Of a stretch of DNA of 64,000 bases, positions 1-64,000 are shown piece by piece. The stretch covers positions 1 to 64,000 of the forward strand of contig JADZAS010000003.1 in the NCBI GenBank assembly GCA_020852515.1, read 5' to 3'. The DNA comes from Phycisphaerales bacterium (GTDB lineage Bacteria; Planctomycetota; Phycisphaerae; Phycisphaerales; UBA5793). A program made the translations under genes and the position numbers. The notes under the pieces were generated by a model, which saw only the letters and a program-made list of their open reading frames with translations, made no database searches and had not been told where the DNA came from. Every line of letters starts with the position of its first letter. Position 1 is the first letter of the stretch.

Positions 1-621
1 GTGCAATCCGCTCATGTCGGCCCGCGCGACGCCGGCCTTGGTGCGCAGCGGGCAGAGGTAGCCCTGCACGATCAGTTCGCGCACGCCGACTTCGTAGCAG
101 ATGTGGTTGAGGATGTTGTCCGGCCCGGAGATCATGCCCGTTTTGAGGCGGAACGGCGTGGCCGTCAGGCCGATGACGCGCACCTCGGGATTGACGACTC
201 TGGCGTCGGCGATGAAGGTGCGATACATCCCGTCGCCTTCGGCCGGGATCATGTGGGCTTCGTCCACGATGATGAGATTGACGGGGCCGAGATCGCAGGC
301 CCGTTGATAGATGCTCTGAATCCCGGCGATGGTGACGGCGCAATTCAGTTCGCGGCGCTTCAGAGAGGCGGAGTACAAGCCGACGGGCAGATCGGGTGCG
401 ATGGTGCGGAGTTTGTCGAGCGCCTGCTCAAGGAGTTCCTTGACATGCGCCAGGATCAGCACTCGTCCGTTCCACAGGCTCACGGCGTCGCGACAGATCG
501 TCGCCATCACGGGCGTCTTGCCGCCAGCGGTCGGGATCACGACGCAGGGGTTGTCTTCGCGGGTGCGCAGGTGGTGATACACCGCCTCGACGGCCTCGCT
601 CTGATACGGCCGCAGTTCCAT
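1..621 (-). CDS. SF2 DEAD/DEAH-box helicase, C-terminus beyond window
   Basis: The 207 visible residues form the N-terminal RecA-like domain of a superfamily 2 helicase. It opens with the Q-motif-like MELRPYQSEAV, then has Walker A (PTAGGKT, about residues 40-46), a DEAH box (IIVDEAH, about 120-126) and motif III (GLTATPF, about 150-156). The ATG at 621 overlaps the stop of the preceding gene by one base, which implies translational coupling. Its neighbours are DUF669 and a Sak4-like ATPase, so a role in phage replication or recombination is likely. The helicase C-terminal domain lies outside the window. Confidence 0.9.
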   Translation of the reverse strand, partial: MELRPYQSEAVEAVYHHLRTREDNPCVVIPTAGGKTPVMATICRDAVSLWNGRVLILAHVKELLEQALDKLRTIAPDLPVGLYSASLKRRELNCAVTIAGIQSIYQRACDLGPVNLIIVDEAHMIPAEGDGMYRTFIADARVVNPEVRVIGLTATPFRLKTGMISGPDNILNHICYEVGVRELIVQGYLCPLRTKAGVARADMSGLH

Positions 622-944
622 CACGCCAGCGCCTCCTGCGCGGCGCGCACGCTGGCCATCAGCGCCGGCAGATCCTCGGCGGCCAGACAGATCATGCATT
701 TGGATCGGCGGCGACGGAAGATGATGACCGGCACACGCTGACCTGCTGACTTCTGGAGTTTCTTCCACGCGTTCCAGAACTGCGGGCATGGAGTCTGGAG
801 TTCTTCGGCATGCACACCGGGCAGGTGCGCCTCATGGCCATCCATCCCGATCGCCGCGGCCGTGTCACGCGCTGACTCACGGACTTCGCGCAACACGGCC
901 GCATCGGCCACGCCGTTCGAACTGGCTGCGGACGTGGGCATCAT
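621..944 (-). CDS. small phage-type protein of unknown function (107 aa)
   Basis: I do not recognise this 107-residue protein. Its start overlaps the DUF669 stop by 4 nt (ATGA) and its stop overlaps the helicase start, so it belongs to the same operon. The middle part is basic and holds IIFRRRRSKCMICL, and an acidic and alanine-rich tail follows. Two cysteines spaced C-x-x-C could hint at metal binding, but there is no second pair. Overlaps on both sides make it likely to be a real gene. Confidence 0.65.
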   Translation of the reverse strand: MMPTSAASSNGVADAAVLREVRESARDTAAAIGMDGHEAHLPGVHAEELQTPCPQFWNAWKKLQKSAGQRVPVIIFRRRRSKCMICLAAEDLPALMASVRAAQEALA

Positions 945-1408
945 TTCCTCGCCCAGGGAGGGGTGCTGCCGGCCGCATTGGCGGCGGTTGCGCCTGCTGG
1001 TGCTGCACCGGAGTCGCGCTTCGCGTAACCCTTCACGACATTCGTGAGTTCGCCGGTGTCCTCGCGCTTCTTGAGACCGACACTCACAACGAGTGGCAGG
1101 TTGTGCAGTTCGGCCGAGTCGCGCGGCGCCATCACGCTCACGGCGCGACAGATTGATGACAAGGTGCCGCGGGCGATCTTGACCGTCTGTTCACTGGGGT
1201 GCTTGATGACGAGACGATCCCAGATCTTGCGGCCCTTGTGCGGGCCATCGAGGATGTCCAGTTCGAGTTGAAGGTACTCGCCCTTGCCGTTGCGGGTGGG
1301 TTTCATCTCCGAGGCGACGATTATCGCCAGGTACTTGCCCGCGGGAATGGGATCGAAGTTGGCGTTGGGTTCGACTTCGTTGGCGTCAAATCCATTGAGA
1401 TGTGCCAT
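941..1408 (-). CDS. DUF669 family protein (ssDNA-binding-like phage protein)
   Basis: The 155 residues match the DUF669 pattern. An N-terminal FDANEVEPNANFDPIPAGKY is followed by an OB-like beta-rich core (LQLELDILDGPHKGRKIWDRL) and a Pro/Ala-rich, likely disordered tail ending PPWARK. DUF669 proteins are found in phage replication and recombination modules next to AAA_24 ATPases and are thought to act as single-strand binding proteins. Here the AAA_24 gene lies directly upstream and a helicase follows two genes later. The function itself is inferred from family and context. Confidence 0.85.
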   Translation of the reverse strand: MAHLNGFDANEVEPNANFDPIPAGKYLAIIVASEMKPTRNGKGEYLQLELDILDGPHKGRKIWDRLVIKHPSEQTVKIARGTLSSICRAVSVMAPRDSAELHNLPLVVSVGLKKREDTGELTNVVKGYAKRDSGAAPAGATAANAAGSTPPWARK

Positions 1409-1414
1409 GGTGGA

Positions 1415-2203
1415 TCAGTTTCCTTGTTCAGAGGTAGTGGTGGGTTCAGTGGAAGCGAGCGGGTTCTCGCCACGCACGAACGCGGCGTAGAGCCGGTAGT
1501 CGAGCGGGAACTCCTCGGGAAGGTTCAGACGGTTTTTCGCGACGTGTGCCGGCCGCTCCGCGGTGCGGATGATCCGTTCGCCGGTGCCGATGCCCTGGGT
1601 GCGCTTGCGGTCGAAGCCCTCGCTCGTCGTCTTGGTCAGGACGCGGTAGGTCGCGAAGAGGACTTCATCGCACCACTCCTGCACCAGCGCCGACGCCTGC
1701 TTCTGGAGGCGAGGCACGTAGCGGTCGTAGGCGTCCGTCTCGGGATTATTGAACTTTTCGATCTGGGCGTGCGCGATCAGGATGACCTGCATGCCGTGCT
1801 GGGATCGCAGTGCATCGAGCCCGGCGAGCACTTCGCGCCACTGGCTCAGGGCGAAGACGTAGCCCTTCGCATATCCGATGTCTTCGATCGACTCGACGCC
1901 GCGCTGGGCGCAGACCTCGCCGAAGATGAGCCGCTCGAGCCAGTCGAGGGAATCGATCACGACCGTGCGATACTCGTGCGGCTCGGAGTAGAGCGCCGAC
2001 AGGGATGCGAGCACATCGGCGTAGTGTGTCGCCAGCGGGAATCGATCGATTTCGAGGTCGTTGATGCCTTCTTCAGTCTGGATGAAGATGGGCTTCTCCG
2101 CCATGGCGCCGAACGTGCTCTTGCCCACGCCGTGCACTCCGTAGAGCAGCACACGGCGCGGCAGTTGGTTTCGGCCCTTCTGGATCGCCTGGAGCATGGT
2201 CAT
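1415..2203 (-). CDS. AAA_24 / Sak4-like phage ATPase
   Basis: This is a RecA-fold nucleotide-binding protein of 262 aa. Walker A is GVHGVGKST (about residues 22-30) and Walker B is VVIDSLDW (about 80-87). A further strand, VILIAHAQIEKF, resembles the sensor region of Sak4 and AAA_24 proteins. Such proteins act as single-strand annealing or recombination mediators in phages, usually next to an SSB-like gene, which here is the DUF669 gene 6 nt downstream. An AGAGGAGAT ribosome site precedes the ATG at 2203. Confidence 0.85.
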   Translation of the reverse strand: MTMLQAIQKGRNQLPRRVLLYGVHGVGKSTFGAMAEKPIFIQTEEGINDLEIDRFPLATHYADVLASLSALYSEPHEYRTVVIDSLDWLERLIFGEVCAQRGVESIEDIGYAKGYVFALSQWREVLAGLDALRSQHGMQVILIAHAQIEKFNNPETDAYDRYVPRLQKQASALVQEWCDEVLFATYRVLTKTTSEGFDRKRTQGIGTGERIIRTAERPAHVAKNRLNLPEEFPLDYRLYAAFVRGENPLASTEPTTTSEQGN

Positions 2204-2226
2204 TGGGGTTCGATCTCCTCTGGGTT

Positions 2227-2538
2227 TCAGCCGGCAGATGCCGCCGGTTCGGGTTGGGGTGTGATGGGCTGCGATGTGCGGCGGACCTCGAAAGCGTCTT
2301 CGCCGAATTCGCGGGTGATGAAGGCGGTGAAGACGCGGATGACTGCATCGCCGGCGCCGGTGCGGCCGTCGATCAGAATGACGGAATGGGGGGCGTCGAC
2401 GTGGTACGACACTTCCATCCGCACCCGCGCTTCGCCAAAGAGGCCCTCGGCGGCGACGATGGCCAGGTGGAGCGTGGCCTCGACCTCGATCAGGTCGATG
2501 CCGGATCGGAACGAAAATCGAAACACGGTGTCGGACAC
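2227..2538 (-). CDS. unknown protein (103 aa), GTG start
   Basis: I do not recognise this protein. I chose GTG at 2538 because a strong CAGGAGG lies 8 nt upstream. A longer reading from TTG at 2574 would include that ribosome site inside the gene. The product starts VSDTVFRFSFRSGIDLIEVE and looks like alternating beta strands and helices, with no cysteines or membrane segment. It sits between the sigma-like gene and the ATPase of the replication module and probably shares their transcript. Confidence 0.6.
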   Translation of the reverse strand: MSDTVFRFSFRSGIDLIEVEATLHLAIVAAEGLFGEARVRMEVSYHVDAPHSVILIDGRTGAGDAVIRVFTAFITREFGEDAFEVRRTSQPITPQPEPAASAG

Positions 2539-2600
2539 GGGCGTTGCCTCCTGTTGTGGGCGGTCACACGGCAAGCTGACTGCGCGGGTGAGCCCTCCCG

Positions 2601-2614
2601 GGGTTACCTATGCC
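2601..2614. repeat. left copy of 14-bp direct repeat, candidate att site
   Basis: The sequence GGGTTACCTATGCC occurs here and again at 20711-20724 in the same orientation. This copy lies between the 103-aa gene and the sigma-like gene. The other copy lies 38 bp upstream of the recombinase-associated small gene. The pair could be attL and attR of the serine recombinase. A 14-bp match can arise by chance in 64 kb, so the position is the main support. Confidence 0.35.
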
Positions 2615-2635
2615 GTGCGTTGGCGCGTTGCGCGC

Positions 2636-3235
2636 TCATTGCCCGGAAAGTCGTGGATCTTCGAACTTGCGGCGGATGCGCAGCATCTCGTTGCCGACCT
2701 GGCGCCGGGAGAAGGGGCGGCCGAGCCGCCGCGTCCACTCGCGAGAAGTCCTGGCGACGCCGTGTTCCGCGACATGGTGGAGGAGGTCGCGCTCCTCGGG
2801 TGTCAGCTGCGCCAGCCCGTGGCGGACGCGTTCCTCGAGGATGAGGAGATCAAGTGGAGCCGGGCGGGATCGAAAGGTGTGCCGCTGGCCATCAGATACA
2901 ACGAGCACCTCCAGCAGCGGAGTCCGAACTCCCTCGCACTCGATCATCGATCGATCGATCGAAACGGTGGGACGGCCGTTCCACCGCTTGTGGCGGTGGC
3001 GCCGCCGCAACTCCATGCCGACCCAGCTCTTGAGCGCGGTGGTGACGAACGCTTCGATGCTGCCCCGATCCGGGTCGTAGAGGTGGGATTTGCGCCACAC
3101 GTAGATGTGCATCTCCTGCTCGCATTCGTCGAGGTCCGAGGTCGAGAAGTCGGTGCGGCGGCACAGCTGGCGGGCCTTGGATTTGATGAGTTCAGCGGTG
3201 GATGGGTGATTGACGACGTCATGGCGGGTCTCCAC
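2636..3235 (-). CDS. RNA polymerase sigma-70-like factor
   Basis: The 199-residue product has a sigma region 2-like N-terminus at about residues 10-85: DLDECEQEMHIYVW, then YDPDRGSIEAFVTTALKSWVGMELRRR. The C-terminal part (about 130-190, LTPEERDLLHHVAEHGVART onwards) resembles a region 4 helix-turn-helix. The start is GTG at 3235. As the first gene of the leftward phage-type module it could direct that module's transcription, although some sigma-like phage proteins have other roles. The call rests on local motif resemblance. Confidence 0.65.
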   Translation of the reverse strand: METRHDVVNHPSTAELIKSKARQLCRRTDFSTSDLDECEQEMHIYVWRKSHLYDPDRGSIEAFVTTALKSWVGMELRRRHRHKRWNGRPTVSIDRSMIECEGVRTPLLEVLVVSDGQRHTFRSRPAPLDLLILEERVRHGLAQLTPEERDLLHHVAEHGVARTSREWTRRLGRPFSRRQVGNEMLRIRRKFEDPRLSGQ

Positions 3236-3298
3236 AGGGCCTTCCCGCCGGAGGGGAATCCCGGAGAGCCGGCCAACAGTGCGCGAAGGATCGCTGTG

Positions 3299-3319
3299 CC
3301 GTGGCGGCGCTCGCCACGG
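3299..3319. promoter_or_regulatory. hairpin in intergenic region
   Basis: CCGTGGCG, a 5-nt loop, then CGCCACGG form a perfect 8-bp stem in the 200-bp gap between the defence operon end and the sigma-like gene. There is no T-run on either strand, so it is not a standard terminator. It could be an attenuator or a protein-binding site. Confidence 0.3.
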
Positions 3320-3389
3320 TTGAACACAGACTCGCGATGTGACCGCCGGGTTATGACCTCACGGCTACCCGCCGTGCGCCACAACCCAC

Positions 3390-3414
3390 GTAGCATTGCT
3401 ACAAACCGTGTAGC
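3390..3414 (-). promoter_or_regulatory. cluster of GTAGC half-sites, possible operator
   Basis: GTAGC-ATT-GCTAC forms a 5+5 inverted repeat at 3390-3402, and a third GTAGC half-site lies at 3410-3414. The cluster lies upstream of the sigma-like gene and just beyond the stop of the 400-aa gene. TTGCTA on the minus strand could serve as a -35 element, but I see no convincing -10. Confidence 0.25.
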
Positions 3415-3436
3415 AACTGAGCCCACCCATCAGAAA

Positions 3437-4639
3437 TCACAGTGACCAGTCGATTTCCGTCTCGGGCTCGTATCTGAAGACGGTGCCCGAGTTCACTGAC
3501 GCCCTCAAATGCCGCATCAGTTCGGGCAGGTGCCCTTTGAACCCGTCGATCGCGCGGGATACGGCATTAGAAACGGCCTTGCGCACCGTCTCCGCATCGG
3601 TTTCCTTGCGAGGCTTACCGCGCCGATCCATGCGCCGCCCCAATTCCGCAGCAAGTTGGTCCATTTCCTGTTGGACTCGATGCAGTGTGCCCAAATCGTG
3701 GTGCTTTGTCGCGTCGTCCCTTCGAGTCTGAAGATCCGAATATCGCACTCTGATTTGTCGAAGAAACTCTTCGTCTGCGATCTCGCCAGCACCACCCCAG
3801 ATCGTGTCAGGATGCACTCCCGCCCTCGCGATGAGGAGGTCTAGGGCCGCAACGTCGCGGTAGGGAACGGCAAGCAGGAGTGCCAGATACGTCATGCCGA
3901 CCGAATGATCGATGTGCGTGACGCCGCTGCCGTTGAAAGACACATCCCAGTAGTCGCCCGCGCGGCGGAACAGATACCTGGGACCGCGCCAGCCGTCGAC
4001 GCGCCGAGCAAGTGACTGTTCGACGACACGACGATTCACGATGAGTGCGTCATCCGATAGTTCGCAGCTGCCAGAAAGAGCGAATGCCAGCGGCTTTGGC
4101 TCGAGCCAGATGTCGTCGGGCGGAATCTCGCTCGGCACGAACACCACGGACGGCAGGGCTGATCGAGGTATTGCATGTGCGAACTTGTGGCCGTCTCGGC
4201 GGCACAGCGCACGCGCGAGAAAGACACCAGCTCGCTGTCCCTGCGACTGCAGCTGCCCGCAGTCGATGACCCGGTCACTCCGTATAGCCCTGACACCACC
4301 GGAGAGACTCAATGACGCGGCGATCGATTCCGCCACGCTTCGGGCGTTCCCCCGCCAGGTCTGCCGATGCGCCTCAGTGATCGGGACGCGTGCCTCGCGC
4401 GGGCACTTGGCGAAGAGTCGCGTCGTGGCCGCTGGTCCTGGTCGGGCGATGATCGGTGCCATGTGGGGCGTGGCGCACGCCGGGCATCGGATCCGATGCG
4501 CCGGCGGGCCCGGCACGAAGAGCTTCGAGGCCGTGAGAGCCGAGCGAGACTCAGTCGGGATGCGGCGCCACGCGTCTGGCGTGAGCACCGGCTCCACTGC
4601 TTCGAGGGTCGCCCAGAGGATGTCGAGTGCGTTAGTCAT
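3437..4639 (-). CDS. unknown 400-aa protein, zinc-ribbon-like N-terminus and helical C-terminus
   Basis: I do not recognise a named family. Near residues 50-85 there is CPACATPH and then a CPREARV, a possible partial zinc knuckle. The middle is mixed alpha/beta (WDVSFNGSGVTHIDHSVGMTYLALLL). The last 60 residues (RKAVSNAVSRAIDGF, then TGT-like SGTVFRYEPETEIDW) look like a DNA-binding or winged-helix tail often found in long bacterial proteins. The start overlaps the stop of the upstream 394-aa gene by 8 nt, so the two form a pair. It ends the long defence operon, which suggests a defence or regulatory role by association only. Confidence 0.75.
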   Translation of the reverse strand: MTNALDILWATLEAVEPVLTPDAWRRIPTESRSALTASKLFVPGPPAHRIRCPACATPHMAPIIARPGPAATTRLFAKCPREARVPITEAHRQTWRGNARSVAESIAASLSLSGGVRAIRSDRVIDCGQLQSQGQRAGVFLARALCRRDGHKFAHAIPRSALPSVVFVPSEIPPDDIWLEPKPLAFALSGSCELSDDALIVNRRVVEQSLARRVDGWRGPRYLFRRAGDYWDVSFNGSGVTHIDHSVGMTYLALLLAVPYRDVAALDLLIARAGVHPDTIWGGAGEIADEEFLRQIRVRYSDLQTRRDDATKHHDLGTLHRVQQEMDQLAAELGRRMDRRGKPRKETDAETVRKAVSNAVSRAIDGFKGHLPELMRHLRASVNSGTVFRYEPETEIDWSL

Positions 4640-5816
4640 GGCTGATCTTCCACGCCTCCAGACAATTCAGTCCGATCTCCTGGAGGTCATCATCATCGAT
4701 GCTCTTGAGATTGCATGCCCGCGGCGTGATCTTGAGGTTGATCATGCGCGGACGCTTCTCCCCGTTGCGAGAGCACTGGATTCGAATCCAGATCTCCTCG
4801 ACGGTGAGCTGGGCGCGCGAGAGATCAATCGCCGTGAGCATGTGGTCGAGCTTCTCGATGATCTTGTTCCATGTCGTTCCCTTGCGGATTCGCAACTGGA
4901 GTCCCTCGATGTTGAAGCCTTCCACGCGGGGGTAAACGAGCAGTCGCGATACCTCGACGCGTTCAACCTTGGCCGAATCCTGACCCGTGAAGTCGAAGCC
5001 CTCTTCGAGCAGGTGGTCGAGCGAGTAGGTCGGACGTTCCGGGTCGAGGTCCTCGACTTCGGTCTGAGTCATCGCCTGGTAGAACCGGCGGCGAAGCTCG
5101 AGCTGAGCCGACTGGCCGCCTGAGGCGATGATTTCGAGCGAGCCGGTTTTGGGTGTGAACACGTAGAGGATGCTGAAGGCTGTGGGGAGGTTAAGGGACT
5201 CCAGCTCACCTTCACGGTTGAAGACCATGAAGTTCTCCGGCCAGTTCGGCAGGTACGCGAACAAGTAGACAGCGCCATTCTTGCGCGTGTACGGGTGAAT
5301 CTCGCACACATCTCCCCGAAACTCGCCGCTGTGGTGATCGATCAGGGACTGGCTGAGGGCGCGAATTCGATCCTCATCGGCGCTGAACTGACCGCAGTCT
5401 ACGCCCTGCCACTTGCGCCAGTACATCGACTTCGCGAGATCGTCCGCGCGAACGAAGATGACTGCTTCCCGGAATGCTGCCCTCGCCTGGAGATAGGTCC
5501 AGACGACTTTGTCGATCCTTGACTCTTGCTTAGACCACGTATTCACGAGCTCGGGACTGTGGCTCCGCAGTTCCTCCAGCAGCACCTTGAGGTGGCAGGC
5601 CGGTGTCATGCTGAGGAAGGTTCGGAGCAGAAACTGAATGTCCCGCTTCTGATTATTCGGAAGCGCCACCAGCGCGTTGAAGAGAAGATCGACCTGCCGC
5701 TTCTTCTTCAGTTGCAACCAGTCGAGCGATGCCAGCTCGGGATAGCGCAAGAACAGTGCCTGGCGCAGGTCGGGGTCAATCTGCTTGAGAGTCTTCTTCA
5801 GGTTGAATGCGGCCAT
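4632..5816 (-). CDS. unknown 394-aa protein paired with the 400-aa gene
   Basis: I chose ATG at 5816 because an AGGAGA sits about 6 nt upstream. A longer reading from 5918 adds 34 residues of unlikely sequence. The N-terminal 120 residues are charged and helical (LKKTLKQIDPDLRQALFLRYPEL). A central region has WQGVDCGQFSADEDRI, and the rest is mixed alpha/beta. No catalytic motif is clear. The protein overlaps its downstream partner and lies 61 bp after the ImmA gene. The function is unknown and the position suggests a defence accessory. Confidence 0.75.
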   Translation of the reverse strand: MAAFNLKKTLKQIDPDLRQALFLRYPELASLDWLQLKKKRQVDLLFNALVALPNNQKRDIQFLLRTFLSMTPACHLKVLLEELRSHSPELVNTWSKQESRIDKVVWTYLQARAAFREAVIFVRADDLAKSMYWRKWQGVDCGQFSADEDRIRALSQSLIDHHSGEFRGDVCEIHPYTRKNGAVYLFAYLPNWPENFMVFNREGELESLNLPTAFSILYVFTPKTGSLEIIASGGQSAQLELRRRFYQAMTQTEVEDLDPERPTYSLDHLLEEGFDFTGQDSAKVERVEVSRLLVYPRVEGFNIEGLQLRIRKGTTWNKIIEKLDHMLTAIDLSRAQLTVEEIWIRIQCSRNGEKRPRMINLKITPRACNLKSIDDDDLQEIGLNCLEAWKISHD

Positions 5817-5877
5817 GGAATTCTCCTTGGTAATGCACCATACAGTAAACGGTGAACGGCACCATTGTGAAAAAGCT

Positions 5878-6600
5878 TCAGTCCTGCTGAAACAGGCCTG
5901 GTTCAATCCGCTCAACAAGCAGCCCGAGTCCCTCCAGCCTGATGCGCATCGCCTGTCCCGACACCGCGAATTGCTCGGCGAGCGGACGACAGAACTGCTC
6001 TATCGCACTCTGTTCGATTTCTGGCTGAGGTCTTCCGCCAGAGGATCGACCGGTGACTTCGCCGATCTGTACCGGCTGATCGGTGCCTCGCCAATTTTCC
6101 CATGCGAGCCGCAGCTGCTTTCGCGGCATCATCAGGCACCCTGCAAAATGATCCGCCTGCCACTCTTCACGGGGCTTGAGGCTTGATCGGCACACGAATG
6201 CAGGCCTGCCATTCGGTTCGAATAGTCCAGCCTCGTTGGGGTCCTCAAGCAGGTGCCTGCGATGCAGTCGCCAGTGCGCAATCTCGTGAGCCAACGTGAA
6301 GTTGAAGCGGCCGAGCATGGGTGGATGTACGCTCGGATCAAGAGACGAATCGACGCGAATGATGTTTTCATTGAACCAGATGGCGCCGAGCACATCCAGT
6401 TGTCCGAAGCGGCCTCGGAGATCCTCGATCTCGTAGGTCAGACCGAGGTGCAACTCGACAAGATCATCAAGCGGAACAGGGACCACGACCTCATTGTTCT
6501 GGTCCCACCACTCTTCAAGAAGAGCCTGGGCATCATCCTCGATCGCGCGATCGGTGAGGTACGGGACTCGCTCTCGGCTCGGTGTGAAGCGACGACTCAT
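5878..6600 (-). CDS. immA: ImmA/IrrE family metallo-endopeptidase
   Basis: The 240-aa product carries the zinc-protease motif H105-E-I-A-H109 within FTLAHEIAHWRLHRRHLL. A second conserved segment (EEWQADHFAGCLMMPR, about residues 143-158) supplies the third ligand region typical of ImmA and IrrE. ImmA proteases cleave partner XRE repressors. Its start overlaps the stop of the adjacent XRE gene by 4 nt, giving the classic pair. It probably relieves repression after DNA damage or infection; that trigger is inferred from the family. Confidence 0.9.
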   Translation of the reverse strand: MSRRFTPSRERVPYLTDRAIEDDAQALLEEWWDQNNEVVVPVPLDDLVELHLGLTYEIEDLRGRFGQLDVLGAIWFNENIIRVDSSLDPSVHPPMLGRFNFTLAHEIAHWRLHRRHLLEDPNEAGLFEPNGRPAFVCRSSLKPREEWQADHFAGCLMMPRKQLRLAWENWRGTDQPVQIGEVTGRSSGGRPQPEIEQSAIEQFCRPLAEQFAVSGQAMRIRLEGLGLLVERIEPGLFQQD

Positions 6601-6965
6601 GAGCGATGGTCCTTTCGGTTTTGCCTCTCGATCCTCTCGGTCAGCTTCTTCAGTTCTTCGACCGTCATCCCCTTCACTGCGCGCAGGAGTGCCGGCATGG
6701 TTTCGGGCGCTTCACGGATAATCTCCGCCACATCGTCGGGCATGCGGCCCGCCAGTGCAATCCATTGATCCGGATTCTCGCCCAATAGCTCCGCCATTTT
6801 GCGCACACGCTCGGCCGTGGGAGGGCGCTCGACTTTGCCCTGCTCGACCAACGACAGATACGTCGGGCTGACGCCAACCATCTCCGCGAACTTCCGCAGA
6901 CTCAGCTTCTTGGCAAGCCGGTGCCGACGAACCATCGCGCCGAATGACTTCCTTGGCGAGGTCAT
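6597..6965 (-). CDS. XRE-family HTH regulator (ImmR-type)
   Basis: This is a 122-aa protein with an N-terminal Cro/C1-type helix-turn-helix: MVRRHRLAKKLSLRKFAEMVGVSPTYLSLVE, about residues 11-41. A short helical C-terminus is probably the ImmA-cleavable or dimerisation part. The start overlaps the hsdR stop (ATGA) and the stop overlaps the immA start. Placement inside the restriction operon suggests it controls restriction expression, perhaps from the divergent region at 16520-16630. Confidence 0.9.
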   Translation of the reverse strand: MTSPRKSFGAMVRRHRLAKKLSLRKFAEMVGVSPTYLSLVEQGKVERPPTAERVRKMAELLGENPDQWIALAGRMPDDVAEIIREAPETMPALLRAVKGMTVEELKKLTERIERQNRKDHRS

Positions 6966-9900
6966 GGAGATGCTCCAACTTCCAGCCGGCCAGGCTGATC
7001 GTCGTCGGCACGAACGCGCTCATACACCTGTCGCCGGAGATGCTCCTCGACGAGACGCTGAAAGTCTTTGTCTCCCATGAACCTCGCGAAGATTTCCTCA
7101 TTCTGTTCCATACGGTCGATGAACAGCCCCTCCAGAGCCTTGCTGAATACGTACTTGAAGTTGTCCAGAGTGTTGGCGCGGGCGGCTTGCCGCAAAGTCT
7201 CGTCGGCCAGCGCATCCTCCCGCACCGAATCAAGGAAGAGTTGATCCGCCGGCTTGAAGTCGGTTCCGAATCGTTCATTCAGGAGTTCGATTAGCGAGGA
7301 GAGTTCGATCTCCTCATCGCGGGGCAGCCCAGTACCCAGCGCTGTCGGCCCCTTGATCTCGCCTCCTGCGCCGGGCTGCAGCGGGATCGCCCCTTCACTG
7401 ATCTTCTGCAATCGGTAGAACTTGAGGGCAACCTCGTCTTCGAAGTGGTAGCGCGGCCCGGTTCCTCGCCGGGGCAGTTTGGCGATCAGGAATCGCGCAT
7501 AGGCGTAGAGCTTCTCGAGGTCGGAGTCCTGGTACGGAATGACCTGTGAGAGAAAGGCGTACAGGCTGCGGAATGCGTACAGCTTTGCGCGAAACGTCTC
7601 TTGTGCTTCCTCCTTCGCCTGCTTCCACTCGGCTTCCGGCAGCGCGGGCCGAAGTTCGTCCCGCAGTCCCTTGAATCGGGACACCGCAGGATCAAGGATC
7701 GCGTTCATCTGAGCGTGGTCACTGGCGCTCTGATTTGCTTTCGGTTTGAAGAAGACGCGACAGAACGCCTCGACCTCGTCCGCAGTGAAAACGCCGAAAG
7801 CAGCCAGTTCCGCTTGCAGGGCATACAGCTGTTGTGGGTCCGCCTGCTCGCCGACCGACGTCGCCTCGTAGTACGGCTGGAATGCCTTCAGAATCTCGTC
7901 GCGGTCGTTCACGAAGTCCAGCACGAACGTGTCCTCTTTCCCCGGATGAGTCCGGTTCAATCGCGACAGCGTCTGGACGGCATGGACGCCCTCCAACTTC
8001 TTGTCCACGTACATCGTGTGCAGCAGCGGCTGGTCGAATCCCGTCTGAAACTTCTCGGCGACCAGCAGCAGTTGGTACTCTTCAGTGGCGAACTTCTCCG
8101 GAAGTTCCTTGCCCGAGATGCCAGTGTTCATGCCGCCCTCGGTGTAGGTTGTGCCGGACTCTAGATCATCCACGACCGTCCCCGAGAACGCCACCAATGT
8201 CTTGATCGGATAGCCCTTCTCACGGATATACCGGTCGAACGCCTGCTTGTACCGTACGGCCGCCATCCGCGACGCCGTCACCACCATCGCCTTGGCTTTT
8301 CCGCCGATCTTGTGCCGCGTGACCTGCCAGAAGTGCTCGACCATCACTTCGGTCTTTTGCTCGATGTTGTGGGGATGGAGCGTCATGAAGCGAGCCAGGG
8401 CTCTGGCGGCCTTGCGCTTCTCGACATGCGGATCATCCTCGACCGACTTGATGAGCCTGAAGTATGCCTTGTACGTCGTGTAGTTCTGAAGCACGTCGAG
8501 GATGAATCCCTCCTCGATCGCCTGTCGCATGCTGTAAAGATGGAACGGCTCGGGCTTCCCATCGGGCCCGGGCTGGCCAAACATCTCCAGCGTCTTGTAC
8601 TTGGGCGTGGCGGTGAAGCCGAAGAACGACAGGTTCGGCTGTCGTCCCCGCTTCTTCATCGCCTTGATGATCTCTTCTTCGTGGTCGGGAAGTTCCTGTT
8701 CCGCGGCCTCCTGCCGTGCCTGTTCCCTGATCCGGGCGCCGGCGAGCACGCCCCTCAGCTCCGCGGCCGTCTCCCCCGCCTGGCTGCTGTGTGCTTCATC
8801 GACGATGACGGCGTATCGCCGCTCTGGCAGGTCACCGATCTTGTCCGTAACGAACGGAAACTTCTGGAGTGTCGTGATGATGATGGGCACGCCGGTCTTG
8901 AGAGCCTCGGCCAACTGCGTCGAGTTCTCGTCGATCTTCTGGACAACGCCATGCTTGTGCTCGAACTGATAGATCGTCTCCTGCAACTGCTGGTCGAGCA
9001 CAACGCGATCGGTAATGACGACTACGGAGTGGAAGACTTTCTCATCCCGTTCATTGTGCAGGCTGGCGAGGCGCTGCGCAAGCCAGCCGATCGAATTGCT
9101 CTTTCCACTCCCCGCTGAGTGCTGGACCAGGTAATTGTGACCGGCGCCCTTGGCGCGGGCGTGCACCTCCATCCGCCGCACCGCGTCCAGTTGGTGATAC
9201 CGCGGGAAGATCATCCGCTCCTTGCGGATGCGTCGGCCCCCGATGCGCCGCTCTTCCGTCTGGAGGTGCAGAAATCGCGCCACGATGTCCAGCATCGAGT
9301 CCCGTTGCCACACTTCCTCCCACAGATACGACGTCTTGTGCCCAGCGGGATTGTCCGGGTTGCCAGCGCCGTTCCCATCCCCCCGATTGAAAGGCAGGAA
9401 CGCCGTCTCTCGGCCCTTGAGTTGCGTGGTCATGAACACCAGGTCAGGATCGACGGCGAAGTGCACGAGCGACCGCTTCTTGAACTGGAACACCAGCTCC
9501 CGCGGGTCGCGGTCGTTCATGTACTGCCGCTTGGCATCCTCAACCGTCTGCCCGGACATTGGATTCTTCAACTCCGCCGTGACGATCGGCAACCCGTTGA
9601 TTGCGATCATCAGGTCGATGGACTGCTCGCTGTCAGGGCAGAAGTGCACCTGTCGGGTCACGGTGAGTCGGTTGGTGCCGTACAACCGCTGCGTGTCCGG
9701 GTTTAGCCCGTGCGACGGTCTGAAAAACGCGGCCTCGATCTGCTTGCCGTAGCACTTGAAGCCGTGCCGCACCACGTCCAGGCACCCTCGGGAGTCGAGG
9801 TTCTTGATGAGTTCATTGACCACGACCTCAGCCGTGTTCACCGCGTGCAGCTTCTCCAGCGTTTTCCAGGTTTCCGGCTGGGACGCTCTTACAAACTCGA

Positions 9901-10054
9901 CGAACACCCCGGGGAAAAGTGCCGATTCCCGGTCGAATCCCTCGGGGGCCGTTACAGCATCGTGGTCGCGGGCGTCGCCCTTGTGGTACCCGTGACCGAG
10001 GAGATGATCCTCGATGACTGTCTCAAATGCACGTTCTCTGTGATCCGCCGGCAT
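6962..10054 (-). CDS. hsdR: type I restriction enzyme, endonuclease/translocase subunit HsdR
   Basis: About 1030 aa. The N-terminal nuclease domain shows the PD-(D/E)XK core as DLMIAINGLPIVTAELKN (catalytic E-x-K near residue 172). SF2 motor motifs follow: Walker A HSAGSGKSNS (about 315), DEAH in YAVIVDEAHSS (about 420), and FGFTATP (about 480). A helical C-terminus would bind HsdM. ATG at 10054 is preferred over 10093 because GAGGAACG precedes it. The usual hsdR length is 900-1100 aa, so this looks intact. It cuts DNA after translocation when HsdM and HsdS recognise unmethylated sites. Confidence 0.95.
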   Translation of the reverse strand: MPADHRERAFETVIEDHLLGHGYHKGDARDHDAVTAPEGFDRESALFPGVFVEFVRASQPETWKTLEKLHAVNTAEVVVNELIKNLDSRGCLDVVRHGFKCYGKQIEAAFFRPSHGLNPDTQRLYGTNRLTVTRQVHFCPDSEQSIDLMIAINGLPIVTAELKNPMSGQTVEDAKRQYMNDRDPRELVFQFKKRSLVHFAVDPDLVFMTTQLKGRETAFLPFNRGDGNGAGNPDNPAGHKTSYLWEEVWQRDSMLDIVARFLHLQTEERRIGGRRIRKERMIFPRYHQLDAVRRMEVHARAKGAGHNYLVQHSAGSGKSNSIGWLAQRLASLHNERDEKVFHSVVVITDRVVLDQQLQETIYQFEHKHGVVQKIDENSTQLAEALKTGVPIIITTLQKFPFVTDKIGDLPERRYAVIVDEAHSSQAGETAAELRGVLAGARIREQARQEAAEQELPDHEEEIIKAMKKRGRQPNLSFFGFTATPKYKTLEMFGQPGPDGKPEPFHLYSMRQAIEEGFILDVLQNYTTYKAYFRLIKSVEDDPHVEKRKAARALARFMTLHPHNIEQKTEVMVEHFWQVTRHKIGGKAKAMVVTASRMAAVRYKQAFDRYIREKGYPIKTLVAFSGTVVDDLESGTTYTEGGMNTGISGKELPEKFATEEYQLLLVAEKFQTGFDQPLLHTMYVDKKLEGVHAVQTLSRLNRTHPGKEDTFVLDFVNDRDEILKAFQPYYEATSVGEQADPQQLYALQAELAAFGVFTADEVEAFCRVFFKPKANQSASDHAQMNAILDPAVSRFKGLRDELRPALPEAEWKQAKEEAQETFRAKLYAFRSLYAFLSQVIPYQDSDLEKLYAYARFLIAKLPRRGTGPRYHFEDEVALKFYRLQKISEGAIPLQPGAGGEIKGPTALGTGLPRDEEIELSSLIELLNERFGTDFKPADQLFLDSVREDALADETLRQAARANTLDNFKYVFSKALEGLFIDRMEQNEEIFARFMGDKDFQRLVEEHLRRQVYERVRADDDQPGRLEVGASP

Positions 10055-10076
10055 CTGCGTTCCTCTTCGTTCGCGT

Positions 10077-10880
10077 TCAGCCCAGTCGCACAAGGATGAC
10101 CCGAATACCTGCGGCCTTCGCTGCGAGCCTGAGGCGCTCGTCGTAATCCCCAGTCACGATGATCCCCTTCACGGGTTGGCTCGTTGTGGCGATGTTCTCG
10201 CGAATCCAGCCGATGTAGCTGAGAACCTGGCCGACCACCTGATCTGACGACAAGCCGCGTTTCAACTCGACAACCACGAGATCATCCGATTCATCGGTGC
10301 AGATCAGATCGCTTCGTCCCACCCCAACTCCCATTGAGAACTGCTGCCGGATCCGTTTGTCCGCCAGTTTGAGACCGAGCTTCGGCAGGCTCGGTTTGAG
10401 AGCCTCCTCCAGGCCCCGTTCAAGGGCGACGACCTCTCCATCGACTCCTCCCATGGACAACCGGCCGCAAATCTTGCGAGCACACTCGATCAGGCTCACG
10501 TCGCTCGCAGTAGCACGGGCGATGCGAAGTCGGTGATTCTGGTTTGAGAGGTCGCAGAACACAAGGCTTTGCGGAACGCAGTGACTCCAGATCTCAACAT
10601 CGGTCATCGGGAACACGCCAACGATCGACCCTTTCCACTTCTGCTCGCGCTTGTTCAGGGCCCGCCACTCGCCTCCGATTGCAAATCGACCGATGAACCC
10701 TTCGCCGTAGATGCGCATGTAGACGACATCGCCCGGCCGAACTCGCGCCCGGTTCTTCTCAGACTCCTTGATCGAATAGTTGCTCGATTGGAGGATCGTG
10801 GACATATCCCACACGCTCGCCTTGTACGCGCCAGCGGACTTGTTCGCAAACAACCAAGCGCGTGATTCCATCGCGCTCAT
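10077..10880 (-). CDS. EVE/PUA-like domain fused to NucS-type nuclease
   Basis: The N-terminal half of this 267-aa protein (about residues 5-120) resembles an EVE or PUA-like modified-base reader: AWLFANKSAGAYKASVWDMS, then VRPGDVVYMRIYGEGFIGRF. The C-terminal half (about 150-267) looks like a NucS/DUF91-type nuclease: GVGVGRSDLIC, then DDLVVVELKRGLSSDQVVGQ with a D...E-x-K core. Its ATG overlaps the PIN gene stop. A plausible role is reading and cutting modified foreign DNA beside the type I system, which is an inference from domain types. Confidence 0.75.
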   Translation of the reverse strand: MSAMESRAWLFANKSAGAYKASVWDMSTILQSSNYSIKESEKNRARVRPGDVVYMRIYGEGFIGRFAIGGEWRALNKREQKWKGSIVGVFPMTDVEIWSHCVPQSLVFCDLSNQNHRLRIARATASDVSLIECARKICGRLSMGGVDGEVVALERGLEEALKPSLPKLGLKLADKRIRQQFSMGVGVGRSDLICTDESDDLVVVELKRGLSSDQVVGQVLSYIGWIRENIATTSQPVKGIIVTGDYDERLRLAAKAAGIRVILVRLG

Positions 10881-11752
10881 TCGACCGTCTCCGACTGGGT
10901 CGGTGGCTCCGACACCGGTAGCCGTGCGTGCTGCGCTTTGTTCTGCAGGTTGATGTCGCCGGTGACCAGCACCACAACCGACCGCACGTTTTGGCGGATG
11001 ATCTCGATGGTGGAGGCGAGAAGTCGGTCGTCGTTGTTCGTCGGGTCAAGCCACGGCAATGACTCGTCCAGCTTCGGCTCCACCGCGATCGACCGGGCCT
11101 TGATACGCCCGGTGACGATCGGCACCCCCGCCCGGAGATCACCGCGTCGGCAGTACTCCTTGATCCGACGGATGATGCGCTCCGCCTTCGTGCGTACCTC
11201 CGGATTCCGGTGTGCGATCTTGAGTTCGTCAAGTTCGGCCAGCACCGTCGGCGTGAGCACGACCGTGAACGCATCGCACCAATCAAACGACCACTGCTCC
11301 AGCGGGGCGCCCATGATCAGGGCATTGGTGTCCGGGATCACCAGCGCCTCGGCCTCCGGCGAGTACAGCCGGTCGAGAAGACCCTGGATTTTGTCGACCG
11401 CATCGAGCGTCTTGGCCTGGGCCTCCGGCACCGTCTCGCACCACGTCGCGCCTCGCTGGTCGATGTTCTCCACGACAACACGGTCTGCCGCGTCGAACTC
11501 TCGCTGGCTATCGTCGGACAGTCTCCGAATGAGCACCCGGACAAGATCTCGGTACTGGCGATACTCAGTCAGAATCTTGTCCTGATTCCGCCTTCCCTCC
11601 AGCGGTAGATCATCCCACCAATGGCTACCTCCCAGAAACACAATGCCTCCGCCGCCACTGTCGACGTGAAGGCCCGAGTTCGCCATCAGTGTCATGATGT
11701 CGCTCCTGATGCGGGCAGCATCTTCGGCAAGCAGGTTGGTGAGGGTCCTCAT
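10877..11752 (-). CDS. PIN-domain nuclease-like protein
   Basis: In this 291-aa protein the C-terminal 160 residues form a PIN domain. Acidic residues lie in VIPDTNALI (about 137-145), in LAELDELK and in NNDDRLLASTIEI, followed by VVLVTGDINLQNKA. PIN domains are usually metal-dependent ribonucleases. The N-terminal 130 residues are helical and could bind a partner. Four-nt overlaps with hsdS upstream and the EVE-nuclease downstream tie it to the restriction operon. No adjacent antitoxin-like gene is visible, so it is not an ordinary VapC. Confidence 0.8.
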   Translation of the reverse strand: MRTLTNLLAEDAARIRSDIMTLMANSGLHVDSGGGGIVFLGGSHWWDDLPLEGRRNQDKILTEYRQYRDLVRVLIRRLSDDSQREFDAADRVVVENIDQRGATWCETVPEAQAKTLDAVDKIQGLLDRLYSPEAEALVIPDTNALIMGAPLEQWSFDWCDAFTVVLTPTVLAELDELKIAHRNPEVRTKAERIIRRIKEYCRRGDLRAGVPIVTGRIKARSIAVEPKLDESLPWLDPTNNDDRLLASTIEIIRQNVRSVVVLVTGDINLQNKAQHARLPVSEPPTQSETVE

Positions 11753-13173
11753 GCCTCGGCCCCTTCCTCACGCACGTCGATCTTGCCCGTGACCGCCGCG
11801 GAGATCATGGCTTGCCGATACTCGGCCAAGCGATCGATTGCATCATGTGCGGCCCTTCGGATTCCATCCGCTTTCTGCGTCGCCTGTTCGATCGCTCTGG
11901 TGATGGCATCCTGTTCAGCCGGCGGAGGTACTGGTAGGTCCATAGAGCCGATTTGCCGGAAGTTGAGTCCTTCACGAGATGTTCCGTTCTCCTCAGCTCG
12001 AATCCAGTCCTTCACGGCTTTCGAGCAGAAGAAGGCGTGAAGAAATCGGGCCGAGACCTTCGCCGGGCGGATGATGCAGACATGCTGATTTACATTCGCG
12101 CGCGGCGCACCAGGTGGCACGACGGCCGCCCGCCCGATCGACGCTCCGGTGATGTTCAAGAGCACATCGCCGGGTTGAACGCGCGTGCCGGCCATTTCTG
12201 CATCAGTCTCTTCGTCGATGAAGACGACATCGTCGAGGCGCAGCCCGTCGTCGTAAACATTCTGGCTCCGCAAGAGCATTACCCCCTCCGAGACATAGAC
12301 CTCGGCCCCACCCTTGGGTGTCTTGCCACTCCCGATCCGACTTGTCAGAAACTTGAGCGGCTTCACCTCCCAGTGCACCGGCACGTCGCCCAGCCAGTCG
12401 ATGCCGGAGGGCTTCATCGGGGCCGCGGGGTCGAGGCCCTTCGTGACGGCGTGGGAAATCAGGGCGGTGCGCTTCTCATGCAGCAGTTCAATCAGTCGCC
12501 GCTTCTTCTTGATCAGTTCATCAATCTGCCGCGTCTTGCCATCCAGAAACGCCGCGATCGCCCGCTGTTCGGGAAGGGGCGGCCAAGCAACGCCTTCGTC
12601 AAAGTAGGCCGTGGCATCAAGGTTCTGAATGCCAGTTGTCTGCTTGATCGATCGCGTGTTGACGCGCCCCGCGTACAGATGCGCGTGGAGATACACGAGA
12701 TACCTCGAGTCGAAAGCCGGCGGAACCAGAACCCGGGCGACGAAGTTGGAGCAGACCGCCGGCTCATCGTGGTCGAACTGAACAACCACGCCCACCGGCT
12801 GGAGGTCGCCACCGCCGGATTTCTCGATCAGAAGGTCTCCCCGCTGAAGGACCCTGCCGCGCCTCTCGTTTGGCAGCACGGCGCGCACCGTTGGATCGTC
12901 GATCCAAACCGAGAAGCCGGTGCGATCGAAGTCGGCGACGCGAACGCAGATGATGTCGTTCTGGGCATCCGGCTCGCTGCCCCAGATCCCGTTCCGAGAG
13001 CCGGCTGTCGTCCATTTCAGACGGTCGATGGTCCAGCCGACCGGCACCCGTCCCAACCACTCGATATTGCTCTCCCGGTATTCCGGATACGGCTTCCACC
13101 GTCGTCCACCGGTCACGACCTCCAGCCACTCGACCTGCTCGACCGGAATACTTGCCAGCGGTGCGCGGTTCAC
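11749..13173 (-). CDS. hsdS: type I restriction specificity subunit HsdS
   Basis: This is a two-half HsdS of 474 aa. TRD1 follows IEWLGRVPVGWTIDRLK (near residue 35), and TRD2 follows IDWLGDVPVHWEVKPLK (near 260). The conserved helical spacer between them includes LPEQRAIAAFLDGKTRQIDE, and a second helical region (PPPAEQDAITRAIEQATQ) ends the protein. GTG at 13173 overlaps the AlbA_2 stop by 4 nt and was chosen over an ATG at 13218. It sets the DNA target for both HsdM and HsdR. Confidence 0.92.
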   Translation of the reverse strand: MNRAPLASIPVEQVEWLEVVTGGRRWKPYPEYRESNIEWLGRVPVGWTIDRLKWTTAGSRNGIWGSEPDAQNDIICVRVADFDRTGFSVWIDDPTVRAVLPNERRGRVLQRGDLLIEKSGGGDLQPVGVVVQFDHDEPAVCSNFVARVLVPPAFDSRYLVYLHAHLYAGRVNTRSIKQTTGIQNLDATAYFDEGVAWPPLPEQRAIAAFLDGKTRQIDELIKKKRRLIELLHEKRTALISHAVTKGLDPAAPMKPSGIDWLGDVPVHWEVKPLKFLTSRIGSGKTPKGGAEVYVSEGVMLLRSQNVYDDGLRLDDVVFIDEETDAEMAGTRVQPGDVLLNITGASIGRAAVVPPGAPRANVNQHVCIIRPAKVSARFLHAFFCSKAVKDWIRAEENGTSREGLNFRQIGSMDLPVPPPAEQDAITRAIEQATQKADGIRRAAHDAIDRLAEYRQAMISAAVTGKIDVREEGAEA

Positions 13174-14381
13174 TTGACCACCTCCATCGGGACTCCCGAG
13201 AGCGAACCGGCCTTCCAATTGTCCTTTCCGTCGTAGTTGAACGAGTGATAGAGTCCTCCCGCATTCCAGGCAGCGTCGAACATTGGACGCATCAGTCGGG
13301 GAAGGTCTCTTGGCGCTTCTTCAATGACGATCTCCGGCAGCAAGAGCGGGTCGCGATCGATCGGCTGTGCATGCGCGTCTATGCCCCGCCCAATCGCGAA
13401 TACGGCGCCTTTGACTCCCATCATTGAGAGCATGACGACCATCGGGAAGCCGATCGAGAGTTCGTTGAGGGTTCGGACATAGCGCGCGACAGCCTCGAGA
13501 GTCCACTTCTCGCATTCCTGAATGGGTATGGATGGCGGGCGACCCTTCTCTTCGCTTTGGGCGAGTCCACTGAATACTGATTCGATGCAGCCCGACCTGA
13601 AGGTTTGGGCGTAGCCGGCAAACCGCAGGCGGCGATCATGACTCTCGGCGCACATCGCCAGCCCATCCAGATTGATGCGTCTGTTCCCGCCGCCCACGCC
13701 AATCGGGCCAAGTTGGCCCGACTTTGCCACAAGATCGAGAACAGCCAGAGTGGGAGCCGAATTCAACGATTGGACCGGAACCAGATGCAAAACCAAGAGC
13801 GAAGGATCATGCAGTGGAATCGGTGTCTCGTTTGCGAGGATCCGACTCAATCGGTCGTCTCGCCACATCCTGATGCGATGCGGCAGATCACCTGCAAGCG
13901 CAAAGGCCGAGCGCAGCTCGTCTACATCCATTTGGACTTTGCCTGCACCGCTGCGGGTGAAGAATCGTGATGACCCCTTGAAGGTCACCATATGCGGCCC
14001 AGACCAGCTGCGCGGAATCCGTAGCAGCAGTGCCGGTCCGCTGTCGAGTCCGGCAATCGGCTTCATCCGGAGTCCCAGGATGCGCGGCGCGATCGCGTCC
14101 CGAATCATGCCCTCAATGCGGAGCATTTCCTGATCCAGGGTTGCGCCTTGAAGACCGATGGCGCCCGTTGGCACGCCTTCCGTTGCATCCATCCCATACA
14201 CGAGGTCGCCGCCGCTGGCGTTGGCAAAGGAGGAGACGTCCGCCAGGAATTCCTTCTTCTCGCTGTCGGTTGCACCCGGAAGCGACCGTTTGTACTCAAT
14301 CGTCCGGCCTTCGCGCACTCCGTTGGTGACGAGCGCCCGGATGTGATCCGCAGTGATGTCATCGATGGCAACAGGAATCAC
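13170..14381 (-). CDS. AlbA_2 (Schlafen-like) domain protein
   Basis: The N-terminal 150 residues of this 403-aa protein match the AlbA_2 pattern: EGRTIEYKRSLPGATDSEKK, then FLADVSSFANASGGDLVYGM, and RIPRSWSGPHMV further on. The rest has no motif I recognise. AlbA_2 domains occur in divergent regulators and in several defence systems, often inside type I operons. Here the gene overlaps hsdM before it and hsdS after it by 4 nt each, so its product is probably made in step with the methyltransferase. Confidence 0.85.
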   Translation of the reverse strand: MIPVAIDDITADHIRALVTNGVREGRTIEYKRSLPGATDSEKKEFLADVSSFANASGGDLVYGMDATEGVPTGAIGLQGATLDQEMLRIEGMIRDAIAPRILGLRMKPIAGLDSGPALLLRIPRSWSGPHMVTFKGSSRFFTRSGAGKVQMDVDELRSAFALAGDLPHRIRMWRDDRLSRILANETPIPLHDPSLLVLHLVPVQSLNSAPTLAVLDLVAKSGQLGPIGVGGGNRRINLDGLAMCAESHDRRLRFAGYAQTFRSGCIESVFSGLAQSEEKGRPPSIPIQECEKWTLEAVARYVRTLNELSIGFPMVVMLSMMGVKGAVFAIGRGIDAHAQPIDRDPLLLPEIVIEEAPRDLPRLMRPMFDAAWNAGGLYHSFNYDGKDNWKAGSLSGVPMEVVK

Positions 14382-16519
14382 CGCGTCACCTCTGCGAGCA
14401 TGAGAACGATGTCCTTCTCAAGCGACGCAATGTCGCCCTCAATCTCGCCCAGGGGCCGAGGCGGTTTGTAGACGTAGAAATGCCGGTTGAGGGGGATCTC
14501 GTAGCCGACCTTTCCGACCTTGCCATCCCGCTCGTCGACGACCACCTCGTTGATCCATGCATCGGGGACGTGCGGCTTCACCTCCCGCTCGAAATACTCG
14601 TACACACTCTGCTTGAGTGGTACGTTCTCGTAGTCGCGCAACTCGGGGTCGGGCTCGACGTTGCCGTCCTTGTCGCGGCAGATCTCGGCGCTCTCGTCGC
14701 GCTCGCCAAGCGCGGCGACGATCGCCTTCTTGATCGGCGCCGGGAGTTTGACGTCTGCCTGCTCCGCAGCGGCGTCGAGCGCCGTCAGGAAATCATCCCG
14801 GCTCATCCAGACCTTCGCCTGATTGAGCGACCGCAGGACGTCCAGGATCGCCTGCTGGTGCCGTCTGCCCACTTCCTCCTCCGCCAAGGCAGCCTTGCTG
14901 CCCGGCTTCTTCTTCGATTTGGCCAGGTTCTGGAACGGCGTCGCCTCCCGCAGGGCGTCGATGCGCTCCGGCACGACCTGAAACTTCAGGCGGAGCGGCC
15001 GCTCGATCGTCACCTTCCGGTACCCGAAATCTTCGTTCTCGAAGACCTTGCTGACAACGAGCCGCTGACGCTCGCCATCGACGTCCAGTTCGCGCGCGTC
15101 ATCGTGCTGGAAAGCGCCATAGATGCGGGTGACTTCGCCAATGTGGTCCGCTCGGCCGTATTTGCCGTCGCCGATCTCGTTGCGCTTGTTACCGAGGCTC
15201 TTGCGCATCTTGCGGTAGAAGTGCACGGCGTTGATGAGCTGCACTTTCCCGCGCCGCTGCGGGGTCTTGCGATTGGTGACAATCCAGATGTACGTGTAGA
15301 TACCGGTGTTGTAGAAAAGTTGATCGGGCAGGGCAATTACGGCTTCCAGCCAGTCATTCTCAATGATCCAGCGCCGGATGTTCGATTCGCCGGAGCCTGC
15401 GTCGCCGGTGAAGAGCGGCGAGCCGTTGAAGACGATCCCGATGCGGCTGCCGCCATTGGACTTCTTCGGGTCGATGGTCTTCATCTTCGAGATCATGTGC
15501 TGGAGGAACAGCAGCGAGCCGTCGTTGATGCGCGGCAGCCCGGCGTCGAACCGGCCGCCTTTGCGCTCATGCTCCTGGCGGATGAAGTCTTCTTCCGGCT
15601 TCCACTCGACGCCGAAAGGGGGATTGGCCAGCATGTAGTCAAAGGACTCGCTGGGAAAGCCGTCTTCCGTGAACGAGTCGCCGAAAACGATGTGCTCGAT
15701 GTTCTGGCCTTTGATGAGCATGTCCGAGCCGCAGATGGCGTAGGACTCGTCGTTGTAGTCCTGACCGAAGACTTCGAGCTTCGCATCCGGGTTGAGTTCA
15801 GCGACGTACTCTTCGGCAACGGAGAGCATGCCGCCCGTTCCGCAGGCCGGGTCCAGCATGGTGCGGACGATCCCGCGGCGCCGGAGGATTTCATCGTCCG
15901 GGTCGAAGAGGATGTTCACCATCAGGCGAATGACCTCGCGCGGCGTAAAGTGATCGCCGGCGGTCTCGTTGGCTGCCTCGCTGAACTTCCGGATTAGTTC
16001 TTCGAAGATGTAGCCCATCTCCGTGTTCGGGACCGATGCGGGATGGAGATCGATGTCTGCGAACCGGGAAACAACCAGATAGAGGCGATTGGTCTTGTCG
16101 AGCTTTTCGATCTGCTCAGCGAAGCCAAAGTGCTCGAAGATCTCGCGGGCCTTGGAGGAGAAGCCCTTGATGAAGTGCGTGAGGTTTCGGGCGATGTGGT
16201 TCGGGTCGTCCTTGAGGCGGCTGAAGTCGAACTTCGAAGTGTTGTGGATGAGGAAGGGCCGGTCTTTGGGCCAGTCGGTTGGAGCGGCCGTTCGATTGAG
16301 AATCGGCTCGATGGCTTGAGGCGACATTCCCTTGCGCTTCAACTCTTCCGCTTTGCGCAGCACCTTGTCGCGAGTGGCACTGAGAAGGCAATCCATGCGG
16401 CGAAGCACGGTGAGCGGAAGAATGACCTTGCCGTACTGATTCGGCTTGTAGGGCCCACGGATGAGATCCGCCACGCTCCAGATGAAGGCGACCTTGGTGC
16501 CGAACCCATTGTTGTCCAT
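14378..16519 (-). CDS. hsdM: type I DNA methyltransferase subunit HsdM
   Basis: An N6-adenine methyltransferase of 713 aa. It shows an HsdM N-terminal helical domain (VADLIRGPYKPNQYGKVILP), the SAM motif MLDPACGTGGML (about residue 215) and the catalytic NPPF in MLANPPFG (about 300). The C-terminus is longer than in small HsdM proteins, with a charged segment near residues 535-560. ATG at 16519 is preceded by GAGG, and the reading extended to 16705 looks spurious. As first gene of the operon it would be expressed earliest, which protects host DNA. Confidence 0.95.
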   Translation of the reverse strand: MDNNGFGTKVAFIWSVADLIRGPYKPNQYGKVILPLTVLRRMDCLLSATRDKVLRKAEELKRKGMSPQAIEPILNRTAAPTDWPKDRPFLIHNTSKFDFSRLKDDPNHIARNLTHFIKGFSSKAREIFEHFGFAEQIEKLDKTNRLYLVVSRFADIDLHPASVPNTEMGYIFEELIRKFSEAANETAGDHFTPREVIRLMVNILFDPDDEILRRRGIVRTMLDPACGTGGMLSVAEEYVAELNPDAKLEVFGQDYNDESYAICGSDMLIKGQNIEHIVFGDSFTEDGFPSESFDYMLANPPFGVEWKPEEDFIRQEHERKGGRFDAGLPRINDGSLLFLQHMISKMKTIDPKKSNGGSRIGIVFNGSPLFTGDAGSGESNIRRWIIENDWLEAVIALPDQLFYNTGIYTYIWIVTNRKTPQRRGKVQLINAVHFYRKMRKSLGNKRNEIGDGKYGRADHIGEVTRIYGAFQHDDARELDVDGERQRLVVSKVFENEDFGYRKVTIERPLRLKFQVVPERIDALREATPFQNLAKSKKKPGSKAALAEEEVGRRHQQAILDVLRSLNQAKVWMSRDDFLTALDAAAEQADVKLPAPIKKAIVAALGERDESAEICRDKDGNVEPDPELRDYENVPLKQSVYEYFEREVKPHVPDAWINEVVVDERDGKVGKVGYEIPLNRHFYVYKPPRPLGEIEGDIASLEKDIVLMLAEVTR

Positions 16520-16630
16520 CAGGAACCTCGGGCTGCCGGGTGTGCATTGTCCACTAAACGGAGACAGTATAGCATAACCCACGGGTCGCGGCTGACCCTC
16601 ATGGCGGTCGGCGGCAAGGAAGGAGCAGCG
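16520..16630. promoter_or_regulatory. divergent promoter region of hsdM and the nuclease-like gene
   Basis: This 111-bp gap separates divergent starts and is the only candidate promoter for the whole leftward defence operon. On the minus strand TATACT near 16565-16570 could be a -10. On the plus strand TTGTCC at about 16548 and TATAGC lie 15 bp apart, which is short for a sigma-70 promoter. The assignment is tentative. Confidence 0.4.
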
Positions 16631-17923
16631 ATGGCGGATCCGGCGAAGAAGCCAGTCAAGAGCGTTGGTGAGGTCGGAGAGGACTTTGTTGAATGGCTCT
16701 GCCAAGCCCCGCTGGGACGCGATTTCCTCTTCCGTGGACAGAAGTACCCAGGGTCGAACGGCGAGATCGAGCTGTGCGACCTCTTGGTGCTCTTGGACGA
16801 CACGGCGATCCTCATTGAGGTCAAAACCGCGGATCGTGAGAAGCGGCCTGACCGCACTGATGCGGAATGGGCCAAGTACGCCAACTCACGAATGGAGAAG
16901 GCGCTCAGCCAGATCGAACGTGGCGTGAATGCGATCCGGAGTGGACAGGTCAAGGAGATCGAGAACGATCGGCAGGGTCGCGTCCCGATCGATCCCGCCA
17001 AGATCAGGCATGTGTACGGAATCGCGGTGGTTGATCACCCCACATTGGAAAAATGGGGTGGCGGGCCGATTCTGGAGTGCGACGGCGGCGATGTCAGTGT
17101 GCTCACCACGACTCACATCGAGTTGCAGGCACTTCTCTCGGAGCTCTCAACGGTTGGCGATCTTGTGGATTACCTGCAAGCCCGGGAGCAGTTCTTCGAG
17201 AAGAACCAACTCATGGGCGTCACCGAGTTGGACTTGCTGGCCACGTACAAACTTGACCCAGAGCGGTTTCGAGAGTGGGTCGCCACCCACGACGTGGTTC
17301 TGATTGGCGAAGGCTGCTGGGAGGGGTTCGAGGAGCTGGAAGTTCGGGAGCAGCGGGCAACAGCGGACAGGCCATCGCTCATCGTGGATATCCTGATTGA
17401 CAAGCTCCACGAGAGCGCCCATGCGAGTCTGCCACACATCAATGATCGTATCGCGCAGTTGGTTGATCCTATGGAACCAACGGCTGCATACGTGGCAGTC
17501 GCAAACGAGTTGGCGCGCATTCGGCGGCTCGAACGGCGGCTGATCGGTGAGAAGTTGATCAAAAAGAGCCAAAAGTGCGTTAATCAGAAGCGCGATCGCT
17601 GGTTTATTAGCGGCTCAGAGAGACACGAGCACGCAGTCTGCGTGTTCCTGGTTTCGTTGGATGGGCGAGAGGAACGGCTGCAGATGCTTGAAATGGTGAC
17701 CATCGCCGGGATGCTCAAGCTAGGGGAACGGCGAGTACTCGGAATCGCCACCGAACCAGTTCAGGGCGGCTACGGGTTCAGCATCGATGCATTCATGATT
17801 TGCGCCGACCCGAAAGAGGTAGAAGCGAAACTCCCTCAGGAAATGCGTGATTACCTGGATTCCCAGTTTGGGCCACCGCAGAAGTCGATCGCGACCGAGT
17901 TTGGCACCACGCCGGAGCAGTAA
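16631..17923 (+). CDS. PD-(D/E)XK nuclease-like defence protein (430 aa)
   Basis: The N-terminus (about residues 10-75) has GEDFVEWLCQ, then NGEIELCDLLVLLDDTAILI followed by EVKT. This gives the E...D...E-x-K arrangement of a restriction-like or NERD-like nuclease fold. The remaining 330 residues are alpha/beta with no named domain I can assign. AGGAG precedes ATG at 16631; an in-frame ATG at 16601 has a poorer site. It diverges from hsdM and converges on the HTH gene, leaving only 2 bp between stops. Probable defence nuclease, with role inferred. Confidence 0.7.
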   Translation: MADPAKKPVKSVGEVGEDFVEWLCQAPLGRDFLFRGQKYPGSNGEIELCDLLVLLDDTAILIEVKTADREKRPDRTDAEWAKYANSRMEKALSQIERGVNAIRSGQVKEIENDRQGRVPIDPAKIRHVYGIAVVDHPTLEKWGGGPILECDGGDVSVLTTTHIELQALLSELSTVGDLVDYLQAREQFFEKNQLMGVTELDLLATYKLDPERFREWVATHDVVLIGEGCWEGFEELEVREQRATADRPSLIVDILIDKLHESAHASLPHINDRIAQLVDPMEPTAAYVAVANELARIRRLERRLIGEKLIKKSQKCVNQKRDRWFISGSERHEHAVCVFLVSLDGREERLQMLEMVTIAGMLKLGERRVLGIATEPVQGGYGFSIDAFMICADPKEVEAKLPQEMRDYLDSQFGPPQKSIATEFGTTPEQ

Positions 17924-17925
17924 TG

Positions 17926-18320
17926 CTACTGCGCCATCCGTTTGATCCCAAGCCAGACGGTGCGCTGCGCATTCCAATCGTGCTGAGCTACCACGGCGCG
18001 CAATACCCGTTCATGGATTGGATCCCTTCCGTCCGTCACTGATGGCAGGTGCAGAATCTCCTCCTGAATGTCCGGTGCCAGGTTCAGCAGGTTCATGATC
18101 TGCGTCATCCGCGGCTGGGTGACGTGGACGAGGCGGGCGAGTTCAGACTGGTTGGCGACGACTCCGTCGTTGAGCAACTGGTCGAAGCGGATCGCCAGGG
18201 CCATCAGTTTGGAGATTCGCGGGATGCGACCCTTCGGCTCCGGCTTCTGCGGCGCCGGGCCGGTGATGGCGCGCTTGCGGTTGCCCTTGACCGTGAAGTG
18301 AATTTCCCGGGTGACGGTGG

Positions 18321-18324
<4 letters not shown>
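17926..18324 (-). CDS. ParB/KorB-type HTH protein linked to recombinase
   Basis: This 132-aa basic protein has a central helix-turn-helix, VANQSELARLVHVTQPRMTQ, at about residues 56-75. That resembles the KorB/ParB DNA-binding segment. The start overlaps the recombinase stop by 4 nt. Proteins of this type commonly travel with large serine recombinases, where they may act as directionality or regulatory factors. That role is an inference. Confidence 0.8.
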
Positions 18325-19909
<1,585 letters not shown>

Positions 19910-19913
<4 letters not shown>

Positions 19914-20416
19914 GGTTTCGCCTCCAACTGGAAGAACCGAAACCCGTTCAAGTGGCTGCCGGTGACCTTCTTGGCAATGGCCGTCAGTGTGCGGTAGCGC
20001 TGCCCGTCCCACTCGAAACCCTGCCCATCGTCGAGTACGACGACGCGGATCGTGCGGCCCTTGTACTTGCGCATGATGGCCGAGCCGGCTGAGGGCAGAC
20101 GCGGGTCGCGCGGCTCGGCGGTCGAGACTCCACGCGTGGCAGTGGGCGGGGCGTCCGGCTGGGGCGGGTGAATCTGCGTGCGCGGCGCCATGACGCGCAC
20201 CTCTGCGTCATCGGCCAATTCCGCCGCGCGGCGGCGCGCGCGTTCAGAGAGGTCGCCCTCGGCTTTGGCCTGAATGCGCCAGGCGATCTTGCGGATAAGG
20301 TACGCCCGGTGCCGCGTGCGGCAGGGCTGATTGCAGAGTTGCTCGTAGCGCTCCACGAGTTCGCTCGTGGTCATCCGTTGCAGGGCGTCGATCTCGCGTT
20401 CGATGGTCGTTGGCAT
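19910..20416 (-). CDS. DUF2924 family protein
   Basis: The 168-aa product fits DUF2924. It begins with a helical N-terminus (MPTTIEREIDALQRMTTSEL), contains RTRHRAYLIRKIAWRIQ, and ends with the conserved block GQRYRTLTAIAKKVTGSHLN followed by GFRFF. Such proteins are almost always coded next to large serine recombinases in Planctomycetota and Proteobacteria. They are thought to bind DNA or assist recombination, but the function is not established. Confidence 0.92.
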
Positions 20417-20448
20417 GTGGCGGCTCCTTTCGGCATGGAGACCCGGCC

Positions 20449-20673
20449 CTAACCGCGGGGCCGGTTCACCACAGTGAGGCGCGAAGGCTCGCCGAGTTCA
20501 AGTGCGATGTCGCGGGAATCTTCGGATTGGGCGGGCGGCGAAGATGCTCGCGTCCGGGCGACCCGGACGAACCGGACGAGGCCACATGCGAGGATGTGGG
20601 CGACCTCAGCGCGGCGCTCGTCGGCGGACATGGTGGCGGAATCGGTGATGGCGGGCACAGCGGGCTCCGGCAA
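20449..20673 (-). CDS. small recombinase-module protein (74 aa)
   Basis: This short protein contains MSADERRAEVAHILACGLVR, a pattern seen in small genes beside DUF2924 and serine recombinases. The start may be ATG at 20673 or the internal ATG at 20631, and neither has a strong ribosome site. It lies 32 bp upstream of DUF2924 on the same strand. The function is unknown. Confidence 0.6.
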   Translation of the reverse strand: MPEPAVPAITDSATMSADERRAEVAHILACGLVRFVRVARTRASSPPAQSEDSRDIALELGEPSRLTVVNRPRG

Positions 20674-20710
20674 CGGGCATGATGCGGCGCCAAACGAGGA
20701 GCGCCGTCAT

Positions 20711-20724
20711 GGGTTACCTATGCC
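20711..20724. repeat. right copy of 14-bp direct repeat, candidate att site
   Basis: GGGTTACCTATGCC is identical to 2601-2614 and lies 38 bp upstream of the recombinase-module small gene, a usual place for an att site. The flanks are unrelated beyond the 14 bp. It also falls at the start of a 34-codon reading frame (20709-20813) that I do not regard as a supported gene. Confidence 0.35.
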
Positions 20725-21033
20725 CGGGATCGATCGATTGCACACTCAGCGAGCGAAAGGATCTCGGAATATGCTCGCTGCGCAAGATGACCCATCAGGC
20801 AATCGACCTTTGAACTCCGATGTCCCCGAGCCTTCCAGCTTGAGACATGAATGGTTCACCTTGCGAAATCGACCGTCGAGATCACCCAGTCCCATGTTCT
20901 GAGCGACGAAACGTGGAAACTCCGAGAGCCCGCGGCAGACGGTCGGAGAACACGCAACGCACAGATCGCAACCCCCGGAAGAGCGCGGCCTTCCGCCGCC
21001 ATCGCGGTGCCGGACCCCAGAATCCGCTGATAC
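20725..21033. other. intergenic region beyond the recombinase module
   Basis: About 300 bp with no convincing gene, hairpin or tRNA. It separates the putative right edge of the defence island from the DUF3800 gene. Confidence 0.5.
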
Positions 21034-22095
21034 TTAGATAGTCGCACGGAATGCATTCGGATTCATGCTACGTCGCTCTTGCCGCATCTGTCGTAAGCCG
21101 CGGTACTGCCACTGGCGCTTCGGAAACTTCGCAGCGAGTGCGCGAACTAGTCCAACGTATTTGGCCACATGCGGAGTATGTCCATCTGGCAAAAGCGTGA
21201 CAAATCCGGGCCCGTCCTCTGGCACGTATGGGCAACAGCACATGAGGGATAGAAACTCTGGCCATCGATTGTCGTGATTGCGTAGGTCGTGAACAGCGCT
21301 GAAAGTGATTGCAGCCGCGATGTCGGCAATCTGCACCCCCGGTTCCTGGGCGGAGTCAACCCAGCGCAATCCTTCACCGACGAGTAGTCGCATGTCTATG
21401 CCTGCCTCTGTATCGAAGCGTTGTACGAAGGGGTGATCCGCTGTGTGGACTTGTTTAATGAGCGTCAATGGACTGCTGGCGCTCCAAGCTGTCAGCCACG
21501 ACAAGAGCATCACCTTGAATACTTGTTTCTCCCTGCCAGTTGGGTTCTTCGTCAGTCGATCAATCAGGATGTCAACCGTTGACCAGCAATCGCGGTAGGG
21601 TGGCTCGGAGAGATACAGCACTGCGTGATGGACGCACTCTTGTATGGACTCGGTGTATAGCAGCAGTTTCAGCACCTCCTGCGCGCTGAGATTGGCAATC
21701 TGACGCGAAAGCGTCAACACTTCGTCACGCATCGTTTGGTGAACGCAGATGGCTGCATGTTCTCGAAGGGACTTCGATAGATGCAATGGCAACTCTTCGG
21801 CATGACCAGCCAGGTCCGACAAGTCGGCTGTAACCGGCAGGATCATCACACCGGGCACACTGCCCAGTATGTCTGCGAACCGAGCACGGTTGGCACTGGA
21901 AAGTCGCGAACCCTTCGGCTCACCGCTGCCATTGCGTTCGGATTTGTCGAGTCCACTTACAAATCGCGCAAACTGCTCGAGTAGTGCTTGTTCGCGTATC
22001 TCTGGCACAACCACGCCGACCACAACCGCCGCTGAATGATCGTCGGCGGATTTCGGAACCTGGAAGGAGCCGGATTCGTCGATGAAGATGCGCAT
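21034..22095 (-). CDS. DUF3800 domain protein
   Basis: The 353-aa product begins MRIFIDESGSF and later has GVQIADIAAAITFSAV, both hallmarks of DUF3800, which is predicted to have an RNase H-like fold with acidic residues. The proteins are common in mobile and defence regions, with unknown biochemical activity. Base composition is less GC-rich than the neighbours, which could indicate separate transfer. A single gene with no overlapping partner. Confidence 0.85.
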   Translation of the reverse strand: MRIFIDESGSFQVPKSADDHSAAVVVGVVVPEIREQALLEQFARFVSGLDKSERNGSGEPKGSRLSSANRARFADILGSVPGVMILPVTADLSDLAGHAEELPLHLSKSLREHAAICVHQTMRDEVLTLSRQIANLSAQEVLKLLLYTESIQECVHHAVLYLSEPPYRDCWSTVDILIDRLTKNPTGREKQVFKVMLLSWLTAWSASSPLTLIKQVHTADHPFVQRFDTEAGIDMRLLVGEGLRWVDSAQEPGVQIADIAAAITFSAVHDLRNHDNRWPEFLSLMCCCPYVPEDGPGFVTLLPDGHTPHVAKYVGLVRALAAKFPKRQWQYRGLRQMRQERRSMNPNAFRATI

Positions 22096-22225
22096 TGGGC
22101 TCTGATTCTATCGTTGACATGACACGCAGCGGAGAACCACGGCGCCCAGCTGGCCTATTCGTGGGCTGCCAATTCCTGCTTACCGCTCGAATCTGATTGT
22201 GGTGGAAGCACGTCACCCGAACACC

Positions 22226-22250
22226 GTTGCGCCACCTCACCGAGCGCAAC
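22226..22250. repeat. hairpin repeat, copy A (GTTGCGC / GCGCAAC)
   Basis: GTTGCGC, an 11-nt loop, and GCGCAAC make a 7-bp stem. The same arm and loop lengths recur at 23441-23465 and 34159-34183, and the loops share the CTC...CGA pattern. The similarity continues for tens of bases downstream. It lies upstream of DUF3800 in non-coding DNA. Confidence 0.65.
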
Positions 22251-22331
22251 AGTCGGTGTTGTGCTCCCTTTGAGGGCAACCGGTGATGCGAAATGGGCAA
22301 GCCGCCCTGCCCTGAGCATGGCGTACCTTCG

Positions 22332-22673
22332 TCATGTGTGTCCGCAGTGCGAGCACTTTGCTCCATTCCAGCCATGTACGAATCCGCATCTTGGGCAACG
22401 CGTCTCGTCCTCCGACGAGGCGAATGCTTGAAAGTCGCTCGACTCCAAGTTCGACGCTGACGTCTTGCGTTGAGCGTCAAGTTTAGCTTGCTCCCACTGC
22501 TCGTTAAGCCAGTTGACGCCGCGCGCCGTGGATTGCATCGTCTTCTGCGTCTGGCTTCGAAACGACTCCTGTTTCAATCGCTCAGATCCCGAAACGGCGC
22601 CTGCGGCCTGCTTGCCTGCCCAGATCAGAGAGGCGACGATGATGACGACACCGAAGAAAATGAGACGAGCCAT
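22332..22673 (-). CDS. small membrane-anchored protein with C-terminal zinc ribbon
   Basis: This 113-aa protein has an N-terminal membrane segment (ARLIFFGVVIIVASLIWAGK) and a charged helical middle. A C-terminal zinc ribbon is formed by CPRCGF and CSHCGHT. GGGAGA precedes the start. I cannot name the family. The topology suggests an inner-membrane anchor with a cytoplasmic metal-binding knuckle. Confidence 0.65.
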   Translation of the reverse strand: MARLIFFGVVIIVASLIWAGKQAAGAVSGSERLKQESFRSQTQKTMQSTARGVNWLNEQWEQAKLDAQRKTSASNLESSDFQAFASSEDETRCPRCGFVHGWNGAKCSHCGHT

Positions 22674-22718
22674 AGCGAGTCTCCCACGACCTCGAGAATA
22701 CCATCAGGCGGTACGCCG

Positions 22719-23063
22719 ATGCCAGACGATTCTAGCCCAATGCAGTGGATCGGGTGGGGAGCTGGAGCAGTGGCCCTCTACCTCGTGGTGTCGAACACGC
22801 TCTATCTCATTATCGGGGCGAGGCTTCTACAACTACTTCCCGGGGTCAACGTCAATGGGTTTCGGGGCACAATCCGCCTCGCACTGCTCCTCGTGATCAC
22901 GATTGCCGCCACGGCGTGGTGGTTGTTCAAGTGGCCGCTGGTCCGGATTGCACGACGCCAACCAACGCCTTGGAGGGTCGAACTCGTGAGTCGCATTTGC
23001 ATCGCGGCGAGAGTCTCGAATCGCGTTTTGGACATTGTCGCGCGAAGAGCCACTGCTCGATAG
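22719..23063 (+). CDS. small two-helix membrane protein, unknown
   Basis: ATG at 22719 gives 114 aa with two hydrophobic segments, about residues 9-35 (GWGAGAVALYLVVSNTLYLI) and 48-70 (TIRLALLLVITIAATAWWLF). The C-terminus is basic. There is no clear ribosome site, so the start and even the gene are uncertain. The membrane pattern is the main support. It diverges from the zinc-ribbon gene. Confidence 0.45.
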   Translation: MPDDSSPMQWIGWGAGAVALYLVVSNTLYLIIGARLLQLLPGVNVNGFRGTIRLALLLVITIAATAWWLFKWPLVRIARRQPTPWRVELVSRICIAARVSNRVLDIVARRATAR

Positions 23064-23434
23064 CAACACTGCAATTCGCGAGTTACCAATGCCGCGCCAT
23101 CAAAAGCGCGCCGTCGCCGCGCCCGTGAAGAAGTCGGTACTGGTATGGACTTGTACAGTTGTTTGTCCATCTGCGACGTCCATGGGATTTGCTCCTACTC
23201 GTGCTCATGCCGGCGTGAACGCGAGGAAAGCATGCTCATCGGACGCCTCCTTCGCACGAGGGAATCGCTGACTCCATCCACCGCAAATGGCGGCCGCAGC
23301 CTCTGAGACGAACGGCCAGCCAGGCGACAGCATGCTGTGACGCTGCTGCAGCCTACCAGCGCGCCCGTGCGATGTGCCGGACGACGAGCCACGATCTCGA
23401 AAGCCTGGCGGAGATGACACGGCGCCAGTGCGCG

Positions 23435-23550
23435 AACACCGTTGCGCCCGCTCATCGAGCGCAACAGTGGGGGTTGCGCTCCCTGTAGGGGAGACAACCC
23501 CCTCATAACCCCGTACCCTGCGAAACAGAGACTCGGAGAGACTTTTGGCC
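23435..23550. repeat. dispersed repeat, copy B, with hairpin 23441-23465
   Basis: The GTTGCGC/GCGCAAC hairpin is followed by GGGGGTTGCGCTCC and, further on, by a CTCATAACCCC stretch and GAGACTCGGAGAGACTTTTGGC-like sequence. Copy C near 34150-34270 shares the hairpin, the GCGCTC segment, the CTCATA segment and a GAGACTCG...GAGA end. Copy A shares the first half. No open reading frame explains the conservation. Confidence 0.55.
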
Positions 23551-23673
23551 CGAACCGGCGCTTTTGCCGACCCGGGCCGCGCCCATCGGTTATGACCTCA
23601 GCGCGAGCGGAGACACGGCCCGACATCGCTCCCTTCGCCAAGTCCTTGCACAACAGTGGCCTGCAAACGCAAA

Positions 23674-23740
23674 CGCCGCCGAGGTCTCTCGGCGGCGATT
23701 CCATTAAACCACAGGGCCGGCTGCATTTGCAACCGGCCCT
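23674..23740. other. two adjacent strong hairpins
   Basis: CGCCGCCGAG-GTCT-CTCGGCGGCG (23674-23697) has a 10-bp stem with a 4-nt loop. AGGGCCGG/CCGGCCCT (23713-23740) has an 8-bp stem. Neither is followed by a T-run. They may be structured-RNA or transcript-end signals in the gap after the efflux operon. Confidence 0.4.
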
Positions 23741-23979
23741 TCAATAGAGGGGGCGCAACACTCTTCGCAACAGGGCGAGAGCGGAAAAGAGACACGCGCG
23801 GCGGGCGGCGGTTTCCAAAGTTGCAAATGGCACTTCCGCTATGGCAGAACAGGCTGGTTCATGGCGTTCGCCGAGCGTCTCGCTTCGGTGCTCAGGGTCG
23901 CTCCGGACTCCGATTTGAGCCGGCCCAGGGCTCGGGCGCGGGCTAACCCGTCGCCATATCTCGTGCTCCTTTCTGGGGA

Positions 23980-24255
23980 TCACTGACCGTGCCGAAAGTA
24001 AAGCCACATCTGCCATGCCGCCCACGCCGTTATGAAGATGCAAGCGGTGAACGAAATGGGGTTCAGATGCAGGTGCCGATAGATGCGGTACTCGCGAATG
24101 ATCCAGAGTGCCCAGGCGCCATCGACGATGATCGCTGCGCTCGCGATCGAAAGCACCTTCCATCTAGGCGGCGCGGGATCTGCTGGTCGCCGAAGTGGTT
24201 GCTGACGCGGCGGGCGCTTGCGTCGTCGTCGTGACTTTCTGCGATACGACATCAT
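23980..24255 (-). CDS. small membrane protein at end of efflux operon
   Basis: The 91-residue product starts MMSYRRKSRRRRKRPP and has two hydrophobic segments (VLSIASAAIIVDGAWALWII and ISFTACIFITAWAAWQMWLY). A TTG at 24309, 4 bp after the czcA stop, would add 18 residues. A strongly basic N-terminus followed by two helices suggests an inner-membrane protein with the N-terminus inside. It probably shares the czcCBA transcript, and its function is unknown. Confidence 0.6.
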   Translation of the reverse strand: MMSYRRKSRRRRKRPPRQQPLRRPADPAPPRWKVLSIASAAIIVDGAWALWIIREYRIYRHLHLNPISFTACIFITAWAAWQMWLYFRHGQ

Positions 24256-24313
24256 GGCGCGGCTCGTGCAATCTTCGAAGTCCGTGGGGCGAGCCCATCT
24301 GCTGGCCAAGCGC

Positions 24314-27300
24314 TCAGTCTGTCCCGCTCGGCGGCTCGGGGGGTCGATCCTGTCTGTTCGATTCGCTCGGCGCGCCCGGCAATGGCGGAGAAGGGCCCTT
24401 CGCGGCGGAGGGTGGCTCGACGACCGCGGCGTTCACTTCGAGCGGACCTTCATGCGGCCCTTCCCACGGTTGCGAAACGGGCAGCGGGCGGCCGGTCGGA
24501 TCCCAGCCGGTGAAGATGCGGTAGAGTGCGGGGAGGACGAGCAGCGTGAGCAGCGTGCTGGACGTCAGGCCGCCGATCACGACGGTGGCCAGGGGCTTCT
24601 GCACCTCCGCGCCGGTGCCAGTCGCCAGAGCCATTGGGACGAATCCGAGCGAGGCGACCAGCGCGGTCATCAGCACGGGGCGCAGTCGCGTCAGACACCC
24701 TCGGACGATTGCTGCGTCACGCGCCAGTCCTTCAGCGCGGAGTTGGTTGATAAACGTGACCATGACCAGTCCATTGAGCACGGCCACGCCGGAGAGGGCG
24801 ATGAAACCGACGGCTGCGGATATGGAAAATGGCATTCCGCGCAACCAGAGCGCCACGATGCCGCCCGTGAGGCCGAGGGGGACGGCGCTAAAGACCAGGA
24901 GGGCATACTTGACGCTCTTGAAGGTCGAGAAGAGCAGCAGGAAGATCAGGAAGAAGCAGATCGGCACGACGATGGTCAGCCGCTGCTTGGCTGCGACGAG
25001 ATTCTCATACTGGCCGCCCCAGTCGAGCCAGCCGCCTGGAGGAAGCGGCACGTTTGCAACCTGTGCCTGTGCCTCCTTGACGAACGAGCCGAGGTCGCGG
25101 CCGCGCACATTGCATTGCACGACGATGCGGCGCTTTCCGTTCTCGCGACTGATCTGGTTGGTCCCTTCGGCCACCTCGATGGCGGCGACATGGCCCAAGG
25201 GAATGAAACCCGTCTCCTCATGATCGACGCCATTCAACCCGCCCGTGGCGCTTGCGAGTTGTATTGTCTGCGCCGGCTCCGGACCACGGGGGAGAGGGAT
25301 GGGCAGACGGTCGAGCACATCAATTCGACCGCGGAGCGCATCGGGCAGGCGCACGACCAGATCGAACCTTCGATCACCTTCGAACACGAGACCGGCCTCG
25401 GCCCCGCCCATCGCCACGGCGACGACGGCATGCACATCGGCGACGCTCAAGCCGTAGCGGGCGATGGCTGACCGATCGATGTCAACGGTCATAACGGGCA
25501 GACCCTCGGTCTGCTCGACTTTGGCGTCGGCAGCGCCGGGAATGGACTGAAGCACTTCGAGTATCACCTGAGCGGTCTCCTGCATCGTGTCGAAATCGTC
25601 GCCGTAGACCTTGACCGCAACATCGCCTCGCACGCCGGCGATGAGCTCGTTGAATCGCATCTGGATCGGTTGAGTGAACTCGTAGTTCTGGCCGGGAAGC
25701 AGCGAGGTTTCGGTTTGGATCAGCTCGAGCAGGGCACCCTTGTGTCCTTTCAAGTTCGGGCCCTCCTCTTCGTGTGTCCCTTCGCCATCCTCCTGCGCGT
25801 GGCCAGCCACTCCCATCCGCTGGATTTCTTCCTTCCTCTCCGCGGCCAGCCGTCGGAGCTCTGGTTCGCTGCGCCACTCCTCCTGCGGTTTGAAGATGAC
25901 GAAGGTGTCGCTGATGTTCGGCGGCATAGGGTCGGCGGCCAGCTCGGCTGTGCCGGTCTTGGAGAAGACAAAGGCAACCTCCGGGAATTGCGCCAGCGTC
26001 TGCTCGAGTTGGAATTGCATGTCTTGCGACATCGACAGGGAAGTACTCGGCATTCGAAGGGCTTGAAGCGCCAAGTCCTTCTCGTCGAGCGTTGGCACAA
26101 ACTCCTGCCCGAGTCGAGTGAAGAGGACCGCTGAAGCGGTGAACGCCACCACCGCAGTCGCGACGACGAGCCAGCGAAGGCGCATCGCCCACGCCAGGAC
26201 CGGCTGGTAGACCGCCTTGGCCCAGCGAATGAGAAACATCTCCTTCTCCTGCACTCGCCCCCGGATCAGGATGGCCACCATCGCCGGCACGAACGTGAGA
26301 GAAAGGATGAAGGCACTCGCCAGGGCGAAGATGACCGTCAGCGCCATGGGCCGGAACATCTTGCCTTCGACGCCGGTAAGGGCGAGGATCGGAATGTACA
26401 CGGTGATGATGATCGCCTGGCCGTACACCGATGGCTGGATCATCTCTTTGGCGGCCACCATGACCTCGTGCAGCCGCTCCTGAAGGGTGAGCAATCGACC
26501 TTCGTGATGCTGCCGTTCGGCCAGGCGACGAAGGCAGTTCTCGACAATGATGACCGCACCATCGACGATGAGGCCGAAGTCGATCGCGCCCAGCGACATC
26601 AGGTTTCCGCTGACGTTGTTCTGAACCATGCCGGTGGCTGCCATGAGCATCGAAAGCGGAATGGCGAGCGCGCAGATGATCGCGGCGCGGAAGTTGCCCA
26701 GAAGCAGGAGCAGCACGACGATGACGAGAATGGCGCCCTCAATAAGGTTCTTCTGAACGGTGTAGATCGTCGCATCGACGAGTTTGGTTCGGTTGAGCAC
26801 GGGCTGCACGACGATGCCCGGCGGAAGACTGCGGCTGACCTCGGCCATCTTGGCGTCAACGGCGGCGGCGACCGTGCGGCTGTTGGCGCCGATAAGCATG
26901 ATCGCCGTCCCGACCACGACCTCTTCGCCGTTCTCGCTGGCCGACCCCGTCCGGAGTTCCCTTCCGATCGCGACGCCACCGGGGACGGCAATGTCGCGGA
27001 TATAGATCGGCACGCCATTGCGCGTCCCGACGACGACCGATTCCAACTGCTCGATGGTCTCGATTCGACCGGTGGCGCGCACGAGGTATGACTCGCCCTT
27101 GTGCTCAACGTACCCGGCGCCGGTCGAGACGTTATTCCGCTCGATCGCTTCAATGACCTCGGCGAAACTCAATCCATAGGACACAAGCCTCATCGGATCA
27201 GGCTGCACGTGGTACTGCTTGACGTAACCGCCGATGGCGTCGACGCCCGCGACGTCCTTCACGCTCTTGAGCTGCGGCCGAATGATCCAATCCTGCACCT

Positions 27301-27865
27301 CGCGGAGATAGGAAGATCGCTCCAGGTCGTTGGCGAGGCGGCGGTTCTCCGGCGTCAGGTAGGAACCGTCACTCTGCCAGCCGGGCTGACCATCTGACAC
27401 CGGGGCGCCCTGCCCGTGCGGATGTTCGTAGGCGACGGTCCACATGTAAACCTCGCCCAGACCGGTGGCGATCGGCCCCATCACCGGCTCGACGCCCTCA
27501 GGCAGCGACTCCTTGGCTTCACCAAGCCGTTCGGTCACCTGCTGGCGCGCGAAGTAGATGTTGAGGTCGTCATCGAACACCGCCGTGACCTGGGAAAAGC
27601 CGTTGCGTGAGAGCGAACGAGTTGATTGCAAACCTGGAATCCCGGCCAGGGCGTTCTCAATGGGGAACGTCACCTGCTTCTCCACCTCGATAGGAGAGAG
27701 TGACGGCGCCATCGCGTTGATCTGGACCTGGTTGTTGGTAATGTCCGGAACGGCGTCGATCGGAAGCCGCTTGAGCGAGAATAGGCCGACGGCCGCGACG
27801 AGGGACGTAAGCAGCAGGATGAGCCAGCGGTTCTTGATGGAGAAGTGCAGGACCGATTCGAGCAT
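24314..27865 (-). CDS. czcA: CzcA/CusA-family heavy-metal RND efflux pump
   Basis: A 1183-aa inner-membrane proton/metal antiporter of the HME-RND family. TM1 is in RWLILLLTSLVAAVGLFSLK. The proton-relay helix reads AIDFGLIVDGAVIIVEN, matching the DFG-x3-DGA-x3-EN type of divalent-metal (Zn/Co/Ni) pumps rather than CusA. VYGQAIIITVYIPILAL follows. It is about 130 residues longer than usual: an acidic, His-containing insert lies around residues 680-705, with a Pro-rich C-terminal tail. It assembles with CzcB and CzcC coded upstream. The metal is inferred from the motif only. Confidence 0.95.
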   Translation of the reverse strand: MLESVLHFSIKNRWLILLLTSLVAAVGLFSLKRLPIDAVPDITNNQVQINAMAPSLSPIEVEKQVTFPIENALAGIPGLQSTRSLSRNGFSQVTAVFDDDLNIYFARQQVTERLGEAKESLPEGVEPVMGPIATGLGEVYMWTVAYEHPHGQGAPVSDGQPGWQSDGSYLTPENRRLANDLERSSYLREVQDWIIRPQLKSVKDVAGVDAIGGYVKQYHVQPDPMRLVSYGLSFAEVIEAIERNNVSTGAGYVEHKGESYLVRATGRIETIEQLESVVVGTRNGVPIYIRDIAVPGGVAIGRELRTGSASENGEEVVVGTAIMLIGANSRTVAAAVDAKMAEVSRSLPPGIVVQPVLNRTKLVDATIYTVQKNLIEGAILVIVVLLLLLGNFRAAIICALAIPLSMLMAATGMVQNNVSGNLMSLGAIDFGLIVDGAVIIVENCLRRLAERQHHEGRLLTLQERLHEVMVAAKEMIQPSVYGQAIIITVYIPILALTGVEGKMFRPMALTVIFALASAFILSLTFVPAMVAILIRGRVQEKEMFLIRWAKAVYQPVLAWAMRLRWLVVATAVVAFTASAVLFTRLGQEFVPTLDEKDLALQALRMPSTSLSMSQDMQFQLEQTLAQFPEVAFVFSKTGTAELAADPMPPNISDTFVIFKPQEEWRSEPELRRLAAERKEEIQRMGVAGHAQEDGEGTHEEEGPNLKGHKGALLELIQTETSLLPGQNYEFTQPIQMRFNELIAGVRGDVAVKVYGDDFDTMQETAQVILEVLQSIPGAADAKVEQTEGLPVMTVDIDRSAIARYGLSVADVHAVVAVAMGGAEAGLVFEGDRRFDLVVRLPDALRGRIDVLDRLPIPLPRGPEPAQTIQLASATGGLNGVDHEETGFIPLGHVAAIEVAEGTNQISRENGKRRIVVQCNVRGRDLGSFVKEAQAQVANVPLPPGGWLDWGGQYENLVAAKQRLTIVVPICFFLIFLLLFSTFKSVKYALLVFSAVPLGLTGGIVALWLRGMPFSISAAVGFIALSGVAVLNGLVMVTFINQLRAEGLARDAAIVRGCLTRLRPVLMTALVASLGFVPMALATGTGAEVQKPLATVVIGGLTSSTLLTLLVLPALYRIFTGWDPTGRPLPVSQPWEGPHEGPLEVNAAVVEPPSAAKGPSPPLPGAPSESNRQDRPPEPPSGTD

Positions 27866-27928
27866 GACAGGGACTCCGATAGGGGCCGGTCGCGGCGGCG
27901 AAGGTGGACCAGTGACGAGGGGTACGAA

Positions 27929-29338
27929 TCAGTGTTCGTGAGCAGCGCTGCCCTTGCCCAACTCGGCTTTGAGGATGAAACTTCCGGCGACAACGAACTC
28001 CTCGCCCTCGTGAAGGCCAGAGCGGATCGGCACAAGCCCGCCGACGGTCTTCCCGATGCTCACCGCTCGCTTTGCGAAGGTGTTCGGCTCACCGGCGACC
28101 GGGACGAACACCGCGGGGCCACCTTCGACGGTCTGAATCGCTTCATCGGGAACTGCGATCACCGCCGCAGGCAAGGTGCCGCCGGGATCGGACGCGACAA
28201 TCTCGACCTGCGCAAACATGCCCGGCCTGAGTGCAATCTCGGATGCAGGCACTTCGATCCGAACCTGGGCGGTGCGCGTCGTCGAATCGACGAACGGAGA
28301 TACAAACGCCACCTGTCCCTGATAGGTCAGACTGCCGACGGTTCCGACGGTCACCCATGCCGTCGCTCCGACCTGTACTTCATGCACACGCGCTTCCGGT
28401 ACATCCGCCAGCACCCAGAGAACCTCGGTGTTCGCGATGACGAGCAGTTTTTCCCGATCGGGTCCGACCAGTTCGCCCAGCGTGACTTCGCGTTCGACGA
28501 CTTGGCCCGCCAGGGGAGCATGGATGGTGAATCGGGGATCAACTTCACCGCTCCGAATGAGCATTTCCACTTCCGCCTGCTTCATCCCGAGGATGTGAAG
28601 GAGATTCTCGGCGGCGGTCGCCGCCGCCTGCGCGGACTGCTGCGCGGCGAGGGCGGCCTTGTACTCGCCCTCTCGCGTCTGCACTTCGGCCAGCGCAATT
28701 CCCTCGGACTTCTCGTAGAGTCCTCGCGCCCGGTCCCACGCCGACTTCGCGAGTTCGACCGTCGGAACGATGGTCTGCGCCGCCGTCCGCTTGATGAGGA
28801 AGTCACTCTGCGCCTCTCCCAGTTCCGGGCTTTCGACGACGACGAGGTCGTCGCCCGCATCCACGATACTGCCCAGCCGAACCTTTATCTCCACGGCGCG
28901 GCCCGAGAGAGGTGAGCCAACATGCGCCATCGCTTCGATGTTGAATCCGACCCGCGCTGGAGCGACGAGAGTGTGCTGGAGGACTCTGGCTTGGGCGCGC
29001 TCCACCTTGATGCCGTACCGCTCGATCGCGTCGGGCGCGAGCGTGACCTCATCCACGTGAGCCTCTGACTCCCCTTCCGAATGGGCGTGACCGTCGTCTT
29101 CCGCGGGCTCTCCAGCCGCCGTTGCCCCAAGCGGCTCATCATGATCGTGCCCGTCTCCCTCCTGGTGGGCGCCAGTCATCTTGACGGCACTCGTCTCTCC
29201 GTGGTCGTGGCCATCCTCCTCCGAGTGCTGATCCCGATCGCATCCGGTGATGGCGACTGCCGCAATGACGAGCATCGCCGCGACGATCGGTGGATTGACC
29301 CGCAGGTGCGGCAGACTGATTGATCTCAACGTGCTCAT
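27929..29338 (-). CDS. czcB: CzcB-type periplasmic adaptor lipoprotein
   Basis: A 469-aa membrane fusion protein. ATG at 29338 follows GGAGAGCATCACC. The signal and lipobox end AAVAITGC. Next comes a His/Asp/Glu-rich linker (DGHDHGETS, DGHDHDEP, DGHAHSEGE) that probably binds metal. The barrel-sandwich and hairpin (FTIHAPLAGQVVEREVTLGE) and a C-terminal beta domain follow. It links the inner-membrane pump to the outer-membrane channel. It lies 63 bp upstream of czcA. Confidence 0.93.
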   Translation of the reverse strand: MSTLRSISLPHLRVNPPIVAAMLVIAAVAITGCDRDQHSEEDGHDHGETSAVKMTGAHQEGDGHDHDEPLGATAAGEPAEDDGHAHSEGESEAHVDEVTLAPDAIERYGIKVERAQARVLQHTLVAPARVGFNIEAMAHVGSPLSGRAVEIKVRLGSIVDAGDDLVVVESPELGEAQSDFLIKRTAAQTIVPTVELAKSAWDRARGLYEKSEGIALAEVQTREGEYKAALAAQQSAQAAATAAENLLHILGMKQAEVEMLIRSGEVDPRFTIHAPLAGQVVEREVTLGELVGPDREKLLVIANTEVLWVLADVPEARVHEVQVGATAWVTVGTVGSLTYQGQVAFVSPFVDSTTRTAQVRIEVPASEIALRPGMFAQVEIVASDPGGTLPAAVIAVPDEAIQTVEGGPAVFVPVAGEPNTFAKRAVSIGKTVGGLVPIRSGLHEGEEFVVAGSFILKAELGKGSAAHEH

Positions 29339-29379
29339 GGTGATGCTCTCCGGGGCAGTGATCTGCCCGAGTGTTTCCG

Positions 29380-30804
29380 TTACATCCACGCTGCCGCGGT
29401 GGATTGGTGCGTAGCGGACTCGCCGCCCTCGTTTCCAATGCCTGTTGCCCCGACGACGCCGGAGCCGCCGACGGCACGCTGCAAGCGGATCTGTGCAAGC
29501 GCGGTTTCCCGTTCGATGTCTATCGCCCTGGCCTGCGTGGCCCGAAGATCCTGCTCGGCAAGGAACAGGGGCGTCACATCAGTCTGGCCGGCGCGGTAGG
29601 CGTCCTCCGCCTGCTGCCGTCGCTGCTGCTGGAGCGGGATCAACTCCCTGCGGACCCGCTCAAGGTTGGCGGTGTTCGCGGCGAGCGCTTCGTAGGCTCG
29701 ACGGACCTCTTCAACGACCTGCCGCTTGGCACGGGTGAGATTGTGGCGCACCTCGATCTGCTCGGCACTGAGGCGCGCCCGCCGGGCCTGCCCCATGTCA
29801 AACATCGGAAGCGGCAAGGCAAGCGCCGGTCCCGCTGTCCACTCGCCGTCTCGCTCGGCCTCAACGCCCGCCTCTGCGCCCTCCCACGGCAGCAATCGCA
29901 GCAACGCCTCCTCATCTCCCAGCGCGGCAAGTTGCCAGCCAATGGCCTGCACCTCGGGTCGATGGAGCAGGGCCACCGCTACCCATCGCGACTCAACATC
30001 AGACCGTGGCAGCGGCGCAACCCAGGAGTCCAGCGCCCACGCCGCCGCCCCCGATGGCTCGCCGACGAGTCGCGCCAGTCTCAGGCGCTCCTGACGCTGT
30101 CGAAGGCGGGCGTCAGCGATCTCCACCTCCAGTTCCACGCGCTGCGCCTCGAGTGTGGTCAGGTCGCCTCGAATGCCCTCTCCGGCTTCCAGTCGGTCGC
30201 GCGCCACTCCGACCAACTTCCGAAGCAGGTCGAGTCGAGTTTCCAGGATCGGAAGGAGCCGATCGGTCGCCTGCGCCGCCACATATGCTTCCTGCACCTC
30301 CGACGCCACGTCCAGCGCAACCGTCACCGCATCGGCCGCTGTTTGGCGCAGGCGATTGTCCGCGGCGCTGGAGCGGCGCGGAATCTGCAGCGCGGCGATG
30401 AAGTCCTGCGCGAGCGAGGCCTCGATGACCGGTGACCCGGCGCCCCACCTCAGCGCGATGTTGAGGACCGGGTTGGGCAGGAGTCGCGCCTGATCGGCGT
30501 CGGCCAGCGCGATGCGCACCCTCGCCAGCGCCGCCTGAAGACCCGGATCGGTCGTGACGGCTCGCTCTACGGCCTGACCGAGCGTGAGGGTGTCGGCCGA
30601 TACCGGTTCGTCCAGCGGACCGCCTTCGACCGTGAACCGAACGATGACCTCCAGTCCGGTCGCCGCCGCTACAGCCTGCTCCGCTATGGGGTCAGGCGGG
30701 GCGGTCGTCTGGCACCCGATCAGGAATGGAAGTATCAGCGCGGGGACGGCAGCGCGGAGTGCCCCACGGCACGACCGGCGCGGAGGATGCAGATGTTCGA
30801 ACAT
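29380..30804 (-). CDS. czcC: CzcC/TolC-type outer-membrane efflux lipoprotein
   Basis: A 474-aa outer-membrane factor. The lipobox is LPFLIGC, and duplicated TolC-type helical repeats follow (LTLGQAVERAVTTDPGLQAA; RRAYEALAANTANLERVRRE). ATG at 30804 is preceded by GAGGAAC, so residues read from 30897 are not used. The gene lies 41 bp before czcB and leads the C-B-A order typical of czc operons. Confidence 0.92.
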   Translation of the reverse strand: MFEHLHPPRRSCRGALRAAVPALILPFLIGCQTTAPPDPIAEQAVAAATGLEVIVRFTVEGGPLDEPVSADTLTLGQAVERAVTTDPGLQAALARVRIALADADQARLLPNPVLNIALRWGAGSPVIEASLAQDFIAALQIPRRSSAADNRLRQTAADAVTVALDVASEVQEAYVAAQATDRLLPILETRLDLLRKLVGVARDRLEAGEGIRGDLTTLEAQRVELEVEIADARLRQRQERLRLARLVGEPSGAAAWALDSWVAPLPRSDVESRWVAVALLHRPEVQAIGWQLAALGDEEALLRLLPWEGAEAGVEAERDGEWTAGPALALPLPMFDMGQARRARLSAEQIEVRHNLTRAKRQVVEEVRRAYEALAANTANLERVRRELIPLQQQRRQQAEDAYRAGQTDVTPLFLAEQDLRATQARAIDIERETALAQIRLQRAVGGSGVVGATGIGNEGGESATHQSTAAAWM

Positions 30805-30937
30805 GGTGTTCCTCGTAAGCGCATCGAGAGGGACTGGACGGAACCGGCGACGCATCGGCGTGCGCGCAGTCCACGAACCAACGCCACAACGGCTCAACGG
30901 CAGTCGCCGTCAAGCGTGGGCGAAGAAGTCTCTGGCG

Positions 30938-31366
30938 CTAGACGAGGAGGATGACAGATCGGAGCCGGACGATGGAATCGGGCGGATGTGCCGACGAGAA
31001 TCTCAGTCTCGTGCGCGGCCGAGTCCTGACCTGATCGGTGTCGCGGACAACCGTGGCCGCGAGAAGTGAAGGGACGATCGCTGGCAGAACGTCTGCGCGT
31101 GGAGCGATCTGAGCGCCGGCGCCGTCAACACTGAGCGGGGTGTCCTCGCAGGGGTGCGGCCCGCACGGATCGCCTTCACTCGTCGGGTCGCCGATGACGG
31201 CGGCGGAGCGGCATTCGCCTGCACCGACCTTCACGCAGCCCAACTCCACGCGTGTGCCGCCGTGAACATCCGAACAGAGCACGAGGCCTGCGCGCAATGC
31301 CGTACTCCCGAGTCCGAAGGCCAGCAGGCAGGTCCAAACCAATATGGGGACGATGGAGCGTTTCAT
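30938..31366 (-). CDS. secreted Cys-containing protein, start of efflux operon
   Basis: This 142-aa protein has a signal peptide ([20 protein letters not shown]) and scattered cysteines in [22 protein letters not shown] and [15 protein letters not shown] at 31366 was chosen because the signal peptide begins there. It lies 133 bp upstream of czcC on the same strand. A periplasmic metal-sensing or binding role fits the position, but I do not recognise the family. Confidence 0.65.
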
Positions 31367-31579
31367 CGCGAGGGACCGATTGTACACCGAGCACTGGTGT
31401 GTGTCCGGGCGGCGAACTGGATGAGTGCCTCCGCAAAGCGGGGCGTTGCCCGGCTCCCCCATCCGGCTGCTCGGGCATCCGTGATGAAGCCGACGTGGGC
31501 AGGCTTCGCAGGTGCGTTCCCATCGTCGGCGGGAATACCGCGCTTATTGGGGCGGTTATACTCGCACCTGCGACTTCAT

Positions 31580-32506
31580 GTGGGGTGGTCAGCCTCATCT
31601 GCTGCCCAACGGTGGGAAACCGCCGTTAACCACAGTTCCGATGATCGAATCCAGGCTCGTGGATGCGACTTCGATGGTGCCGGGCCGTGGCGTCGCCGCG
31701 CGTTCACACTCATCGAACTCCTCGTGGTCATCTCCGTGATCGCTCTGCTCATCGCTTTGCTGCTGCCGGCACTGGCCCGAGCGCGTCACGCCGCGCGGCA
31801 GGCGGGCTGCCTGAGCAACCTCAGCCAGATCATGGTCGCGACCGCGATGTACCTCGACGAGCACAATGATCTCATGCCCATCCTCGTCCCGCGCGGCCAT
31901 GCCCTGCTCGACAACTACAGTCACGGCGGGCGCTACACGATCAGGCCCGAGAGCGCGTGGGACCACCTGTACCTGCCATACGAGCGCCCGCTCAACAGGT
32001 ATGTTCATCCCGATCAGCCGCGAGGCGATAGGGCCACGCCGCGCCAGGACTTCCTCGATCCGCGACAGTTCAACTATCCGGTCTTTCAGTGCCCGGACGA
32101 TCTGGCTTACAACTTCACTGAAGACTTCAGCGAGCCGGAACCGACGCAGGGCACGAGCGCGTACTTTCTCGTCGGAACGTCGTACGCCTTCAATGGGACG
32201 TGGTATCCCTGCCACGCGTTCTTCTACAACGACGTGGCGGAGCCGATGAACTGGCCGACTGGCGTTCGAGCCTACACCCGCGCGCGATTGCAGATCGCCT
32301 CGCAGTTTGTGGCCTATCTCGATGAACCGGGCAACTTCCACGCCGTGTTCCGGACCGCGCCCAACCAGACCCATCACGGCGCCCTTGGCGCCTACTCAAT
32401 GGCGTTTCTGGACGGGCAGGCCGGTGTCACTCGCTACGATGGCGACCCCTTCGACCCGACTCGCTACGTGCTGTTCCCGGAGCAGAAAAAGCGCGATGAG
32501 AATTAG
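31580..32506 (+). CDS. type II secretion-like pseudopilin with H-x-DG tail
   Basis: The prepilin motif [20 protein letters not shown] is followed by [20 protein letters not shown], which is typical of Planctomycetota pseudopilin-like proteins. The C-terminus has [15 protein letters not shown], a variant of the H-x-DG motif. The true start is unclear: no in-frame ATG lies close, and I used GTG at 31580, about 34 codons before the motif. The product would be cleaved and methylated at the F after the R/A-rich leader. It may be carried by the host rather than the metal cargo. Confidence 0.7.
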
Positions 32507-32637
32507 CGTCCATCGCCCGAGTGCCCTCCGTACACCCATGTCGGTCTACCGCTGATCCCCCCGGAGGGCCATGAGACATCAGGTGTCGAACCAAAGCGCC
32601 CGGGCGAGTTAGGCGGAAGCGCCGGTCGTGCATCTCG

Positions 32638-33250
32638 CTACTGCCAACGCTTGATTCGTCCACACCGACACCGGCGCTGTTCCTCTCGGGCATCCGCCAG
32701 ATCCAGTGCCGTCGCATCGTCGAAGCGGTGCGGGGCGATGTGCGGGCCAGGGGTGTCGGTGACTTCACGGGGGTTCGCTACCGTAGGGGTCGGCGACGGA
32801 TTCGAGACGGCCGTTGGCGCCGGCGATGCTTCGGGCTCACCGTCTCCGCCGTTCAGAGGCTGTTTCAGAACCTCACAAAGGGCTGGTGGAACGGGCCTCC
32901 GTCCCGTGACATTGTACGGGCGAGACGCACGTACCACCGTTGTGAAACAGCCTCTCAGCGAAGTTGGGCACTCCTCCTGGCAGGTCTCGTGTAGATGGAG
33001 CGTCACTGTTCCACTCGTCGCGTATGAACGCACGGGGATGTTCGTGAAGACCGGATCGGCGCACAAGCAGTCGCACGAGCCAAGCCCATTCGTGAAGGTC
33101 AGGGGGAAGGCGCTGTAGGATGAGAGGTTGCGGGCGTCGAAAGCATGGGTGCCGAGGAAGAGCAGGCCCGTCGCCTGGCCGCCGGCGCCGATCGGGCTCA
33201 GCCAGATCGGCAGGATGAACCGCAGGTTCGCGTGGTCGTAGGCCAGGTTG
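32638..33250 (-). pseudogene. 5'-truncated copy of the Cys-rich tail-region gene, carrying a MITE
   Basis: This stretch is homologous in the same orientation to the 3' half of the gene at 57486-58466 (nucleotides about 57490-57972). The shared protein includes LLFLGT, AFDARNLSSYSAFPLTF, TVTLHLHETCQEECPTSL and a proline-rich tail. The first 170 or so residues are missing, and homology stops abruptly at 33250. The reading frame is still open through a 99-bp insertion (32856-32954), but there is no normal start. Confidence 0.8.
32856..32954. mobile_element. 99-bp MITE with 12-bp terminal inverted repeats
   Basis: The ends are GAGGCTGTTTCA and its exact complement, and the inverted repeats extend to 16 bp with one mismatch. 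TCA flanks both sides (32853-32855 and 32955-32957), a 3-bp target duplication of the TNA type made by some IS5-family elements. The homologous gene at 57.7 kb lacks the insertion, which shows the empty site. There is no coding capacity of its own. Confidence 0.8.
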
Positions 33251-33340
33251 CGGCGATGGGAGCGGGGATCATCTTACGGGTTTGAGGCCCTCTCTCCCGG
33301 GCCGCACCCATCCGTCGACCGCGGCCAGAAGGAGCAAGCC

Positions 33341-33955
33341 ATGAGTCGGAGGGAACACTGGGATGCGGTGTACCGCAGCAAGCGCGACGCGGAGCTGAGC
33401 TGGTTCCAGGCGATGCCGGTCGTGTCCCTATCGCTGATCGAGGCGATCAGCCCGCCGCCATGCCGCGTGATCGATGTCGGAGGCGGCCAGTCCGCGCTCG
33501 CGCGCGAACTGTTGTCGCGCGGAATTGAATCTGTGACGGTACTGGACATCGCCAGCGCCGCCATCGAGCGGGGCCGGGCTCGCCTCGGGCCGGATCACGA
33601 CTGGGTCAACTGGATCGTGGCCGACGTGCTCGAGGATCCCGAACTCGGAAAGGTCGATCTGTGGCACGATCGCGCGGTGTTCCACTTCCTGACCGAGGCG
33701 GAGCAGAGGTGCCGTTACGTCGCGGCCGCCAGCCGCGCGGTAGGCCCGGGTGGTCACGCGATCGTCGCGACCTTCGCGCTCACGGGCCCCGAGATATGCA
33801 GCGGCCTGCCGGTGTGCCGTTATGACGCGCGGCGTTTGGCAGTCGAGTTCGGCCCGGCCTTCCGGCTGATTCGTTCGACCGAGGAGGCCCACACCACGCC
33901 GTCGGGGAAGACCCAGGACTTCGTGTACGCACTCCTGGCCCGCGAAAGGGTCTGA
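33341..33955 (+). CDS. class I SAM-dependent methyltransferase
   Basis: A 204-aa methyltransferase. The SAM-binding loop is RVIDVGGGQSALARELL (about residues 44-60), and SVTVLDIASAAIERGRARL supplies the acidic ribose-binding residue. VDLWHDRAVFHFLT resembles motif IV of thiopurine or trans-aconitate methyltransferase-like proteins. AAGGAG precedes ATG at 33341. Such genes often travel with metal and metalloid resistance, and the substrate is unknown. Confidence 0.85.
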   Translation: MSRREHWDAVYRSKRDAELSWFQAMPVVSLSLIEAISPPPCRVIDVGGGQSALARELLSRGIESVTVLDIASAAIERGRARLGPDHDWVNWIVADVLEDPELGKVDLWHDRAVFHFLTEAEQRCRYVAAASRAVGPGGHAIVATFALTGPEICSGLPVCRYDARRLAVEFGPAFRLIRSTEEAHTTPSGKTQDFVYALLARERV

Positions 33956-34158
33956 TCGACAACAAGGATGGTCGTTTGCGCGAGCTCTATGAGGCGGCCC
34001 GTTGAGGTCCGGGTTGCGCGGCGGCAGATGGCGCACCCTGGCACTCACTGTTTCGCTCGATCCGCTTGCGCACTTGGCGCGAAAGATGTCCCACTACCGC
34101 GATGTCGCCGGGTTTGCGTTGAGGCATTGGCACCTGGCTCGATGAGTGCTCGGATGCA

Positions 34159-34183
34159 GTTGCGCGATCTCCGCGAGCGCAAC
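34159..34183. repeat. hairpin repeat, copy C
   Basis: GTTGCGC, an 11-nt loop and GCGCAAC match copies A (22226) and B (23441) in arm sequence and spacing. Extended similarity with copy B runs to about 34270, including CTCATA and a terminal GAGACTCG...GAGA segment. Confidence 0.65.
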
Positions 34184-34361
34184 TGGGGGCCTTGCGCTCG
34201 TTCCAGTGGAGCCGACCTCCTCATAGCTCCGGCACAGGTCGAAGAGAGACTCGCCGAGAATCTTGGCGCACCGTGATCGCTTGGGCGGCAAGGAGCGTGG
34301 TGTCCGGGAATTGCTCTTGGGAGAGGTGGGATACCCGAAGGGGGTAGATTCCCTGAACCGT

Positions 34362-34514
34362 CAGGGCGATCGCGTTCTCGTCATTCCCGCCCAGGCGGGA
34401 ATCCAGTCGCGCTGGACGTACCTGTGTCAATCGCCAAAACCGGTTCGCATGGGCGTTCCAACCTTGCTGGATGCCCGCCTTCGCGGGCATGACGACGAAA
34501 ACGCGATTGCCCTG
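34362..34514. repeat. REP-like twin palindrome (MITE-like, 153 bp)
   Basis: The two ends are imperfect inverted repeats of about 45 bp. CAGGGCGATCGCGTTCTCGT on the left matches CAGGGCAATCGCGTTTTCGT on the right complement with 2 mismatches. Each arm contains its own hairpin: ATTCCCGCC-CA-GGCGGGAAT on the left and ATGCCCGC-CTTC-GCGGGCAT on the right. This is the layout of paired REP sequences. No REP-associated transposase gene is visible nearby. Confidence 0.7.
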
Positions 34515-34570
34515 CCTGAACCGTCCAATGCCGAGCCGGGTCGGCTCTCCCCTCCTATGCTTCCGAGGCG

Positions 34571-35035
34571 ATGAACACATCTCAAACACTCCGGGTTCTG
34601 CTCGCGCTTATGGTGGCGTTCTTGTCGCCCGCATGGTGCTGTTGCCGGATCGCGCAGGCGTCTCACTGTTCAAGCGACCCGATCGAGCGGGCCATCGAAG
34701 GTGCGCATCATGATGGTCAGCATGAAGATCGCGAGCGAGTCGTTTGCCATGCGGAGCAATCAAGCAGCCAACAGCCTTGCGACCGAGACGAACCGGGCGA
34801 CACTGGATGCGGCTGCCAGAGCCACATGGTACAAGCCACCCTTGTCGCGGCCGAGGCCGTGCCTTCCGCACACCTGTTTCACTCTTTCTGTCTGCTGAGC
34901 GCGGCCGTTCCGACTGGCCTGATCGACTTCGATCGGGCGGGGTCAGAACACCGCTACAGACCCGCAGATCCAGCATTGGCGGGGAAGGTGCGCGCACAAT
35001 CTCTCTATGCGCGCCATTGCCTGCTTCTGGTCTAG
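34571..35035 (+). CDS. secreted Cys/His-rich protein
   Basis: This 154-aa protein has a signal-like N-terminus (LRVLLALMVAFLSPAWCCC) and many Cys and His residues, as in AHHDGQHEDRERVVCHAEQ and GDTGCGCQSHM. The pattern is typical of small periplasmic proteins beside copper and mercury resistance genes, such as DUF2946-like ones. It opens the long plus-strand metal operon. Metal binding is inferred from composition. Confidence 0.6.
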   Translation: MNTSQTLRVLLALMVAFLSPAWCCCRIAQASHCSSDPIERAIEGAHHDGQHEDRERVVCHAEQSSSQQPCDRDEPGDTGCGCQSHMVQATLVAAEAVPSAHLFHSFCLLSAAVPTGLIDFDRAGSEHRYRPADPALAGKVRAQSLYARHCLLLV

Positions 35036-35216
35036 CCGCGTCCACGCCGCCCGAGTGATGCCCATCGCACAGCCATAAGGGCCGTGCCATGTTCATCCTA
35101 TTCACCTCGTCGGCGCGACCGCAGCGGCACGCGCCTCACCACACCGCAGTTCGATCACGCTTGCCCGGAAGTACCGTGCAAGGAACGACATTCCCCCAGT
35201 CCTCTAAGGAGTACCC

Positions 35217-36026
35217 ATGTTTGCTTGCCCGACATCAACACGAAGTGCATCACGACTCATCGCCACCAGCGCCGTCGCGTTGGCCAGCCTGAGTCTGGCG
35301 GCCTCGCCTGTGCTGGCGCAGCACAGCGGCCACAATTCGGTGCCGAACGCCGCTCCCCACACCCAACCCCGGAACGATCCGGCCAAGGAGATCAAGTCCG
35401 ATCCCTACCCGCTCGACACTTGCCCCGTCTCCGGCGAGAAACTGGGCTCGATGGGGGAATCGATCGTGAAGGTGTACGACGGCCGCGAGGTGCGCTTCTG
35501 CTGCGGCGGCTGCGTCAAGAAGTTCGAAGCCGACAAGGAGGGCTACTGGAAAAAAGTTGACGAAGAGATCGTCAAGGCCCAGTTGCCCTTCTACCCGCTG
35601 ACGGATTGCCCGATCCGGGGCGGCAAACTCGGGTCCATGGGGGAGCCGGTCAACTACGTCTACAACAACCGCCTCGTGCGCTTCTGCTGCGAGGATTGCC
35701 TGCCCAAGTTCCTCAATGACCCGAAGCCGACGCTTGCCAAACTCGACGAGGCTGTACTGAAACAGCAGCGCGAGCACTACCCGATCGCCACCTGTCTGGT
35801 ATCGGGCGAGGCGTTCGGCGGCGACATGGGCGAGCCGATCGATCGCGTGTACAACAACCACCTCGTTCGCTTTTGCTGCAAGGGGTGCATCAAGGATTTT
35901 GAGAAGACGCCGGCGAGGTTCCTTGGCATCATTGATGAAGCGTGGAAGAAGCAGGGTGGAATGCCCGGCGAGGCCCACGCGGGGAACAAAGAGGGCCAAC
36001 ACGAGGGCGGGCACGGGGATCGCTGA
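35217..36026 (+). CDS. secreted protein with three tandem TRASH/YHS-like modules
   Basis: A 269-aa protein. Signal peptide: residues 1 to about 34, ending ASPVLAQ. Three repeated metal-binding modules follow, each of the form C-[PL]-[VI]-x-G...V-R-F-C-C-x-x-C. They are TCPVSGEKLG with VRFCCGGCVKKF, DCPIRGGKLG with VRFCCEDCLPKF, and TCLVSGEAFG with VRFCCKGCIKDF. The His-rich tail ends EGQHEGGHGDR. TRASH/YHS cysteines bind soft metals such as Cu or Ag. AAGGAG precedes the start. It probably acts as a periplasmic metal sponge. Confidence 0.88.
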   Translation: MFACPTSTRSASRLIATSAVALASLSLAASPVLAQHSGHNSVPNAAPHTQPRNDPAKEIKSDPYPLDTCPVSGEKLGSMGESIVKVYDGREVRFCCGGCVKKFEADKEGYWKKVDEEIVKAQLPFYPLTDCPIRGGKLGSMGEPVNYVYNNRLVRFCCEDCLPKFLNDPKPTLAKLDEAVLKQQREHYPIATCLVSGEAFGGDMGEPIDRVYNNHLVRFCCKGCIKDFEKTPARFLGIIDEAWKKQGGMPGEAHAGNKEGQHEGGHGDR

Positions 36027-36046
36027 TGACGCGCGGAGGTGTCGAG

Positions 36047-36889
36047 ATGAGAGTTCGATCGCACTGCTCTGCCGCGCTGATCAGCCTGGTGCTGCTCATG
36101 CAGGCCGCGATGGGGTCCAGCGCGCTGTGCGCGCTGGACCTCGATCCGGCGCAAACGTCAGATCCGCCTGCAGGCAACGCCATGTGCCCCGTGATCACTG
36201 ACGAGCCGATCGATCCGGAGATCTACTCTGAGTACCAGGGGCGCCGAGTGTACTTCTGTTGCCAGAAGTGCAAACGCCAGTTTGATCGTGGTCCTGAGCC
36301 GTTCATGGTCAACCTCGCGGCGCTTGACGTCGACGTGAACCACGAGCCGCTGAGCGACTCCCCGGTCGGAAGTACCGAGCAACCGGAGCAGCACCTCCAT
36401 GAGGAGGAGCATGCTGATGACTCGCATGACCTTGATCACGGCACCGGACTCTGGCCGACCCTGAAGTGGATCGGAAAGTTCCATCCCGCAACGGTTCACT
36501 TTCCGATCGGGTTGCTCCTCGCGGCGTTCATCGCCGAGTGCCTGTTCATCGCCACGCGCCGCCAGTGGTTTGATGAAGCGGGTCGCTTTTGTCTGTGGGG
36601 CGGCGCGATTGGGGCCGTGGTTGCCGCGCTACTTGGCTGGTTGTTCGGCGGCATTCAACTCGTAGACGAGGATTGGCTGCTCACCACTCACCGCTGGGCC
36701 GGGAGCGGAACGGCGCTCGTCTCCGTCATCGTGCTGGCGCTGAGCGAACGGCTGAGGTGGCGCCATCCCGGTATGAGCAGGGGATGGCTCCGCATGTCGC
36801 TTGCCGCCGTAGCGCTGCTGGCCGCCGCCGCCGGGTACTTTGGTGGAGCGCTCGTCTATGGCCTCAATCACTATTCGTGGTCATCATGA
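36047..36889 (+). CDS. YHS-like domain fused to DUF2231 membrane domain
   Basis: A 280-aa protein. After a signal or anchor segment comes a YHS/TRASH-like module, NAMCPVITDEPIDPEI and VYFCCQKCKRQF. A His/Asp/Glu-rich linker follows (HEEEHADDSHDLDHG), then a DUF2231-type four-helix membrane domain starting WIGKFHPATVHFPIGLLLAA. GGAGG precedes ATG at 36047, preferred to an ATG at 36026 that overlaps the previous stop. DUF2231 proteins sometimes carry heme-like histidines (HPATVHFP). It probably senses or relays redox or metal state. Confidence 0.85.
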   Translation: MRVRSHCSAALISLVLLMQAAMGSSALCALDLDPAQTSDPPAGNAMCPVITDEPIDPEIYSEYQGRRVYFCCQKCKRQFDRGPEPFMVNLAALDVDVNHEPLSDSPVGSTEQPEQHLHEEEHADDSHDLDHGTGLWPTLKWIGKFHPATVHFPIGLLLAAFIAECLFIATRRQWFDEAGRFCLWGGAIGAVVAALLGWLFGGIQLVDEDWLLTTHRWAGSGTALVSVIVLALSERLRWRHPGMSRGWLRMSLAAVALLAAAAGYFGGALVYGLNHYSWSS

Positions 36890-36905
36890 TCCAAGGAAGC
36901 CTGAA

Positions 36906-37583
36906 ATGCAACCTGCAAGAAACTTGTCTGTCTTCGTCTTGATCGGAATGACGCCGCAACCTGCCGGCGATGAGCAGCAGCCGGGGCACGAGCAAGGCCA
37001 GGATGACGCAGCGCAGACTCAGCCGGCCATGAACGGACAGAAGGATGGTGACCATGATTACGCCGCGGGGTCGGAAGAGCACGCGCCCTTCGGTACCGGG
37101 AGCGCCGAAGAGGATCACGACCACGCCACGCACGAGCACGGATCCGGCCCGCGTTGGCTGAACTGGTTAGGCCGCTTCCATCCGCCGATGACGACGTTCC
37201 CCATCGGCGACCTTATCGCCGGCGCTGTGGCGGAGGCACTGTTGCTGATCAGCCGCCGACCGGAATTCGACCATGTCGCTCGCTACTGCGTCGCCTTCGC
37301 GGCGGTGTCGGGGATCGTGGCCGGCATTCTCGGGTGGTTCTTCGCGGGCATCCGGTTCACCGACCCCGAGGCGCTCCTAGGCATCCACCGCTGGCTCGGC
37401 ACCGTGACCGTGCTCTGGTTAATTGTGCTGTTCTGGGTGAGCGAGCGGGCACGGCGACCTGCGCAGGCATGGGCTAAAGGCTGGTATCACTTCCTCCTGT
37501 TCGCCGGAACTGCGCTTGTGCTCACAACGGGTTTTTTCGGCGGCTCGATGGTGTACGGCCTAGACCACTTCGCTCGTTCCTGA
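36906..37583 (+). CDS. DUF2231 membrane protein with His-rich N-terminus
   Basis: A 225-aa relative of the preceding gene without the YHS module. The N-terminal region is His/Asp/Glu/Gln-rich (DHDHATHEHGSG), followed by the DUF2231 domain (LGRFHPPMTTFPIGDLIAGA) with four membrane helices. AAGGAAG precedes ATG at 36906. The tandem arrangement suggests duplication and a two-subunit membrane complex, which is an inference. Confidence 0.85.
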   Translation: MQPARNLSVFVLIGMTPQPAGDEQQPGHEQGQDDAAQTQPAMNGQKDGDHDYAAGSEEHAPFGTGSAEEDHDHATHEHGSGPRWLNWLGRFHPPMTTFPIGDLIAGAVAEALLLISRRPEFDHVARYCVAFAAVSGIVAGILGWFFAGIRFTDPEALLGIHRWLGTVTVLWLIVLFWVSERARRPAQAWAKGWYHFLLFAGTALVLTTGFFGGSMVYGLDHFARS

Positions 37584-37632
37584 ACGAACCGCCAAGGTTT
37601 ATCGAACGCACTCGCACCAACCGGAGGCTCTC

Positions 37633-38046
37633 ATGACCAAACCACTCTTGATCGCGACAATCCTGGCACTGGGCGGCTGCGCCGCGTCGTACACGGAACC
37701 GTCGCTTCCCGCCGATCATCCGGCGAGCGTCGCCGCAGAAGAGGCGCCTTTGCCCACACGTTGGACCACGCTGGATCTTGTGGCGGCGGATCCCCTGGGG
37801 CCGATGCCAGGCGAGCCCGCGATGGACCATGCCGGCCACGGTGCGGACGAGAAGGCCGCGCCGCCGCAGCCAGAGGCAGGCGAGCACAAACACGAGACGC
37901 CGCCCCCTGCGGCGACCGCAGGGGGCGCCGCGCCGGCGGTGTACTCATGCCCCATGCACCCCGAGGTGACCTCGGACAAACCCGATCAGCGCTGTCCCAA
38001 GTGCGGCATGAATCTTGAGAAGCATGACGGAGGGAAGCAGCCATGA
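37633..38046 (+). CDS. lipoprotein with heavy-metal-binding domain
   Basis: A 137-aa protein. A short signal ends in the lipobox ILALGGC. A low-complexity linker with HAGHGADE and EHKHETPP leads to a heavy-metal-binding domain, YSCPMHPEVTSDKPDQ, then CPKCGMNLEKHDG. This CPMHP...CPKCGM pattern is common in metal-efflux adaptors and P-type ATPases. The stop overlaps the next gene start by 4 nt. A likely periplasmic metal chaperone for the adjoining TolC. Confidence 0.88.
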   Translation: MTKPLLIATILALGGCAASYTEPSLPADHPASVAAEEAPLPTRWTTLDLVAADPLGPMPGEPAMDHAGHGADEKAAPPQPEAGEHKHETPPPAATAGGAAPAVYSCPMHPEVTSDKPDQRCPKCGMNLEKHDGGKQP

Positions 38047-39530
38047 GATCGAGGTGCCTTCTCGTCGTGCCCTTGGCGTCGACTCTGGCTCTGTCCTCAG
38101 GATTGTCAGGGTGCGCGAGCATGAAGCCGGGCCTGGGCTTTGATGACGTGCGGCAGGGCGCAAGCGATCGCACGGGAATGCGCGTCCACTGGAACAATGG
38201 GTCGCCCGAGGACAAGGAGGTCGCCGCTGCGGTGAGCGCCATGCTCGAAGAGGAACTGACCGCCGACGAAGCGGCTCAGATCGCGCTGCTCAACAACCGT
38301 GAACTCCAGGCTGTGTATGAGGAACTCAATCTCGCGCAGGCGGATTTGGTGCAGGCGGGCCTGCTCCGCAATCCCATACTGAGCGGCGAGGTCCGCTTTG
38401 GTGTCAACGAGGCCGGGACGGGTGCGGTCATCGACCTCACGCAGGACTTCGTGAGCCTGCTCTATATGCCGCTTCGCAAGGGACGGGCCGAGGCCGCTTT
38501 CGAGGCGGCCAAGCTCCGCGTGACGGCCGCGGTAGTGGATATGGCCGCCGAGGTGCGTGAGGCGTTCTACGAGTATCAGGCGGCGCAGCAGACGCGTGAG
38601 ATGCGGCAGACCGTAATGGAGGCGACGGCGGCCTCCTACGAACTGGCCAAGCGGCTCCGGGCGGCGGGGAACAACCGCGACCTTGACGTCACGAACGAGC
38701 GCGACCTGCACGAGCAGGCCAAGGTCGATCTTGCACTCGCGCAGGAGAATGTTGTGCTCGCGAGGGAGCGGCTCAATGCGCTCATGGGGCTGTGGGGCAA
38801 GCAGACGCAGTGGCGCGCGGCATCACGGCTCCCGGCTGTTCCCGATGAAGAGATGATGGCCGAGGGACTTGAACGGCGGGCCATCGAGGCGAGCCTGGAT
38901 CTCGGCGTCGCCCGCCGTGAGATCGAGATTGCGGCCCGGTCGATCGGTATCGCCAAGCCTTTCGGTTGGCTCACGGACATCGAGGTTGGCGCGGCGGCCG
39001 AGCGCGAGGTGGAGGGTGGCTGGTCCGTCGGGCCGTCGCTCTCGCTGCCCGTCCCGCTCTTTGACCAGGGACAGGGAGCGGTCAGCAAGGCGCAGGCCCA
39101 ACTGAGCCAGGCGCGCGCGCACTACCATGCGCGCGCGGTGGAAGTCCGCTCCCGAGCGCGGGCGGCGCACAGCATTGTGGTTTCCTCACGCGACCGCGCC
39201 AGATACTACGAACAGATCATCCTGCCGCTTCGACAGCAGCTCGTGGAGCAGACCCAGCTCCAATACAACGCGATGCAGGTCTCGGCGTTCCAGTTGCTCG
39301 AGGCGAAGCGCAACCAGATCGCCGGTGGGGCCGACTACATCGAGTCGCTCCGCGACTACTGGGTCGCCCGCACCAGACTTGAGCAGATTCTGAGCGGACG
39401 TCTGACGGCGTTCGAAGGCACCGGGGCGGCGGCGGCCAGCGCCACGCCGCACACCGGGATCGGCGAAGAAGCCGCTCGCCCACTCCAGCACCGCCACACC
39501 GGCACCCGCCCCGTCGCCAGTCCCGAGTAA
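38043..39530 (+). CDS. TolC-family outer-membrane efflux protein (orphan)
   Basis: A 495-aa protein with lipobox SSGLSGC and duplicated helical TolC repeats: LTADEAAQIALLNNRELQAV and RERLNALMGLWGKQTQ, then SVGPSLSLPVPLFDQGQGAV. No RND pump or adaptor lies next to it. It may pair with the czcA/czcB operon at 24-29 kb or serve the copper ATPase and oxidase. The His-containing tail is HRHTGTRPVASPE. Confidence 0.9.
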   Translation: MRSRCLLVVPLASTLALSSGLSGCASMKPGLGFDDVRQGASDRTGMRVHWNNGSPEDKEVAAAVSAMLEEELTADEAAQIALLNNRELQAVYEELNLAQADLVQAGLLRNPILSGEVRFGVNEAGTGAVIDLTQDFVSLLYMPLRKGRAEAAFEAAKLRVTAAVVDMAAEVREAFYEYQAAQQTREMRQTVMEATAASYELAKRLRAAGNNRDLDVTNERDLHEQAKVDLALAQENVVLARERLNALMGLWGKQTQWRAASRLPAVPDEEMMAEGLERRAIEASLDLGVARREIEIAARSIGIAKPFGWLTDIEVGAAAEREVEGGWSVGPSLSLPVPLFDQGQGAVSKAQAQLSQARAHYHARAVEVRSRARAAHSIVVSSRDRARYYEQIILPLRQQLVEQTQLQYNAMQVSAFQLLEAKRNQIAGGADYIESLRDYWVARTRLEQILSGRLTAFEGTGAAAASATPHTGIGEEAARPLQHRHTGTRPVASPE

Positions 39531-39553
39531 TTCATCCTCAGCGAGGCTCCCCC

Positions 39554-41104
39554 ATGAGCACCAAGATAACCGCAGACGCAGGACACACGCAACGCACTTT
39601 GACGCGCCGCGACGTGCTCGCCACGAGCGCATTGGCGGGCAGCGCGATGCTCCTCGCCGGGCGAGCCGGCGCACAGCCGCCACAGCCCGACCCCAACCAA
39701 TCGGAGCCGGCCCCACCCCAGCCCGACAAAGACTTCAAGTCCAAGGAGGACAACCCGGCGCGCGAAAACGTGCCGCCCGGCCACGAGCACTTTCCGCCCG
39801 GCGAACCAGGGAAGGACTACACGCCGGTCGTCGTCCCCAACGGCTGGACACTCCCGTACAAGGTGGTGGACGGCGTCAAGGTCTTTCACCTCGTCGCGGA
39901 GGAGGTCGAGCACGAGTTCGCGCCCGGGCTTAAGGCGACGTGCTGGGGGTACAACGGAGGCGTCCACGGGCCGGTGATCGAGGTGGTCGAGGGCGACCGT
40001 GTTCGCATCTTTGTCACCAACAAGCTCACCGCTCCCACCACGATCCACTGGCACGGCGTGCTCCTGCCCAGCGGCATGGACGGCGTCGGAGGACTCTCGC
40101 AGAAGGCGATCCTGCCGGGCGAAACGTTCATGTACGAGTTCACGCTCGTGCAGCATGGCACGCTCATGTACCACAGCCACCACGATGAGATGACCCAGAT
40201 GGGCCTGGGCCTGACCGGCATGTTTGTCATCCACCCGCGCAATCCCAAGGGCCCTCGCCCTGACCGGGACTTTGTCCTCTTACTGCACGAGTGGAAGATC
40301 GACGTCGGCGCCAAGCGGCCCGACCCGAACGAAATGACCGACTTCAACATCCTGACCTTCAACGCCAAGGCGTTCCCGGGCACGCAACCGCTGATCGCCA
40401 AGCGTGGGGACCGGATTCGCATTCGCATCGGCAATCTCAGCGCAATGAGCCACCATCCGATCCATCTGCATGGGTACTACTTCATGATCACCGAGACTGA
40501 TGGCGGCACGATCCCCGATGCCGGACAGTGGCCCGAGACCACGGTGCTCCTTCCCGTCGGAAGCACCCGCACCGTCGAGTTCACGGCTGACAACCCGGGC
40601 GACTGGGCCATGCACTGTCACATGACCCATCACCTCATGAACCAGATGGGAGAGGGGCTGCCAAACATGATCGGGGTCGATACCCGTGGCTTGGACAAGC
40701 AGGTTCGCAACCTCCTCCCCGACTACATGGCGATGGGACAGACGGGCATGGGTGACATGGGCACCATGGGCATGAAGGTTCCCGACAACAGCATTCCGAT
40801 GCTCGGCGCGATCGGTCCCAAGGACGAGATCACGATGGGCGGGATGTTCACGATCCTCAAGGTGCGAGAAACCCTCTCGAACTACGACGAGGATCCCGGC
40901 TGGTACGCCGATCCGCCGGGCACGCTCGCTTCGCTCGCTGCGGCCGAAGCACTCCGACAGAACAGCGTGGCGAACGACGGGAGCACTGCGCCCAGAGCGA
41001 CTGCCGAGGCGATGCGGTCGTGGCCACAGGCAGATCCTGGACGGCTGCACACGCCGTCCGAGAGTCACCGCAATCATGGCAGTCACGATGGAGGTGGGCG
41101 ATGA
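39554..41104 (+). CDS. multicopper oxidase, Tat-exported
   Basis: A 516-aa enzyme. The Tat signal is TLTRRDVLATSALAGSAM. Copper motifs are HWHG (about 165), YHSHHDEM (about 206), HHPIHLHG (about 299) and HCHMTHHLM (about 354), which fit types 1-3. A Met-rich C-terminal segment (MGQTGMGDMGTMGMK) resembles copper-binding tails of CopA/CueO-like enzymes. It probably oxidises Cu(I) to Cu(II) in the periplasm. It overlaps the copZ-like gene by 4 nt. Confidence 0.93.
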   Translation: MSTKITADAGHTQRTLTRRDVLATSALAGSAMLLAGRAGAQPPQPDPNQSEPAPPQPDKDFKSKEDNPARENVPPGHEHFPPGEPGKDYTPVVVPNGWTLPYKVVDGVKVFHLVAEEVEHEFAPGLKATCWGYNGGVHGPVIEVVEGDRVRIFVTNKLTAPTTIHWHGVLLPSGMDGVGGLSQKAILPGETFMYEFTLVQHGTLMYHSHHDEMTQMGLGLTGMFVIHPRNPKGPRPDRDFVLLLHEWKIDVGAKRPDPNEMTDFNILTFNAKAFPGTQPLIAKRGDRIRIRIGNLSAMSHHPIHLHGYYFMITETDGGTIPDAGQWPETTVLLPVGSTRTVEFTADNPGDWAMHCHMTHHLMNQMGEGLPNMIGVDTRGLDKQVRNLLPDYMAMGQTGMGDMGTMGMKVPDNSIPMLGAIGPKDEITMGGMFTILKVRETLSNYDEDPGWYADPPGTLASLAAAEALRQNSVANDGSTAPRATAEAMRSWPQADPGRLHTPSESHRNHGSHDGGGR

Positions 41105-41334
41105 GAACAACACTTGTGATCGAAGGCATGCGCTGCGCCGGCTGCGCTGGCAACGTCGAAGGAGCTCTGCGGCACGTGAAAGGCGTTGAGGGTGTGCAGG
41201 TCAGCCTGGAAAACAAGCGCGCGATTGTCATGCACGCCAGCGCCGTTACGCCGGAATCGCTGGCCGCTACCGTCAACAACATCGGCTACAGGGCCAACAT
41301 TGCGCCCGGCGGTCAGCAGGAGATACGCCGATGA
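41101..41334 (+). CDS. copZ: CopZ-type HMA metal chaperone
   Basis: A 77-aa single heavy-metal-associated domain with the ligand loop GMRCAGCAGNVE (M-x-C-x-x-C) and the usual beta-alpha-beta-beta-alpha-beta pattern. It overlaps the stop of the multicopper oxidase and the start of the next gene. It probably delivers Cu(I) to the P-type ATPase coded 2.4 kb downstream. Confidence 0.92.
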   Translation: MRTTLVIEGMRCAGCAGNVEGALRHVKGVEGVQVSLENKRAIVMHASAVTPESLAATVNNIGYRANIAPGGQQEIRR

Positions 41335-41549
41335 CGAAGCAACACGCGGACTCGCCACAGAGCAGCGCACATCGTCAGAACGACACTCACTACATCCGCC
41401 TGATGTTGATGGCCGCGAGGACGAGCATGATGGACCAAATGATGGGCGGCATGGGCGGAGGCGGAATGTACTGGCACCCACCCGGCACCGTAGCGAGCCC
41501 GGCGACGCAGCAGGAACTCGCTCGCGATGGAGTTGGTAATACAGGTTGA
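41331..41549 (+). CDS. small Met/Gly-rich protein
   Basis: This 72-aa protein contains MLMAARTSMMDQMMGGMGGG, a methionine-rich motif suited to Cu(I) or Ag(I). It overlaps the copZ stop by 4 nt (ATGA). No other motif is present. It could be a cytoplasmic or membrane-associated copper buffer. Confidence 0.6.
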   Translation: MTKQHADSPQSSAHRQNDTHYIRLMLMAARTSMMDQMMGGMGGGGMYWHPPGTVASPATQQELARDGVGNTG

Positions 41550-41573
41550 CACCTCCTGAGGAGCACCTGAAGC

Positions 41574-43073
41574 ATGGACGACGCAGCGACCCTTCGAGTC
41601 AGGCCTTCGACCGTCATTCGGTCGGCGGGGCACGCGCCGAAGCACCCGCCCCTCCGCAGGATCGCGGAGTGGTTCGGGCGGCGGACGCTGCGGACACAAC
41701 TGCTCCTCGTGGTCAACCTGATTGTCGGCACGGGGTTGATCACGTTTCTCTGCCTCGATTACCGACAGGGCGTGCGCTCCGCCATTCATGCCAAGATTGC
41801 CTCGCTTTCGGATGAGGCGAGGGCGATTGCCGTAGCGATTGAACCGCTTGAGCAGGTTGGCCCAGGCGCAGTTCAGCGTCACATCGATGCCGTTTGCACC
41901 GCGATGGACCAAACAGAATCTCCCGGCCACTCGATCGAGGTGCGTCTCGGAGATCGTTTGCTGCTATCTCATCCGTCTTTGCATGGAGAATCCCACGATC
42001 CCGACGTTGCGGAAGGCGAGTCAAGAGTGGTCGGTCAGGCGTCCTTGAACGACGTGCAAGTGGCTGTTTCGGAGCGGACATCGGGGGCCGTTCGCAGGAC
42101 GCAACGTGAGGCGGTGCTTCGAGCATCGATCATTGCCGCATCGGCCCTCGTCGGCGCCGGACTGATTAATCTGTTGCTCCTTCGTTTGGTCAACGCGCCG
42201 ATTCGCGATCTGACGACATTCGTGCGCGGAGTTGGTCGCGGCGAATTCGGATTGTCCTTGAATACGGGCGGGAGCGCCGAACTGACCTACCTGGCAAACG
42301 AAGTCTCCGCCATGAGCCGCGAACTCGCCCGGCGCGAGAGAGACCGTCAGCGTCAACTCAGCCGCGCTCGACAACTTCAAAATCACCTCATGTCGGGCAA
42401 GAACGCCAATTGTCACCGTTGGTCCGCCACGGCATTCCAGCCGGCCGACGAAGTTGCGGGCGACTTTGCCGAGATCATGGATCTCGACGACGGCTCGGTG
42501 CTGATTTGCCTGGCGGATGTCTCCGGTCACGGCATTGCCGCCGCGATGGGCGCCGCCATGGTCAAGGCGCTACTGCTCTCACTCGACCTGTCAAGGCGGA
42601 CGCCGGCGGACCTGCTGAACCAGATGAATGCCCGCTATCTCGACGCGAGTCTTCCCGATGACTTTGTCTCCATGATTGTCGTTCGCATCAGCGCGGCGAG
42701 GGATGCCGCCACCTATGCGAGCGCGGGTCACGAGACCTGCTACATTCGCCGACACGTTGGCCAGGTGATGGAACTGCGATCGACGGGAACTCTGTTGGGC
42801 ATGTGTGACGATGCGGATTGTCAGGATGCCACGGTGCCCATGATGGCCGGCGACACCATCGTTCTGGTCTCCGATGGGGTGTCGGAAGCGATGAATGAGA
42901 ACGGCGACCTTTACGGCCGGCCCAGGCTTGTCGAACTGATTGCCGCCTCTTCCTCGCACACGCCAGAACAATTGGTCACGCAGATCTGTGATGATGTGGA
43001 GCGCCACCGTCGATCTGCCCGCCGCGCAGATGATATGACCATCGTAGCGTTCACGATCGATTCTCAGAATTGA
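41574..43073 (+). CDS. HAMP-SpoIIE membrane phosphatase sensor
   Basis: A 499-aa protein. Two membrane segments (LLLVVNLIVGTGLITFLCLD, about residue 45; ASIIAASALVGAGLINLLLL, about 190) bracket a periplasmic sensor region. A HAMP linker is followed by a SpoIIE/PP2C phosphatase domain (about 280-495) with GDFAEIMDLDDGSVLICLAD, VSGHGIAAAMG and DTIVLVSDGVSEA. Such enzymes usually act on anti-sigma antagonists. This suggests a partner-switching signal for the metal island, but no partner is coded here. Confidence 0.9.
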   Translation: MDDAATLRVRPSTVIRSAGHAPKHPPLRRIAEWFGRRTLRTQLLLVVNLIVGTGLITFLCLDYRQGVRSAIHAKIASLSDEARAIAVAIEPLEQVGPGAVQRHIDAVCTAMDQTESPGHSIEVRLGDRLLLSHPSLHGESHDPDVAEGESRVVGQASLNDVQVAVSERTSGAVRRTQREAVLRASIIAASALVGAGLINLLLLRLVNAPIRDLTTFVRGVGRGEFGLSLNTGGSAELTYLANEVSAMSRELARRERDRQRQLSRARQLQNHLMSGKNANCHRWSATAFQPADEVAGDFAEIMDLDDGSVLICLADVSGHGIAAAMGAAMVKALLLSLDLSRRTPADLLNQMNARYLDASLPDDFVSMIVVRISAARDAATYASAGHETCYIRRHVGQVMELRSTGTLLGMCDDADCQDATVPMMAGDTIVLVSDGVSEAMNENGDLYGRPRLVELIAASSSHTPEQLVTQICDDVERHRRSARRADDMTIVAFTIDSQN

Positions 43074-43082
43074 GGCGCACCC

Positions 43083-43292
43083 ATGAGGCACTCTCTCGTT
43101 CATCTGCTCGGATGCCTTTTGCCCTTGCTCGTGATTTTCCTCTTGCCCCTTTTCGGACTCGGCGGGGGAGCCGCTTTGTTTCTTGTGATCGTGCTGATGT
43201 TTGCGTGCCACCTGTTCATGATGCGCGGGCACGCACATGGCGATGATGCTCAACCCACTTCGCAAGGAGGTCGCTCGCATGAAAGCCATTGA
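43083..43292 (+). CDS. small membrane protein with His-rich tail
   Basis: This 69-aa protein has two hydrophobic helices (LLGCLLPLLVIFLLPLFGLG and ALFLVIVLMFACHLFMM) and a tail HAHGDDAQPTSQGGRSHESH. It resembles DUF2933-type proteins that occur near copper genes. Overlap with the next gene supports co-translation. Confidence 0.65.
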   Translation: MRHSLVHLLGCLLPLLVIFLLPLFGLGGGAALFLVIVLMFACHLFMMRGHAHGDDAQPTSQGGRSHESH

Positions 43293-43557
43293 CGTCAGGC
43301 GGGCAGGTTTCGCCCTGGGATCCGCGTGCGGCCTGTTCTACATCGGCTGCGTCTTTGTGATGCTCACATCGCCCCACGATGCCGTGGTCCGGTTCTTCAA
43401 TAGCATCCTGCACGGCTGGAATGTCGAGCCCATCATGCGCTGGGACATGCCATGGTGGGAGGCGGCGATCGGCGTGGTCGAGATCACTATTCTCGGCTGG
43501 CTCTTCGGCGCGATGGTGGCGGCGCTCTACAACATCAGTGTGCGACTGTGGAGATGA
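43279..43557 (+). CDS. DUF5676-like membrane protein
   Basis: A 92-aa protein with two membrane helices (ALGSACGLFYIGCVFVMLTS; AAIGVVEITILGWLFGAMVA) and WDMPWWEA between them. AAGGAGG precedes ATG at 43279, inside the previous gene. Its location between a copper-type DUF2933 gene and the P1B ATPase matches known metal clusters. The function is unknown. Confidence 0.75.
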   Translation: MKAIDVRRAGFALGSACGLFYIGCVFVMLTSPHDAVVRFFNSILHGWNVEPIMRWDMPWWEAAIGVVEITILGWLFGAMVAALYNISVRLWR

Positions 43558-43559
43558 AC

Positions 43560-45665
43560 ATGCACGAGCACGGTCGACACCAACCAGCCCGCAACGAGGA
43601 TCAAGAGCGCTCGGAACGCCAGGGTGCCGCACACACTTCGCCTGCACGCCAGGAGGAGCACACCCATCCTGAGGCTGAGGGCGAGAGCGGGCACGATCAC
43701 CGCAGCCACCACGCGCACATGGTGGCCGACTTCCGCCGGCGGTTCTGGATCTCCCTGGTCCTCACGGTCCCGGTCGTCGCCCTGGCCCCCATGATTCAGC
43801 GCTGGTTGGGGCTGGCGGAGATTCTGCGCTTCTCCGGCGATGCGTACCTCCAGTTCGCTCTGGGCTCGATTGTCTACTTCTATGGCGGCTGGCCGTTCCT
43901 TAAGGGTCTGTTCGTCGAGTTGCGCCATCGAATGCCCGGCATGATGACGCTGATTGCCCTGGCCATCTCGGTCGCGTACTTCTACTCGAGTGCCGTGGTG
44001 TTCGGGCTGAAAGGCGAGGTGTTCTTCTGGGAACTGGCAACGCTTATCGACATTATGCTGCTCGGTCACTGGATCGAGATGCGTTCAGTCATGGGCGCCT
44101 CGGCGGCGCTGGAGACGCTTGTCCGCCTGATGCCCTCTGAAGCGCACCTCGTGATGGAGGATGGCAACACGCGCGACGTAAAGGTCATTAGTCTCGCGCA
44201 TGGAGACAGAACGCTCATCAAGCCCGGCGAGAAGATTCCCACGGACGGCGTAGTCGTCGAGGGTCGCTCGACTGTCAACGAGTCCATGCTGACCGGCGAG
44301 AGCACGCCGGTCGAGAAGGGTGAGGGCGATCAGGTCATCGGCGGAGCCATCAACGGCGAAGCCTCGCTCATCGTCGAAGTGCAAAAAACCGGCGATCAGA
44401 CGTACCTCTCGCAGGTCGTCGAGATGGTCCGCCAGGCGCAGGAGTCCAAGTCCCGGACGCAGGACCTTGCAAACCGAGCCGCGTTGTGGCTGACGATCAT
44501 CGCGATTTCCGTCGGTGCCGTCACGATGGTGACTTGGACGCTACTGGGCAAGCCCTTTGACTTTGCGCTGGAGAGGACTGTGACGGTCATGGTCATCGCA
44601 TGTCCGCACGCGCTGGGGCTGGCCGTACCTCTCGTGGTGTCGGTATCCACGGCCATCGCGGCCCGCAACGGGCTGCTCATTCGCGACCGAAGCGCATTTG
44701 AACGGGCGCGTGACCTCAATGCCATCGTCTTTGACAAGACAGGCACACTCACCGAGGGACGCTTCGGCGTAACGGACGTCATTTCGGTCGGGCGCCGATC
44801 GACGGATGAACTGCTCACCCTTGCTGCGGGCCTCGAAAGTCAGTCCGAGCACCCGATCGGCGAAGGTGTCGTGCGGGGCGCGGAAGAGCGCGGCCTGAAG
44901 TACAGCGCACCTCAGGAGTTCAAGGCCATCGCCGGCAAAGGCGCAGAGGCGCTGGTTGACGGGACACGACTCAAGATCGTCAGTCCAGGCTACCTGAGGG
45001 AAAACAACCTCACTGTCAAAGATGATCGCATCGTCAAGGTCGCCGAGGAGGGCAAGACCGTCGTTTATTTGGTCATCGATGACAGCGTCGAGGGGGCCAT
45101 CGCGCTAGCAGACATCATCCGGCCTGAGTCGCGCGAAGCCCTGAGTCGACTCAAGGAGATGGGAATCCAGGTCATGATGCTGACCGGCGATGCAAAGGCG
45201 GTCGCGAAGTGGGTATCAGGTGAACTTGGATTAGACGAGTATTTCGCCGAGGTTCTGCCGGATCAGAAGGCGTCAAAGATCAAAGAAATCCAATCGCGCG
45301 GCCTGGTGGTCGCAATGACCGGCGATGGGGTCAACGATGCGCCCGCGCTCACCCAGGCGGATGTCGGCATCGCGGTGGGTGCGGGAACAGATGTGGCCAT
45401 CGAGTCGGCCGACATCGTGCTCGTTCGCTCTGACCCGCGTGATGTAACCGCCGTCGTCGAACTCGCACGAGCGACCTATCGCAAGATGGTCCAGAACCTC
45501 TGGTGGGCGACGGGCTACAACGCGTTTGCAATCCCGCTTGCCGCAGGCGTGCTCAGCGGAATGGGCATTGTGCTCTCCCCGGCTGTCGGAGCGGCACTGA
45601 TGTCACTGTCGACCGTGGTTGTGGCTATCAATGCCCGTTTCCTTCGCGTGGAACGCTTGGATTGA
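43560..45665 (+). CDS. copB: CopB-type copper-translocating P1B ATPase
   Basis: A 701-aa P-type ATPase. The His-rich N-terminus (HTHPEAEGESGHDHRSHHAH) replaces an HMA domain. The transport motif is ACPHALG (CPH), characteristic of P1B-3 Cu(II)/Ag/Cu(I) exporters. Other motifs are TGES in MLTGESTPVEKG, the phosphorylation site FDKTGTLTEG and the hinge MTGDGVNDAPAL. ATG at 43560 follows GGAG by 6 nt. It pumps copper from cytoplasm to periplasm. Confidence 0.95.
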   Translation: MHEHGRHQPARNEDQERSERQGAAHTSPARQEEHTHPEAEGESGHDHRSHHAHMVADFRRRFWISLVLTVPVVALAPMIQRWLGLAEILRFSGDAYLQFALGSIVYFYGGWPFLKGLFVELRHRMPGMMTLIALAISVAYFYSSAVVFGLKGEVFFWELATLIDIMLLGHWIEMRSVMGASAALETLVRLMPSEAHLVMEDGNTRDVKVISLAHGDRTLIKPGEKIPTDGVVVEGRSTVNESMLTGESTPVEKGEGDQVIGGAINGEASLIVEVQKTGDQTYLSQVVEMVRQAQESKSRTQDLANRAALWLTIIAISVGAVTMVTWTLLGKPFDFALERTVTVMVIACPHALGLAVPLVVSVSTAIAARNGLLIRDRSAFERARDLNAIVFDKTGTLTEGRFGVTDVISVGRRSTDELLTLAAGLESQSEHPIGEGVVRGAEERGLKYSAPQEFKAIAGKGAEALVDGTRLKIVSPGYLRENNLTVKDDRIVKVAEEGKTVVYLVIDDSVEGAIALADIIRPESREALSRLKEMGIQVMMLTGDAKAVAKWVSGELGLDEYFAEVLPDQKASKIKEIQSRGLVVAMTGDGVNDAPALTQADVGIAVGAGTDVAIESADIVLVRSDPRDVTAVVELARATYRKMVQNLWWATGYNAFAIPLAAGVLSGMGIVLSPAVGAALMSLSTVVVAINARFLRVERLD

Positions 45666-45719
45666 CTTTGGTTTGGAGGAGACGACCCGGACTCTGCATA
45701 CGCACAGAAAGGAGTTCCA

Positions 45720-46052
45720 ATGGATACCGCAGTTACATTCGTTCGAGCATCCCAGCGCATGAACGGTCATTGCCCCTCCGGGAGCACCGTATCGTCACGT
45801 GGAAAGCGCGAGGCAGTGCGCCAATTGGCGCGTCTATCTCGTTGCGTTCAGTTCGCACGCTCCCGCGCATCGCGACCCCTTCCACGTTGGGGATCTCAGG
45901 CGTATCTCCGCAGTCACTGGGATGGACTCCAGGCTTTGGAGTTCAGGGGTTCCGGTTTCGGATTCCTGATCATGTGTGAAAGGGCCGCGCGCGCAAAAAC
46001 CACTCGCGCGCATGAAGCAATTCTCCATTCTACGAAAGGAACATTATCATGA
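45720..46052 (+). CDS. doubtful 110-aa gene
   Basis: An AAGGAG site precedes the ATG, and the stop overlaps the start of the next gene. The sequence is basic and low in hydrophobic pattern (SSRGKREAVRQLARLSRC). No motif is visible. It may be real, a decayed gene, or chance. Confidence 0.3.
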   Translation: MDTAVTFVRASQRMNGHCPSGSTVSSRGKREAVRQLARLSRCVQFARSRASRPLPRWGSQAYLRSHWDGLQALEFRGSGFGFLIMCERAARAKTTRAHEAILHSTKGTLS

Positions 46053-47047
46053 CACGTACACGGACTTCAAGAATTCTCGCCATCGTGGCCTCGTTGCTGG
46101 CCTCCACAGGGAGAATCTCGGGCACGCTGGCGCAATCGACGCCTTCGGCCGACGCCACACATTCGCAGCATGCTCAGCACGCTGACGCTGCGAAACCGGA
46201 TGCGCCTCTGGTCGAGCCTTCCATGAAGGATTTGATTGATCAGCTCGCTGCACTGCGTGGCGAGATTGCCAAATTGCAGGCCGCACTGTCGCAGGGCCAT
46301 GCTTCGTCGCAGGGGATGTCGCCGCCTCCCGCTCAAAATGAGATGCAGCGTCGTATGGGCAAGGGTCCGATGGGAGAGGCGCCGGCGCTGGCGACGGCTG
46401 GCGGTGTCGGCGGGATGTCAGGCAAATCCGGGCCGCCGGGGATGGCCGGCGGTGGCATGGGCAGGTCGGATATGGACATGAAGACGATGGGCAGTGGGAC
46501 GTCCGGCGGCGCCTCTGGAGTGGGAGGCAGGATGGACCAGATGATGAAGATGATGGGCATGGGTGAGATGCCTATGGGCGGCGCTGGCAGTCCTGCGATC
46601 ATGAACATGCCCTCGGCACTCCCCGGCTTCCCTGGCGCATCGCATATCTACCACATTGGCGCCACCGGCTTCTTCCTCGATCACACGGAGCATATCACAC
46701 TGACGCTTGAGCAGCGGACTGCGCTTAACCAGCAGAAGGAGCAGACTCTGCTCCGTCAGGCCGAGTTGCAGCGGATGATCGAGCAGGCCGAGCAGGAACT
46801 TTGGCTGCTGACCGCCGCCGATCAGCCCGATGCCGTGGCGATTGAGCAGAAGGTGCAGGAGGTCGCGCGGAAGCAGGGCGAACAGCGGCTGGCGTTCATC
46901 CGTGCGGTGGGCGAGGCTGCGCGCCTGCTCACCGATGAACAGCGCCAGCAACTCACCGGGATGCTTCCGCCAGCGCCAACATCTTCGGTCCCGACCTCTC
47001 CGCGAGCGCCGGCCGCGACCCAGGGCGGCGGTATGGACGACATGTGA
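46049..47047 (+). CDS. Met-rich periplasmic CpxP/Spy-like protein
   Basis: A 332-aa protein with a signal peptide and then a His/Ala segment (HSQHAQHADAAK). A long Met/Gly-rich region follows (MDQMMKMMGMGEMPMGG and nearby) that suits Cu(I) or Ag(I). The C-terminal half is helical with two LTxxQ-type motifs (LTLEQRTALNQQ and LTDEQRQQLTGM), as in CpxP/Spy chaperones. It may buffer metal and protect envelope proteins. Confidence 0.8.
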   Translation: MTRTRTSRILAIVASLLASTGRISGTLAQSTPSADATHSQHAQHADAAKPDAPLVEPSMKDLIDQLAALRGEIAKLQAALSQGHASSQGMSPPPAQNEMQRRMGKGPMGEAPALATAGGVGGMSGKSGPPGMAGGGMGRSDMDMKTMGSGTSGGASGVGGRMDQMMKMMGMGEMPMGGAGSPAIMNMPSALPGFPGASHIYHIGATGFFLDHTEHITLTLEQRTALNQQKEQTLLRQAELQRMIEQAEQELWLLTAADQPDAVAIEQKVQEVARKQGEQRLAFIRAVGEAARLLTDEQRQQLTGMLPPAPTSSVPTSPRAPAATQGGGMDDM

Positions 47048-47085
47048 ACCAAACCCAGTGCACTTCGAAAGACGGGAGACTCCCC

Positions 47086-47385
47086 ATGACCAAGACTGTT
47101 CAATCAACCAAGATTCGGTCCCACACCTTCACCGTGGCCGCCCCTCGATCGAGGGAGGTTCTCATCGCCGGCTCGTTCAACGCCTGGAAGGGCCAGCCCA
47201 TGAAGCGAAGTCGATCCGGTGAGTGGTCTGCGAGCATTGATCTGAAGCCGGGCCGCCACGAATTCAAGTTCATCATCGATGGCGAGTGGTGTTGTGAGTT
47301 CGGTTGCGATGGGCCGCACGAAGGCTGCCCCAAGTGCGTGCGCAACTCGTTTGGCACGATGAACCGCGTGCTCGAGATCCACTGA
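47086..47385 (+). CDS. solitary CBM48/AMPK-type glycogen-binding domain
   Basis: A 99-aa protein that is essentially one AMPK/isoamylase N-domain: VLIAGSFNAWKGQPMKR, then GEWSASIDLKPGRHEFKFII. Four cysteines follow in WCCEFGCDGPHEGCPKC. The cysteine-rich tail is unusual for this fold and could bind metal. It is a small cytoplasmic or exported protein with no signal peptide visible. Confidence 0.8.
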   Translation: MTKTVQSTKIRSHTFTVAAPRSREVLIAGSFNAWKGQPMKRSRSGEWSASIDLKPGRHEFKFIIDGEWCCEFGCDGPHEGCPKCVRNSFGTMNRVLEIH

Positions 47386-47396
47386 GGATTCACCCT

Positions 47397-47801
47397 GTGG
47401 ACGAACAACGGCGGTTCCAACTTCGTCGCGTCATCCTCTGGACGGCGGCCATCGCTTTGCTGCACTTTCTGGTGGGCACACGGACGCACGCCCTGCATGG
47501 ACTGCACATCCTGCTCGCCGGATTGTTTTTCATGCCCATCCTGGTCGGCGCGGTTACGTTCGGAACGCGCGGAGGTGTCCTGGCAGCACTGGCGGCTGGC
47601 GTGCTTTACCTCGCTCACCTCCTGTGGTCCTGGCGAGGGTCGGGACTCGGTAACGCGGACCAGTACGCCATGATCGGCGTGTACTTCATCGTCGGGATCG
47701 TCGCGGGCCGCCTAGTGAGTGTCGCCAACTTCCGCAAGTGGCAGCGCGACGAAGTCGTTCGGCGTGCGTATCGGGAGTCGTTGGGAGCCAAGGACAAATG
47801 A
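47397..47801 (+). CDS. small membrane protein similar to sensor-kinase N-termini
   Basis: A 134-aa protein with GTG start after GAGG. It has four hydrophobic stretches (VILWTAAIALLHFLVG; ILLAGLFFMPILVGAV; GGVLAALAAGVLYLAHLL; YAMIGVYFIVGIVAGRLV), as in the input modules of some histidine kinases, but no kinase domain. The stop overlaps the next gene by 4 nt. It may be a truncated sensor or a free-standing membrane subunit of the redox chain. Confidence 0.65.
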   Translation: MDEQRRFQLRRVILWTAAIALLHFLVGTRTHALHGLHILLAGLFFMPILVGAVTFGTRGGVLAALAAGVLYLAHLLWSWRGSGLGNADQYAMIGVYFIVGIVAGRLVSVANFRKWQRDEVVRRAYRESLGAKDK

Positions 47802-49537
47802 TTCGACCGCACTTCTCATCGACGCTTGCGACGGTGATCGCCCTCACGTTCACGATCCTGCTGGGCGCTCAGGTCACTCAGGACGAGCACGCCAGCCATC
47901 ATCCAGGTCAGGACAGCCCCACCGAGGTTGGCGTTCCGTCCGGTGGGGCGGGGGGGATGGAAGGCATGGCCGAGATGATGCAGGGGATGGGTGCTCCCCC
48001 GCCCAAGGAGCTCTACCCGACGCTCATGGAGCTTTCGGGCCTGCCGCCGGAGAAGCGGGCGGAAGTGAAAGCGGCAGCCCACGACCGCATGAAGAGTGGC
48101 ACCGTGTTGATGGCCGAGGGACTTGATCGACTAGTGCGTGCTGCTCCGACGGACGATTACCAAGCGATGCAAGAGGCGGTCGCGCTGCTGCGCGAAGGGA
48201 TGGCGCGATTCGACAGTGGCCTCGCCGCGCACCGCGCGCTCTCCGAGAATCAGGACGGACGAACCATCGCCATGAACTGGTTCAGGTCGCAGATGAACCT
48301 GCCCGGATCACCGGCGCCCGCGGAACAATGGTCCCTCCTCGGCCTCTCGGCGGCGCACCTCGCACTCATGGTGATTCTCATCGGCTTTGCGCTGGCAATG
48401 ATCGCCATGTACTTCTTGAAGATGCGCCGCGCCTCGACGCTGCTGCGGCGTCTCACCGAGGCGCCGCGCGGTCCGTGGGGCGGCTCCCTCCGCGTGGCAC
48501 GGATCTTCGCCGAAACGCCATCCATCAAGACCTTCCGCCTGCTCGAACCCGTCGGCGGCCCAATCCCGTTTACCTTCCTCCCCGGACAATTCCTGACCCT
48601 CACGGTCGCCCGAGACGGCAGGACCGTCAAGCGTTCGTACACGATCGCATCGTCGCCAGCGCAGCGCGATTACATCGAGATTACCGTGAAGCGTGAGGAA
48701 CAGGGATTCGTCTCACGGTATCTCTGCGATGAAGTCCGCGAGGGGACGCTTCTCCAAGTGTCTGCGCCGCAGGGCTATTTAACGTTCACCGGCAAGGAAG
48801 CCGAGAGCATCGTGCTGATCGGCGCCGGCGTGGGGATCACGCCCCTGATGAGCGTGATTCGTTACCTCACCGATCGGGCGTGGCCCAAGGACATTTACCT
48901 GCTCTTCTCATGTCGTACGCCCGATCAGTTTGCCTTCGGCGCCGAACTTGAACACTTGCACCGCCGCCACGCGAACCTTCATGTCGTTGCCACAGTGACT
49001 GGGGCTGACGGAACTGAGTGGACCGGCTTGCGCGGCCGATTCACCAAAGAATTGATCTCACAGTCAGTACCGGACATTGCCAGCCGGCGCGTTCACCTTT
49101 GCGGCCCTGCGCCGATGATGGACGTCACGCGTGCGATGCTGCTCGAACTCGGGGTGGCTGCAGCGAGCATCATGTCCGAGGGCTTCGGTCCGCCACCGGG
49201 TCAAAGGCCGCACGAGCGCCAGATCGCGTTTGAGGCCGCCGTGGCGCAAGCGGATCCGGATGCCCCAGAAGTGCCAAGCGTGCTCTTCACAATCTCCGGC
49301 AAGACCGCGCAACTACCAGCAGACATGAGCGTCTTGGAAGCCGCCGAGCACGTCGGAGTTTCGATCGACTACTCCTGCCGCGTCGGCACCTGCGGGGCCT
49401 GCAAGGTCAAACTCCGCAAGGGCGCGGTCACAATGGCCGTCGAGGAAGGTCTGCCGCCCGCGGACAAAACCCGCGGCATCATCCTCGCATGTCAAGCCAA
49501 GGCGTTCGGTGGCGAAAGCTTGGAGGTGGAAGCCTGA
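47798..49537 (+). CDS. membrane-anchored FAD/NAD(P) reductase with 2Fe-2S domain
   Basis: A 579-aa three-part oxidoreductase. After a signal segment comes a Met/His region (residues about 25-80) and a membrane helix (HLALMVILIGFALAMIAMYF, near residue 190). The FAD-binding domain has RSYTIASSP and the NAD(P)-binding domain has IGAGVGITPLMS. The C-terminal plant-type ferredoxin has CRVGTCGACKVKL plus a later C. It would pass electrons from NAD(P)H to the following cytochrome. Confidence 0.92.
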   Translation: MIRPHFSSTLATVIALTFTILLGAQVTQDEHASHHPGQDSPTEVGVPSGGAGGMEGMAEMMQGMGAPPPKELYPTLMELSGLPPEKRAEVKAAAHDRMKSGTVLMAEGLDRLVRAAPTDDYQAMQEAVALLREGMARFDSGLAAHRALSENQDGRTIAMNWFRSQMNLPGSPAPAEQWSLLGLSAAHLALMVILIGFALAMIAMYFLKMRRASTLLRRLTEAPRGPWGGSLRVARIFAETPSIKTFRLLEPVGGPIPFTFLPGQFLTLTVARDGRTVKRSYTIASSPAQRDYIEITVKREEQGFVSRYLCDEVREGTLLQVSAPQGYLTFTGKEAESIVLIGAGVGITPLMSVIRYLTDRAWPKDIYLLFSCRTPDQFAFGAELEHLHRRHANLHVVATVTGADGTEWTGLRGRFTKELISQSVPDIASRRVHLCGPAPMMDVTRAMLLELGVAAASIMSEGFGPPPGQRPHERQIAFEAAVAQADPDAPEVPSVLFTISGKTAQLPADMSVLEAAEHVGVSIDYSCRVGTCGACKVKLRKGAVTMAVEEGLPPADKTRGIILACQAKAFGGESLEVEA

Positions 49538-49539
49538 AC

Positions 49540-50313
49540 ATGCAGGAGCGTGAGCGCGTCATCGTGAGTTGTCTGGTCGTCCTGCTGCTGGTGCTGGCGG
49601 CGGGTTTCGTGTTCCATCGCGATGAGCGATTCGCCGGAAGCCTGGCGGGCGGCATCCTCGGCATCTCGGCCGCGGCCTTGATGTTCGTGCCGCTGCTGTA
49701 CCTGTTCATCAAGCGGATTCCGTTCCTGAAGCGAAGGATCGTGTCGCACGTCTCGATGCGTACGCTGCTGGCGATCCACATCTACGCGGGGATCGTCGGG
49801 CCGATCCTGGCCATCCTTCACAGCAGCCACAAGTTCAACAGCACGGTGGGGATCGCGCTGACGCTGATGATGCTCATCGTTGTCGTGAGCGGCTTCGTCG
49901 GCCGGTACCTCATGGGCCGCGTTTTGACTGACATCCGCGAGAAGCAAGTCACGCTCACAGCCCTCCAGAAACAGTATGACGCTCTGGCATCTGATCTCGT
50001 CGTGAATCCTGAGGCTGTCGTGCGCATCCGCCGAAGGTCGAGCGTCTTCGGACGCCTCGCGGCTCCGTTCTTTGTTTCATCGAGGGGCGGCGGACTATCC
50101 GGGGAGTCGCTCGACCCGGTCGCGAAGGCCGTGTCGCTGTCGGAGTCCATCGCCGACATGGAGTACGCGATCCGCACGCAGCAAGCAGCCAAGGACGCGT
50201 TCGGCAAGTGGCTCGCGTGCCACATCGTCATCGCGATAATCCTCTACACGCTTCTGGTGCTGCACATCTGGTCCGAGTGGTATTTCGGAATCCGGTGGCT
50301 CGTCCCGCAATGA
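49540..50313 (+). CDS. b-type cytochrome-like membrane protein
   Basis: A 257-aa protein with about four membrane helices. Histidines in LAIHIYAGIVGPILAILHSS and in CHIVIAIILYTLLVLHIW are placed to bind two b-type hemes, as in ferric-reductase or cytochrome b561-like folds. The stop overlaps the cytochrome c start by 4 nt. It probably conducts electrons across the membrane between the flavin reductase and the multiheme protein. Confidence 0.8.
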   Translation: MQERERVIVSCLVVLLLVLAAGFVFHRDERFAGSLAGGILGISAAALMFVPLLYLFIKRIPFLKRRIVSHVSMRTLLAIHIYAGIVGPILAILHSSHKFNSTVGIALTLMMLIVVVSGFVGRYLMGRVLTDIREKQVTLTALQKQYDALASDLVVNPEAVVRIRRRSSVFGRLAAPFFVSSRGGGLSGESLDPVAKAVSLSESIADMEYAIRTQQAAKDAFGKWLACHIVIAIILYTLLVLHIWSEWYFGIRWLVPQ

Positions 50314-51080
50314 CACCGCTGCCGCTCATCTATGGTGTTGTAACGATCGGCGCTCTTGCCGCTGCGATCGGCATCCCCGCAGTCATGCACAAGCGAGGAT
50401 CGACGGCCGTTTCGACATGGCAAGCGATGGTGAGTCCCGGCGATCTCTCTGCCAAGCACGCGTTTCTTGAAACGAACTGTGAAGCGTGTCACACCCCTCA
50501 CCGTGGAGTAACCGCTGACAGGTGCATCGTCTGCCATGCGAGCAACGAGCTGTTGTTATCCCAGCAGACGACTGCCTTTCACGCGAATGTTACGGATTGT
50601 CGCGGATGTCACATCGAACATGGCGGAGCGGCGCACCGGCCGGTATTGATGGATCACATGGTGCTGGCGCGCATCGGCATGAGCCGCTCGAAGTTCAACC
50701 TTGCTTTTGGAGGAGTGAAGGTGTCGTCGCTCCCAGCTGGCCACCCGCGCATTCGGCCGGAGGAAACACTACTCGATTGCGCTGCGTGCCACTCAAACCA
50801 GGATCCTCACCGCATGTTGTTTGGAACAGATTGCGCCTCCTGCCACGGCACGAGCACGACGACGGCGTGGACGATCCCAGAGTTCCGCCATCCATCAGCG
50901 CTCTCGACCGACTGCGCCCAGTGCCACCAAGCGCCGCCAAGCCATTACATGATGCACTTCCAGATGGTCTCAATGACAGTCGCTGGTATTGCGCACGCGG
51001 ACGTATCGCAGTGCTTTCTCTGTCACCAGATCAATTCGTGGAACGACATCAAGGGAGTCGGTTGGTACAAGCACCACTAG
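50310..51080 (+). CDS. seven-heme cytochrome c
   Basis: A 256-aa protein with an N-terminal anchor and seven C-x-x-C-H motifs (CEACH, CIVCH, CRGCH, CAACH, CASCH, CAQCH, CFLCH). These are spread through the periplasmic part, with extra histidines that could serve as distal ligands. Together with the two previous genes it forms a reductase-cytochrome chain. The electron acceptor is not indicated by the sequence. Confidence 0.93.
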   Translation: MTPLPLIYGVVTIGALAAAIGIPAVMHKRGSTAVSTWQAMVSPGDLSAKHAFLETNCEACHTPHRGVTADRCIVCHASNELLLSQQTTAFHANVTDCRGCHIEHGGAAHRPVLMDHMVLARIGMSRSKFNLAFGGVKVSSLPAGHPRIRPEETLLDCAACHSNQDPHRMLFGTDCASCHGTSTTTAWTIPEFRHPSALSTDCAQCHQAPPSHYMMHFQMVSMTVAGIAHADVSQCFLCHQINSWNDIKGVGWYKHH

Positions 51081-51105
51081 AGAAACACGATACCGGTGAA
51101 TCCAC

Positions 51106-51937
51106 ATGAATGAATCCGTTCGCACACTTGTCATCGCTGTTGGCGTAGCATGGGCGGCGCTGTTTCTGTTGGCGTTGGCGCTGACGTATTTACCGCGCGC
51201 CGTATCGAAGGGTGGCGCCGGGATCTGGTGGGGCGCACGCGCGCCCTGGCTTGATGTCATCGTGGCGGCGCTGACATGGATTCCGTGGATCATCGCTGGA
51301 ATTGCCGGCGGCTGGGCCGCCGTGGCTGGGACCATGCTTGGACAAGTCGTCGCGCTCTACTCATGGATTGCACTGCACGAACTCGTGCATCGTCGCGGTC
51401 GTGGGAGCGCAAGACTGGTGGGCTACATCAGTCGACATTACGGCCGTTGGCGGAACCATGCGGCGTTGATCGTCACGTTGATCGGGCTGCCAGTTCTCTG
51501 GCCGATTCGCCTGACCGAGATCATCGCATACCCTGCGTTGATCTGGCTGCTGGGATTTCCGCGTTACCGCCACGGCGATTGGGTGAACATCAGTCGTCAG
51601 AAGTTCGACGGCTTGATTGGCCATGATCTGATCTGGTGCCTGTACTGCGACTGGATGACCGGCGTATATGCCCTGGGCGGCGAAATGCTCCGCAATGTCG
51701 AATCGTTCTGGTGCCCGATACGCTTCTACGACGGCAAGAAGTGCGAGAAATTGCCACATCGACTTTCCCGATCTCGATCACGGCTGGGTGGCTGCGGATG
51801 GCTCAATGCAGGACGTCGAGGCGCTCATGCGGCAGAAGTATCCGCGAGGGCAGCAACCTGCCTGGTTTGGACACTCAGTTCGGTTGACCGTGAATGAAGG
51901 ATCGAACGGGCCAGGCTTGCAACGAGGTGATGCATGA
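51106..51937 (+). pseudogene. frameshifted membrane protein with CxxC motifs
   Basis: The intact part (about residues 1-214) has five hydrophobic segments and a LIWCLYCDWMTG CxxC. At 51748-51750 an AAA run shifts the frame. Removing one A restores GKKCENCHIDFPDLDHG and continues to 51937, where the stop overlaps the next start by 4 nt. The restored form has a C-x-x-C-H. It follows the heptaheme gene and may have been part of the chain. Either a true mutation or a sequencing error. Confidence 0.75.
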
Positions 51938-52143
51938 ATGTCAACTCGATAACCGCCAGCGAACTGCTGGCTTTACGCAACGAACGCGCATCCGTGGACG
52001 TGATTGATGTGCGAACGCCAGTCGAGTGTCGTGAGGTCCATGCCGAAGGCGCGAGGTCGATGCCGCTTGACCGGCTCGATCCACAAACGGCCATGAGCGG
52101 CCGGAACGGTAGTGGCGCGGGCGAAGCCGACGGAAAATGGTGA
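51934..52143 (+). pseudogene. C-terminally truncated rhodanese
   Basis: The 69-aa product keeps the first half of a rhodanese fold: VDVIDVRTPVECREVHAEGA and MPLDRLDPQTAMSGRNGSG. The catalytic-cysteine loop that should follow is missing. Just beyond the break lies a short copy of another gene's 5' end (52177-52236), so the truncation is probably a recombination scar. Confidence 0.75.
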
Positions 52144-52176
52144 CGGTCGAGGGATGAAAACGTACGATGGCAAACC

Positions 52177-52236
52177 TTCGGTGGCGGCACGGTACGGAGC
52201 GCATCTATGAGAACGGCAAACGGTATCGTCATCGCG
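52177..52236. repeat. short copy of the epimerase gene 5' region
   Basis: These 60 nt match 53171-53230, including the GCATCTATGA start context and GGTATCGTCATCG, with about 80% identity by eye. The second location is the true start of the epimerase gene. No gene continues here, so this is a remnant of a duplication or deletion. Confidence 0.65.
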
Positions 52237-52362
52237 CGGCAACAAGTATCAGTTCCGCATCGTGAACGGCGACATATCGCGATGCCGGATGATGACGGGG
52301 ATGACGGACAGGGAAGATGAATCGGCGGGCTCTCCCGTCAAAGAACATTAACAGGAACACGA

Positions 52363-52902
52363 ATGACTGCTGAACGCCACAACACACCGCAGCACAATCT
52401 CCACGCCAACCAAGCTGGAAGCGGCGGAATGAGCACAACCGATGCCCACTCCAGCCTGCCTTGGCGGCGGTTGGGCCGGTTCTTTGCGGCCACCGTATTG
52501 GCGAGTGTCGTTTTGAACGACATCTGGGAAATGGCGCAGATGTCTGCCTTCGTCGAAACAGCGGGACATTCCTTGACCAGCACGCTCGGTCCTTGCACGC
52601 GTGCGGCGGTGGGAGATGTGGGAAATATCTTGGGCATTTACGCGGCGGGCGCGCTCGCCGCTGGTGATCTGGGCTGGGGCCTGCACGGCCGCTGGGACAT
52701 TAACGCCACGGCGGCCCTTTGGGGGTTGGTTTATGCGGCGCTGGCCGCCGGACGATGGTCTTACACGGAGCGCATGCCCGGAGTACGCGGGCTTGGCGCT
52801 GTCCTGTGGCCGCTGCTGCGAATGACACTGCTGCCTCCGCTCGCTTTCTGGGTTTCCAGATGGTGGGCTGTGCGCGGCACAACGAAAGGAGATTTGCAAT
52901 GA
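52363..52902 (+). CDS. membrane protein of unknown family (179 aa)
   Basis: An N-terminal hydrophilic part with His residues (ERHNTPQHNLHANQ) is followed by three or four membrane segments (LGRFFAATVLASVVLNDIWE; GIYAAGALAAGDLGWGL; TAALWGLVYAALAAGRWS; LLRMTLLPPLAFWVSRWW). AGGAA precedes the ATG. The function is unknown. The stop overlaps the next small gene. Confidence 0.65.
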   Translation: MTAERHNTPQHNLHANQAGSGGMSTTDAHSSLPWRRLGRFFAATVLASVVLNDIWEMAQMSAFVETAGHSLTSTLGPCTRAAVGDVGNILGIYAAGALAAGDLGWGLHGRWDINATAALWGLVYAALAAGRWSYTERMPGVRGLGAVLWPLLRMTLLPPLAFWVSRWWAVRGTTKGDLQ

Positions 52903-53027
52903 ATCATTCAAACGGATGGATGAATGGCTGGATGGGCGGAGGGATGTGGATTTGGTGGACGATCGGCATTCTGGTGGTCGTCCTGCTGGTGGTCATCATT
53001 GCCAAAATGTCCAACAAGAAATCCTGA
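52899..53027 (+). CDS. 42-aa single-helix membrane protein
   Basis: MNHSNGWMNGWMGGGMWIWW is followed by the hydrophobic TIGILVVVLLVVIIAKM and a basic end. AAGGAG lies 8 nt before the ATG at 52899, which overlaps the previous stop. A Met/Trp-rich periplasmic end and a single helix suggest a small envelope or metal-binding peptide. Confidence 0.7.
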   Translation: MNHSNGWMNGWMGGGMWIWWTIGILVVVLLVVIIAKMSNKKS

Positions 53028-53131
53028 GTTCACAAGCTGCCTGCGAAGTGAACGTTTAACCATGAAAGCAAACCGATGTTGAGCACATTATCCACTGACA
53101 AGACCGAGGGTAACAACGGGACAGGAGAAAG

Positions 53132-53155
53132 CGGGACAGGTACCCGTCCCGTTTT
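53132..53155 (+). terminator. possible rho-independent terminator before the epimerase
   Basis: CGGGAC and GTCCCG form a 6-bp stem with an 8-nt loop containing GGTACC, followed by TTTT. It ends the run of small membrane genes and precedes the epimerase by about 45 bp. The T-run is short, so termination is tentative. Confidence 0.45.
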
Positions 53156-53200
53156 CCGGTCTGTGTTCGCGTCGCTGGCGGCACGGCAGGGAGAGCATCT

Positions 53201-54271
53201 ATGACAAAGGAAAAAGGTATCGTCATCGTGACGGGCTCCAACGGGAGGATCGGCGATGCCGTCATGCGGCGATTCGTCGGGCGCTTCAGCGATGTGGTCG
53301 GCTTCGACCGCAAGGCGCCTGGTCCGCCGCCGCCCGGATGCACGCACATCCCCGTCGAGATCACGTCGGACGAGAGCGTGCGAGAAGGGCTGCGCGCCGT
53401 CCGCGAGCATCACGGGACGCGCGTCGTCTCGGTGATCCACCTGGCCGCCTACTACGATTTCTTCGGTGAGCCGAGCACGAAATACGACGAGATCACGGTG
53501 CGCGGCACGGGGCGCCTGCTGCGCGGGCTGCGCGACGCCGGCTTGCGCGTCGAACAGTTCGTCTTCTCCAGCACGATGCTCGTGCATCGCCCGGCCGAGC
53601 CGGGACAGTTCATCAACGAAGACTGGCCGATCGAGCCGACGTGGGCGTACCCGGAATCGAAAGTCCGCACCGAGCAGCTCATCCACGCCGAGCGCGGCCA
53701 GGTGCCCGCCGTGCTGCTGCGCATCGCCGGCGTGTACGACGACCAGTGCCACTCGATCCCGCTGGCCCACCAGATGCAGCGCATCAGCGAGCGGCAGTTC
53801 ACCAGCCGCATCTATTCCGGCAGCACGTCGCACGGCCAATCGTTCCTGCACATGGACGATCTGGTGGACGCCATCGCGCTCACGGTCGAGCGCCGCGCCG
53901 CACTGCCGCCGGAAGTGCCGATCCTGCTGGGCGAGCCCGAGCCGCTCAGTTACGACGAGCTCCAGCACACCTTCTCCCGCCTGATCCACGGCGAGGAGTG
54001 GGAGACGCTCCAGGTCCCCGGCGTGCTCGCGCCGCTGGCCAAGGCCGGCACGTGGGTGATGGGGAAACTCCCCGGCGCCAACCCGTTCATCAAGTCGTGG
54101 ATGATCGACCGCGCCAACGACCACTACGCGCTGGACATCACCCGCGCCCGCAACCTGCTCGACTGGTCCCCGCGGCGGAGCCTGCGCGAGACGATTCCCA
54201 AGATGGTCGCCGCGCTCAAAACCGACCCAGACGGCTTTTATCGCGAGAACGATCTCACCGGAAAGTCTTGA
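53201..54271 (+). CDS. NAD-dependent epimerase/dehydratase family protein
   Basis: A 356-aa extended SDR. The Rossmann motif is VTGSNGRIGDAVM (residues 10-22), the catalytic region has WAYPESKVRTEQ (Y-x-x-x-K) and an FSSTM serine segment. The C-terminal part with FLHMDDLVDAI is typical. The substrate is unknown. Its gene is 41 bp before the SPW-VKOR gene, a pairing I believe is recurrent. It may modify a cell-envelope sugar or reduce a substrate. Confidence 0.88.
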   Translation: MTKEKGIVIVTGSNGRIGDAVMRRFVGRFSDVVGFDRKAPGPPPPGCTHIPVEITSDESVREGLRAVREHHGTRVVSVIHLAAYYDFFGEPSTKYDEITVRGTGRLLRGLRDAGLRVEQFVFSSTMLVHRPAEPGQFINEDWPIEPTWAYPESKVRTEQLIHAERGQVPAVLLRIAGVYDDQCHSIPLAHQMQRISERQFTSRIYSGSTSHGQSFLHMDDLVDAIALTVERRAALPPEVPILLGEPEPLSYDELQHTFSRLIHGEEWETLQVPGVLAPLAKAGTWVMGKLPGANPFIKSWMIDRANDHYALDITRARNLLDWSPRRSLRETIPKMVAALKTDPDGFYRENDLTGKS

Positions 54272-54312
54272 TGGCGCCGGTCCGCTCGCTCGCGACCAAT
54301 CGGAGAACGCCA

Positions 54313-55761
54313 ATGGAATCAAATCATGGCCAAGCCGCGCCGCGAGGACACGATACCCACGCGCCACAGGGTGAGATTCCGACCCATCATAGTGAGGTGG
54401 GCGGCGAGCACGATCACGCGACGATGATGCGCGACATGCTCGCCCAATGGGTCTGGCGGGACTTCGCCAACATCATCCTCGGGCTGTGGCTGCTCACCGC
54501 GCCATTCACCTTCGGCTATCGCAGCGCGGCGATGACCTGGAGCGACATCATCAGCGGCGCGATCATCGCCCTTCTGGGCGTGATGACGCTCTGGCCGCGC
54601 CTCGACCTGGCGCGGTGGGGCATCTGCTTCACGGGCCTCTGGCTGCTCTTCGCCCCGCTGGTCTTCTGGTCGCCTGATGCGGCCGGCTACGCAAACGACA
54701 CGCTGATCGGCGCTCTGGTTATCGCTTTCTCCGTGCTCATTCCGATGATGCCGGGCAAGGCCCACCACAAGTTGATGACGACGCCGGGCCCGCAGATTCC
54801 GCCGGGGTGGAGCTACAACCCTTCGACGTGGCTTCAGCGCGGACCGATCATCGCGCTGGCGCTGGTGGGCTTCTTCATCTCGCGCTACCTCGCGGCCTAT
54901 CAACTCGGCTACATCAATCATGCGTGGGATCCGTTCTTCGCTGGAGGAGAAGGCACACGAAAGGTGCTGGATTCGGAGGTCTCGAAGATGTTCCCCATCT
55001 CCGACGCGGGGCTGGGCGCGGCGGCGTACCTGATCGAAGCGCTTTCGGGGTTCATGGGCGGCCGAGACCGCTGGCGCACCATGCCCTGGATGGTGGCAAT
55101 GTTCGGCGCGCTGGTCATTCCGCTTGGAATCGTCAGCATCGTGCTGATCATCCTCCAGCCGGTGGCCGTCGGCGCGTGGTGCATGCTCTGCCTGATTACG
55201 GCGGCGGCGATGCTGGTCATGATCTCGCCGGCCCTGGACGAGGTGATCGCAATGCTTCAGTTCCTCCTCGGCGCCCGCCGCGAAGGCAAGCCGTTGTGGC
55301 GGACGTTCTGGCTCGGCGGAACGCTCGACAGCGGCAACGCGACCGGCGGCGGTGCGATGAAGCCATCGGATCGTTCCCGGTCGGCGGCGAGCGAGGTCAT
55401 CAGGGCAATGAACCTGGACAATGTCCCCTGGAACATGATCGCCAGCGCGGCGCTGGGCGTGTGGCTGATGTTCACCCCGAGCGTCCTGGGCGTGAGCGAC
55501 GCCGCGGCGCACAGCCATCACGTCGTCGGCGCACTGATCGTTACCTGGTCGGTCATCGCCTTCGGCGAAGTCGCGCGCAGCGTGCGATTCCTGAACGTCG
55601 TGATGGCTTTGTGGGTGGCGGCGGCGCCGTGGTTCCTGTCCGGCGCCGGCGCCGGCGCGCGCTGGAACGCCATCATCGTCGGCGCCGCCCTGATCCTGCT
55701 CAGCCTCCGTCGCGGAGAAGTTCGGGAACGTTACGGGAGTTGGAACCGATACATGGTTTGA
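54313..55761 (+). CDS. SPW-repeat protein with a central VKOR domain
   Basis: A 482-aa membrane protein. SPW-type repeats at both ends: GLWLLTAPFTFGY, TGLWLLFAPLVFWSP, LGVWLMFTPSVLG and MALWVAAAPWFL. Between them (about residues 170-310) lies a vitamin K epoxide reductase-like bundle with GAWCMLCLITAAAMLVM (C-x-x-C). The His/Asp-rich N-terminus has HHSEVGGEHDH. GGAG precedes ATG at 54313; a start at 54271 is also possible. It probably helps form disulfide bonds in the envelope. Confidence 0.88.
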   Translation: MESNHGQAAPRGHDTHAPQGEIPTHHSEVGGEHDHATMMRDMLAQWVWRDFANIILGLWLLTAPFTFGYRSAAMTWSDIISGAIIALLGVMTLWPRLDLARWGICFTGLWLLFAPLVFWSPDAAGYANDTLIGALVIAFSVLIPMMPGKAHHKLMTTPGPQIPPGWSYNPSTWLQRGPIIALALVGFFISRYLAAYQLGYINHAWDPFFAGGEGTRKVLDSEVSKMFPISDAGLGAAAYLIEALSGFMGGRDRWRTMPWMVAMFGALVIPLGIVSIVLIILQPVAVGAWCMLCLITAAAMLVMISPALDEVIAMLQFLLGARREGKPLWRTFWLGGTLDSGNATGGGAMKPSDRSRSAASEVIRAMNLDNVPWNMIASAALGVWLMFTPSVLGVSDAAAHSHHVVGALIVTWSVIAFGEVARSVRFLNVVMALWVAAAPWFLSGAGAGARWNAIIVGAALILLSLRRGEVRERYGSWNRYMV

Positions 55762-55802
55762 TGACGCGCGACAGTAGCTCGTCAATTCATTAGAGGATTT
55801 GA

Positions 55803-57185
55803 ATGACCAACATGACATGGCTCTCGGTCTTGCCCCCGCTTCTCACGATTGCGCTCGCGGTCTGGTTCAAGCGAATCATACCGTCGCTGCTCGCTGGCCT
55901 GCTGCTGGGTGGCTATCTGCTCGACCGGCGGATCACCGGCGGCTTTGAAACGGCTGTGGATCAGATTGTCAGCACACTCACGGATGAGGACAGCCTTCAG
56001 GTGCTCCTCTTCCTGTATTTGTTCAGCGGCTTGATGGGCATCATGAAGAAATCGGGCGGCATCCAAGCGTTTTCTACCCTCGCAGGAAACCACGTGGCGA
56101 GTAAGAAGGGCGTCTTCTATCTCCTGTGGGCGCTCATTCCGGTGACCTTCATCGATTGCGGCTTCCGGATCGTCGGAGCCGGGTCGATAACGCGGCCGCT
56201 CGCGGAGAAGAACGGGATCGCCAGCGCGCGACTTGCCTTTATGCTCAACAACACGGCAAGCCCTGTCGTCGAACTCATTCCAATTGCGACCACGTACGTG
56301 GGGTTCAACGTGGCGATCATCGCACTCGGTTTGAAGAGCGCAGGAGTCAGCGACCAGACGAGCGCCTACTCAATCTGGCTTAGAGCCATTCCGCTTGAGT
56401 TCTTCAGCCTTGTCGTCATCGCGATCACCTTTCTCTCGGTGTTCTACACATTCCGAAAAGAAGACAAAAGCCCCAAGGCATCGGCGGCTCACGCGGCGCC
56501 TGCCAAGACACCCATGGCGATGGATGCGACGCCGCCCGTGATCGAGCCGCGAATCGTTAATCTCGTCTTGCCGATGCTGACGGTCATTGGACTGAGCATC
56601 TTCTTCTTTTGGTTCTTCACGAACGCCGAGCCGAACAGGGCGATGCTCGTCGCGCTCTTCATCTCGATCTTCGTGACGGCTGTCTTCTATGCGTTTCAGA
56701 ACTACGCCATCAAGGAGATGGTCTCCGACGTTATCTCTGGTGGCAACGAGATCATGCCGACCCTGGTGATCCTGGCCGTCGCCTGGCCTTTGGCCGCCGT
56801 TTCACAGGAGCTCGGGATGAACCTGTTCATTCAAGAGCTTGTGGGGAGTTCCCTGCCTGTCTGGAGCATGGCGGTGACGATCTTCATTCTCTCGGCTTCC
56901 GTCACCTACTTCATTGGCTCAGGATGGGGGGCCGCGTCGCTCATCATGCCCTTTGCGATTCCCCTGGCGGTGTCTGTCGATGCCAGTGTTCCCCTCTGCG
57001 TTGCCGCCGTCATCACCGGAGGCACGTTTGGCGACGTCACTTCACCTGTCGCGGGGATGACGAACATGTCGTCGAACATTGCCCACGCGGACCACGCCGA
57101 GTACTTGCGCTACGCGGCCCCGTATAACTTCGCGGCCGCTGGAATCGCAGCCATTCTGTACTTGGTGGCTGGGGTCATGGCGTGA
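55803..57185 (+). CDS. NhaC-type Na+/H+ antiporter
   Basis: A 460-aa protein with about 11-12 membrane helices, matching the NhaC family in VTFIDCGFRIVGAGSITRPL, FMLNNTASPVVELIPIATT and GGTFGDVTSPVAGMTNMSSN. A charged loop with Ala/Pro lies near residues 215-245. It may supply proton motive force balance for the metal pumps, an inference from its place at the end of the metal island. Confidence 0.88.
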   Translation: MTNMTWLSVLPPLLTIALAVWFKRIIPSLLAGLLLGGYLLDRRITGGFETAVDQIVSTLTDEDSLQVLLFLYLFSGLMGIMKKSGGIQAFSTLAGNHVASKKGVFYLLWALIPVTFIDCGFRIVGAGSITRPLAEKNGIASARLAFMLNNTASPVVELIPIATTYVGFNVAIIALGLKSAGVSDQTSAYSIWLRAIPLEFFSLVVIAITFLSVFYTFRKEDKSPKASAAHAAPAKTPMAMDATPPVIEPRIVNLVLPMLTVIGLSIFFFWFFTNAEPNRAMLVALFISIFVTAVFYAFQNYAIKEMVSDVISGGNEIMPTLVILAVAWPLAAVSQELGMNLFIQELVGSSLPVWSMAVTIFILSASVTYFIGSGWGAASLIMPFAIPLAVSVDASVPLCVAAVITGGTFGDVTSPVAGMTNMSSNIAHADHAEYLRYAAPYNFAAAGIAAILYLVAGVMA

Positions 57186-57485
57186 ATCAAGCTCGTGGGC
57201 TTGGCACCGCCCACCTCCCCCAACGCCCGGAATGGCCCCCGAAAGCGCTACAACCTCCGACATCGCAGCCGACCGAGCCGACCTATCAGCAGCACCAGCC
57301 GAAGTGAGGGCATCGCGATGCTCGTGATCTGGATTCACGCAGCCAGAGGGGGGCGGTTCGGACACGAGGCAAAGGCGAATTGCCCGGTAGTATCCGTCAA
57401 GTTGCGCACATTTGGGAAGGGGCTCTCCGTGAACGAGGTTGTTCCCCCGCTGCTGAGGCGGAGAGGGAGACGGGGCAATGCGATT
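57186..57485. other. intergenic gap between antiporter and tail-region gene
   Basis: Three hundred bases between convergent genes. No gene, tRNA or clear terminator is visible. GC-rich and repeat-free by eye apart from the start of the segment duplicated at 32638-33250. Confidence 0.4.
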
Positions 57486-58466
57486 TCACGGGACGTGCCG
57501 TCTGCACCGGCAACGGCGCTCTTCGTGTGTGTCGGCGAGGTCCAGCACCGTCGCGTCGGCGAAGCGGTGTGGGGGGATGGGCGGGCCGGAGGTGGCGGTG
57601 GGTTCGCGTGGGCTGGCTACCGTGGGGAGCGGCGGCGGAGTCGAGATGGCCGTTGATGTTGATGGTGCCTGTGGCTCATCACCTCCGCCGTTCAACGAGG
57701 TCGGGCACTCCTCCTGGCAGGTCTCGTGCAAGTGGAGCGTTACTGTCCCGCCGGTGGCGAAGATTCGTTGGACCAGGCCGCCGGGGCAGGGGCAGTTGCA
57801 TGAGCCGAGGGCGTTGGTGAAGGTCAGGGGGAAGGCGCTGTAGGATGAGAGGTTGCGGGCATCGAAGGCGCTGGTGCCGAGGAAGAGCAGGCCCGTCGCC
57901 TCACCGCCCGCGCCGGCGCCCAGCCAGATTGCAAGGATGAAGCGCAGGTTGGCATGGTCGTACGCCAGGTTGATGAGCAGCGTCCCGGTGTTGTAAAAGT
58001 TGAAGTTGCCGGTGCAGTTGAAGACGCCGATGTCGGTGTAGCGCGCGATCTGGAGGCCGGTGACGGTGTCGGTCGGCAGGGCGCAACTCTGCCACACGCG
58101 GCAGCGGCTCGCGTGATTGCAGAGATTCTCCGGCGAGGGGATGAGCACATCATTCAGGTCGGTCGAGGCGCAGGCGAGTTTCTTGCCGGTGCGGGAGATG
58201 TTGGCGTTCGTGCCCAGGCCGACGGCCTTGTGCGGACTGCCGCACTGGATGCAGGTGTTCTGGCACGGCGTGATGTTCAGGTCGGCCGTGAAGCCGATGT
58301 AGCGCACCGGGAACTCGCCGCACGCGGGCAGGTGGACGGTGTCCTGTCCGCAAATGATCTCCTCGCAGCAGTCGCACAGGTCGCAGCAGCAGTTGAGTGA
58401 GTACGCCAGGTTGCCGCTGGGCGCGAGGAGGAGATTGCCTGATGGTCCAAGCACCAGCGCCATCAT
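57486..58466 (-). CDS. Cys-rich protein next to tail genes
   Basis: A 326-aa protein starting at ATG 58466, which overlaps the preceding stop by 4 nt. Cysteines are dense near the N-terminus (LNCCCDLCDCCEEIICG) and scattered later (CQNTCIQCG, SCNCPCPGG, CRCRRHVP). A proline-rich segment precedes the tail. I cannot name the family. It follows the tape measure and tail genes, so it may be a tail-tip, receptor-binding or surface protein. Its 3' part is duplicated at 32638-33250. Confidence 0.75.
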   Translation of the reverse strand: MMALVLGPSGNLLLAPSGNLAYSLNCCCDLCDCCEEIICGQDTVHLPACGEFPVRYIGFTADLNITPCQNTCIQCGSPHKAVGLGTNANISRTGKKLACASTDLNDVLIPSPENLCNHASRCRVWQSCALPTDTVTGLQIARYTDIGVFNCTGNFNFYNTGTLLINLAYDHANLRFILAIWLGAGAGGEATGLLFLGTSAFDARNLSSYSAFPLTFTNALGSCNCPCPGGLVQRIFATGGTVTLHLHETCQEECPTSLNGGGDEPQAPSTSTAISTPPPLPTVASPREPTATSGPPIPPHRFADATVLDLADTHEERRCRCRRHVP

Positions 58467-59260
58467 GGACACTCATCGAGGTTGAGATCGGAAGTGACGG
58501 AGGAAGCGCCGCTCGACGAGACGCCGACGAGTACGCCGCAGGCGTTGCGATCGAAGGTGACGGTCGCGCGGGTCAGCGTGAGGCGGAGTTTCTTGGGCGT
58601 GCCGGCGACGATGGAGAGCGAGCCGCCTGTGACCACGGTGGCGACCACTTGGCTGGCGGTGTCCAGATCGAAGGCCGGGCACCCATCTTCGTCGAATTCG
58701 AGACAGTCGCCCAGGCAACTGACGCCCGCGATGGAGGGCAGGCGCACGACCGCTGCGATCCCCAGCGAAACGCTCGGCTCACGCCAGAGGATGTGAGCCG
58801 CGCCGCTGTGCGCCGTCTGGAGACGTGTCGTCGATCCGGGAACCACATCGACGTAGTTGTGATTGGCGTCGTTGACGTTGATCGTAACGGGCACGACGCC
58901 GCCGACCGCGGCGCGGACGATGGCGCCGGCGGCCGCCGTCTCCAGCAGGACGGCGAACCGGCCCGCGTGGCCGGATGTCGGTGTGACGCCGATGAAGGCG
59001 ATGCGTTCGATTTCCATCGCGCTGCCGGGGGCGACGATCGGCGCGTCGAGGCCGAGGATGCCGAATCGCGACACGGTCGATCCGCTGTCGTTGCGCACCA
59101 AGATGATGTCACTGTCGCGCCGCAGGCGCTGGGGCTCGCGGGTTTCCTCATGCTGGCGGCGGCGATGATCGATCGCCGCATCGACGAAGGCGTTGTAGGC
59201 CCCTGCGGGGATGCGCAGCGGGTCGCCGGTCTTCACTTTGCGCAGGGAGTCGCCGCTCAT
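58463..59260 (-). CDS. tail-region protein of unknown function (265 aa)
   Basis: ATG at 59260 begins MSGDSLRKVKTGDPLRIPAG, preferred over a start at 59380 that adds an unlikely basic leader. The rest is beta-rich: FDEDGCPAFDLDTASQVVAT and LRLTLTRATVTFDRNAC. It overlaps the Cys-rich gene by 4 nt and begins 2 bp after the next upstream stop. A tail-fibre or baseplate role is plausible by position. Confidence 0.75.
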   Translation of the reverse strand: MSGDSLRKVKTGDPLRIPAGAYNAFVDAAIDHRRRQHEETREPQRLRRDSDIILVRNDSGSTVSRFGILGLDAPIVAPGSAMEIERIAFIGVTPTSGHAGRFAVLLETAAAGAIVRAAVGGVVPVTINVNDANHNYVDVVPGSTTRLQTAHSGAAHILWREPSVSLGIAAVVRLPSIAGVSCLGDCLEFDEDGCPAFDLDTASQVVATVVTGGSLSIVAGTPKKLRLTLTRATVTFDRNACGVLVGVSSSGASSVTSDLNLDECP

Positions 59261-59262
59261 GG

Positions 59263-60063
59263 TCAGATCCCCAATGCCGTGAAGTCGCCGCTCTCGTAGA
59301 CACGCTCGACGTAGGCCGCGACCGGGCGCTTCACAATCGCGCCGGCGCCGGCGTCCTCCGCCTCGGCGTAGCGCACCCAAAGGTACTCCCAGCCCTTCTT
59401 GTCGATGCCGGTAATGTCGCCGATGCTCAGGCCGGTTCGATTAGGGCGCGAGGCGAAGCGGAAGGTCAGTTCCCAGTCGCCCTGGCCGCGTTTGGAGCCG
59501 CTCACGCCGAGGAAGAGGCACTCGCCCGCGTTGAAGCCCTTGAATGGGGCGTCGTTTACACGGCCGGTGAGGGCGAAGAGCGTACCTTTATATGTGGGCG
59601 TCACCAGACTGTCGTCGAGGTAGTGCGTCTCGGTGAACTGGTAGACGGGCACGACGATGTCCACGCCCTCGACGCTGTCGGCCGTGACGCCGATGGCGCC
59701 TTTGAAGTCCGGCGCGGTCTTGCCGGGCGGGGCGTGGGAACTGATCGTCGCGTGGGACTGGGTGATGTGCTCATTGCCGCCGCCGGTCTCGAACGTAAAG
59801 GTGCTCTCGCCAGTGTCGGGTGGGTCGGTCGAGGAATCGACCTGGTAGGTGACGGTGCCGTCGTAGAGATCGGGCCCGGCCTCCTCGACGCGCACCTGAT
59901 AGAGCGGCAGGCCGCCGTGGAACGACGGAGCCTCGGCTTCGAGCGCGGTAAGGGCTTCGAGATCATCGCTCGTGCCGCGCACCCAGTACAGGCGCTCGGT
60001 GGATGGGCTCCGGCCGCTGGTGGAGGTTCTGCTGATCCCGCGTTCCTGAACTTCCGTGCTCAT
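59263..60063 (-). CDS. phage tail-type protein (266 aa)
   Basis: The start overlaps the tape-measure stop by 4 nt. The sequence is beta-rich (YDGTVTYQVDSSTDPPDTG; FTETHYLDDSLVTPTYKG; DWELTFRFASRPNRTGLSIG), resembling distal-tail or tube-like proteins. No enzymatic motif is visible. Its place directly after the tape measure supports a tail assembly role. Confidence 0.7.
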   Translation of the reverse strand: MSTEVQERGISRTSTSGRSPSTERLYWVRGTSDDLEALTALEAEAPSFHGGLPLYQVRVEEAGPDLYDGTVTYQVDSSTDPPDTGESTFTFETGGGNEHITQSHATISSHAPPGKTAPDFKGAIGVTADSVEGVDIVVPVYQFTETHYLDDSLVTPTYKGTLFALTGRVNDAPFKGFNAGECLFLGVSGSKRGQGDWELTFRFASRPNRTGLSIGDITGIDKKGWEYLWVRYAEAEDAGAGAIVKRPVAAYVERVYESGDFTALGI

Positions 60064-62033
60064 CCGAAGGCGAGCCCCTTGCTGGACGCCTCGACGAGGC
60101 GCTTGGTGTGTCGTGCGGTCTGCTCGGTGGCACGCGCGGTGCGTTCGGCAGAGTCATCGCCCGCGGCGAGGCCGCGCACGGCCGAGGCGTCGAAAGTGCC
60201 GCGCACACTGACGCGACTGGCGAGCGCATCGAGTTGATCGCCGAGGTCGGCCAGACGCTGGAGGGAGAGTGATGCCGGATCCTGCCCATCTGCCAGCGTT
60301 TCCTCACGACGCTCGCGTGCGGCCGCGAGCGCTGCCTCGAGTTCCTCTTTCGTGCGGGCTAGCGCTTCCTCGGCCTGGCGGACACGCTCGGTGGTCTGCT
60401 CGTCGAGATCGGCCAGCGCCTCGGCTCGCTGGGCATCGACGGCATTGAGCGCCGACTCCTTCTCCTGCTCACGCTCGGCATCGGTGCGATTGCGGCGGCG
60501 CTCGGCTTCGTCGATCGCATCCTTGCGCTGCGATTCGATGCCGCCGAGATCGGCGTCGAGTTCCTGGCGATTGAGTGCCTTGGCGGCCTCGACATCAAGC
60601 GACTCATCGAGCAGACCCATCACCTCGGTGAAACGGTCAGCGAGCCAGTTCGTCACCCGGGCCCAGATGCGCTGCACGCCCGCGGCGAGATTCGCCCAGC
60701 CCTTGGCGAGGCCGGCGGTGAAGTCGGGGAAGTTGCGTTCGAACCAGTCGCGGACCTCGATCCATGCCTTGCGGACCCCGGAGAAGGCGATGATGGCCGC
60801 TCGCTGGAAGCCGGCGCTGAAGCCGATCCATGCCTGGCGCAGGGGTGCAATGCCCTGTTCCCATGCGACACGCAGACCCGCCCACAGCACGCGCGCGGCA
60901 AGTGCGATGTCGCCGCCGGCGATGGCGTCGCGAATGCCGCCGATGACGGTGCCGACGAAGGTGCCGAGTTGGTCGAAGCGGCCGCGCAGCCAGTCGAGCG
61001 CTGCGCCACCCGCGCCGGACCATGCAACCACAGTGCCGCCGAGCAACGCGGCGGCGGTGATGAGCAGCCCAATCGGCGAGAGGATCGCGGCGAGGACCAC
61101 ACCCACCTTGGCGATGACCGCGGCCGCGAGGCCCAGTGCGCCGGCCAGGCCACCGACGGCGATAGCCAGAAGTGTGAATGCCAGTCCAGTCGCGATGAGA
61201 ATCCCGCCCACACCGCCCACGGCCACGCCGACCCTGGCCACCCACACAACAGTGTCGCGGTTCGCCTTGATCCACTCGTTTGCGGCGATGATGATGCGGG
61301 TGATGCGATTGCTCATATCGATGATCGTCGGCGCCAGGGCCGAGCCGATGACGAAGGCTCCGACACGCACGGTGCGCCAGAGGATGTTCAGCGTGTCGGT
61401 AAGGAGCGCCGCGCTGGAGGCGTCCTTGGTCGAGATCGTCAGACCGAGGCTGCCAGACTGGGTGCGAAGTTGGCGGATGTTGCCCAGGAGTGGCAGAAGT
61501 TTGGTGCCGGACTTTCCGAGAACCTGCATCGCCAGCGCGGCGCGCTTCGACGGGTCTTCGACACTGGCAATCGCATCGGCGATCGTCTGGAACTGCTCTT
61601 CGGGCGAGAGTGCCGCGAGGTGTTCGACATTGAGGCCGAGGTCGGCGAAGGCGTCGGTCGCGGTCGAGAGGCCGCGTTGGGCATCGTTGATTGTGCGTTG
61701 CATCACGCGGATGCCGTTCTCAAGTGTCTCGATGTCGGCACCGGACTGCTCGGCGGCGAATCCGAGTTGGCTCAGCGCTTCGACACTCACGCCGGTCCGG
61801 GCGGCCATTTTGTCGAGTTGATCGCCGGCGGAGGCGAATATCTTCGTCGCCCCGGCGAGTGGCGCGAGTATCGCGGCCGACGCGGCGACGGCGCGCAGGC
61901 CCAGTTGGCGCACACCAGCGCCGAAGGCCTTGAGGCGCTGCTGGGCGCGCTTGAGGGCGCGGAGCAGGCGCGAATCGTCGCCGCCGATCTCGACGAAGGC
62001 CTTTCCGGCGCGGATGCCCTGGGTGTTGGCCAT
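60060..62033 (-). CDS. TP901-family tail tape measure protein
   Basis: A 657-aa protein with the tape-measure signature in MAARTGVSVEALSQLGFAAE and the following helices. A hydrophobic middle (GVAVGGVGGILIATGLAFTLL; GLAAAVIAKVGVVLAAILSP) is typical of these proteins. The long helical C-terminus contains repeated E/R-rich coiled coil (RRNRTDAEREQEKESAL and onward). It sets tail length in siphophages. Here it marks a phage tail module at the right edge of the window. Confidence 0.92.
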   Translation of the reverse strand: MANTQGIRAGKAFVEIGGDDSRLLRALKRAQQRLKAFGAGVRQLGLRAVAASAAILAPLAGATKIFASAGDQLDKMAARTGVSVEALSQLGFAAEQSGADIETLENGIRVMQRTINDAQRGLSTATDAFADLGLNVEHLAALSPEEQFQTIADAIASVEDPSKRAALAMQVLGKSGTKLLPLLGNIRQLRTQSGSLGLTISTKDASSAALLTDTLNILWRTVRVGAFVIGSALAPTIIDMSNRITRIIIAANEWIKANRDTVVWVARVGVAVGGVGGILIATGLAFTLLAIAVGGLAGALGLAAAVIAKVGVVLAAILSPIGLLITAAALLGGTVVAWSGAGGAALDWLRGRFDQLGTFVGTVIGGIRDAIAGGDIALAARVLWAGLRVAWEQGIAPLRQAWIGFSAGFQRAAIIAFSGVRKAWIEVRDWFERNFPDFTAGLAKGWANLAAGVQRIWARVTNWLADRFTEVMGLLDESLDVEAAKALNRQELDADLGGIESQRKDAIDEAERRRNRTDAEREQEKESALNAVDAQRAEALADLDEQTTERVRQAEEALARTKEELEAALAAARERREETLADGQDPASLSLQRLADLGDQLDALASRVSVRGTFDASAVRGLAAGDDSAERTARATEQTARHTKRLVEASSKGLAFG

Positions 62034-62066
62034 CGACTACGCCACCTTTCGTGCTACGCTGGAGCG

Positions 62067-62579
62067 ATGGAAGTTTGGATTCTGCCCGCCACGACGACCG
62101 CGCTCGAGCAGATGCTCCGCCATGCCAAGGTGGTCGATCTGTGCAACACAGATGAATCGACCTACCGGTCGTTCTTTATGGCTGCGCTCAAATCCAGACT
62201 GCCAAAAGCGAGACTGGAGACCGAGTGGCGGCGCTTCGATCTGCTCGTCCAGAACGACGGCCGAAACACTCTCATCGAGTTCAAATACTACATTCTGCGC
62301 CGTTGCTGGGGACTGGATGGGAAGGCGCTCCAGTGGAAGGGTGGTGCCGGCGTTCAGAATGAACGGGAGTTCTGGGACTGTGTTCAGAAGCTCCATCGAT
62401 GTGCTCATGCGCCATTGCACGACAAGTACCTCGTGCTCGTGTACGAACAGATCAAGGATGGCTGCAAGAGAAAGACCTACGGGGCGAGCTACGGCGCGCT
62501 GGGAGCCAGCGACCTCATCGACGGCGTGAAGTCCTTTGAGCGCGATAGCCTGATCTGCAAAGTGCTCAAGATTCGCTGA
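62067..62579 (+). CDS. PD-(D/E)XK-like protein on the opposite strand in the tail module
   Basis: A 170-aa protein starting ATG 62067 after GGAG. RRFDLLVQNDGRNTLIEFKY shows the D...E-x-K nuclease core. It sits back to back with the tape measure gene (33 bp between starts) and against the tail-completion gene, opposite to both. This is the layout of a moron gene, and the role could be defence or anti-phage. Function inferred. Confidence 0.65.
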   Translation: MEVWILPATTTALEQMLRHAKVVDLCNTDESTYRSFFMAALKSRLPKARLETEWRRFDLLVQNDGRNTLIEFKYYILRRCWGLDGKALQWKGGAGVQNEREFWDCVQKLHRCAHAPLHDKYLVLVYEQIKDGCKRKTYGASYGALGASDLIDGVKSFERDSLICKVLKIR

Positions 62580-62593
62580 TCGCCAGTGTCGCA

Positions 62594-63031
62594 TCACGCC
62601 CCCTTCACACTGTTGCGCCAGAGTTCCGGCAACTTCGGCCGCTCCTTCTCGAGCGCCGGGTTCATGTAGGGGCGGGCGGCGATGTGGACGCGGCGCTCAG
62701 TGCGCTTGCCGCGCCGGCGGCGGGTGACGGTCGTCGTGCCGCCGCGTTCGAGGACGCGCGGCGCAGTCGAGTCCCTGAATCCCACAGGGCCAACCACGAC
62801 GGAATCGCTCTGCCGGTCGTAGCCGAAGAGGATGAACTTCCGCAGCAGGCCGACGTGCGAATGCGGTGGGTTGCCAGGCTTGCTCGATCCCTTGCGCTTG
62901 CGGATACTCGTGCGGGCGGTCTGACGGATGAAGGCGCCGGCCTTGCTCAGCACCTTGCGACGCGCGGCATCGACGGCCCGTTTCACCTTGGGCCGATCGA
63001 AGAACATCTGCTTGATGCGGAGATCTAGCAT
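62594..63031 (-). CDS. phage morphogenesis / tail-completion-like protein
   Basis: A 145-aa basic protein: AARRKVLSKAGAFIRQTART near the start, SIRKRKGSSKPGNPPHSHVG, and ARPYMNPALEKERPKLPELW near the end. This resembles the minor virion or HK97 gp10-like completion proteins. It lies 15 bp from the opposite-strand PD-(D/E)XK gene. The assignment is from the overall pattern. Confidence 0.65.
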   Translation of the reverse strand: MLDLRIKQMFFDRPKVKRAVDAARRKVLSKAGAFIRQTARTSIRKRKGSSKPGNPPHSHVGLLRKFILFGYDRQSDSVVVGPVGFRDSTAPRVLERGGTTTVTRRRRGKRTERRVHIAARPYMNPALEKERPKLPELWRNSVKGA

Positions 63032-63060
63032 GTTGCCGTCTCCGTAAGATACGATTGGGG

Positions 63061-63612
63061 GTGAAAGCGAGAGATCGCATCAAGTGGTGGGAGCCGCGCC
63101 GCGCTTCTTGGGAGCATTCGCTCACAATCCTGCGGTCCGTTGGGTTCCTTCGGCCGATGCTCTGGATTCGCTCGCTCGTGATCTCCTACGCCGTGACCGC
63201 GGGAGTCATCGTGCTGATGACCTTGGCCTACCCGAACATGGCCGTCCCTTGGATCAAATTGATGTTTGCGGGATTGGCTGGATTGGCGATGATCTTCATT
63301 GCATGCGTGCTGCCGCTTCTGTTGCCTCGCCGCATAGAGGTTCGACCGGAGTGGGTTCATGTCATCCACGGTCAGGCACAGACTCGGATCACTCAGGATC
63401 GGATTGATGGCATCTTGATCGACGAGACCGATTCCACCCGGCCGCTGCTCGTGGTGCTCTACCGCACGCGGCGCGGCAAGTCCGCGACTCTGTCGATCAC
63501 GATCAAACCGACCGTCGATCGCGAAATGCTTGACTCGCTCATCAGCGCGATCGAATCCGCCGTTCACTCGAATACGACTCAAGACTCCGCCCTCGGCGAG
63601 AGATTTCGCTGA
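63061..63612 (+). CDS. small membrane protein in the tail module, opposite strand
   Basis: A 183-aa protein with GTG start and two hydrophobic helices (LVISYAVTAGVIVLMTLAYP and LMFAGLAGLAMIFIACVLPL), then a soluble C-terminal domain of about 90 residues. No family is recognised. It overlaps the downstream tail gene by 34 bp in a convergent arrangement. It may be another moron, acting on the host membrane. Confidence 0.65.
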   Translation: MKARDRIKWWEPRRASWEHSLTILRSVGFLRPMLWIRSLVISYAVTAGVIVLMTLAYPNMAVPWIKLMFAGLAGLAMIFIACVLPLLLPRRIEVRPEWVHVIHGQAQTRITQDRIDGILIDETDSTRPLLVVLYRTRRGKSATLSITIKPTVDREMLDSLISAIESAVHSNTTQDSALGERFR

Positions 63613-63827
63613 TCCGCCATCGCATTCATTTCGGGCATTCGCCCGTCGATGAACACTTCCTTCAGTACCGACACATCCGCCTTCATGACGCCCGCCTTGC
63701 GCGCGAACGGGTCGAAGTCACTCGGCCTGGCGGCCCGCTGCCGCTTCGGATTCCGCTGCGTGTTGGCGATGAGAGCCATGATCGATGAAGTCCTCGCCCA
63801 TTCGTCGCGCTGGCGTTGTTCGGCCAT
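63579..63827 (-). CDS. phage tail-chaperone-like downstream segment (82 aa)
   Basis: Contains EWARTSSIMALIANTQRNPK followed by RQRAARPSDFDPFARK. This resembles small phage proteins coded between the major tail protein and the tape measure. Open coding continues in the same frame above the ATG with GDLWQLIWRCAGILGLDPAD and LTLRDLLA, which lacks its own start. It could be expressed by -1 frameshifting from the gene at 63848. Confidence 0.65.
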   Translation of the reverse strand: MAEQRQRDEWARTSSIMALIANTQRNPKRQRAARPSDFDPFARKAGVMKADVSVLKEVFIDGRMPEMNAMADQRNLSPRAES

Positions 63828-63847
63828 CGCGAGCAGGTCGCGCAGTG

Positions 63848-64000
63848 TCAGGTCGGCGGGGTCGAGGCCGAGGATGCCGGCGCAGCGCCAGATGAGTTGC
63901 CAGAGGTCGCCGCCTTCAGCGCCTCGTTCACGATCCGCTCGATCTCGCCGCCCTCCAGTCGGGCCTCGACCACGTCGCGAGCCTTGTCCATCGCTTGCCG
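63848..64000 (-). CDS. partial phage protein, N-terminus beyond window
   Basis: Fifty residues are visible, ending in a low-complexity tail: VNEALKAATSGNSSGAAPAS, then SASTPPT. The gene enters from beyond 64000. Its frame is +1 relative to the frame continued by the 82-aa segment, so the pair has the layout of tail-assembly chaperone G and GT genes. Upstream head and tail genes are outside the window. Confidence 0.6.
   Translation of the reverse strand, partial: RQAMDKARDVVEARLEGGEIERIVNEALKAATSGNSSGAAPASSASTPPT

Follow-up and report, generated by a model that had tools for sequence, protein, structure and literature searches.

Bacteria are usually said to resist copper by exporting it, by oxidising Cu(I) and by sequestering the metal. 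A 64,000-nucleotide stretch of a Phycisphaerales genome (the window; GCA_020852515.1, contig JADZAS010000003.1, positions 1 to 64,000) carries a copper cluster and, in it, three adjoining genes for a flavin reductase, a membrane protein and a multiheme cytochrome, and this raises the question of what a putative electron pathway does among copper genes. On balance, we take the trio to be an electron conduit that runs from NAD(P)H across the membrane into the periplasm and forms part of copper-resistance clusters. This reading draws on what the sequences offer, that is, three proteins, invariant ligands, fixed gene order, co-occurrence and a copper-gene neighbourhood, and from there we infer the hemes, the topology (by hydropathy and charge), the direction of flow and the acceptor.

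The three genes and their products

The genes for the reductase (47798..49537, 579 aa), the membrane protein (49540..50313, 257 aa) and the cytochrome (50310..51080, 256 aa) all lie on the + strand. The first two are 2 bp apart and the last two share 4 bp, which confirms the operon of nearly touching genes described in the first-pass annotation. The operon is longer on its upstream side, where the start of the reductase gene overlaps a small membrane gene (47397..47801, +) whose product is DUF4118-like, below the Pfam cut-off, and is fused to an HD domain in several relatives (the L016 and L037 versions). Upstream of it lies a gene for a small protein with the AMPK1_CBM/CBM48 glycogen-recognition fold (47044..47385, +; Pfam AMPK1_CBM, 4e-14), a trio neighbour in several related loci, which overlaps the preceding Met-rich gene (46049..47047, +) by 4 bp. 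Promoter and terminator signals were no more frequent than in shuffled sequence.

Pfam, hydropathy, a structure model with its fold match and invariant cysteines together suggest that the reductase starts with a signal peptide and a periplasmic HxxHH and Met-rich segment with a helical domain, crosses the membrane with a single helix and carries its FAD/NAD/[2Fe-2S] part in the cytoplasm. The FAD-binding, NAD-binding and 2Fe-2S domains all score above their Pfam cut-offs, in agreement with the earlier call of a flavin/2Fe-2S reductase. The protein has the motifs of the PDR/GbcB/Hcr class (RxYTxxS for FAD, GxGxTP for NAD and a plant-type CX4CX2CX29C cluster), and the four cysteines of the cluster region (C527-X4-C-X2-C-X29-C565; 49376..49492, +), C527, C532, C535 and C565, are invariant in 85 sequences. 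None of the NCBIfam equivalog models of this class is passed, the best being GbcB at 227.5 bits against a cut-off of 500, and the structure model matches the fold of phthalate dioxygenase reductase (2pia, 7ylr). The likeness to this class lies in the domains and motifs of the C-terminal 350 aa; the known enzymes are soluble, whereas the trio reductase has a 230-residue N-terminal addition comprising the signal peptide, the periplasmic Met/His part and the membrane helix. The Met/His-rich N-terminus pointed out earlier is real and conserved: the HxxHH/Met segment, which begins with a HASHH motif (47888..47902, +), is present in all 69 full-length relatives in which it could be anchored. The membrane helix (48359..48415, +; hydropathy 2.62) is preceded by H187 and followed by KMRR on the predicted cytoplasmic side, and H187 and R211 are both invariant.

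The five-helix membrane subunit is probably a di-heme b cytochrome: two His pairs in predicted helices 3 and 5, H80/H94 and H228/H242, are placed for two b hemes and do not vary among 87 sequences; H26 and H97 are invariant as well. These pairs support the earlier label of a b-type cytochrome for a protein that matches no family. Two His pairs about 13–14 residues apart in two membrane helices are a trait of the ferric reductase family, but the Ferric_reduct model (PF01794) is not passed and relatives of the subunit match it only weakly (best 0.005). The window's protein had no match in Pfam (E ≤ 1) or NCBIfam, PDB sequence searches with the membrane and heme subunits found no match, and a fold search with the model of the membrane subunit found no relative at E better than 0.3, leaving the subunit outside every solved structure and every Pfam or NCBIfam family. 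Membership of Ferric_reduct, DUF4405 or b561 was rejected, given that the matches are sub-threshold only, and so was kinship to E. coli MsrQ (hhalign probability 0.1 on a 0–100 scale) and to YodB (hhalign negative). Current annotations call the subunit a hypothetical protein or an ‘iron reductase’.

The third product is a predicted membrane-anchored periplasmic cytochrome c with exactly seven CXXCH motifs, as the seven-heme claim had it. It matches Cytochrom_c3_2 at 30.1 bits (cut-off 25), and PF14537, PF02085 and PF14522 all score above cut-off. Seven CXXCH are found in 86 of 87 related cytochromes, and because they are accompanied by seven further invariant His (H50, H91, H104, H116, H167, H194 and H212), all seven hemes are probably bis-His. 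Family model and predicted bis-His ligation place the protein with the class III (c3/c7-type) cytochromes, but its heme number is not that of the class (four in c3, three in c7), and the PDB holds no relative for the whole cytochrome profile. With seven bis-His hemes, the cytochrome would resemble a wire rather than an open-site heme enzyme, so reduction would occur at an exposed heme edge or a bound copper protein.

Partner genes, copper neighbourhood and spread

The Met-rich gene upstream of the trio was absent from the first-pass annotation. It encodes a periplasmic protein with a conserved LPGFPGASHIYHIGATGFF motif and a Spy/Metal_resist-like C-terminal domain; the isolated C-terminal part scores 34.1 bits against the Metal_resist cut-off of 29.2, the full window protein 25 bits, and 27 of 30 relatives match this family. 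The profile matches Spy structures (E 8e-4), and the median Met content is 24% over the 110 aa preceding the motif. Among 392 Planctomycetota genomes the gene occurs in exactly the 11 that have the cytochrome (chance ~1e-21 if independent), which makes it part of the system in Planctomycetota. Strong matches to the membrane subunit and the cytochrome adjoin each other in the same 10 genomes; in the eleventh the cytochrome lies at a contig end. The Spy-like partner is missing from trio-bearing Legionella, Thalassolituus and Parahaliea genomes, and this counts against a conduit that reduces Cu(II).

The same cluster of the window holds a multicopper oxidase (39554..41104, +; Pfam), the only copper_res_A-like place that a genome search found, a membrane SpoIIE-type phosphatase (41574..43073, +; Pfam) and a copper-translocating P-type ATPase (43452..45665, +, as the longest ORF; the true start may be later). 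The phosphatase, a probable regulator, is kept in the clusters of relatives, with orthologues in L015 and L016. The ATPase scores 621.6 bits against TIGR01511 (cut-off 397), and the 4.7 Mb genome has only two Cu-ATPases above cut-off.

Outside this genome, the trio is complete and in the same order at 80 of 80 retrieved loci, which span about ten phyla, and on each of ten plasmids examined, and its abundance amounts to about 235 loci in one scan and 52 plasmids; viral contigs gave no relatives. The constant order at these loci, together with the near-constant seven hemes, makes the trio more than a chance association. Within ~9 kb, 26 of 37 dereplicated full-flank loci have a multicopper oxidase, Cu-ATPase, CopB or RND metal pump, about 11 have none of these, and 6 lack even the Met-rich gene. 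In Planctomycetota a multicopper oxidase occurs in 9 of 11 trio genomes vs 77 of 381 others (p ~3e-5). The search for the trio in other copper clusters that had been proposed thus succeeded, with hits across many phyla as well as on plasmids, and at most loci the trio is not kept with non-metal operons. The copper-gene neighbourhood and the strict Met-rich partner in Planctomycetota support the metal link. We found no paper that names or describes the trio, which seems to have neither name nor assigned function in that literature; in papers about the Alteromonas plasmid and copper, hydrogenase and copper genes come up but a cytochrome does not.

Possible functions

At the cytoplasmic face, NAD(P)H would donate its electrons to the FAD and then the plant-type [2Fe-2S] cluster of the reductase; the membrane subunit would carry them onward through a stack of two b hemes and deliver them to the seven bis-His c hemes at the periplasmic face. 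The earlier suggestion of such a route is partly supported, and it fits all conserved features. The c hemes would then reduce periplasmic Cu(II) to Cu(I), to be caught by Met-rich protein, namely the HxxHH/Met segment of the reductase and, in Planctomycetota, also the separate Spy-like protein, and passed to storage or to export by an RND pump. Where the first-pass annotation proposed a metal reductase, the link to metal stands on the copper neighbourhoods, and the substrate is our reading: periplasmic Cu(II) is the most likely acceptor, tentatively chosen. The fuller proposal, a dedicated transmembrane cupric reductase whose three proteins, driven by NAD(P)H, supply Cu(I) to Met-rich storage and to efflux and which has spread on plasmids across many phyla, is possible and somewhat doubtful. 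Making Cu(I) beside a Cu(I)-oxidising multicopper oxidase could be a futile cycle, which counts against Cu(II) reduction, and some neighbours (glutamate dehydrogenase, N-type ATPase and hydrogenase) would rather suggest a link to energy metabolism. The full-flank loci that lack copper markers and the empty fold search with the membrane subunit also weigh against our reading.

Some of these neighbours would suit a respiratory bypass, in which copper-tough FAD, 2Fe-2S and heme centres oxidise NAD(P)H once copper damages 4Fe-4S dehydrogenases and electrons run through periplasmic cytochromes to a terminal oxidase, protecting metabolism and leaving copper unchanged. Glutamate dehydrogenase is near 33 of 80 loci, an alternate F1F0 ATPase is near the trio in Legionella, and Ccm genes with glgP stand beside one plasmid copy. 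We nevertheless consider a bypass unlikely, as it leaves the conserved Met/His periplasmic segment and the strict Met-rich partner of Planctomycetota unexplained and no oxidase gene is among the constant neighbours.

The Met-rich partners, constant in Planctomycetota, would instead fit a repair system that spends the electrons on restoring oxidised methionines or disulfides in Met-rich and copper-exposed proteins. In E. coli MsrPQ, a heme membrane subunit is fed by the cytoplasmic flavin reductase Fre and sends electrons to the periplasm, and the trio would share this plan of heme membrane subunit, cytoplasmic flavin donor and periplasm-bound electrons. It has a heptaheme cytochrome instead, a carrier that MsrP does not need, and its membrane subunit has no detectable similarity to the MsrQ profile. 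No MsrP-like or thiol enzyme was seen in the trio operons listed, nor MsrP among annotated neighbours on the inspected plasmids, and repair is improbable.

We rate even lower the same wire serving silver, iron, mercury, tellurite or gold and not copper: CusA/CzcA-type RND pumps also handle other metals and a mer cluster is near one plasmid copy, but the most frequent neighbours match copper-specific models (copper_res_A, CopB, ATPase-IB1_Cu). Least probable is reverse flow, in which hydrogenase or another periplasmic donor would feed electrons through the cytochromes to NAD+. In its favour, a [NiFe]-hydrogenase cluster stands directly behind the trio on an Alteromonas plasmid. In Salinimonas, however, only hypE and hypotheticals are left of the hydrogenase although the trio and the copper genes are kept, and the recurrent neighbour clusters include no hydrogenase, so that hydrogenase was rejected as a general partner.

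Known systems and meaning

A transmembrane conduit to periplasmic copper would have parallels. Eukaryotic Fre/Steap/NOX-type enzymes likewise take NAD(P)H inside, use FAD and His-paired membrane b heme(s) and reduce an outside acceptor, which for Fre and Steap proteins can also be Cu(II) (PMC7558416). The trio differs in dividing these parts among three proteins and in having a [2Fe-2S] cluster, a seven-heme periplasmic arm and a membrane subunit that fails the Ferric_reduct model. CcoG, a specific bacterial cupric reductase, acts at the membrane, where it turns Cu(II) into Cu(I) (PMC7558416), a reaction that the trio possibly shares; CcoG serves cbb3 oxidase assembly and has two 4Fe-4S clusters in its membrane protein, whereas by Pfam the trio has only the [2Fe-2S] domain and no 4Fe-4S domain. 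Planctomycete pairs of a cytochrome b, distant kin of the membrane subunit (hhalign probability 87), and an adjacent multiheme cytochrome (L020, L021) have as donors a 4Fe-4S/pyridine-nucleotide oxidoreductase fusion or a cNMP-binding 4Fe-4S protein and, unlike the trio, no Met-rich partner.

The trio occurs in genera with laboratory genetics, and its function is therefore directly testable. If the conduit is real, copper resistance would regularly include a controlled reduction step, or else an electron outlet that tolerates copper; if it is a cupric reductase, reduction would be a third periplasmic mode of handling copper beside oxidation by multicopper oxidases and export.

Architecture of the three-gene operon

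The three genes claimed in the first-pass annotation are present as it described them, all on the + strand, with neighbours either almost touching or sharing 4 bases: reductase (47798-49537), membrane subunit (49540-50313) and heptaheme cytochrome c (50310-51080). The gene chain extends upstream: a small membrane gene (47397-47801) runs into the reductase start, and before it lies a gene with a glycogen-recognition domain (AMPK1_CBM/CBM48 in Pfam; 47044-47385), which overlaps the Met-rich gene (46049-47047). Further upstream lie a Cu-ATPase (TIGR01511), a SpoIIE-type phosphatase and a multicopper oxidase. The 4.7-Mb genome has one copper_res_A-like place and two Cu-ATPases above cut-off, and the copper_res_A-like oxidase and the better-scoring Cu-ATPase are both inside this cluster. 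The membrane SpoIIE-type phosphatase (41574-43073) is retained in relatives. Directly after the cytochrome gene, ORF 51106-51897 (263 aa) has no Pfam match and is not among the recurrent neighbours of the trio; ORF 53641-55761 combines SPW repeats with a VKOR domain, and its initial portion, which overlaps another gene, could be spurious.

The reductase carries the Pfam domains FAD_binding_6, NAD_binding_1 and Fer2. Its closest curated families, GbcB, Hcr and PaaE, all score under their cut-offs and align only from residue 230-231 on; residues 1-230 are extra relative to them. Within this part a signal-like helix (6-24) precedes a Met/His-rich stretch, a region modelled as helical (84-165) and a membrane helix (188-206) with KMRR after it, which by the positive-inside rule places the N-terminal part in the periplasm and the redox part in the cytoplasm. 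The Met/His-rich N-terminus, already flagged in the first reading, is conserved: HxxHH with a Met-rich stretch occurs in 69/69 relatives with an anchorable segment (median 6 Met per 54 residues) and is visible by eye in most of the remaining 11. Little or no variation is seen in the four cysteines of the cluster, in the FAD and NAD motifs or in H187, which precedes the membrane helix, and the C-terminal part of the model matches the fold of phthalate dioxygenase reductase.

The membrane subunit has no match in Pfam, NCBIfam or the PDB. Its sequence shows five hydrophobic helices, and six of its histidines are invariant (H26, H80, H94, H97, H228 and H242). H80/H94 in helix 3 and H228/H242 in helix 5 are each spaced by 14, the pattern of two predicted hemes stacked across the membrane. 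DUF4405 and Ferric_reduct are the commonest family matches among its relatives, all sub-threshold; the predicted mode of action is that of a ferric-reductase-type di-heme protein, a family whose model the subunit does not pass. A DUF547 domain, predicted to be periplasmic, is fused to the subunit's C-terminus at L042:9001-10638 and at a dozen or so further loci.

Seven CXXCH motifs occur in 86/87 cytochrome sequences (the exception is truncated by a contig end), together with exactly seven additional never-varying histidines. Seven bis-His, six-coordinate hemes are therefore predicted, which would make the protein an electron wire lacking any open catalytic site. A membrane anchor lies at its N-terminus (residues 4-22), and the genome contains cytochrome c assembly genes.

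Distribution and copper neighbourhood

One scan of genome contigs with the alignment of the membrane subunit found 235 related loci, and 80 of these were retained. The trio occurs at every one of the 80, always with an identical gene order; contig ends or insertions interrupt a few copies. Hosts include Planctomycetota, Pseudomonadota (among them Legionella, Thalassolituus and Parahaliea), Nitrospirota, Nitrospinota, Verrucomicrobiota, Hydrogenedentota and others. Since phyla are intermixed in the tree, transfer between them is suggested, with the caveat that bins can be contaminated. The membrane subunit is also found on 52 plasmids, 26 of them predicted conjugative, and the full trio was present on all 10 inspected.

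The proposed check, a search for the same trio in other copper clusters, supported the association. After dereplication 37 loci had complete flanking sequence. At 26 of them a gene for a multicopper oxidase, a Cu-ATPase, CopB or an RND pump lies no more than about 9 kb away (models copper_res_A, CopB, ATPase-IB1_Cu and CusA/CzcA), and the number rises to 31 if the Met-rich gene is included; copper genes or a multicopper oxidase lie near the trio on 9 of the 10 inspected plasmids. Across 392 Planctomycetota genomes, strong membrane-subunit matches occur in 10 and strong cytochrome matches in the same 10, with the genes adjacent, plus one at a contig end. Multicopper oxidase is found in 9/11 trio genomes vs 77/381 others (p 3e-5).

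The Met-rich profile matches exactly the 11 cytochrome-bearing genomes and no other of the 392 (1e-21 by chance if independent, a value that relatedness among the genomes makes too extreme). Beyond the Planctomycetota the protein is not universal: it was detected in a Methyloversatilis bin, but barely or not at all in three Legionella genomes, Thalassolituus, Parahaliea and Methylocystis. The trio is the core of the system, and the Met-rich protein a regular partner in one phylum, the Planctomycetota.

Several other genes lie nearby. Glycogen-related genes (AMPK1_CBM/CBM48, glgP, isoamylase, debranching enzyme, GH15) are repeatedly near the trio in copper islands, as at 47044-47385 here and at L136, L138, L139 and L151, and a DUF1622 membrane gene is often 3' of the cytochrome gene (L037:10544-10885 and 14 other loci). 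Legionella chromosomes (L071-L076, L098, L101-L104) carry an alternate (N-type) F1F0 ATPase operon next to the trio, on its upstream side, and the L. fallonii plasmid also has one beside the trio (L140:1-5903). Glutamate dehydrogenase recurs across phyla (for example, L080:5474-6841). On an Alteromonas plasmid a [NiFe]-hydrogenase cluster follows directly 3' (L135:16801-26755), of which Salinimonas has only hypE left at the corresponding place (L150:13063-14073). In Salinimonas, a second gene for a 2Fe-2S protein also stands immediately 5' of CopC/CopD (L150:1-109), possibly another reductase-copper pairing.

Proposed electron path and acceptor

Electrons would probably pass from NAD(P)H through FAD, [2Fe-2S], the cytoplasmic-side heme b, the periplasmic-side heme b and seven hemes c to an acceptor; the parts are read from sequence, and we infer heme content, direction and acceptor. 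Copper neighbours and Met-rich partners lead us to favour, tentatively and at somewhat less than even odds, Cu(II) as the acceptor, with the resulting Cu(I) captured by the Met-rich protein. The main rival suggested is that the trio serves as a copper-tough outlet for NADH electrons, for which the recurrence of glutamate dehydrogenase (33/80 loci) and the N-type ATPase and Ccm neighbours speak.

Distant membrane-subunit relatives in Planctomycetota also adjoin multiheme cytochromes, and their cytoplasmic donors differ from the trio's reductase: in L020 the donor, fused to the membrane part, is a 4Fe-4S/pyridine-nucleotide oxidoreductase, and in L021 it is a cNMP-binding 4Fe-4S protein. Such wires look like a modular family, with the copper trio as one specialised branch. 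If Cu(II) reduction, the favoured activity, exists, the trio would be the equivalent in bacteria of the eukaryotic Fre/Steap-type metalloreductases.
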